Of a DNA stretch of 28,318 nucleotides, positions 1-28,318 are shown one piece after another (the first letter of the stretch is position 1; each line of letters starts with the position of its first letter). The notes beneath the pieces were generated by a model that saw only the letters and a list, made by a program, of their open reading frames with translations, made no database searches and was not told the DNA's origin. The stretch is taken from positions 1 through 28,318 of the IMG/VR virus record IMGVR_UViG_3300046820_000818, one strand, 5' to 3'. Made by a program: the position numbers and the translations under genes. The stretch comes from a virus.

Positions 1-10
1 TTTAATTCAG

Positions 11-547
11 TTATTCGTTCGCTTTTTTCCATTCGGCGACTTTCTTTTTATAAAGTGCGGTTAGTTCCTTTATTTCGTCTATACTCAGCCGCAAAGGTTC
101 GTTTCTGAGTATCATTAATTTACTCGCTCGCTCAAAACCGATTCGCTCGGTAAGTCGCGGGGCGTATTCTAGCAAATTCCCGTGCTTATGCTGGTTACAT
201 TCGACGCATTGGCCGTGAACATTGTCCTCGTTAAATCTTAAATTCGGATAACTACCAACGCTGTAAAAGTGACCCGCGTCATATTTAACGGGGAGGGGTT
301 TTCCGCAACTTATACAAGGTTGTTTTGAGTCCCTGAGGCGTATGAATTCGTTGAACACTTTTTGAAGCTCGCGGCGGTATTGGCTGACGCTTTTCACGTT
401 CTCTTTCATTTGCCGAATTTCCCGTTTAGCTTTTTTGCGCTCAGCAATTCGGCCCCACTCAATTAAACATTGGGGTTTAGTGCAAGTGGCTTGCAAGCTC
501 GAATAAGTGGGGCTAAATTTTTCCTTGCACACTCGGCAACGCTTCAT
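11..547 (-). CDS. ninG: NinG/Rap-like recombination protein
   Basis: 178 aa, close in size to lambda NinG (about 200 aa). The N-terminus has a zinc-binding pattern (C4, C7, C22, C27). A second cluster follows: CISCGK (C78, C81), DAGHFYSVGSYPNLRF (90-105) and NVHGQCVECNQHKHG (C114, C117), which resembles an HNH-type zinc nuclease core and is the NinG signature. A basic Lys/Arg-rich segment (37-60) separates the two clusters. In lambda, NinG (Rap) acts in Red recombination, with Holliday-junction or branched-DNA cleavage activity. Here it is the last visible gene of the replication/recombination operon, which fits. Its ATG overlaps the stop of the upstream gene (ATGA), suggesting coupled translation. 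The family call is confident; the enzymatic role is inferred. Confidence 0.85.
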   Translation of the reverse strand: MKRCRVCKEKFSPTYSSLQATCTKPQCLIEWGRIAERKKAKREIRQMKENVKSVSQYRRELQKVFNEFIRLRDSKQPCISCGKPLPVKYDAGHFYSVGSYPNLRFNEDNVHGQCVECNQHKHGNLLEYAPRLTERIGFERASKLMILRNEPLRLSIDEIKELTALYKKKVAEWKKANE

Positions 548-729
548 AATTCAAATTTAGCACGGAATTTCGCAACCTCCCGAGGGATTCGGGTTAATTG
601 CTTCTCATTATGGCGCCAGCGTTCCGTTACGTGGCCCACAAGTTTACATTGGTTTGAGTTCACGTGAAACAATAGCCCAGCGGGGGTTAGTACGTCATAC
701 GTTCCCGTTTTGTTCTTATAAACTTTCAT
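544..729 (-). CDS. small hypothetical phage protein
   Basis: 61 aa, basic, no family recognised. It lies between two other genes with ATGA overlaps at both ends, which supports it as a real gene of the operon. The upstream bases GGAGGTGAC end 4 bases before the ATG and look like a Shine-Dalgarno sequence, but they also encode the end of the upstream protein, and such sites are not normally used in Bacteroidota. No membrane segment or metal-binding cluster is visible. Function unknown. Confidence 0.6.
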   Translation of the reverse strand: MKVYKNKTGTYDVLTPAGLLFHVNSNQCKLVGHVTERWRHNEKQLTRIPREVAKFRAKFEL

Positions 730-965
730 TTGTCACCTCCGTATGTTTTAGTATAGACACTATTTGCTTCTCTTAATATACTTTCACCATTACCAACGTG
801 ATTCATATAACATTCCACGTAAGCATCAACAATCTGCTCCTTCTCCACTTCAAGTAACTCCTCCGCTTTGTCTATGGCTTTATAGAAACTAAGTGTTTTT
901 GCGGGGTCGTCACTAATCATTTGGTCGCCCCATTCAATTAGTTGTTGTAGTGCTGTTTTATTCAT
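726..965 (-). CDS. small hypothetical acidic helical protein
   Basis: 79 aa, acidic, predicted mostly helical. The segment AEELLEVEKEQIVDAYVECY resembles the pattern KAMEKEQMEQAKSEGYE in the protein encoded just upstream (962-1162), so the two may be paralogues or share a small fold. Such short proteins with a MEKEQI-like stretch are common in Bacteroidota phages, as far as I recall, and have no known role. ATGA overlaps at both ends indicate co-translation with neighbours. Function unknown. Confidence 0.6.
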   Translation of the reverse strand: MNKTALQQLIEWGDQMISDDPAKTLSFYKAIDKAEELLEVEKEQIVDAYVECYMNHVGNGESILREANSVYTKTYGGDK

Positions 966-1162
966 AATGGTCTGTAATTTTTATGAATTTCTGTAATAGC
1001 TTCTTGTGTAGCAAATTCATACCCTTCTGACTTTGCTTGTTCCATCTGCTCCTTCTCCATTGCTTTGGCTTTATCTATTTCAAATCTCAACTCAGATGAA
1101 AGTTCGATATTATACCATCCTATTTGCTCTATTAACCACTCTACTGCTGTTTGCTTTTTCAT
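962..1162 (-). CDS. small hypothetical protein (AVEWLIEQ / MEKEQ type)
   Basis: 66 aa. The start at 1162 (MKKQTAVEWLIEQ) is chosen over the ATG at 1171 because it overlaps the dnaB stop as ATGA, like other junctions in this operon. The protein begins with a conserved-looking AVEWLIEQIGWYN segment and has a central charged helix with MEKEQMEQA. I recognise this as a small-protein type frequent in flavobacterial phages and prophages, without known function. The next gene downstream starts with another ATGA overlap. It has no membrane or metal-binding features. Confidence 0.6.
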   Translation of the reverse strand: MKKQTAVEWLIEQIGWYNIELSSELRFEIDKAKAMEKEQMEQAKSEGYEFATQEAITEIHKNYRPL

Positions 1163-2520
1163 AGGTCCCATGATTCGTTATTTATTGTTTTAATTGGTGT
1201 ATCGGTGTAGTGCATCGTTTCGGGAGTGAAATTTACGGGCACGTAACCCGTCCGCCCGTTGCGGTGTTTGGCTATTATAAACTCGGCGTTGTTAGTTTGG
1301 GTTTCTTTGTTGTAATAATCCTCTCGGTATAAAAAACAAACTACGTCGGCGTCCTGCTCAAGGCTCCCCGAGTCCCTGAGGTCGGATAACATCGGCCGTT
1401 TATCGCCCCGCGTTTCAAGTGAACGCGATAGCTGGGCGAGTGCGATAACAGGAATATTATTTTCCTTCGCTATTAACTTGAGGCCCCGACTAATCGCGCT
1501 CACTTCCTGTTCACGGTTGGCCGTTTTGTTTTTTGCGGCCGCTATCAGTTGGACGTAATCAATAAAAACAGCCTCAATTTTGAATTTCTCGCGTAGTGTG
1601 CGAACGCGGGTTTTGAGTTCGTGAACGCTCAGCGCCGCGTTATCGTCTATATAGATGGGGAGCGCGTTTAGCGTATCCACGGTTTGGTAATACTTAATTT
1701 TTGAATCCTTATCGAGTCGGTGTTTAGCTAACATTTCGGCGTTTATCCCGCTCAGCATTGAAGCCAATCGGTAGACTATTTGTGCGCGGCTCATTTCGAG
1801 GCTGAAAAATGCGACGGGTTTACCCTTTTGGGCTATGTTTAGAATAACGCTCAGGGCGTAGGCCGTTTTCCCCATTCCTGGGCGGGCGGCTATGTAAATA
1901 AGGTCGCTCGGTTGGTGGCCTCCTATTACCCCGTCTATTACTCTAATGCCTGTCGGTATTCCACTTATACCCGTTCTTTCTCTCATTTCGATATTGTGGG
2001 ACGTTTCGGGGGTTATGTTTGAAACGTGCGATACTTCGCCTTTTAGATTTTGGCGTATGAGGTCGGTTAGTTCGCTCGAAAATTGGTTATAAAGGTCAAA
2101 CGGGTCGTTTTCGGGTGCTAGTGAAAGCTCAGCCATTAGGGCGGCGCGTTTGCTGAGCTCCCTTTTCAAATACATTTCAGTTAGGTGTAGCGCCCAGGTT
2201 TCAAGGTTAGCAGTTGACGCCACGCGGTTAGTTAGTGAGGCCACGTATTGAGCCCCGCCCGCCGTGGTTAATCTTTGTTTTTTTCTGAGCGTTTGGGTAA
2301 CTGTTAAAATATCAATAGGCTCATTCTCGTTTTTCAATTCCTGTATTGATTGCATTACAGCCTCATTACGGGCGTCGAAAAACTTTTCTGAGGTCAATAT
2401 ACCTTCAACGCGAGAAAGTGCCTTAAAGTCGAGTAAAACGGCTCCTAATACCATTCGTTCGAGTTCTACGTCACTCGGCGGGAGTAAAGTCGTTAATTTC
2501 GTCGTTTGGGTGGGGTTCAT
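1159..2520 (-). CDS. dnaB: replicative DNA helicase, DnaB family
   Basis: 453 aa, the usual DnaB length. The N-terminal domain starts near 13 (PPSDVELERMVLGAVLLD). The RecA-like helicase domain follows: TGIRVIDGVIGGHQPSDLI (190-208), Walker A ARPGMGKTA (212-220), FFSLEMS (238-244), Walker B VFIDYVQLI, then LAQLSR and RDSGSLEQDADVVCFLYRED typical of the family. It should form the hexameric helicase that unwinds DNA at the phage replication fork and recruits primase. Its start overlaps the upstream DUF6291-like gene by 50 bases, and its stop overlaps the next start (ATGA). The upstream gene may be its loader or an initiator, by analogy with phage operons. All key motifs are intact. Confidence 0.95.
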   Translation of the reverse strand: MNPTQTTKLTTLLPPSDVELERMVLGAVLLDFKALSRVEGILTSEKFFDARNEAVMQSIQELKNENEPIDILTVTQTLRKKQRLTTAGGAQYVASLTNRVASTANLETWALHLTEMYLKRELSKRAALMAELSLAPENDPFDLYNQFSSELTDLIRQNLKGEVSHVSNITPETSHNIEMRERTGISGIPTGIRVIDGVIGGHQPSDLIYIAARPGMGKTAYALSVILNIAQKGKPVAFFSLEMSRAQIVYRLASMLSGINAEMLAKHRLDKDSKIKYYQTVDTLNALPIYIDDNAALSVHELKTRVRTLREKFKIEAVFIDYVQLIAAAKNKTANREQEVSAISRGLKLIAKENNIPVIALAQLSRSLETRGDKRPMLSDLRDSGSLEQDADVVCFLYREDYYNKETQTNNAEFIIAKHRNGRTGYVPVNFTPETMHYTDTPIKTINNESWDL

Positions 2521-3166
2521 AAAGGTCTAAGGGTTTGTATTGTTTAAGTTCTGAGGTTTGGGGGGGCTGGGCTTTCACCTCCAGCCACCGCCCGCCCCTC
2601 ATTTTTTGCCGCCAATTTTTAACGGGTTGGCCTTTTGCATCGTGCCAATTCCCGTCGGTGTAGTATTGCCACGCTTTCGCTCCTTGCTCAGCGGTGGAAC
2701 CCTGCTCGGTAAACCATGCTTTCACCTCTTCGAGTGTTGGCGGCGGGTTTTCTTTTTTTATAGTTTTTTCTTTCTTTACATTACCACTAACATTTACATT
2801 AACATTTACATTATCATTAACAGCTACGTTTGCTAGTGTTTGGTTAGCACTTTTAGCATTTGCTAGCATTTGCTTGCTTGCGCTTTCGTTATAACCGACT
2901 GGGTTATTTGGGTTATTTTGAGCCTTCATTAACCCTCCTTTTCGGCCGCTTTCTTTTCTCACTTGCTTCACTCTTTCCCACTTTTCAGAATCGCGTTCCC
3001 ATTGGTTTATAAATGGAGTTAACGCCAGCTTTAGCCAAAATTCAGACGGTAATTCACCGCTCAAATGATAGTTATAAATGGCTTTGAAAAATTCGCCCGC
3101 CTGTTCGGCGGTTAATTCACTCAAGATATTGAGCGAATCCAAATGCAGTAAAAAAGATTTTTTCAT
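2471..3166 (-). CDS. DUF6291-like phage replication protein
   Basis: 231 aa. The N-terminus (MKKSFLLHLDSLNILSELTAEQAGEFFKAIYNYH, given in parts: LDSLNILSEL, EQAGEFFKAI, WERDSEKWERV, ESGRKGGL) matches the DUF6291 type found just before dnaB in many Bacteroidota and Firmicutes phages. A low-complexity linker (NDNVNVNVNVSGNV) separates it from a C-terminal domain, PPTLEEVKAWFTEQG...AWQYYTDGNWHDAKG...NWRQKMRGG, which resembles the C-terminal part of phage replication proteins with a helicase-loader-like role. Function inferred: origin binding or helicase loading. It overlaps dnaB by 50 bases. No Shine-Dalgarno is present; the start is preceded by an A/T-rich stretch. Confidence 0.7.
   Translation of the reverse strand: MKKSFLLHLDSLNILSELTAEQAGEFFKAIYNYHLSGELPSEFWLKLALTPFINQWERDSEKWERVKQVRKESGRKGGLMKAQNNPNNPVGYNESASKQMLANAKSANQTLANVAVNDNVNVNVNVSGNVKKEKTIKKENPPPTLEEVKAWFTEQGSTAEQGAKAWQYYTDGNWHDAKGQPVKNWRQKMRGGRWLEVKAQPPQTSELKQYKPLDLYEPHPNDEINDFTPAE
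2777..2820. repeat. short A/T-rich tandem repeat coding for Asn-Val runs
   Basis: Imperfect repeats of ACATTAAC/ACATTTAC (12-base period made of two similar 6-mers) encode the alternating Asn-Val linker of the DUF6291-like protein. This looks like slippage-generated linker sequence, in frame and tolerated between two domains. Confidence 0.7.
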
Positions 3167-3177
3167 TATAAAAATAC

Positions 3178-3237
3178 GACTACCGCACGCAACGGCGACC
3201 CCTCGCGCGATTGCGCTTAAGCATTACGGCGGTAGTC
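3178..3237 (-). other. nested hairpin, possible attenuator or terminator
   Basis: This sits in the 112-base gap between two leftward genes. The outer stem is 9 bp (GACTACCGC 3178-3186 with GCGGTAGTC 3229-3237). Inside is a 6-bp stem (ACGCAA 3187-3192 with TTGCGC 3211-3216, one G-T pair) and then a 4-bp stem (GCGA 3195-3198 with TCGC 3203-3206) closed by a four-base loop. On the minus strand the structure is followed by GTATTTTTATAATG, a short T tract running into the next start codon. A 12-codon open frame (start 3255, stop 3217) covers the 5' arm. It may be a terminator, an attenuator or a structured leader; sequence alone does not decide. Confidence 0.5.
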
Positions 3238-3278
3238 TGTATTTAATTTTTTCATAAGGAAGTCGCGTTGCAATAATA

Positions 3279-3734
3279 CTAAATTTCCTTAAACTCGGTC
3301 GTTGGCTTTAGTATTTTGTAACCGTTACTTTTCAACAGGTGTATCGCGTCGCTAATATGAACAGCGGTTATACTTTCAAAACCTATTTTCTCAACTGGCG
3401 GCGACTTGGGTTCGTCAAACAGGCTATTAACTATATTTTTAAGTTTAGCGGCTTTTTGTTCGCGCTTTTCCCTATTTATTACAGCTCTTTTTTTAAAATA
3501 CTTTTTTAGTTCCTCGCTAACAACTTGGTCCCTTTTAGGCCAATCGGGTAATTTATATAAACCCTCAGGCGTTTGAACTAAATGTTTATTTTCTAGCATT
3601 GCGCTAATAAATGGGCTTATCGTTCCTTTCGGCTCATTTAATTGAGTGGCTATTTCGCTGGCGGTCCACGCTTCGCCACGGCCTAACAAATCGGTTATTT
3701 TGCTAACCCTTAAAAAAATACGGTCTTTTCTCAT
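3279..3734 (-). CDS. hypothetical protein with winged-helix-like N-terminus
   Basis: 151 aa. Residues 1-60 look like a winged helix-turn-helix: ITDLLGRGEAWTASEIATQLN, then PKGTISPFISAMLENKHLVQ and a wing-like PEGLYKLPDW. This architecture occurs in transcription regulators and replication initiators. The middle (70-100) is very basic (KKYFKKRAVINREKREQKAAK) and probably binds nucleic acid or forms a helix. The C-terminus is unassigned. It lies 2 bases after the upstream gene and between the recombination and replication genes, so it might act in replication initiation or in control of the operon; neither is shown. Confidence 0.6.
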   Translation of the reverse strand: MRKDRIFLRVSKITDLLGRGEAWTASEIATQLNEPKGTISPFISAMLENKHLVQTPEGLYKLPDWPKRDQVVSEELKKYFKKRAVINREKREQKAAKLKNIVNSLFDEPKSPPVEKIGFESITAVHISDAIHLLKSNGYKILKPTTEFKEI

Positions 3735-3736
3735 TT

Positions 3737-4054
3737 TTAAAATAGATTTAATTGGTTTTTTAAGTAACTAAGGTCGGTTATTTCAATTCGCCCGCTTTGG
3801 GCCTGGCGGGCTTCCCATTCGGAACCCCTGAGTTCGGGTATATCTTCCTGAATCTTTCGCCAAATACGGTCGATGGTTTTCACGCTAGAAAGTTTGCCAC
3901 TAAAAAAGGCTTGATAGTAATCGTTTTGACTGATTCCAATAACGCCCATTTCGAGGTCGTGAATATGTTTAACGCATTGCATCATATCGTCGCGAGCGTC
4001 GACGTTTTCGGCCAATAGTTTAGCCAGCGATTTAGTAACGTAATTATTCAGCAT
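3737..4054 (-). CDS. hypothetical protein, RIWRKIQE...PELRG type
   Basis: 105 aa, mixed helical. The central segment SSVKTIDRIWRKIQEDIPEL with RGSEWEARQ resembles a motif that I recall in many small phage early proteins (pattern SI-RARRKIQE-PELRG), which have no established function. The start overlaps the stop of the exonuclease gene by 11 bases (ATGCTGAATAA), the same overlap length as the two junctions upstream of it. Given its position next to the exonuclease, a role in DNA metabolism is possible but unproven. Confidence 0.6.
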   Translation of the reverse strand: MLNNYVTKSLAKLLAENVDARDDMMQCVKHIHDLEMGVIGISQNDYYQAFFSGKLSSVKTIDRIWRKIQEDIPELRGSEWEARQAQSGRIEITDLSYLKNQLNLF

Positions 4055-4769
4055 TGGGCGAGGTTTTGGGGTTATTCCATTGCTCTAATACTTCGAGCTT
4101 CATTCGGTGCGCGGCCTCCATTCGTTCACATAGTAAGGTTAGCTCTTCTATTTCGGGCTCAATTACCGCGTAATGTAGTCGGCGGTGCTCAGGTTGGCGC
4201 GGGTCGTAACTCGCGAACACCCAGGCGGGGAGGTTAAAGGTTAGACAGTTCCCCAAGATTTGCCAATAGTAATCGGAGTTAACCGCTTTTAATTGCTCGG
4301 CGTCAGTTACGCCGCTATGTAGGTAGTGATTAACTGAGTTCCAAGGACACTTTATTTCGCAACCAACAGGGCCGAAATTTGGGTGAACCATAAAGGCGTC
4401 AGGACTGCAACCGAAATACTCGTTAAAGAGTTTAAACGATGGTTTAAGTTCGGTCGATTCGTCGGGGCTGGCTAGGGCTTTTTTCAGTTCAAGTAAGGCG
4501 TGTTCTTCCCACTCATTACCCCAATCGATAGCGCGGGAGGTTGCCTCGTTGGCCGATTGACCTGTTACGGTTTCCATAGCCTTTTCGTAAATGTACTTTT
4601 TGGCGGTTTCGCTCAGCTCGCCCGCTTCCTTTGCGGCCTTGGTTTTGGGGTCCGTCATTAGTGCGCTAATTCCTGAGCCTGTGAAACGGCCTAGGCGTAG
4701 TTTGTCCCACGCGGCCGACTGTTGGGCCACGGTTGCCATATATTCGGTTAAATAGGGGTTATTGCTCAT
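4044..4769 (-). CDS. YqaJ-type phage recombination exonuclease
   Basis: 241 aa, the usual size of lambda Exo/YqaJ family proteins. Motifs: WDKLRLGRFTGSGISALMT (21-39), WGNEWEEHAL (83-92, catalytic Glu), SPDAF with D124, and EIKCPW with E138 and K140, which together make the PD-(D/E)XK active site; YYWQ (167-170) is the conserved helix after it. The enzyme should degrade 5' ends of duplex DNA to give 3' single strands for the annealing protein encoded nearby, forming a two-component recombinase. A membrane-protein gene lies between the two partners. All predicted active-site residues are present. Confidence 0.9.
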   Translation of the reverse strand: MSNNPYLTEYMATVAQQSAAWDKLRLGRFTGSGISALMTDPKTKAAKEAGELSETAKKYIYEKAMETVTGQSANEATSRAIDWGNEWEEHALLELKKALASPDESTELKPSFKLFNEYFGCSPDAFMVHPNFGPVGCEIKCPWNSVNHYLHSGVTDAEQLKAVNSDYYWQILGNCLTFNLPAWVFASYDPRQPEHRRLHYAVIEPEIEELTLLCERMEAAHRMKLEVLEQWNNPKTSPNAE

Positions 4770-4773
4770 TTTG
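4759..4773. repeat. direct repeat copy 1 at membrane-gene boundary
   Basis: TTATTGCTCATTTTG (plus strand) matches 13 of 15 bases of the copy at 4934-4948. On the minus strand it contains the stop of the membrane gene and the start of the exonuclease gene. Confidence 0.7.
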
Positions 4774-4944
4774 GTTTTGTTTTTCTGATTTGTTTAATTC
4801 TTTCTTTTGGCCGTATAATTCTCGCTCGACCTCGTTTATTAAGTCGGTATAACCATTATCGATTCGAATCATAACGATTACCCCATAAAACCCGAGCACA
4901 CCGAAAGCGGCAATTATTAGAAAAGTGATAATTTCATTGCTCAT
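4759..4944 (-). CDS. small single-pass membrane protein
   Basis: 61 aa. Residues 3-26 (EIITFLIIAAFGVLGFYG and following) form a strong transmembrane helix; the remaining 35 residues are polar and charged, probably cytoplasmic with a helical KKELNKSEKQ tail. It lies between the annealing protein and exonuclease genes, overlapping each by 11 bases. Both junctions carry the same sequence (ATGAGCAATRA), so the gene is bounded by near-identical 15-base direct repeats and may be a later insertion. No family recognised; function unknown. Confidence 0.65.
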   Translation of the reverse strand: MSNEIITFLIIAAFGVLGFYGVIVMIRIDNGYTDLINEVERELYGQKKELNKSEKQNQNEQ

Positions 4945-4948
4945 TGTG
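4934..4948. repeat. direct repeat copy 2 at membrane-gene boundary
   Basis: TCATTGCTCATTGTG (plus strand) is the second copy of the repeat at 4759-4773. On the minus strand it contains the stop of the annealing protein gene and the start of the membrane gene. Confidence 0.7.
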
Positions 4949-5599
4949 TTTCTCGATTAATTGGGTTAAATGGGTTTTTTGTGTTGGGCTCATAACATTC
5001 TCAAGTGATGCCATGGCGGTAATCGCGAGCGGGTCGCCGTTTAAGATGCCTACCTCAAGTTTATTTATGATAGCCTCGGGGAGTTCGCCCGCCGTCGCAA
5101 TTTTAAAGGGCTTATAAACGTCCTTATTTTTCCTGTTAAGGTCGCGTCCGAACACTTTGCCCAGGCTTTGGGCGGCGTTTTTAAGGCACTCGCTTTTTAA
5201 CTTAGGGAAAGCCATATCGAGGGCGTTGGGCTTTTTGTTCGATGGGTTTAACGCCCATTGGTTACGTTCCTGGCCCGCGAGGTTTTCGGGTGCACGGTCT
5301 ACCATTATCACAATACTAGCGGCTCCCGTGCGGCGTATTTCGAAACCTGTTACGGGGTGGATGCAAACGAGTTCTAGCGATCCTTGGATTTCATTCGCCA
5401 CGGGTGACCACTTGAAGCCTTCGGTTTTCCATTGCCCAAAGAAGAGTTCGTCTAACGTGGTTTCGATATGGCTAATGACAACCGTGGACGCTTTGCGGTC
5501 GGGGGTTAATTCTACGCTGAGCGGGTCGGGCTCGGCGTTTAGACGCTGAGTGAACTTTTGCAGTTGGCCCATTGTTTCGGGGTTAAGAGGATAAATCAT
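4934..5599 (-). CDS. single-strand annealing protein (Rad52/Sak-like)
   Basis: 221 aa. The core runs from about residue 40 to 165: an N-terminal helix (QLQKFTQRLN), beta strands around STVVISHIETTLDELFFGQW, FEIRRTGAASIVI, and the helix with AFPKLKSECLKNAAQSLG followed by KVFGRDLNR. The 'K-ecLKnAA-slGkvFGrdL' stretch is the hallmark of Rad52-like phage recombinases (Sak/ERF group). It should coat 3' single strands and anneal them to complementary DNA. It is in the same operon as the YqaJ exonuclease, its expected partner, separated by a small membrane gene. The exact subfamily (Rad52-like or ERF) is not certain. Confidence 0.75.
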   Translation of the reverse strand: MIYPLNPETMGQLQKFTQRLNAEPDPLSVELTPDRKASTVVISHIETTLDELFFGQWKTEGFKWSPVANEIQGSLELVCIHPVTGFEIRRTGAASIVIMVDRAPENLAGQERNQWALNPSNKKPNALDMAFPKLKSECLKNAAQSLGKVFGRDLNRKNKDVYKPFKIATAGELPEAIINKLEVGILNGDPLAITAMASLENVMSPTQKTHLTQLIEKHNEQ

Positions 5600-5600
5600 G

Positions 5601-5702
5601 TTATTTTTTAATTAGAATATAAAGAAACTCGATAAGGCAAACGGCTAACAAAATTCGGTTTTCAACCTTTGCCCATTTAATTAGTTCGTCGGGCCGCTTC
5701 AT
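5601..5702 (-). CDS. 33-residue membrane peptide gene
   Basis: A short open frame of 33 codons plus stop. Its ATG overlaps the stop of the upstream gene as ATGA, and its TAA lies one base before the start of the annealing protein gene, so it fits exactly into the otherwise unexplained 99-base gap. The peptide has a charged N-terminus (MKRPDELIKWAKVENR) and a hydrophobic segment from 17 to 31 (ILLAVCLIEFLYILI) ending in KK, a plausible single membrane helix. Function unknown; possibly a small inhibitor or membrane anchor. The support is its position and composition, not homology. Confidence 0.5.
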   Translation of the reverse strand: MKRPDELIKWAKVENRILLAVCLIEFLYILIKK

Positions 5703-5986
5703 AGGTTTAAAGCGTAGTTAATTGAATCATACGCGGTGTTTAGAGCTTTCTCGAATTCGGCCTTTGTAATCGTTACGGCCTCCCAATCGAATGCGAGTTG
5801 TACGTCGCGCTTATTCATGTTTGTAATGGTGTAGCAACGGATTGACTTATACTCATTAATTTGTACACCTGTGCTCTCGCCTGTTACGCAAAAGTAACTG
5901 TTGCCTAACTTGGTAAAAGCGGGGAGTTCAATTTCTACGCGGTCCACCGTTGCGGGGCGTTCAATATCAATCAGAATCTTTTTCAT
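5699..5986 (-). CDS. hypothetical protein
   Basis: 95 aa from the ATG at 5986 (MKKILIDIERPATVDRV). A longer reading frame extends upstream to 6079 but would overlap the neighbouring gene by about 70 bases, and the internal start begins the coherent-looking protein. The sequence looks like alternating beta strands (RVEIELPAFTKLGNSYFCV, SIRCYTITNMN) followed by a C-terminal helix (TKAEFEKALNTAYDSINYAL). No family recognised. It is coupled to the 33-residue peptide downstream by ATGA. Confidence 0.55.
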   Translation of the reverse strand: MKKILIDIERPATVDRVEIELPAFTKLGNSYFCVTGESTGVQINEYKSIRCYTITNMNKRDVQLAFDWEAVTITKAEFEKALNTAYDSINYALNL

Positions 5987-6006
5987 GTTATGAGTTTTTG
6001 GGGTTA

Positions 6007-6201
6007 TTAAATATTTACAAATACTTCGATTCGATAATCGTGGCCAATTCCTCCCGCTGTGGGGAGCTCTTCGGTCCATTCGTAATTATAGCCTTGAGCG
6101 TCGCAAATCTCTTTAAATGATTCGAGGCATTGGCCTAACTTGGGGTACTCGAGCACCTGAGCGGTGCGATTTTGAAGGTGTGTGATGATAATCTGATACA
6201 T
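6007..6201 (-). CDS. small hypothetical protein
   Basis: 64 aa with a short beta-alpha-beta look: MYQIIITHLQNRTAQVLEY, helix SFKEICDAQGYN, then YRIEVFVNI. It is the second gene after the leftward promoter. A 25-base gap separates it from the gene before it and a 20-base gap from the gene after it, each A/T-rich just before the start codon, as expected in Bacteroidota. No family recognised. Confidence 0.55.
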   Translation of the reverse strand: MYQIIITHLQNRTAQVLEYPKLGQCLESFKEICDAQGYNYEWTEELPTAGGIGHDYRIEVFVNI

Positions 6202-6226
6202 ATAAAAGGTTTTAAGGGATTGCGAA

Positions 6227-6541
6227 TTAATTGAATTGTGAAGAGCCTTGACGCTGGCGCATTGTGTCGGCGTCCCAAAAGGCAGTACGGTTGAAAGATT
6301 TGCGGTCGATGCTCATTGCCTCGTCTATCCACGTTGGCATGAAGTACGGGCTCATTTTATTGAGAGTTACATACGGCTTAGTCCACATTAAAAGCTCCAT
6401 AACACGGCGTAGGCTAGTGGTTGGGTTGCTTGAATGTTGCTCCGCAATTGCCTTTTCAATCATTGGGATTATCCACTCGCGGTTAGCTGACAAATACGCT
6501 TTGTTTTTTTCTTCGCGGTGCTTTTCGATTTTGATGCTCAT
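6227..6541 (-). CDS. hypothetical protein, first gene of the leftward replication operon
   Basis: 104 aa, basic and helical, with no family recognised. Visible segments: a charged N-terminus (KIEKHREEKNKAY), a helix WIIPMIEKAIAEQ, and a Trp/Met-rich region (MELLMWTKPYVTL, YFMPTWIDEAM). It is the first gene after a good -7 box at 6566-6573, so it is likely an immediate-early protein. Such first genes often have host-takeover or regulatory roles, but nothing in the sequence shows that here. Confidence 0.55.
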   Translation of the reverse strand: MSIKIEKHREEKNKAYLSANREWIIPMIEKAIAEQHSSNPTTSLRRVMELLMWTKPYVTLNKMSPYFMPTWIDEAMSIDRKSFNRTAFWDADTMRQRQGSSQFN

Positions 6542-6565
6542 TGTGTTACTGTTTTAATTATTTGC

Positions 6566-6593
6566 CAAATATATAGTGGCTTTTTTGCTACAT
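6566..6593 (-). promoter_or_regulatory. leftward promoter of the replication operon
   Basis: On the minus strand, TATATTTG (6573-6566) matches the Bacteroidota -7 box TAnnTTTG, 24 bases before the first start codon (6541). No TTTG is found at the expected -33 spacing. Instead, ATGTAGCAAAA (6593-6583) lies just upstream, the same 11 bases found upstream of the -7 box of the other leftward operon. Confidence 0.55.
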
Positions 6594-6652
6594 CCTAATT
6601 TTTAAAATTCTTTAACAAATCGGTTATTGATTATCAGTGTTTTAGCTTCAAA

Positions 6653-6671
6653 CGGTTACACTTTGTAACCG
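6653..6671. other. perfect 8-bp inverted repeat after terL
   Basis: CGGTTACA-CTT-TGTAACCG, immediately after the large terminase stop. It has no clear T tract on either strand, so it is either a weak terminator or a protein-binding operator for the promoter 80 bases downstream. A further CGGTTA occurs at about 6620. Confidence 0.45.
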
Positions 6672-6673
6672 AC

Positions 6674-7969
6674 TCAGGCGTACGAATAACGCCCGTAATT
6701 GGGGAAAAGTTCGAAATACATACGCATCGCGATCGCGTCGGCGTAGTCGGGACTAAGGCCGTGGATTCGCTGGATTTCTTCTTTACCTGTTACCGCTAGT
6801 TTGCCGTCGCCGTCGGGGTTCTTTCGGCGTATCAAATCGAGCTCTTTAACTATTGTATCGCGGTGGTTTTGGGGTAAAATAACGCGGTTTAATTCGATAA
6901 GCTCCGCGAGTTTAAAAAAGCATTCGGCTTTGAGGTTAACAAACCGTTCAGGCTTAGTAGCCCTTGAGCCGTTACGAAACTCGCGACACTTCATGACGTC
7001 TACCAACCCAGCCCCCAGCCCGTCGGCGTCGGCTATTACGTTGGATAGTTTGACTTTATTAAAGTCGGCGAGCTGGCGAATAACCGAGGCCGTTTCGTCG
7101 ATTTTCTTTTTTCTAAGTTCAATTATTTGAATGAGGGACAAACCACGCCAGAGGGCGATAACAGTCCTATCCTTTCCAAGCCTAGCGACGTCGGCGGTAA
7201 TATATAACTCCCCGCTTTCCTGAGGGGCTCTAAAACAGCGCAACAAATCGTCGGTAGTAAAAAGGGCGTCTAAGGTTTCGTCATAGTCCCAATCGCCCTC
7301 TAAAAGCCTTTTACGGTCAACCTCGGGCAACCGCGCCAAAGTTTCGGCGTAGGTGGGGGGTAAGTGTGGGTTATCGGCCACGCGCGATTGAATAAACACT
7401 AAATGCGAGGGAAGGTGGCCCGAACGAAACGGGGCGAAAAATTCGTTATATAGCCAACCCTTTGACGGGTTACACGTTAGCAACGTTTTGGGGCTTAACT
7501 GAAATTGGTTAAGTCGGTAACGAATACGGCTCCTTACGATATCGATAGCCTTTTTGCTAACCTGGCTACACTCATCTATAAAAGCGTCGGTAATTTCTAG
7601 CGACCCGAGGGAATCAAATGAGGGGTCCGAGGGGTACGCGAAAAGGTCTTTTAAAATAATTTCGGAACCATTGTAAAACGTTATTACGTGCGATTGGGCG
7701 TTATACGAATAATGTTCGTTAGCCCTGAGCCCAAACATTCCCGCCACCTCGAAAAAGGTTTTTAAAGTGGTTTTCTTGAGGGTATCTAATTTGGAGCGGC
7801 CGATTAACCCGCGCGTTCCTGGGTACTTTAGCCGCCTTTGAATTTGCCACGCGCAACCTGTAAACGATTTCGCCCCTCCAGCGGCTCCGCCAAACAACAC
7901 AACCTCGGCGGGGGAATCCAACCCGAGGGCGTTTAAACATTCCTTTTGTTTGGGCAAAAATTCAACCAT
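6674..7969 (-). CDS. terL: terminase large subunit
   Basis: 431 aa from the ATG at 7969, which overlaps the stop of the upstream HTH gene (TAATG); the longer upstream frame is rejected because of that overlap. ATPase domain: Walker A-like GGAAGGAKS (27-35), Walker B with acidic pair ITDAFIDEC (E133), coupling motif LLTCNPSKGWLYNEF (163-177). Nuclease domain: ITADVARLGKDRT (D260), VIADADGLGAG (D314, D316), and DYADAIAMR near the C-terminus, the three acidic clusters of the RNase H-like fold. It powers DNA packaging into the prohead through the portal and cuts the concatemer. Its small subunit partner is apparently encoded far away on the other strand. Confidence 0.92.
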   Translation of the reverse strand: MVEFLPKQKECLNALGLDSPAEVVLFGGAAGGAKSFTGCAWQIQRRLKYPGTRGLIGRSKLDTLKKTTLKTFFEVAGMFGLRANEHYSYNAQSHVITFYNGSEIILKDLFAYPSDPSFDSLGSLEITDAFIDECSQVSKKAIDIVRSRIRYRLNQFQLSPKTLLTCNPSKGWLYNEFFAPFRSGHLPSHLVFIQSRVADNPHLPPTYAETLARLPEVDRKRLLEGDWDYDETLDALFTTDDLLRCFRAPQESGELYITADVARLGKDRTVIALWRGLSLIQIIELRKKKIDETASVIRQLADFNKVKLSNVIADADGLGAGLVDVMKCREFRNGSRATKPERFVNLKAECFFKLAELIELNRVILPQNHRDTIVKELDLIRRKNPDGDGKLAVTGKEEIQRIHGLSPDYADAIAMRMYFELFPNYGRYSYA

Positions 7970-8154
7970 TAAAACAGTTCGTTTAGAGGTTTGCCCGTTA
8001 TGGTGCTCAGCCTTCGAAGGTCGGCCAAATCCATTCGTTCGGGGTTTTTTAACCAACGGTAGGCCGTCCAACGGCTTACTTTCATTTTGCGGCTAAAATA
8101 CTCTCGAGTGCCGAAATGTTCGTTAACTATCGCGTTGAGTTTGCTTGCGTCCAT
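7969..8154 (-). CDS. small HTH DNA-binding protein
   Basis: 61 aa, essentially one Cro/XRE-like domain: FGTREYFSRKMKVSRWTAYRWLKNPERM contains helix 2, turn and recognition helix (residues 15-42; key part VSRWTAYRWLKN), followed by DLADLRRLSTITGKPLNELF, typical of XRE C-termini. It may regulate one of the nearby promoters. Because small terminase genes often sit directly before terL and also carry HTH domains, it could instead be a minimal packaging protein, but it is shorter than such proteins and the better small-terminase candidate is at 10392. Coupled to terL by TAATG. Confidence 0.7.
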   Translation of the reverse strand: MDASKLNAIVNEHFGTREYFSRKMKVSRWTAYRWLKNPERMDLADLRRLSTITGKPLNELF

Positions 8155-8300
8155 AGGTTCTTTAATTTTCTAAACTCAATCTCTTTGTGGCATCGCTCAA
8201 TAATTCTATATAGTCGGCTTTTTTCGTTTGGCTTTTCGGGCACATAACCCAATAAACGCCAACGAAGCCCGCGGAGTTCGTCATTACTGAGCTGGCTCAT
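8127..8300 (-). CDS. small hypothetical basic protein
   Basis: 57 aa from the ATG at 8300 (MSQLSNDELRGLRWRLLGYV); an in-frame ATG at 8324 would add eight residues. Basic and helical, with two arginine-rich helices (RWRLLGYVPEKPNEKSRLYRIIE). It overlaps the upstream gene by 17 bases and the HTH gene by 28. No family recognised, no membrane segment; possibly nucleic-acid binding from its charge, which is a guess. Confidence 0.5.
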   Translation of the reverse strand: MSQLSNDELRGLRWRLLGYVPEKPNEKSRLYRIIERCHKEIEFRKLKNLWTQANSTR

Positions 8301-8538
8301 TTGCTTTCGTGTCGTTATTTGCATTGCTGAAATTCTCTTTTATATCTTCCAGTGCTTTTTTGTAGCCCTCCATATAACAGGCCCGCGCAAATTCGGCCTC
8401 ATTAGCGAGCATTTCGGGCCCACTAGCGAGGGTTTCTCGATAGGCTGGGGCTGATAGGCTCAGGGGGTTACTTTGTAGTTTCTTTCGCGTCGCTTCGAGG
8501 TATTCACCCACGGGCGAAAGTGTAGCGGTGTTATTCAT
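8284..8538 (-). CDS. hypothetical protein
   Basis: 84 aa from the ATG at 8538, chosen because it follows an A-rich stretch (ACAAATAAAAAAA) as usual in this genome; an ATG at 8565 is the alternative and would overlap the preceding gene by 14 bases. The protein is helical: SPVGEYLEATRKKLQS, then NEAEFARACYMEGYKKALEDI, and a polar Asn-rich tail. Small helical proteins of this kind occur in phage early/middle operons without known function. Confidence 0.5.
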   Translation of the reverse strand: MNNTATLSPVGEYLEATRKKLQSNPLSLSAPAYRETLASGPEMLANEAEFARACYMEGYKKALEDIKENFSNANNDTKANEPAQ

Positions 8539-8551
8539 TTTTTTTATTTGT

Positions 8552-8842
8552 TTAGTTTGCTTCAAAGGCGGGCTCCATGTACGTAGGGTAAAACCAATAA
8601 ATTTTACACTTATCGCTTATTCTTTGGAGGCCGTATTTTTCTAAGTGTAAACCGTCCTGAGAGGGTTTAACCTCAATTACACGGCACAACCGAGCATCGT
8701 ATTTATAGAATGGGTGTAAACGTCGATAAGATTCGGCTATTGAGTATAAATAAACCAAATCGCCTATTTCGTACTCTATTGAGTCCCTCACGCCTTCTAA
8801 TTGATTCCAAGCGTATGTTAACTTTAGCCCGTGCCTTTTCAT
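8552..8842 (-). CDS. hypothetical protein
   Basis: 96 aa, rich in aromatic residues, probably a small beta-barrel: YEIGDLVYLYSIAESYRRL, ARLCRVIEVKPSQDG, YGLQRISDKCKIYWFYPTYM. The 'IGDLVYLY...CRVIEV' pattern recalls SH3-like small folds, but no family is recognised. ATGA overlap with the upstream membrane-protein gene. Confidence 0.5.
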   Translation of the reverse strand: MKRHGLKLTYAWNQLEGVRDSIEYEIGDLVYLYSIAESYRRLHPFYKYDARLCRVIEVKPSQDGLHLEKYGLQRISDKCKIYWFYPTYMEPAFEAN

Positions 8843-8976
8843 TCGGAGTCAGGTTTATTTTCATTAAAAAAATCTTCATGGGCTTCATACCAGCCTCGAA
8901 AGTGGCCCGCCACGAAAGCGACCACAATAAGCCCCGCTATGAGAATTAACCAAGCGGCGTTAATCGTTATATCCAT
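8839..8976 (-). CDS. small membrane protein, first gene of the terL operon
   Basis: 45 aa from the ATG at 8976 (MDITINAAWLILIAG). The frame stays open upstream to 9057, but that would run through the divergent promoter region and adds a non-hydrophobic stretch. Residues 6-27 form one transmembrane helix (AAWLILIAGLIVVAFVAG), followed by an acidic tail (HEDFFNENKPDSE). It follows the promoter at 9027-9058. Function unknown. Confidence 0.6.
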   Translation of the reverse strand: MDITINAAWLILIAGLIVVAFVAGHFRGWYEAHEDFFNENKPDSE

Positions 8977-8992
8977 TTGTTCAGTTATTTTT

Positions 8993-9024
8993 TTTGCTCG
9001 GGGCAACGTGCCGCCGTATCTTGG
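8993..9024 (+). promoter_or_regulatory. rightward promoter before the sigma-like gene
   Basis: TTTG (8993-8996), 20-base spacer, then TATCTTGG (9017-9024), which differs from the Bacteroidota -7 consensus TAnnTTTG at one position. The distance to the proposed TTG start at 9052 allows a leader of about 20 bases. It faces away from the leftward promoter in the same 75-base gap. Confidence 0.5.
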
Positions 9025-9026
9025 GG

Positions 9027-9058
9027 CGAAATTAGTAGTTCTTTTGCTACATTGCAAA
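9027..9058 (-). promoter_or_regulatory. leftward promoter of the terL operon
   Basis: On the minus strand TTTG (9058-9055), 20-base spacer, TAATTTCG (9034-9027), a near match to the Bacteroidota promoter consensus. The spacer contains ATGTAGCAAAA (9052-9042), shared with the other leftward promoter at 6566-6593. The first start codon is at 8976. Confidence 0.6.
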
Positions 9059-9603
9059 TCTTAGACGCTGAAATAAAAAGACTATATCCAACGTGGCGAC
9101 GATACGCCCGCGGGCTCGTTGGCTCTCAGCCAAAAGGCGACGACTGTTTAAACGAAACACTTTTAAAGATACTCGAAAACCAACCCGAAAAGGCCGCCGA
9201 GCTCGCCAGCGCGGGGACGCTAGAGTTTTACGTTAACCGCGCCCTCTTTTTAATGGCGACCGATAAGAGTTCCCGCTATCATGTGAAATACAGCAAATTC
9301 GGGCTAAAATGGGACTGCGAAAGCTCGCGCCATCTTGGGGAACCTGTGCCCGTTTGGATGGGCTCCCGAGTAGATAACGAATATTTAGACGCCTATATTT
9401 CGCTCATGCCTGAATTAGACGCCACTATTTTGAGGCTATATATGTTCGAGGACTTCAGTTATAAAGAAGCGAGCCGCGTTACGGGTATTCCCGTCAAAGA
9501 GCTCTACCGACTAGTCGAAAAAGCAATAAATAAAATTAAAAAAAATGTTCACCGTACCCCCAGCAATTCGGGCCCAACGTCTAGCGACGTGCAAGGGCTG
9601 TAA
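9052..9603 (+). CDS. sigma-70-like (ECF-type) RNA polymerase sigma factor
   Basis: 183 aa from a TTG at 9052; no ATG is available upstream of the conserved part. An in-frame TTG at 8977 would leave no room for the promoters, so it is disfavoured. Region 2-like part: LYPTWRRYARGLVGS (11-25), DCLNETLLKILE (31-42), FYVNRALFLMATDKSSRYH (59-77). Region 4-like part: LMPELDATILRLYMFEDFSY (118-137), then KEASRVTGIPVKELYRLVEKA (138-158), a clear helix-turn-helix. It stands first in the rightward structural operon, so it probably redirects host RNA polymerase to late phage promoters; that is an inference. The 3' end overlaps the next gene by 59 bases. Confidence 0.7.
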   Translation: MQILDAEIKRLYPTWRRYARGLVGSQPKGDDCLNETLLKILENQPEKAAELASAGTLEFYVNRALFLMATDKSSRYHVKYSKFGLKWDCESSRHLGEPVPVWMGSRVDNEYLDAYISLMPELDATILRLYMFEDFSYKEASRVTGIPVKELYRLVEKAINKIKKNVHRTPSNSGPTSSDVQGL

Positions 9604-10000
9604 ACACTTTAAATCTATTACCCATTCGTGCGGGACCTTAGTAGTCGGGCGAAAGCTAACCGAAGAGGAGTTAGCCGAGGCCGAGGAAAACAACCAAATA
9701 ACCCACTATCGGAAAAAAACGCGCCTTTGCGGTTGCTTTATTCCTGAGAAATCCAAATGGAGCCTCGAGCGTTGCCCTATCAATAAATGGGGTTACTACC
9801 GATTGAATGAAGATGAAGCCCGCGAGCTCGCCGCCTTCATTTCGGGGCTACCGACTGACGGTAAACTTTCAGGCGTAACGGTAAGGCTCGCCGCCGATTG
9901 GGTATATAAGATGACAGGCCGCCGCGTTAGCTGTGCAAGTTGCAACGCAAAAGCCCTCATTAACTACCTACGCTCAGAAACAGGCCGACTCGAAGATTAA
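9545..10000 (+). CDS. hypothetical zinc-ribbon-like protein
   Basis: 151 aa. Cysteines are arranged in pairs typical of zinc sites: ATCKGCKHF (C16, C19), HSCG (C29), RLCGCF (C62, C64), ERCP (C77), and VSCASC (C130, C133). The N-terminal half therefore probably holds one or two zinc ribbons; the region 38-50 is an acidic helix (LTEEELAEAEEN). The C-terminal half contains a helix-rich segment ending in ALINYLRSET. The type is familiar from Bacteroidota phages next to the small terminase, but no function is established. The start lies inside the end of the sigma-like gene (59-base overlap), suggesting coupled translation. Confidence 0.65.
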   Translation: MFTVPPAIRAQRLATCKGCKHFKSITHSCGTLVVGRKLTEEELAEAEENNQITHYRKKTRLCGCFIPEKSKWSLERCPINKWGYYRLNEDEARELAAFISGLPTDGKLSGVTVRLAADWVYKMTGRRVSCASCNAKALINYLRSETGRLED

Positions 10001-10053
10001 CCCCCCTGGGGTCGATTCGGGGCAAAAATGGGAGGTTATTCCGTTACTAAGGC

Positions 10054-10158
10054 ATGAAAGCAATAAAGGAACTATTAAAGCGAATCAAAAACGAACTCGC
10101 GGAAATATTCACGATAACGAACAATAAGCCTAAAACGGGCCCAAAAAAGCGTAAATAA
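10054..10158 (+). CDS. very small basic protein
   Basis: 34 codons from the ATG at 10054, with an in-frame stop just upstream, ending in TAA that overlaps the next ATG (TAATG at 10156-10160). The peptide begins with an amphipathic basic helix (MKAIKELLKRIKNELAEIF) and ends in a Lys/Pro-rich tail (KPKTGPKKRK). The exact coupling to the following 50-codon gene supports it. No family recognised; perhaps DNA- or membrane-associated by charge. Confidence 0.5.
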   Translation: MKAIKELLKRIKNELAEIFTITNNKPKTGPKKRK

Positions 10159-10310
10159 TGCCATTACCAATTAGACTACCTAAAGAGGACCGCCACGAAT
10201 TCATTGGCCGCTGTATGGCTGATAGCCTAACGATTAAAGAATACCCCGACGCGGCCCAGCGGTACGCGGTTTGCCAATACCAAGCCGACCGACTGCAAAT
10301 TAATAACTAA
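10158..10310 (+). CDS. small conserved-looking phage protein (50 aa)
   Basis: 50 codons: MPLPIRLPKEDRHEFIGRCM, then ADSLTIKEYPDAAQRYAVCQ and a short tail. The pattern 'EFI-RCM...EYPD--QR-AVC' is one I recognise from small proteins in the head-gene neighbourhood of many Bacteroidota and other phages, often annotated as hypothetical or attached to protease/portal genes. Its ATG overlaps the preceding stop. It directly precedes the small terminase region. Function unknown. Confidence 0.7.
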   Translation: MPLPIRLPKEDRHEFIGRCMADSLTIKEYPDAAQRYAVCQYQADRLQINN

Positions 10311-10329
10311 ATTACACCCCTAAAGTGCG

Positions 10330-10348
10330 ATTTCGCCGTCGGTGAAAT
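10330..10348. other. hairpin upstream of the small terminase gene
   Basis: ATTTCGCC-GTC-GGTGAAAT, an 8-bp stem with one G-T pair and a three-base loop, in the 81-base gap before the small terminase gene. It has no T tract. It could be a regulatory or packaging-related site, but nothing else supports either. Confidence 0.4.
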
Positions 10349-10391
10349 AGCAGTATTTACGGGAAAAACGACTTTTTAAAGATTACAAAAA

Positions 10392-10721
10392 ATGGCATAC
10401 AACTTCCAAAAGTCCGAAATAAAAAAGGCTATCGAAGGCTCGGGCGGTTACATATCAGAAATAGCCCGCCGTTTGGGTTGCGATTGGCATACCGCTGATA
10501 AGTACATTAAACAGTTCGAACTAACCGATGTGCTACAAATCGAAGATGAAAAGTCCACCGACCGAGCCGAGGTTAAATTAATGGAGGCGGTCGAAAAGGG
10601 GGAAATAGCCGCTATCATTTTTAGGTTAAAGACCAAAGGAAAAAAACGCGGTTACGTGGAGCGCCAGGAACTGACGGGAGCCGATAACCAACCTATAATA
10701 ACTATTAGCGCCAACCTATGA
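10392..10721 (+). CDS. terS: probable terminase small subunit
   Basis: 109 aa. N-terminal HTH: IKKAIEGSGGYISEIARRLG (10-29), then CDWHTADKYIKQF, a homeodomain-like helix-turn-helix used by small terminases to bind the packaging site. The middle is an acidic helix (EDEKSTDRAEVKLMEAVEKG) for oligomerisation, followed by AAIIFRLKTKGKKRGYVERQ, a 'lKtkGKkRGYveRqE' ending that I know from small terminases of Bacteroidota phages. It would recognise phage DNA and hand it to TerL. TerL is about 2.4 kb away on the opposite strand, an unusual separation. It overlaps the next start (ATGA). Confidence 0.7.
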   Translation: MAYNFQKSEIKKAIEGSGGYISEIARRLGCDWHTADKYIKQFELTDVLQIEDEKSTDRAEVKLMEAVEKGEIAAIIFRLKTKGKKRGYVERQELTGADNQPIITISANL

Positions 10722-11308
10722 AGCTATATATTCCGATTTCAATAGACCAAATAAGCCTCGAGCGATTCGTTACGTTTTACACCTCGGCCGATGACGTCGA
10801 GCGCGTAATGGTGGCAATAAACAAAAGCCGCGAATACTGCGAGGGGTTGCCAGCCGCAACGATGCAAACGGTAATCGACCTTTTCGGGACCGCTTGCAAT
10901 ACGGGCAAAGAAAACCACGGCTCAATAGTCGAGGTGAACGGGGTTAAACTAGGTTTCCACCCAAACATAAACGGGCTTACGTTTAAGGAATGGGCCGATT
11001 TGGACCAACTCGCTAAATCGGTTTGGCCGACGGGTAAGGAGCCGAACTATACTAACCTACCGCAATTAATGGCGGTACTATTTCGACCCGTTGCCGAACA
11101 AGTAGGGACGTTTTACAACCTTGAGCCGTACGATAGCGAGAAAGTTCCTCGTTATATCGACGCGGTTAAATGTTTGACGATGGATAGAATACAGGGGGCG
11201 TTGCTTTTTTTTTCGAGTTTAAGCGCAGAATTAGTGAACAATTCTCTGGACTATTTGGATCGTCTGATAGTGACGGAGATAACGACGATTACACACCAAG
11301 CGGATTAG
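10718..11308 (+). CDS. tail assembly chaperone, short (zero-frame) form
   Basis: 196 aa in the zero frame. The C-terminal half carries a conserved-looking stretch (LFRPVAEQVGTFYNLEPYDS, EKVPRYIDAVKCLTMDRIQG, ALLFFSSLSAELVNNS). I read it as the G-like part of a siphovirus tail assembly chaperone, which coats the tape measure protein before tube assembly; the call rests mainly on the -1 frameshift arrangement, which is classic for these genes. Codons 163-165 (CTT TTT TTT) lie on a run of nine T. The zero-frame end after that run (31 residues) may be just the short-form tail. Confidence 0.65.
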   Translation: MKLYIPISIDQISLERFVTFYTSADDVERVMVAINKSREYCEGLPAATMQTVIDLFGTACNTGKENHGSIVEVNGVKLGFHPNINGLTFKEWADLDQLAKSVWPTGKEPNYTNLPQLMAVLFRPVAEQVGTFYNLEPYDSEKVPRYIDAVKCLTMDRIQGALLFFSSLSAELVNNSLDYLDRLIVTEITTITHQAD

Positions 11309-11469
11309 CGCGGTGGGGTTGGTTTCACATACTCGAAAGCATTTCGGGAAACGATATAACAAAGCACGAAACGGTTTTAGCCCAGCCGATAACCGCAATA
11401 TTTACTCACTTGAGTTATATGAGGGATTACAATAGCGAGCAAATTAGAATAATGAAGCAACGTAGGTAA
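10718..11469 (+). CDS. tail assembly chaperone, -1 frameshift fusion (GT-like)
   Basis: If ribosomes slip back one base at T TTT TTT (11206-11212), translation continues in the -1 frame for 85 codons to TAA at 11467-11469, giving a 250-residue fusion. The -1 frame is open from 11188, has no ATG near its beginning, and encodes a coherent-looking sequence (YTPSGLARWGWFHILESISG, TVLAQPITAIFTHLSYMRDY). Its stop overlaps the next start (TAATG), exactly like neighbouring genes. The other alternative frame meets a stop at 11220. This matches the G/GT design of lambda-type tail chaperones, where the T part contacts tube protein. A sequencing error in the T run is the main alternative. Confidence 0.7.
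11205..11213 (+). other. T9 slippery site for -1 frameshifting
   Basis: Nine T in a row; read in frame as C TTT TTT TTT with the heptamer T-TTT-TTT at 11206-11212 (X-XXY-YYZ form). Fourteen bases further on, AGAATT (11227-11232) can pair with AATTCT (11240-11245), a weak possible stimulatory hairpin. Confidence 0.7.
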
Positions 11470-13877
11470 TGATTACACAAATTAGTTATAACGTATTAAT
11501 CGAGCGGTTCCGCGCCTTCGCGTCGGGGCACTATCTAATAGAGGCGTTCACCCATGGCGAGTTAGCCCAAACGGATTTAGAAAAGGAGCAGCGCTTTCCG
11601 TGGATGCACGTTTTCCCCGTAGAGGTGGAACCGCGCCAGGGCTCGCGCCTTTATACGTTCGTGGTGACGTTCGCCGATTTGCCGCGCGACAAAGAAACCG
11701 ACGCCGAATATCAGCGCGAAAGCCTGAGCGATTGTATAAAGTTAGCGGAGGACTTACTAGCGGAAATTCAAAACGGGTTAGTCCTATTCGGGCCAACCGT
11801 GGAGCTCGAGGGTTCGGCCACTATCGAGCCGTTCATTAAAGAGTTTACCCACACGCTAACGGGGGTTAATTTAACCCTGACTATTTCGGTTCCGTGGAAT
11901 TGGTCGGCGTGCGATATTCCCGCCGACTGGACGGTAGGGGGTTCGGGTTCGGGCGGCTCAGGTGGCGGCATTGGTTTGCTGCTTCAAACGAATGGCGTAG
12001 ACAATGGCTCGCAATCATTACTCAACTTGCAAGCGGGCACTAACGTAACGATAACCGACAATGGCTCGGGCACTATTACGATTAGTGCAAGCGGTGGCGG
12101 TGGCGGAGGTGGAACGGTTACGAGTGTGGGCCTATCGGCTCCCGCCGCTTTTACCGTTTCGGGGTCACCTGTTACCACTTCGGGCACGTTGGCAATAACG
12201 GCGGCGGGTGACGAAACTGAATATATAGACGGGAAAGGTAATCTTACAACATTTCCAACCATTCCGCCCGCTCAGGTTAACAGCGATTGGGACGCGGTTA
12301 GCGGGGTCGAGGAAATATTGAATAAACCAACCCTAGCGGCGGTTGCAACCTCGGGCGATTATAACGACCTTAGTAACCTTCCAACCATACCGAGCACGCT
12401 CGACGATTTGAGCGACGTTAACGCGCCCGCTCCAACTAACGGACAGGTGTTAAGTTATAACAGCACCTCGGGCGATTGGGAAGCGGTCACACCGTCAACA
12501 GGTGGAACCGTTACCTCGGTAGCCCTAACCATGCCAACGGCTTTCGCAGTTACTGGCTCGCCGATTACTACGGCGGGAACGTTGGCCGTAACGGGTGCGG
12601 GTAACACGGGCCAATATATTAGGGGCGACGGTACTCTAGCTAACTTCCCGAGCACGGGAGGAGGTGGAGGGCAAATCTTCTATTTTAATGGCAACGTAAG
12701 TCAGGGCACAATAGGAGGCAACGCCTTTTTTCAATTAGGCACGGCGGCCAACACGGGCCCAGCGGCTAACTTTACACGCGCCACCACAGGCGTTATTGCG
12801 CGGTTTATTACCGACGTAAATAGCCCGAATCATTTGATAATTCCCGCGGGCGTTTGGACGGTGGACGTATACTTGAGCGAAACGGGAGGAGGTTCGAATA
12901 ACGCTGAAATAATAGCGGTTTTGAAGGTTTACAACGGCTCAGCGTTTACGACTATCGCGAGCTCACCACTTGAGCAAATAACCAACGGAAACGTCCCCGA
13001 CCTTTATACTTTTGCTATTTCGGTTCCGAATACGGTAACAGCCGCAACCGATCGCGTGGTTATTGAATTCGATATTCAGAACACTAACGGGAAAACGGTT
13101 ACACTTTACACCGAGGACGGCCGAATAGGTGAGGTGCATTCGACTTATGCCATTGGCTTGAGTTCATTGAATGGATTAACTGCCAACACACAAACGTTCG
13201 CAACGGGAACGACGGGAACCGATTTCGCTATTAACTCGGCGGGCTCAGTTCATACCTTCAATTTACCCACGGCCTCGGCGGCAAATCGGGGCGCACTCTC
13301 GAGCGCTGACTGGTCAACGTTTAATAGTAAACAAAATTCGATTGGTTTAACCACGGTGGGAACCAACCTCGCCACGTTGCCAAACCCGAGCGCGGTTCGT
13401 TACTTGAGAATAAACGCCGATAACACGGTTAGCGCGTTAACGATTGCGGCTCTGAAAAGCGATCTCGGAATTAATAGCGTGGTTTTGGGTAGTAACTTTA
13501 GCAATGTAGGGACGGCGAATTACGAGGACGTAACGGGGCTATCTTTCCCCGTAACTGCTAATAAAGTTTATAAGTGGCGGGCCACGCTGGGTTATACTAA
13601 CACGGCAAACATTCAATTCGCCATTGATGGGCCCGCCGTAACTTTTAACCGCTATCGCTTCACAACGGCGGGAACGACCACGAGCAACGCTGTAAATAAT
13701 CAAAGCGCGTATAATTTGCCAGCGGGTACGGTTGCGGCAACTAATGGCGTGAGCACGGCTGACGGGTTAATAAGGCCCAGCGCAAGCGGTACGGTAATAA
13801 TTCGAGCCCGCTCGGCTTCAGTCGGTGGGGTAACGGTTTTGGCGGGCTCTATTGTTGAATGGGAGGAGGTGTTATAA
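11469..13877 (+). CDS. tail fiber with tail-terminator-like N-terminal domain
   Basis: 802 aa. Residues 1-155 (starting ITQISYNVLIERFRAFASGH; YTFVVTFADLPRD; FIKEFTHTLTGVNLTLTISV) look like a compact domain that I recall as a separate tail-completion/terminator-like protein of Bacteroidota phages. A glycine-serine linker (157-169) joins it to fiber sequence: two 50-residue repeats (GTVTSV...GSP-TT-GTLA), SDWDAVSGVEEILNKPTL, SGDYNDLSNLPTIPS, LSSADWSTFNSKQN, all common phage-fiber modules, and a beta-rich C-terminus that may bind the receptor. The first domain probably anchors the fiber to the tail. A fusion of these parts is unusual; the domain boundary is my estimate. The gene is coupled to the chaperone (TAATG). 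Confidence 0.7.
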   Translation: MITQISYNVLIERFRAFASGHYLIEAFTHGELAQTDLEKEQRFPWMHVFPVEVEPRQGSRLYTFVVTFADLPRDKETDAEYQRESLSDCIKLAEDLLAEIQNGLVLFGPTVELEGSATIEPFIKEFTHTLTGVNLTLTISVPWNWSACDIPADWTVGGSGSGGSGGGIGLLLQTNGVDNGSQSLLNLQAGTNVTITDNGSGTITISASGGGGGGGTVTSVGLSAPAAFTVSGSPVTTSGTLAITAAGDETEYIDGKGNLTTFPTIPPAQVNSDWDAVSGVEEILNKPTLAAVATSGDYNDLSNLPTIPSTLDDLSDVNAPAPTNGQVLSYNSTSGDWEAVTPSTGGTVTSVALTMPTAFAVTGSPITTAGTLAVTGAGNTGQYIRGDGTLANFPSTGGGGGQIFYFNGNVSQGTIGGNAFFQLGTAANTGPAANFTRATTGVIARFITDVNSPNHLIIPAGVWTVDVYLSETGGGSNNAEIIAVLKVYNGSAFTTIASSPLEQITNGNVPDLYTFAISVPNTVTAATDRVVIEFDIQNTNGKTVTLYTEDGRIGEVHSTYAIGLSSLNGLTANTQTFATGTTGTDFAINSAGSVHTFNLPTASAANRGALSSADWSTFNSKQNSIGLTTVGTNLATLPNPSAVRYLRINADNTVSALTIAALKSDLGINSVVLGSNFSNVGTANYEDVTGLSFPVTANKVYKWRATLGYTNTANIQFAIDGPAVTFNRYRFTTAGTTTSNAVNNQSAYNLPAGTVAATNGVSTADGLIRPSASGTVIIRARSASVGGVTVLAGSIVEWEEVL
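12111..12260 (+). repeat. fiber repeat 1 (50 aa)
   Basis: Encodes GTVTSVGLSAPAAFTVSGSP and 30 further residues ending FPT. About 30 of 50 residues are identical to repeat 2 at 12504-12653. Confidence 0.8.
12504..12653 (+). repeat. fiber repeat 2 (50 aa)
   Basis: Encodes GTVTSVALTMPTAFAVTGSP and 30 further residues ending FPS; same length and phase as repeat 1. Both have GSP-TT-GTLA and a Y-I-G-G-L-F-P end. Confidence 0.8.
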
Positions 13878-13878
13878 T

Positions 13879-14397
13879 ATGGCAAATCTAAAGGACTACC
13901 AAGAAGAGTTAGACGCTTTCGGGGCTCGCGTAATTGCGCGGGCTCAAGCGAACCTCAGAAAGAAACGAACGATTCGCGGCCGTTCGGTTAATCGCGTGTA
14001 TAAAGGGACGCTCCAAAAGGAGTTAACCTTTGGCTACTTTAAAAGGGGGGCTAATATTTTGCAATGGTTCGGGGTTAAGCCTAATTCACCCGTTCGCGAT
14101 TACGCCGACGTTATTGAAAAGGGACGCCGCCCAAATGATAACCCGACCACGTGGCCACCTCGCGCGCCTATTAGCGCGTGGATGCGATATAAAAAACTTT
14201 TCGAACCTAATAAAAGCGAGTATATACAGGTTTCGCGAATGGTTGAAAGCATAGGACGTAAAGGGATCGTCGGAATTGATTACATGCGTGACGCTTTCCA
14301 AACCGAAAGCCGAAAGAGTGGTAAGGAATTTCGAACCATGTACCAAAAGAACGTAGTTAAACAAGTGCGCCTAAAGGCCGATAAATACATTAAATAA
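13879..14397 (+). CDS. HK97 gp10-like tail completion / head-tail protein
   Basis: 172 aa from the ATG at 13879 (MANLKDYQEELDAFG), two bases after the previous stop; a longer frame from 13852 would overlap the fiber gene. It starts with a helix (LDAFGARVIARAQANLR), is very basic, and has the stretch YADVIEKGRRP followed by WPPRAPISAWMRYKK. The 'Y---IEkGr-P---pP-api--Wm' pattern is typical of HK97 gp10-like/neck proteins that close the tail at the head-proximal end. Its place among tail genes fits. The exact role (tail completion or connector) is uncertain. Confidence 0.6.
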   Translation: MANLKDYQEELDAFGARVIARAQANLRKKRTIRGRSVNRVYKGTLQKELTFGYFKRGANILQWFGVKPNSPVRDYADVIEKGRRPNDNPTTWPPRAPISAWMRYKKLFEPNKSEYIQVSRMVESIGRKGIVGIDYMRDAFQTESRKSGKEFRTMYQKNVVKQVRLKADKYIK

Positions 14398-15678
14398 ATG
14401 GCGATTACAATAACAGGCCAACCCTACACGTGGACGCCTCGAGGACAAAAGTTAATCTATGCGTTGACGTCTACTAACTCGGGTAATACGGGTTTTAAAT
14501 TCGGTATTGAGGTTAACGACGTCGCAACGGGTAAAACGTATAATTTTTTCCTCGATCCTTCACCCGACGGAGCGGCTTATTTCGATTTGAACCCGCTCGT
14601 TAATTTACTGAATAAGGAGAATACAGCAATCCACGCCACAACGGCCGACCAATACACCGAGCCCGAGGGTAATTCCTGGAAATCCTACGAGTTAATTTTT
14701 ACGGAGTGGTGGATTACGGGCGGAGTTCTAACCGAAAACGACGGCGTGAGCGCAACAGCTACGACGGCGGTTTATAATGGCTATTTACAACCTATCGACG
14801 GTTATCGCCCGAATGTATTCGCGAGCACCGATAAGCTAATTAAGATAGCCAATAACGCGAATTCGGACTATATGCAAAGCGACCGCCGTTACGATACGAC
14901 AGTTTTTGCTATGGCTGAAAGTTTAGGTATAACACCGAGCTCGAATACGGTTTTTATTCCATGTTTGCCCAGCGATTGGGGGCTGTTATTCGTTACGGGT
15001 TCGGACGAATATTGTTCGCCTACTACGGTGGATAGTTACCGCGTGGCGGTATTCGGTACGAGTAACGGGGCGGCGTTTGTAAACTTTACGGCCGCGCCTC
15101 AAGTAGGCATTCCCGCCTACCCTCAGAATATTATTAATTCGACTTTTCCAACCATGCCCGACCCCGTGGCGTTGGGTTGGAATTTTTACACTATTGAGGC
15201 GTATAACGGGGCGTCGGTAGTCAGTAAAACTTATTACTTCATAAACGCCGAGAAATACGGCCAATTCGATTGCCGTTATGATAATGTGCGCCTCGCTTGG
15301 GTAAACAGCCGCGGCGGTTGGGACTATTATAATTTTATAAAAAAGTCGGAGGTTACGAACCAAATCGACCGAAAGCAATTTAAGCGGGTTTTATTTAACG
15401 GAACGAATACAATATTTAGCCGATACGACCGCCAATTATACGACCGTGCCAACGTGGTAACGCGGACGCTCAGCATTACGAGCGATTGGGTGCAAGAGGA
15501 CGAATTTATTTTTTTACGTTCGCTCATGGTTTCGAGTCAAGTTCATATCGTAAATAGCGACGGGACACACATACCCGTTAGTATGGACGAAAACAATTAT
15601 TTGGAGCGCAAAGAGCGAAACAATAAACTTTATAACGTGGCTCTGAAAGTGAGTTACTCTCAAGATTATAATACCTAA
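14398..15678 (+). CDS. tail structural protein
   Basis: 426 aa, beta-rich, no catalytic motifs. The C-terminal part has a conserved-looking stretch (LAWVNSRGGWDYYNFIKKSE, then RKQFKRVLFNGT and LSITSDWVQEDEFIFLRSLM, SSQVHIVN), which I recognise from tail proteins of Bacteroidota phages that precede the large tail-tip protein. A role in the distal tail or baseplate is inferred. The ATG directly follows the previous stop (TAA then ATG), and its own stop overlaps the next start (TAATG), showing a tightly packed tail operon. Confidence 0.6.
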   Translation: MAITITGQPYTWTPRGQKLIYALTSTNSGNTGFKFGIEVNDVATGKTYNFFLDPSPDGAAYFDLNPLVNLLNKENTAIHATTADQYTEPEGNSWKSYELIFTEWWITGGVLTENDGVSATATTAVYNGYLQPIDGYRPNVFASTDKLIKIANNANSDYMQSDRRYDTTVFAMAESLGITPSSNTVFIPCLPSDWGLLFVTGSDEYCSPTTVDSYRVAVFGTSNGAAFVNFTAAPQVGIPAYPQNIINSTFPTMPDPVALGWNFYTIEAYNGASVVSKTYYFINAEKYGQFDCRYDNVRLAWVNSRGGWDYYNFIKKSEVTNQIDRKQFKRVLFNGTNTIFSRYDRQLYDRANVVTRTLSITSDWVQEDEFIFLRSLMVSSQVHIVNSDGTHIPVSMDENNYLERKERNNKLYNVALKVSYSQDYNT

Positions 15679-18600
15679 TGAAAAGAGAAACTCAGTTAAT
15701 CGTCGCCGAAAACAAAGCGGCCACAATATTAAGCGCGAGCAACGCGGCGGCTCAAGGGTCGGTCGGTAGCCTTCGAATGATTTTTGTTAGTCAACCGTGG
15801 ATGGGCGAACTCCTCGGCCAAACGCTAACCATTCAAAACGCACTCGGGCAAACTCAAGCGAGAACTGTAACGGATGTAATAGTGAATAGCCCGACCGATG
15901 GGTTTACACGTTTAAATTTTTCAAGTGACCCCGCCGATTATGACTTTCGCCAAAGCGCGGGCGGGTTTTTTGTTTACGGGGTGGCTTACGAATATTTTGT
16001 AGACCTTTATGAGGAGGAGTCGATTAGCCAAAATTTTAATTTTCAAGACGTCGGAACGTTCGCCCCTCAAGGCGATTTTACGCGCGAGTTTAGAGTCCCC
16101 GCCTCAGATAGAAATCTAGAGGTTTTCGGGTTGCTCGATTCGTTCACATTTAGCGACGTCGCAGAGGTTTATAGCAAAAAGATACCCGCCGAAATTCGCG
16201 TGGATACGTTGCCCATTATACGCGGACACTTGAGGGTATTAAAAACGTTCCAACGTAATGGGGCTATTGGCGATATTCAATTATGTTTTTATGGTGAGGC
16301 TCCCGACCTGTTTCGCTCGATAGGCGATAAGCTATTGAATGAAATCGAACATTTGCCCAATTTGGACACGGTTATAGATTATAACACAATTAACACGGTC
16401 GGCGACGAATTAGCTTGGGGGTTAGTAGACCGTGGCCAACGTTGGGACAATACGGGGAGCGTTGGTAGTCGGCCTTTATTCAATAGCGAGCTACCGTTAT
16501 TTGCCGCCGATTTTACGCCATTTATAAACGCGTGGACTATCTTCGAGAATATAATTACCGACGCGGGCTTTACGCTCACGCCTACGCCACTCGAAACCAT
16601 TTTGTCGGGCTATTGGTGTCCGTGGATTAATACGAAAAACGTAATCGTTAACGAGGTAGTCGGGGACTTCTATTTTAACGCTGGGTTTACTACGGGAACG
16701 ATAGTAACCGACGACAACGTTTTGACGTTGCCCGAGTTTGTAGATAACGGAGGCAATTATTCGGGGGCTTTCTTTGAGGCTCCCGTGGATGGGTTTTATT
16801 CGTTTCGCTTTTGGGCTAACGTAACGCCAATCGGTACATTCGGAGCATCGACGGGCGGAATAAAATTTTTCAAGTTCACGGGCGGAACTCCAACGGCGGG
16901 ACAGGTAGTTGTTAATTTCGAGGTCGCGGTTTCAGGAACCGACCAAAATAATAGCATACCGCAAAGAATTCTATTTACAACCGAGCCGCTTTATATGCTG
17001 GCGGGTGAACGGATGCAACCCTATACGGAATTTACGGGCTCGCCAGCATTTGCGGGCTCAGCTACTAACAACCCTTTAGAGGGCACGGGGTGGGAGCTAT
17101 TTAGTTATTTCAGGAATTGGGGCGATACGTTTAACGCGGCGGCTAATTCACCCAATATTAAACAAGTCGATTTTGTGCGCGATATCTTGCAAATGCACGC
17201 GGCTATAATTGTTCCCTCGCGCTCGGTTCCAAAGGTGGTTACAATTATGCCTATTAACGATTATATCGCAACGGGTGACGTTTTGAATTGGACGCAAAAG
17301 CTAGATATTTCGAAAGATATAACGCTGAGCCCTACGACTGAAATACAGCGGCGAAATTTCTTTTTTACCTATAAAAACGGCGGCGACGTATCGAGTAAAC
17401 TTTTCACCGATAACGGCCGAACCTACGGCGAGTATAAACTACTGAACGGCTACACGGTAAACAGCAACACGCCGCCAAATGAATTCGCTTCGGGCGATTT
17501 CAATATTAAGCTCACGGCCGAAAGTACGCCCGCCGCTTACGTGAATGGAACTAATATTCCGATTCCAAAGTTTATAAACGATAAAGGCGAATTTGTCGCG
17601 CCAAATTTGAGGTTTTTATTTTTGGCTGATATAACGCGCATTCGTATGTATGACGACGGAAGCGATACCGTGCAAAACGTCAATGTGAATATTTTTAACC
17701 ATTACTCAAGCGTGAACGCGAGCGTTGGAGATTATGACTTGAATTTTAACCCCGAAACGCCGTTACACTCAATAACCACTAACCCATTTAGAAACCTGTT
17801 TAACGAGTATTGGCGCGACTATTTAAACGGACTTTACAACCCCGAAACGCGAATACTTGAGGCTTACTTTGCGCTAGACTTGAGTGATATATTGACTTTT
17901 AAATATAGCGACCGAATTTTTATAAAGGACACGTATTGGCGTATTCTCGAAATTTCAGATTATAAAATCGGTTTATATGAGTCGACAAAGGTTAAACTAA
18001 TGAAGCTAGTTAACCCAGCTCCCGACTGCGAGTTAGTACCGACTACGGTAGCCACTACGGGCGGCGGAGTTCAAATAATTGAGTTTACCGATTACGCGGG
18101 CGACCCGCAACCCGCTACGTCCACTTGTTGCGTACGTTATGGCTATCAATGGGAACCAATCTTGGGCCAATGTTTGGCGTTTGGCACTCCGATTGAAACC
18201 GACCCTAACGGCGGCGGCTCAGCCTCGGCGATGATGATGAACCCAGGAACTCAAGGCGTAGTCCAAAACTCGTTAGCCAAAACCACGAATACCGATATTA
18301 GCGTAGATAATACTTTTAGCGTTTTTGTAGGTGAGAAAATCAGCGTAGAAAAAGGAAATGAGAACACGTTAGCGGTTGGTTCGGTGCTCAAAATGGAGGG
18401 GGCAAATAGGGCGAGCGTACTTTTAGGCCGCAACGCTTACGCAAACATTACGGGCCTCCATTTCGGGGCGGGCGACCGTACGATTTCCCAAGAAGAAGGC
18501 GCCAGCCAAACGGGCGTTGTGGTTTTTACCAATGCCAACACGTTAACGGCCTCAGGCCAAACTATTGAACTATTCCCATCGAATGACGTTTTAACCCGTT

Positions 18601-18899
18601 TGTCGATGCCTGACAAAACGAGTTGGGTTTGCTTCTACATATTACACGCGAGCGACGTTAACGGCTTCTTTATTTATGAAACGGGCTCGGTTTATTTGGA
18701 TAAGTTAGGAGGTGTTACAAGCGCGAGCGCTCCCATTGTTATTAGTTCGGACAATTCGGGGGGAACTGTTACCCTTACTTTTGTAATTGATACGGCCACG
18801 AATACCGCTCAGCATAGGTTTAAAATAACCTCGGGCGGTTCGGGCTTCCCTCAAGATATAAACGCAAATTTAACCCTCTATTATACACAAATCCGATGA
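15678..18899 (+). CDS. large tail-tip protein with receptor-binding-like C-terminus
   Basis: 1073 aa, second-largest product type in the tail block. The N-terminal 750 residues are beta-rich (e.g. RIFIKDTYWRILEISDYKIG near the end of this part), as in tail-tip or hub proteins. A cysteine-rich segment follows (CELVPTT, STCCVRYGYQWEPILGQC). Residues about 867-934 have short G/N-rich repeats (NTLAVGSVLKMEG, GRNAYANITGLHFGAGDR), resembling YadA-type beta-roll heads. The last 140 residues are a beta domain (TASGQTIELFPSND...DKTSWVCFYILHA) that looks like C-terminal receptor-binding domains of phage fibers. Role in adsorption is inferred. Its stop overlaps the next start (ATGA). Confidence 0.6.
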   Translation: MKRETQLIVAENKAATILSASNAAAQGSVGSLRMIFVSQPWMGELLGQTLTIQNALGQTQARTVTDVIVNSPTDGFTRLNFSSDPADYDFRQSAGGFFVYGVAYEYFVDLYEEESISQNFNFQDVGTFAPQGDFTREFRVPASDRNLEVFGLLDSFTFSDVAEVYSKKIPAEIRVDTLPIIRGHLRVLKTFQRNGAIGDIQLCFYGEAPDLFRSIGDKLLNEIEHLPNLDTVIDYNTINTVGDELAWGLVDRGQRWDNTGSVGSRPLFNSELPLFAADFTPFINAWTIFENIITDAGFTLTPTPLETILSGYWCPWINTKNVIVNEVVGDFYFNAGFTTGTIVTDDNVLTLPEFVDNGGNYSGAFFEAPVDGFYSFRFWANVTPIGTFGASTGGIKFFKFTGGTPTAGQVVVNFEVAVSGTDQNNSIPQRILFTTEPLYMLAGERMQPYTEFTGSPAFAGSATNNPLEGTGWELFSYFRNWGDTFNAAANSPNIKQVDFVRDILQMHAAIIVPSRSVPKVVTIMPINDYIATGDVLNWTQKLDISKDITLSPTTEIQRRNFFFTYKNGGDVSSKLFTDNGRTYGEYKLLNGYTVNSNTPPNEFASGDFNIKLTAESTPAAYVNGTNIPIPKFINDKGEFVAPNLRFLFLADITRIRMYDDGSDTVQNVNVNIFNHYSSVNASVGDYDLNFNPETPLHSITTNPFRNLFNEYWRDYLNGLYNPETRILEAYFALDLSDILTFKYSDRIFIKDTYWRILEISDYKIGLYESTKVKLMKLVNPAPDCELVPTTVATTGGGVQIIEFTDYAGDPQPATSTCCVRYGYQWEPILGQCLAFGTPIETDPNGGGSASAMMMNPGTQGVVQNSLAKTTNTDISVDNTFSVFVGEKISVEKGNENTLAVGSVLKMEGANRASVLLGRNAYANITGLHFGAGDRTISQEEGASQTGVVVFTNANTLTASGQTIELFPSNDVLTRLSMPDKTSWVCFYILHASDVNGFFIYETGSVYLDKLGGVTSASAPIVISSDNSGGTVTLTFVIDTATNTAQHRFKITSGGSGFPQDINANLTLYYTQIR

Positions 18900-19072
18900 A
18901 CGAAAATGTTATAAGCCCAGCCCTTCAAATGTTAAAGGCGGGAATACAATCGAAGCAACCGAACAAAGAGTTAACGCGTAAAAGGCTATGGGTTTTCCGT
19001 TTAATAAAGTGGGGTTGCGCCGTCATTTGGTGGGGCTTTCTCGTTTATCTATTATTTAAACTTTTATTCTAA
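18896..19072 (+). CDS. 58-residue membrane protein gene
   Basis: 58 codons, starting with ATGA overlap on the previous stop and ending in TAA directly before the tape measure ATG, so it fills the gap exactly. The N-terminus is polar and basic (PNKELTRKRLWVFRL), and residues 37-58 form a hydrophobic C-terminal helix (IKWGCAVIWWGFLVYLLF), a tail-anchored topology. It could be a small membrane protein involved in DNA entry or, less likely, a holin; single C-terminal anchors are unusual for holins. No family recognised. Confidence 0.6.
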   Translation: MNENVISPALQMLKAGIQSKQPNKELTRKRLWVFRLIKWGCAVIWWGFLVYLLFKLLF

Positions 19073-21187
19073 ATGGCTCAAGATAGTAGCACGTTTTTAT
19101 TCACCCTCGAGGTTGACGACGCGGGCGCGGTTCAAAGCGTCGATAAATTAGCGGGAAGCGTCGAAGCGGCGGGAGCGGTTGCGGTCGCGTCTACTAAAAG
19201 CCTCAAGGCTCAGTTAAGAGAATTACAAGCTACACTCGCGGCCACCGACCCAGGAACGGACAAATATAATGAGCTCGCTACGGCGGCGGGTAAATTAAAA
19301 GACCAAATAAGGGACGCAAGCGAAGCCGTAGGGGCTCAAGCTGGGCCCGCCTTCGAACGTGTCGGGGGTTCGCTTGGTTTAGTAACTAGCCGCCTCAATT
19401 CGTTAGACTTTTCGGGAGCGGCCGAGGGTGCGAACCTACTCGCTAAAAACCTTAAAGAAGCAAAGCCAGGCGAATTCGCTAAAGGAATTGGCGACGTTGG
19501 TAAATCGTTCGGAGCGGTTGGAAAAGCCCTTTTAACAAACCCGCTTTTTTTGATTGGCTCAGCTATCGCGCTTTTGATAGTAAACTTTGACAAACTCGCT
19601 AATGTAGTTCCCGCTCTAGGTATTGCTTTCGAAGCAATTGGGGCGGTTATTGGTTTCGTTAAAGACGCGGTAACAGGTTTTACCGATGCTATCGGTTTAA
19701 CAAGTGTCGCGGCGGCTGAGGCCGTTGATAATGCGATAGGCTCATTAGACCAACGCCAAAAGGATTTAGATAACGCCCGCCGTTTGGCCGTCGCCAATGC
19801 TAAAAAAACAGGCACCGACGTTGAAGAGGTTAACAAAGATTTTCGCCAAAAAGAAATTAATTTAAATAATGATACAATAAACAAAATTAACGCCCTAGAA
19901 AAGCGCGGCGTTAAACTAACGGAGGACCAACTAAAAGCCCGCCAAAAGGCAATAGACGCAAATACTGAGCTCGCGATTAAGGCGGCCGAAAAAGAGGGCG
20001 ACGCAGTAGAACAAATAAGAAAGGACGCCGAAAAAACCGAGGCCGACCGATTGGCAAAAGAAGCCCGCGACCGAGAAGCGGCGGCGCAAAGAGCGGCCCA
20101 AGCGGCCGAGGCTCGAAAGGCTCGCGAGGCTGAGGTTACCGACGCAATTAAACAGGCTCAAGAAGAGCGTTACCAACTCACCCTAACAGATGAAGACCGT
20201 GAGTTGCGACAGTTGCAATTAAAATACGATAAGCTAACCGAGAAAGCGGGCAAAAATCAAAAGCTAATAACCCAACTCGAAGAGCAAGAATTACTAGACC
20301 GCCAAGGTATACGCGATAAATACACGGCTCAGGAAGAATCCGCGCAAACGGCGGCCGATGCTAAAATAGCCGAGGATAACGCCGCGGCCGCTGCTAAAGA
20401 AACCGAGGAAAGATTGGCCCGAGAAAAGGCACAAATTAAATTACAGCAAGATTTAAACCGCGCTCGATTAAGCGAAAATGAAGCTCGCCGACAAAAAGAG
20501 GTCGAAGAGTTGAATCTTGAGTATGACGAAAAATTTGCCATTGCTAAAGGCAATACCGATTTAGAGAAGCAACTAGCCGAAGAGAAAAAAACCGAACTAG
20601 CCCGAATAAACAAAGAGTATCGCGACGCCGAAAAAGCCGCCGACGAAAAGAGCCAACAAGATAGGCTAGATGCCTTCATGAAAACGAGCGACAATATCGC
20701 GCGAACTGCTCAGGACGGTTTTAATACTTTGATTTCGTTAAACGAGGCGTTTTCGGGTAAAAGCGAGGCGGCACAAAAAAAGTCGTTTAAAAGAAATAAG
20801 GCGTTACAAATCGGTTTGGCGAGCGTTCAAACCTACCAAAGCGCGACGGCTGCTTATGCCTCTCAGGTTATTCCTGGCGACCCGACCTCGGTAGTCCGTG
20901 GTGTAGTGGCGGCGGCGGCGGCGGTTGCGGCGGGCCTCGCTAATATTGCAAAAATTAAGGCGACCACATACGAAAGCCCAGCCCCTAGCGGTGGTAATAA
21001 TAGCACGGGCGGCGGTGGTGAGCTTTCTTCGACGGGCGTTGCTTCTAGCGGCGTTCCTGAGTTTAACCCGCTGGCTAGTTTAAACCTAAACCAACCGCAA
21101 CAAATACAACCCGCCTACGTATTGGCGGGCGATATTGCTAACGCTATGGAGGCTCGCGCTAAAGTTACGGACTTAAGCCGTTTATAA
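19073..21187 (+). CDS. tape measure protein
   Basis: 704 aa, rich in Ala, Lys and Glu. Order: charged start; helical region (LKAQLRELQATLAATDPGTD); hydrophobic stretches at about 150-200 (PLFLIGSAIALLIV, AFEAIGAVIGFVKDAV); long coiled coil from about 220 to 540 with heptad-like A/E/K repeats; C-terminal part KRNKALQIGLASVQTYQSATAAY then hydrophobic Ala-rich VVRGVVAAAAAVAAGLANIAKI, typical of tape measure C-termini. It sets tail length and is ejected ahead of DNA. Using about 1.5 angstrom per residue, the tail would be near 100 nm. Unusually it lies about 8 kb from its chaperone gene. Confidence 0.85.
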   Translation: MAQDSSTFLFTLEVDDAGAVQSVDKLAGSVEAAGAVAVASTKSLKAQLRELQATLAATDPGTDKYNELATAAGKLKDQIRDASEAVGAQAGPAFERVGGSLGLVTSRLNSLDFSGAAEGANLLAKNLKEAKPGEFAKGIGDVGKSFGAVGKALLTNPLFLIGSAIALLIVNFDKLANVVPALGIAFEAIGAVIGFVKDAVTGFTDAIGLTSVAAAEAVDNAIGSLDQRQKDLDNARRLAVANAKKTGTDVEEVNKDFRQKEINLNNDTINKINALEKRGVKLTEDQLKARQKAIDANTELAIKAAEKEGDAVEQIRKDAEKTEADRLAKEARDREAAAQRAAQAAEARKAREAEVTDAIKQAQEERYQLTLTDEDRELRQLQLKYDKLTEKAGKNQKLITQLEEQELLDRQGIRDKYTAQEESAQTAADAKIAEDNAAAAAKETEERLAREKAQIKLQQDLNRARLSENEARRQKEVEELNLEYDEKFAIAKGNTDLEKQLAEEKKTELARINKEYRDAEKAADEKSQQDRLDAFMKTSDNIARTAQDGFNTLISLNEAFSGKSEAAQKKSFKRNKALQIGLASVQTYQSATAAYASQVIPGDPTSVVRGVVAAAAAVAAGLANIAKIKATTYESPAPSGGNNSTGGGGELSSTGVASSGVPEFNPLASLNLNQPQQIQPAYVLAGDIANAMEARAKVTDLSRL

Positions 21188-21190
21188 TCA

Positions 21191-21218
21191 AAAAGCCCCC
21201 GACGTTTCGAGGGCTGAT
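21191..21218. terminator. hairpin after the tape measure gene
   Basis: AGCCC (21194-21198) pairs with GGGCT (21211-21215), with CGA/TCG extending it inward. A run of A precedes it on the plus strand, so its T-rich side reads on the minus strand. It may end leftward transcription from the reverse-strand gene or act weakly rightward. A second hairpin, CGAAAAT (21233-21239) with ATTTTCG (21245-21251), lies just after it. Confidence 0.45.
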
Positions 21219-21269
21219 TGAATCAAATTATTCGAAAATGGAAAATTTTCGTCGCTAATATATAAAAAA

Positions 21270-21851
21270 ATGGATAAAAAGAAAGTAGTTAAATGCATTA
21301 TAGACGCCGAGGGTAACTTGGGCGTAGATGCTATTTCGTTGGTTGAATTCCCCGCTATTGAGTCGAATTGGGTAGCCCTAAAAGCTGAAACAAAATTGAG
21401 CGCACTCGATAACGAGCGCCGAATGCTATACGGCCCCGCGCTGATTCCCGACAAACCGATTTTGAGAATTGACAAAGAAACGGGCGAGGAGTATTATATA
21501 GTTTTTGATAAGGAAACAATTTATAATTGTGCTCATGCGTTCATGAAAAACGGGTTTCAAAAGTCCCACACTTTCGAGCATCAAAAAACCATTGACGGGG
21601 TTACCGTGGTCGAATCTTGGTATAAAGAAAGCGAGAGCGATAAGAGTACTTTTTTAGGGTTAGACGTTCCCGTTGGAACTTGGGTAATAGGCTCGAAAGT
21701 AGACAACCCCGAAATATGGGCGAGCGTCAAAGAGGGGAAAGTAAAAGGCTTTTCGATTGAGGGTTATTTTGACCACGTGGGCTTGAGCCTATCGCAAACG
21801 CCTGAGGAGCTTTTAATTTTAGAGGTGCACAATTTATTGAGCAATTTATAA
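21270..21851 (+). CDS. head maturation protease (XkdF-like)
   Basis: 193 aa. Pattern VDAISLVEFPAI near the start, then GYFDHVG after the active-site region, and in between HTFEHQKTIDG, VTVVESWYKES, FLGLDVPVGTWVIGSKV, IWASVKEGKVKGFSIEGYF. The 'v-v-ESWy----gl--P-GtWv-g-kv---e-W--VK-G-vkGFSIEG' series is the XkdF/S78-type prohead protease signature; H104 and S162 are likely catalytic residues. It should cleave scaffold and capsid proteins during head maturation. It is separated from the scaffold gene by a reverse-strand gene and stands directly before a bidirectional terminator. Confidence 0.8.
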   Translation: MDKKKVVKCIIDAEGNLGVDAISLVEFPAIESNWVALKAETKLSALDNERRMLYGPALIPDKPILRIDKETGEEYYIVFDKETIYNCAHAFMKNGFQKSHTFEHQKTIDGVTVVESWYKESESDKSTFLGLDVPVGTWVIGSKVDNPEIWASVKEGKVKGFSIEGYFDHVGLSLSQTPEELLILEVHNLLSNL

Positions 21852-21897
21852 AGCTGGTTTAGTGTGGTATAAGTGTTTAAGTGTTATTGTTTAAAGT

Positions 21898-21927
21898 AAA
21901 AAGGCCTCCAAACGTGGGGGCCTTTTT
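21898..21927. terminator. bidirectional intrinsic terminator
   Basis: AAAAAGGCCTCC, loop AAACGT, GGGGGCCTTTTT: a 12-bp stem (one G-T pair) with A and T tracts on both sides. It serves both the rightward protease gene and the leftward gene 21976-23022, which converge here. Confidence 0.85.
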
Positions 21928-21975
21928 CAACAATAACAAAAAACATATATATAGAACCAAGCGGACGCCGCTAAA

Positions 21976-23022
21976 TTAAAACAATTTTTCTTCGCCTGTT
22001 TCTAAATTTATCGATTGGCCGATATTTTCGTTTTTTCCCTGAGCGGGCAAAAATTCCATATATGCCAACAGCTCGGCGGACTCCTTCAAGTCGGGGTTAA
22101 AGGTAAGCGTTTTCGTTTTAGCATCAAAAGCGTTGACGGTTCCCGCTTGAATATTTATAGTAGTGTCCTTTGCGGGGTCCAAACCTATGTTAAGAGTAGA
22201 CCCATAAACGTTATCCGTTACGTTCAAACCTGGCCCATTATATAGCCTGTACATTTGCATGAAGCCCGAATAGGTTTTACCGAAAGAGTTAATTAGCGTT
22301 TTGTAGTTAAACGAATTTGACGGCTCGCCATTAATGTAAGCCGTGCTCTTTACTTGGTTACCCGTGCGCTCGATATCCATTGCGATATTATTTATGTGAG
22401 TGGCTGGGTTGGTTTTAACTATGTTATAAGTCCAACGGCTTTTATAAATTACTTCGTCCATTGTTAGCCCGCAAAGGCTCAAGAATTCAGAACGGCGGAG
22501 GCGTTTTTTTGGGGTAATTGCAAACCGCGAGGTCCACACAACCTTTCCCGCTTTTACTATTCGGGCTTTATACTGAACGCGCATAACGGGGTCGTTCATA
22601 TCTAACGCGACGCCGTTTAAAGTGGTTTCGTAAGGCTCAAACATTTGCTCTATTCTGTCCTCATTCAAAAGTAGTTTTCCGTCTACGTAATACACGTTTT
22701 GCCCCGCGAGCCCGCTCATTTCAGGGTGAACAACCCACACGCTCGGGCGGTGCAATAAATAACCCTGAGGCGTTTCTCCCGCGTCGGTATAATTTCCATG
22801 GTGTAACATTCCCGCGATATAGTTTAAAGGGTATAAACCAAACGGCGCGGCTATTCCGTCGCGGAATTCAACCTCGTAACGATTAACGGGGAGCGGGCCC
22901 GTCGTGTCGGTTATTTCGTAAACAGTAATCGAGCGGGTTACGCGGGTTTGAACCTGTCCGTCGAAACGGGCGAAATGGTCGTGGAGGCCCAATACCTCTA
23001 GAGTTTTTTCAATGTTTGCCAT
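21976..23022 (-). CDS. unknown reverse-strand gene within the head module
   Basis: 348 aa, beta-rich, no family recognised. Features: TLEVLGLHDHFARFDGQ at the start; YEVEFRDGIAAPFGLYPLNY; an N-rich central part (GNQVKSTAYINGEPSNS); and a C-terminus with TLTFNPDLKESAELLAYMEF. No transmembrane segment, signal peptide, catalytic motif or HTH is seen. It is the only leftward gene in a 19-kb rightward block, lies between protease and scaffold genes, has a terminator at its end and a possible -7 box (23037-23044) before it. It may be a structural or decoration protein or a host-interaction (moron-like) gene; both are guesses. Codon use looks like its neighbours. Confidence 0.7.
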   Translation of the reverse strand: MANIEKTLEVLGLHDHFARFDGQVQTRVTRSITVYEITDTTGPLPVNRYEVEFRDGIAAPFGLYPLNYIAGMLHHGNYTDAGETPQGYLLHRPSVWVVHPEMSGLAGQNVYYVDGKLLLNEDRIEQMFEPYETTLNGVALDMNDPVMRVQYKARIVKAGKVVWTSRFAITPKKRLRRSEFLSLCGLTMDEVIYKSRWTYNIVKTNPATHINNIAMDIERTGNQVKSTAYINGEPSNSFNYKTLINSFGKTYSGFMQMYRLYNGPGLNVTDNVYGSTLNIGLDPAKDTTINIQAGTVNAFDAKTKTLTFNPDLKESAELLAYMEFLPAQGKNENIGQSINLETGEEKLF

Positions 23023-23036
23023 GTGTGTAATTTTTA

Positions 23037-23044
23037 CGAAAGTA
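23037..23044 (-). promoter_or_regulatory. possible -7 box of the reverse-strand gene
   Basis: TACTTTCG on the minus strand differs from TAnnTTTG by one base and has the same TTCG end as the terL promoter. It lies 15 bases before the ATG at 23022. No TTTG is found at the -33 spacing, so this is a weak call. Confidence 0.35.
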
Positions 23045-23088
23045 GGAAAAAAAAAGCGTTTCCGTTTTTACTAAAAAATTATATACCA

Positions 23089-23700
23089 ATGTCTAAAGTT
23101 AATCTAAAAGAATCTTTGAAAGAGATATTTTCAAAATTCAAAATTGACCCTAGCGTTCACGGTATTAAACTCGAAGAGGTGGCCTTAGAAACTGAGGGCC
23201 GTCTAAAGGATGGGACGCCCGTATTTACGAGCGCGGATTCTTTTGCTATTGGCGTCGACGTTTATACTAAGGACGAAGAGGGTAACAAAGTAGCGGCCGC
23301 CGCTGGGCGTTACGAACTCGAAACGGGCGAATTTATCGACGTTAATGAGCTCGGCCAAATAGCCGAAATGGGTATTCCTGAAATGGAGGAGGAAATGAGT
23401 TCCGACGATTTGCTCTCCGCAATTAACAAACTCAGCGAGCGCGTTTCAACCCTTGAGGGTGAGAAAGCCCAACTCGAAACCGAACTTTCTAACGCTAAAA
23501 ATGAGGCCACTAAAACAGCCGAAAATTTGAGCGCGATTAAGGCGGAATTGAGCGCGGTTAAAAAGCAACCCGCAATCGCTAGCGTAAAGGATAAGCCGAC
23601 TACTAAAGTCGTTTTGCAAAGCGATAAAAAAGAAAAGTCATTTAACCAAATGACTATTAAAGAGCGAATCCAAAAGAATATCGAAAATATTAAAAAATAA
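23089..23700 (+). CDS. scaffold-like head protein
   Basis: 203 aa from the ATG at 23089 (MSKVNLKESLKEIF); a longer frame upstream to 23023 would enter the promoter region. N-terminal part (30-110) is a small beta domain (EGRLKDGTPVFTSADSFAIG, VDVYTKDEEGNKV, GRYELETGEFIDV); residues 120-175 are a coiled coil (LSERVSTLEGEKAQLETELS); the C-terminus is basic (KSFNQMTIKERIQKNIENIKK in parts). Position directly before the capsid gene, acidic centre, coiled coil and basic end are those of scaffold proteins, which guide capsid assembly and are removed by the protease. Family assignment is by type. Confidence 0.65.
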   Translation: MSKVNLKESLKEIFSKFKIDPSVHGIKLEEVALETEGRLKDGTPVFTSADSFAIGVDVYTKDEEGNKVAAAAGRYELETGEFIDVNELGQIAEMGIPEMEEEMSSDDLLSAINKLSERVSTLEGEKAQLETELSNAKNEATKTAENLSAIKAELSAVKKQPAIASVKDKPTTKVVLQSDKKEKSFNQMTIKERIQKNIENIKK

Positions 23701-23715
23701 AAAAGTAAAAAGATT

Positions 23716-24621
23716 ATGGCAACAACAATGAGCCTTACTACTACCTACGCGGGTAAATACGCGGGGGAGTATATTAAAGCGGCTTTCCTAGCTAATGAAA
23801 GTTTGCAGTATGTAACAGTTAAAGAGAATATCGATTACAAACAAGTAGTAAAAAAACTCGTTGACGATATCACTTTTGAAGAGCCAACCTGTGACTTTAC
23901 GCCACTAGGTGAGGTTACAATTACTGAGCGCGTTTTGACGCTTTCAAAATTCCAAGTTCAACGTAACATTTGTAAAAATGATTTCTTGAACGATTGGGCG
24001 GCGGGCGACTTTCAGCGTGGCGAAATCGAGCCAGCGTTGGCCGATACGCTTATTGCGAATATGCTAGAGGGTATCGCGGCAAAGAACGAGGAGTTAATTT
24101 GGACAGGTGACGCAACGGCTAACCCAGGTACTGAATACAACGGACTTCTAACCCAAATGGGCGCGGGCGGTTCGGGTGTTTTGTTTGTACCTACTCCCGT
24201 GGCTATCGACTCAACAAACGTAATTGCAAAAATTGCGGCAACCGTTGCTCTATTGCCAACGGCTGTTAAGCGTGCAACCGAGAAGCCTACTATCTACGTT
24301 TCTCAAAACGTTTGGGAAGCCTTTATGATTGCTAGCGCGGCGGCGGGCAATGGTTGGTACACTTACGGCGGCCCAGATATGCCTAAAGCTTACCTCGGTT
24401 ATGCGATGGCGGTTTGCGGTGGAATGCCAGACGATACTATCGTAATGGCTCAGAAATCTAACTTGTGGTTTGGTACTAACGTCCTAGCCGATTGGAATAA
24501 CATTCAATTAGTAGATATGGGCCAATTTGCCGAAGACAACGTTCGTTTCTCTGCTAAATTCTTCGCGGGTGCTCAGTTCGGTTTCGGTAACGAAATTGCG
24601 GCCTACGGTACTTGGTTCTAA
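23716..24621 (+). CDS. major capsid protein
   Basis: 301 aa. Typical Bacteroidota-phage capsid type: TTTYAGKYAGEYIKAAFLAN at the start, FEEPTCDFTPLGEVTITERV, FQVQRNICKNDFLNDWAAGD, IAAKNEELIWTGDATANPGT, EKPTIYVSQNVWEAFM and the C-terminal RFSAKFFAGAQFGFGNEIAA. I place it in the HK97-fold group. The order protease-scaffold-capsid fits. Codon use here looks smoother and more uniform than in neighbouring genes (more AAC, GCT, GGT), as expected for a highly expressed gene. It is followed at once by a strong terminator. No N-terminal cleavage domain is apparent. Confidence 0.85.
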   Translation: MATTMSLTTTYAGKYAGEYIKAAFLANESLQYVTVKENIDYKQVVKKLVDDITFEEPTCDFTPLGEVTITERVLTLSKFQVQRNICKNDFLNDWAAGDFQRGEIEPALADTLIANMLEGIAAKNEELIWTGDATANPGTEYNGLLTQMGAGGSGVLFVPTPVAIDSTNVIAKIAATVALLPTAVKRATEKPTIYVSQNVWEAFMIASAAAGNGWYTYGGPDMPKAYLGYAMAVCGGMPDDTIVMAQKSNLWFGTNVLADWNNIQLVDMGQFAEDNVRFSAKFFAGAQFGFGNEIAAYGTWF

Positions 24622-24631
24622 TCAAAATAAC

Positions 24632-24657
24632 GGGGGGTTTAAAAGCCCCCCCATTTT
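24632..24657 (+). terminator. intrinsic terminator after the capsid gene
   Basis: GGGGGG (24632-24637), loop TTTAAAAG, CCCCCCC (24646-24652), then ATTTT. A 6-bp all-GC stem with a short T tract, 11 bases after the stop codon. Confidence 0.8.
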
Positions 24658-24685
24658 AACATAACTAATTAAAAACCAATAAGAT

Positions 24686-25243
24686 ATGCCATGTTTACTA
24701 TCGGCGGGCTTCATGCTCGATTGTAACGAGGGGGTCGGCGGCGTTAAAAACGTCTATTTCGCGAATTGGGAATTTTTCGCGAGCGGAATTACGACGGACG
24801 CTAACGGAATTATTGACGCTTTGCCAGGCGTTGCGGGTAGTGTTGATATTTTCCAATACCAACCAAACCGCAACACGGGCGGCCTTACTGTCGTTCCAAC
24901 TGCTAACCTCGAAAACGGAACTTTATATTACGACCAAACGGTCGAACTAACTCTAGGCAAACTTTCAAACGAGAAGAAGAAAGAACTTGAGCAAATGAGC
25001 AAAGCGAAACTAATCGTTTTCGTTCAGCTTTACGACGACCAAATCGTTTGCGTAGGACGTACCGACGGAGCCTTTTTAACGACGGGCTCTTATCAGTCAG
25101 GAAAGGCGAAAGGCGATTTGAACGGATACCAAATTACGGTAAACGCTCAAGAGCCAGGACAACCCGACTTTTTGGAAGAATACTTCCCCGCTTCGGACGT
25201 TCCTTTTAGCAATTTCCCAGGAATTACAGTCGTTAATTCATAG
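24686..25243 (+). CDS. major tail tube protein
   Basis: 185 aa. Sequence type: GFMLDCNEGVGGVKNVYFAN, FQYQPNRNTGGL, NGTLYYDQTVELTLGKLSNE, KAKLIVFVQLYDDQIVCVGR, GAFLTTGSYQSGKAKGDLNG, YQITVNAQEPGQPDFLEEYF. This matches the tail tube proteins I know from Bacteroidota phages (Cys near start, GGVK-VY, tube-type beta strands, GY-iT-nA-EP near the end). It lies directly after the capsid gene and has its own terminator, so it is probably made in large amounts. No alternative function fits as well. Confidence 0.7.
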   Translation: MPCLLSAGFMLDCNEGVGGVKNVYFANWEFFASGITTDANGIIDALPGVAGSVDIFQYQPNRNTGGLTVVPTANLENGTLYYDQTVELTLGKLSNEKKKELEQMSKAKLIVFVQLYDDQIVCVGRTDGAFLTTGSYQSGKAKGDLNGYQITVNAQEPGQPDFLEEYFPASDVPFSNFPGITVVNS

Positions 25244-25268
25244 GTTAAGAGGGTTATACATTTAAACG

Positions 25269-25295
25269 GGGCGGGTATAATTGCCCGCCCTTTTT
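25269..25295 (+). terminator. intrinsic terminator after the tail tube gene
   Basis: GGGCGGG (25269-25275), loop TATAATTG, CCCGCCC (25284-25290), TTTTT. A 7-bp stem with T5; it ends 7 bases before the next ATG. Confidence 0.85.
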
Positions 25296-25301
25296 AATAA
25301 A

Positions 25302-25697
25302 ATGAATTATTTAACTACAAATCTCGCGGGGCAAACGCTCCGACTAACTTTAAACGAAACGCGGCAATACTTCGCCCAAACGTTTACGCATTTTCTTTTG
25401 ATTATAACCCACGAGGAGAATTCTACGGCGGGCGATAGTATCTCACAAGTGCCTGTTATTGTGCTCGAAAACCAACGAATAACCCAACTAACGGTAACAA
25501 CGGTCGGCCTAACTTTACAGGGCCGTTATCGTTACTACGTTTACGGGCAAAATTCAGCCGTAAATTTAGACCCGAATAACGCGGCCGTTGTGGGCCTTTG
25601 CAAAATAGGCACTATCGAGCTCGTTAATTCGACTCAGTATTACGACGTTCCTTCGATAACTATAACCGACGATATAATTTACAATGGAAACCCCTAA
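25302..25697 (+). CDS. hypothetical beta-rich structural protein
   Basis: 131 aa from the ATG at 25302 (MNYLTTNLAGQTLRL); a TTG start 21 bases earlier would lie in the terminator. Mostly beta strands (QTFTHFLLIITHEE, QVPVIVLENQRITQLTVTTV, YRYYVYGQNSAVNL, GTIELVN, VPSITITDDIIYNGNP). This type of small beta-sandwich protein occurs near the portal gene in Bacteroidota phages, from memory, and may be a minor head or decoration protein. The 3' end overlaps the portal gene by 14 bases, suggesting coupled translation. Confidence 0.6.
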   Translation: MNYLTTNLAGQTLRLTLNETRQYFAQTFTHFLLIITHEENSTAGDSISQVPVIVLENQRITQLTVTTVGLTLQGRYRYYVYGQNSAVNLDPNNAAVVGLCKIGTIELVNSTQYYDVPSITITDDIIYNGNP

Positions 25698-27843
25698 CCA
25701 AGTCAAAAGATTAGAACTAGCCGACTACACGGTTCGCAGTTCGGCCGAGAAATTAGACCGCTCGGGCTGGGTAAGCTACGGAGTCGATAATCTTTTTCCG
25801 CAATACCTTAGAGAATTAGCCCAAACGGGGGCCGTACATGGATCGCTGTGCGTTTCTATTGGCGAAATGATAGCTGGCAAAGGGTTGCAAGCGGGGGTAT
25901 ATAACAAACGCCTCGAGGAACTGAAAGCCTACGACGTTTTTTACGGGTGTTCTAATGACTTGAAATTATATGGCGGTTTTTACATTGAAATTATTTACAC
26001 GGTAGACCGCGAGAACGTGGCTAAAATGCGCCATTTGCCATTTGAAGAGTGTCGCCTAGCGGTAACGGGTGAGGAGGAGGAAATTTGTGGCGTTTATCAT
26101 TCTAACGATTGGGCCAATACTCGAAAGAAAAGAAATAAACCCGAGTTTATACCGATTTACAACGTAATGAGTAAAGCGGAAGAACCGCGACAGGTTTATT
26201 ATTGCTTTAATTACGCGGGTTCTAATTTCTACCCACGCCCCGACTATTACTCGGCTATTAACTCGATAGAATTAGCTAAGGAAATTAGCGTTTACCACGT
26301 TAATAATATCATGAATGGACTGAGTCCGTCTATGATTGTAAGCCTTTTCCAAGGTGCGCCCGCCCCCGACGAACAACAGCAAATAAAAAGAGATTGGGAG
26401 CGTCAATTAACAGGGGCTAGAAACGCGGGAAAGTTTATAATGACTTTCAACGAGCGCGATACGCCACGCCCTGAGATTACTACTTTTCCGCTCAGCGACG
26501 CCGATAAACAATACGAGTTTCTTTCAAAAGAATCGACCTCGCTAATTATGGTAGCCCACCGCGTGGTAACTCCTTTGATTTTTGGAATACGCGACACGGG
26601 CGGCGGTTTCGGTTCGAATAAAGACGAAATGGCGGTCGGTTTGGAAATATTCACGAACCAAGTAATCGAGCCCGCTCAAAAGAAGATAGCCAAATCATTC
26701 GAGGAGGTTTTGGGCTTCGAAATGCCAGGATTGACTATTACGGTAATTCCAAACTCGCCACTAATTCAAGCCCCCGCGACCACGGCGGAAATTCCAGCCC
26801 CAGCCGCTCCCGTAATGGCTGAGGACGAAAAAAAAAAGTTTTGTAACTGCGAGAATCTAGCGGAATCATTCGAGCCAACGAATGAAATGAAAACGGCGGC
26901 CGAATTGGGGTTAAAATGGAGGGCCGAATACAACAGGGGCGGAACTGAGGTCGGAGTGGCTAGGGCTCGTGATATTTCTAACGGGCGTAATCTTTCAGTC
27001 GATACTATACAGCGAATGAATAGTTATTTCAGCCGTCACGCCGTAGACAAAGAGGCGAGCGGTTGGAACCAAGGCGAAGAGGGTTACCCTAGCGCGGGGC
27101 GTATCGCTTGGGAACTGTGGGGCGGTGACGCTGGGCGTGATTGGGCGGCTCGTATGGTTGCAAGGATCGAGAGAGAAAATCTTAGTTCCGATACCGCCGA
27201 CGCATTAATCGCATTAGGAGAAGATAATCCTGAGGGTTATATTTTAATAGATTTCTATGAGGTAGATTACGATACTGACGAAGCCGAAAACGAGGAGCTC
27301 GTTAAAATCGAGGCTCACGAACTCGCCAGCACGGGTAGCGCAAAAGCCATGATGCCAAGCGACCAAGACGAAACCAATTACGCGGGCGTTACCTTTATGA
27401 CGCGCTACCGATACGCTGGCTCTAAAAGTCCCGAGCGTGAATTTTGTAAAAAAATGATGGCGGCCGATAAACTTTATAGGAAAGAAGATATAGAGGCGAT
27501 GGAATTTAAAGCGGTTAACCCGCATTGGGGGCCGAACGGTTCTAATTTCTATTCGATTTGGCTCTCAAAGTCATGCCAACTATCTAATAATGAGCAAGTT
27601 AACCTATATAAGGGCGGAGGTAATTGCTATCATTTTTGGAGAAAGGAGGTCTATATTAACGCCAAAGGAATAAACCCGCTCGCTAACGACGCCCAACAAA
27701 TCGCAGTAGCTAAAGCGGCCAAAATGGGTTACCGTATAAAGAACGACGAACTAGTTGCGCTGTTACCTATTGACCAAGATTATAACGGATTTTTAGAAAC
27801 TAACCCCGTATATGGAAAGGACGGGAAAAATTATAGACGCTAA
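25684..27843 (+). CDS. portal protein with two extra C-terminal domains
   Basis: 719 aa. Residues 1-362 are portal-like: SGWVSYGVDNLFPQYLREL, GSLCVSIGEMIAGKGLQ, DLKLYGGFYIEIIYTVD, RVVTPLIFGIRDTGGGFGSN, VIEPAQKKIAKSFEEVLG. A Pro/Ala linker (363-380) follows. Domain B (about 400-497) has EYNRGGTEVGVARARDISNG, MNSYFSRHAVDKEASGW and YPSAGRIAWELWGGDAGRDW, a module I recall in phage head proteins. Domain C (about 570-719) has SPEREFCKKMMAADKLYRKE and LYKGGGNCYHFWRKEVYI, also seen in Bacteroidota phage head proteins. The portal forms the ring for DNA passage. The added modules may help in assembly; their function is unknown. Domain borders are estimates. Confidence 0.75.
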   Translation: METPNQVKRLELADYTVRSSAEKLDRSGWVSYGVDNLFPQYLRELAQTGAVHGSLCVSIGEMIAGKGLQAGVYNKRLEELKAYDVFYGCSNDLKLYGGFYIEIIYTVDRENVAKMRHLPFEECRLAVTGEEEEICGVYHSNDWANTRKKRNKPEFIPIYNVMSKAEEPRQVYYCFNYAGSNFYPRPDYYSAINSIELAKEISVYHVNNIMNGLSPSMIVSLFQGAPAPDEQQQIKRDWERQLTGARNAGKFIMTFNERDTPRPEITTFPLSDADKQYEFLSKESTSLIMVAHRVVTPLIFGIRDTGGGFGSNKDEMAVGLEIFTNQVIEPAQKKIAKSFEEVLGFEMPGLTITVIPNSPLIQAPATTAEIPAPAAPVMAEDEKKKFCNCENLAESFEPTNEMKTAAELGLKWRAEYNRGGTEVGVARARDISNGRNLSVDTIQRMNSYFSRHAVDKEASGWNQGEEGYPSAGRIAWELWGGDAGRDWAARMVARIERENLSSDTADALIALGEDNPEGYILIDFYEVDYDTDEAENEELVKIEAHELASTGSAKAMMPSDQDETNYAGVTFMTRYRYAGSKSPEREFCKKMMAADKLYRKEDIEAMEFKAVNPHWGPNGSNFYSIWLSKSCQLSNNEQVNLYKGGGNCYHFWRKEVYINAKGINPLANDAQQIAVAKAAKMGYRIKNDELVALLPIDQDYNGFLETNPVYGKDGKNYRR

Positions 27844-27855
27844 AACTAAAAAGCT

Positions 27856-28318
27856 ATGGAGGTTCTAATTATAAACGACGTATACATTAAAAAGTATACC
27901 ACGGTTAACGGAGCGGTCGATCCTAATCTACTTTATCCGTCTATTTATTTGGCTCAAGATAAATATCTCGCTCCATATTTAGGGACGAACCTTTACGAAA
28001 AGATTAAAAGCGATATTGAAAATAACACGCTCTCGGGTAACTATCTTACCTTGGTAGACGATTACGCTCGCCGTGTGGTTATGTGGTGGACGATGGTTGA
28101 AGCGGCCCCCTCTTTGACGTATAAAGTCGATAACGGGACAATGGTTCAAAGAACCTCCGACGATACCTCACCCGTGGCGGACGTGGTATTTAAAGACCAG
28201 CTCGCAAGATGGCAACAAAACGCCGAGCACTATACGTCGCTCATGGTAGATTATTTGTGCGCTAACTCTCATTTATTTCCCGAATACAGTAACAACGTTT
28301 GGCCTCAGCGTTGCCCAA
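27856..28318 (+). CDS. head-tail connector (DUF6712-like), cut by window edge
   Basis: At least 154 codons, from the ATG at 27856 to the end of the window with no stop. The start has the pattern I---VD-NLLYPSIYLAQDKYLAPYLGTNLYE (parts: DPNLLYPSIYLAQDKYLAPY), which is the DUF6712 type found after the portal in Bacteroidota phages, followed by a helical part (YLTLVDDYARRVVMWWTMVE) and FKDQLARWQQNAEHYTSLMV. Likely an adaptor between portal and tail. The C-terminus is outside the window. Confidence 0.7.
   Translation, partial: MEVLIINDVYIKKYTTVNGAVDPNLLYPSIYLAQDKYLAPYLGTNLYEKIKSDIENNTLSGNYLTLVDDYARRVVMWWTMVEAAPSLTYKVDNGTMVQRTSDDTSPVADVVFKDQLARWQQNAEHYTSLMVDYLCANSHLFPEYSNNVWPQRCP

Follow-up and report, generated by a model that had tools for sequence, protein, structure and literature searches.

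Tail assembly chaperone genes of long-tailed phages are the closest known counterparts of the gene considered here, and the synthesis of two products by –1 frameshifting is widely conserved among these phages despite low sequence similarity (PMC5009743). In lambda (gpG/gpGT) and HK97 (gp13/gp14), one gene specifies two products with a common N-terminal part, the longer one gaining an extra domain encoded in the –1 frame through a frameshift near the 3′ end, and the gene has tail-module neighbours (PMC5009743). These frameshifts have been described as ribosomal, and in E. coli the U_UUU_UUU site shifts less strongly than A_AAA_AAG (PMC5009743). Two products are also obtained by transcriptional slippage, as in Thermus dnaX and IS elements, whose genes carry a run of nine A or nine T with a largely conserved length (PMC1088944). 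Frameshifting in tail chaperone genes is therefore already well known (PMC5009743); the family from Bacteroidetes phages analysed here is annotated as hypothetical proteins, its two parts being placed in PHROGs in two separate families of unknown function. No report or annotation of tail frameshifting in Bacteroidetes phages was found in a literature search that did not cover most subscription papers. The isolate homolog of both parts is provided by genes 38 and 39 (phrog_32199 and phrog_38404) of the Nonlabens phages P12024S and P12024L, about 27% identical to the protein described here, which carry nine T in the same place and are annotated as two unrelated hypothetical proteins.

The stretch of DNA analysed, hereafter the window, comprises the 28,318 nucleotides of the IMG/VR virus record IMGVR_UViG_3300046820_000818, whose host group is inferred to be Bacteroidetes because its relatives include the phages of Nonlabens and a single MAG contig from Bacteroidetes. 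The gene under study, whose start ATG overlaps with the upstream gene's stop, carries a run of nine T (Table 1). The anatomy proposed in an earlier note, made from the window sequence alone, was confirmed as regards the position of the run at codons 163–166, a –1 frame that is open from 11188 to 11469 and lacks a start codon close to where it opens, the 85 residues that this frame would add after a tandem slip, the overlap of its stop with the next ATG (TAATG, 11467–11471), and a +1 frame that stops at 11220. The –1 frame had no ORF of at least 60 aa in the ORF list. Two products are predicted, of 196 aa (0 frame) and 250 aa (fusion), which would have the first 165 residues in common, followed in the fusion by 85 new ones. 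It had also been proposed that resequencing of the run to either eight or ten T would yield one continuous frame; this holds for ten T, but eight T lead into the +1 frame and its early stop.

Table 1. Features of the frameshift gene and its neighbours, in positions of the window
Feature	Coordinates	Strand	Description
Small helix-turn-helix gene	10392..10721	+	Overlaps the ATG of the frameshift gene; weak Pfam HTH matches
0-frame gene (gpG-like)	10718..11308	+	196 aa; phrog_32199 family, function unnamed, E 2.1e-9
Nine-T run	11205..11213	+	Codons CTT TTT TTT TCG, codons 163–166
Slippery heptamer T TTT TTT	11206..11212	+	Register for tandem –1 slippage
–1 frame extension (T-domain-like)	11212..11469	+	85 residues (11212–11466) and stop
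Dual-frame overlap	11213..11308	+	0-frame tail of 31 codons and stop
Next gene	11469..13877	+	802 aa; ATG overlaps the –1 stop
Tail length tape measure protein	19073..21187	+	phrog_1538, E 1.9e-12

The explanation that we consider best, with moderate confidence, is a programmed –1 recoding on the nine-T run, with two products that most likely act as gpG and gpGT do. Most expression would end at 11308 and yield the 196-aa protein, while a presumed minority would slip by –1 on the T TTT TTT heptamer and continue to 11469, yielding the 250-aa protein. The shift would most likely consist of a tandem slippage of two Phe-tRNAs placed in the P and A sites of the ribosome.

The conservation of the site was assessed by scanning IMG/VR with the 0-frame protein, its alignments and a distant homolog from an isolate; the –1 domain served for a separate search, run with a narrow alignment, all –1 domains together being too diverse as a query. 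These scans yielded a few hundred loci. In the first set, obtained mainly through the 0-frame protein and grouped into 32 clusters at 65% amino acid identity, the in-frame T TTT TTT was present in 181 of 181 loci, and two further loci ended before the site. Similarly, all the 157 loci retrieved by means of the –1 domain alone presented the upstream gene in the other frame together with 9 or 10 T in a row, and none of them carried a continuous fusion of the 0 and –1 frames. The two sets overlap in many contigs and jointly comprise 187 distinct sequences, every one of which preserved an in-register X XXY YYZ heptamer, T TTT TTT, at the homologous place in spite of variable flanks. The codon preceding the heptamer was GTT, CTT, TTT, ATT, ACT or CGT, and the one following the run encoded Ser, Tyr, Ile, Trp, Thr or Phe. 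Among 84,980 genomes of bacteria and archaea that were scanned, a single relative was recovered, in the Bacteroidetes MAG contig (L200), also with nine T. The slip site is considered real because all 187 distinct related sequences keep it. Homopolymers are prone to error and one more T would fuse the two frames, so that a sequencing or assembly error, or a decayed gene, could in principle conceal a single continuous frame; yet the out-of-frame arrangement in 187 of 187 sequences, including that of the isolate Nonlabens phage P12024S, rules out error or recent decay, and the 0-frame tail beyond the site is itself under selection, which leaves this reading a practically negligible probability.

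The selection acting on both frames was revealed by counting substitutions in nearest-neighbour pairs of the window's group, per 60 nt and according to 0-frame codon positions 1/2/3. The last 60 nt before the run presented 18/1/49 changes, a typical coding pattern. Just beyond the site, in the part that the 0-frame tail overlaps, the first 60 nt presented 5/6/15, with low values at all three positions. Between 120 and 180 nt after the site the changes were 6/50/15, which corresponds to the –1 pattern. The run thus marks a switch in periodicity: before it, substitutions fall on third codon positions of the 0 frame, and beyond it on those of the –1 frame. Since changes are first low and then follow the –1 pattern, selection acts on the –1 product as well as on the beginning of the 0-frame tail. 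The earlier note had named as a possible refutation the lack of conservation of the –1 frame in related phages; the frame turned out to be conserved, with substitutions that follow it. In the relatives, residue W39 of the –1 domain is invariant, G38 and D50 are nearly so and TK is common, and conservation begins at the run itself (FF...R).

These observations also bear on the possibility that the –1 part is not a fusion but a small gene that starts independently, as it appears in the annotation of P12024S, in which it is a 55-aa gene with an internal start. This reading was rejected on the basis of the substitution pattern and of the arrangement found in the 187 sequences, and is regarded as very improbable: –1 conservation begins at the run and not at an internal start, no start codon lies close to the point where the –1 frame of the window opens, and the T run would serve no need. 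Judged from these comparisons, recoding at the T run is nearly certain.

The portion of the 0 frame that lies past the site, a point of difference from the lambda and HK97 genes, varies among relatives, from 16 to 86 codons in the other cluster representatives (31 in the window). In one branch (L170, e.g. L170:1987-2721), this tail reaches 79–84 codons, against 94 codons in the –1 frame, and is constrained almost throughout at every codon position, with 29 position-2 changes over 240 nt vs 23–48 per 60 nt at the upstream third position. A stretch of about 250 nt therefore seems to be coding in both frames in this branch, a pattern suggestive of alternative C-termini whose lengths are similar. 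The L121/L102 branch also has a long 0-frame tail, which is only weakly constrained.

The step that produces the shift was approached through the length of the run, which among the 187 distinct sequences was nine T in 178, ten in 6 and seven in 3; runs of eight did not occur. A –1 ribosomal slippage on T TTT TTT is somewhat favoured, and is the most likely step because three relatives (L108, L115 and L116) retain just seven T, exactly the heptamer and in exact register. The ribosomal reading thus rests on the invariant in-register heptamer and on these three loci. A downstream structure or an upstream Shine-Dalgarno-like stimulator is common, though not obligatory, at –1 ribosomal sites. As to the weak downstream hairpin to which the earlier note had drawn attention, the window has a local fold downstream, with z as low as –2.2 in 50-base windows that start 18–30 bases past the heptamer. 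This fold is not conserved, because the 32 cluster representatives average a z of about 0, and conserved downstream structure was absent from them; the hairpin was therefore ruled out as a conserved stimulator. By inspection, no G-rich upstream element that could act as a Shine-Dalgarno-like stimulator was common to all the representatives.

Alternatively, RNA polymerase could add one U at the nine-T run, so that on the fraction of the mRNA with ten U the ribosomes would pass directly to the –1 frame. Homopolymers of about nine or more, with a length shared by homologs, are what this mechanism calls for. As 178 of the 187 runs have exactly nine T, transcriptional slippage competes seriously with the ribosomal reading, although it is to be taken as possible rather than probable. 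The prevalence of nine T and the lack of eight are maintained even though one branch (L102/L121 type) has its nine T displaced by one base in the codon register, and 9A/9T runs whose length is kept from one homolog to another have been regarded as a sign of purposeful slippage (PMC1088944). In addition, the A-site codon is always TTT, though TTC makes up 39% of the Phe codons upstream in the gene, and the fold z values of the 32 clusters gave no conserved ribosomal stimulator. On the other hand, the three relatives with seven T preserve precisely a ribosomal heptamer in register, a difference from the genes known to use transcriptional slippage, as is the fact that phage structural-module genes are involved here, and tail-chaperone frameshifts have been reported as ribosomal (PMC5009743). 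Amino acid constraints in both frames can explain why further T's flank the heptamer, the preceding codon encoding mostly Val, Leu or Phe and the first –1 residue being Phe, Leu or Tyr; therefore, the counts of run length are not decisive. Ribosomal and transcriptional slippage may also act together. The claim of a programmed –1 frameshift stands as regards recoding, strongly upheld by site conservation and the switch in periodicity, and we infer that the step is ribosomal rather than transcriptional.

As to function, the gene is probably, by analogy, a tail assembly chaperone of the G/GT type. The short form, abundant, would coat the tape measure protein like lambda gpG, and the long form, rarer, would recruit tail-tube subunits via its extra domain like gpGT; in chaperones of this type, neither form remains part of the virion. 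The role is made plausible by the two-product design, the tail and neck genes nearby and a top but weak fold match to the HK97 chaperone. The sizes are alike, lambda G having 140 aa and the products here 196 and 250 aa; the slip site differs, being T TTT TTT here and GGGAAAG in the TP901-1 chaperone (PMC4493119). The AlphaFold2 model of the 0-frame protein presented a mean pLDDT of 83, and its top row in VIA-align was the HK97 tail assembly chaperone 2ob9 (HK97 gp13), a weak match (Z 3.4, rmsd 2.9, 53 residues) with a score far below the safe level of the tool. Foldseek gave no significant match against the PDB. In a viral structure library, many uncharacterised homologs were retrieved, including that of Nonlabens P12024S, together with weak matches named tail assembly chaperone. 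The model of the –1 domain was poor (mean pLDDT 65), and its matches in this library were weak and unnamed. Two of these, A0A516L5A8 (260 aa) and A0A6J5N0W0 (267 aa), were retrieved with the 0-frame model as well and may carry the two parts in a single frame.

Sequence searches of Pfam, NCBIfam, PHROGs and the PDB supplied no functional name for either part, and hhalign profile comparisons with lambda G, lambda T and HK97 gp13 revealed no homology (probabilities <1%). Low sequence similarity is common among tail chaperones (PMC5009743). The position of the gene also differs, since in lambda and HK97 the chaperone gene lies between the major tail protein and tape-measure genes, and here the tape-measure gene is found 7.6 kb downstream, with four genes between. 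Chaperone and tape-measure genes are usually, though not strictly, adjacent. The neighbours of the frameshift gene are conserved: in several lineages it follows the terminase and precedes a small protein, a neck/tail-completion-like protein (phrog_5, E 4e-4) and two large genes.

This context leaves room for a rather unlikely reading in which the frameshift occurs as described and its products serve another step of virion assembly, such as neck or head completion. The gene would fit such a role in that it directly follows the terminase in several lineages and precedes a neck-like gene instead of adjoining the tape-measure gene, and in that the known chaperones have no sequence homology to it; against this, its domain architecture and sizes match G/GT, the top structural row is the HK97 tail assembly chaperone, and weak matches in the viral library bear that name. 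The identification as a tail assembly chaperone put forward in the earlier note is thus sustained by architecture, neighbours and the weak HK97 fold match, but not by sequence homology or adjacency to the tape measure.

Other features of the module were observed. The terminase large subunit gene of the window (6674–8071, minus strand) is on the strand opposite to the tail genes, and in several other lineages it is directly upstream of the frameshift gene on the same strand. A sigma-factor-like gene (8977–9603; phrog_1740, E 2e-11) lies just upstream of the structural module, a position kept in close relatives. The N-terminal part of the 11469–13877 gene product is homologous to a protein of ~140–160 aa that is free-standing elsewhere (phrog_30964), and is joined here to a long glycine-rich, fibre-like part. 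In the region 21270–23700, the first half of phrog_24921 (349 aa) matches 21270–21848 and the second half 23023–23697, so that a protease-scaffold gene is seemingly split by an inserted reverse-strand gene of 348 aa (21976–23022). The portal gene (25684–27843; phrog_33693, E 2.7e-59) is lengthened at its C-terminal end by a long part that matches a further family of unknown function (phrog_2859, residues 397–499).

The results call for a joint annotation of phrog_32199 and phrog_38404, now listed as unrelated, which concerns hundreds of phage contigs. It is also conceivable, although doubtful, that in this lineage of Bacteroidetes phages the ratio of the two tail-assembly products is set by RNA polymerase at the nine-T run, with a derived seven-T sublineage that relies on the ribosome and some branches with dual-coded C-termini. 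The sites with seven, nine and ten T in one gene family form a natural series, which offers a direct way to ask whether phages set their tail-assembly ratio by transcriptional and not by ribosomal slippage.
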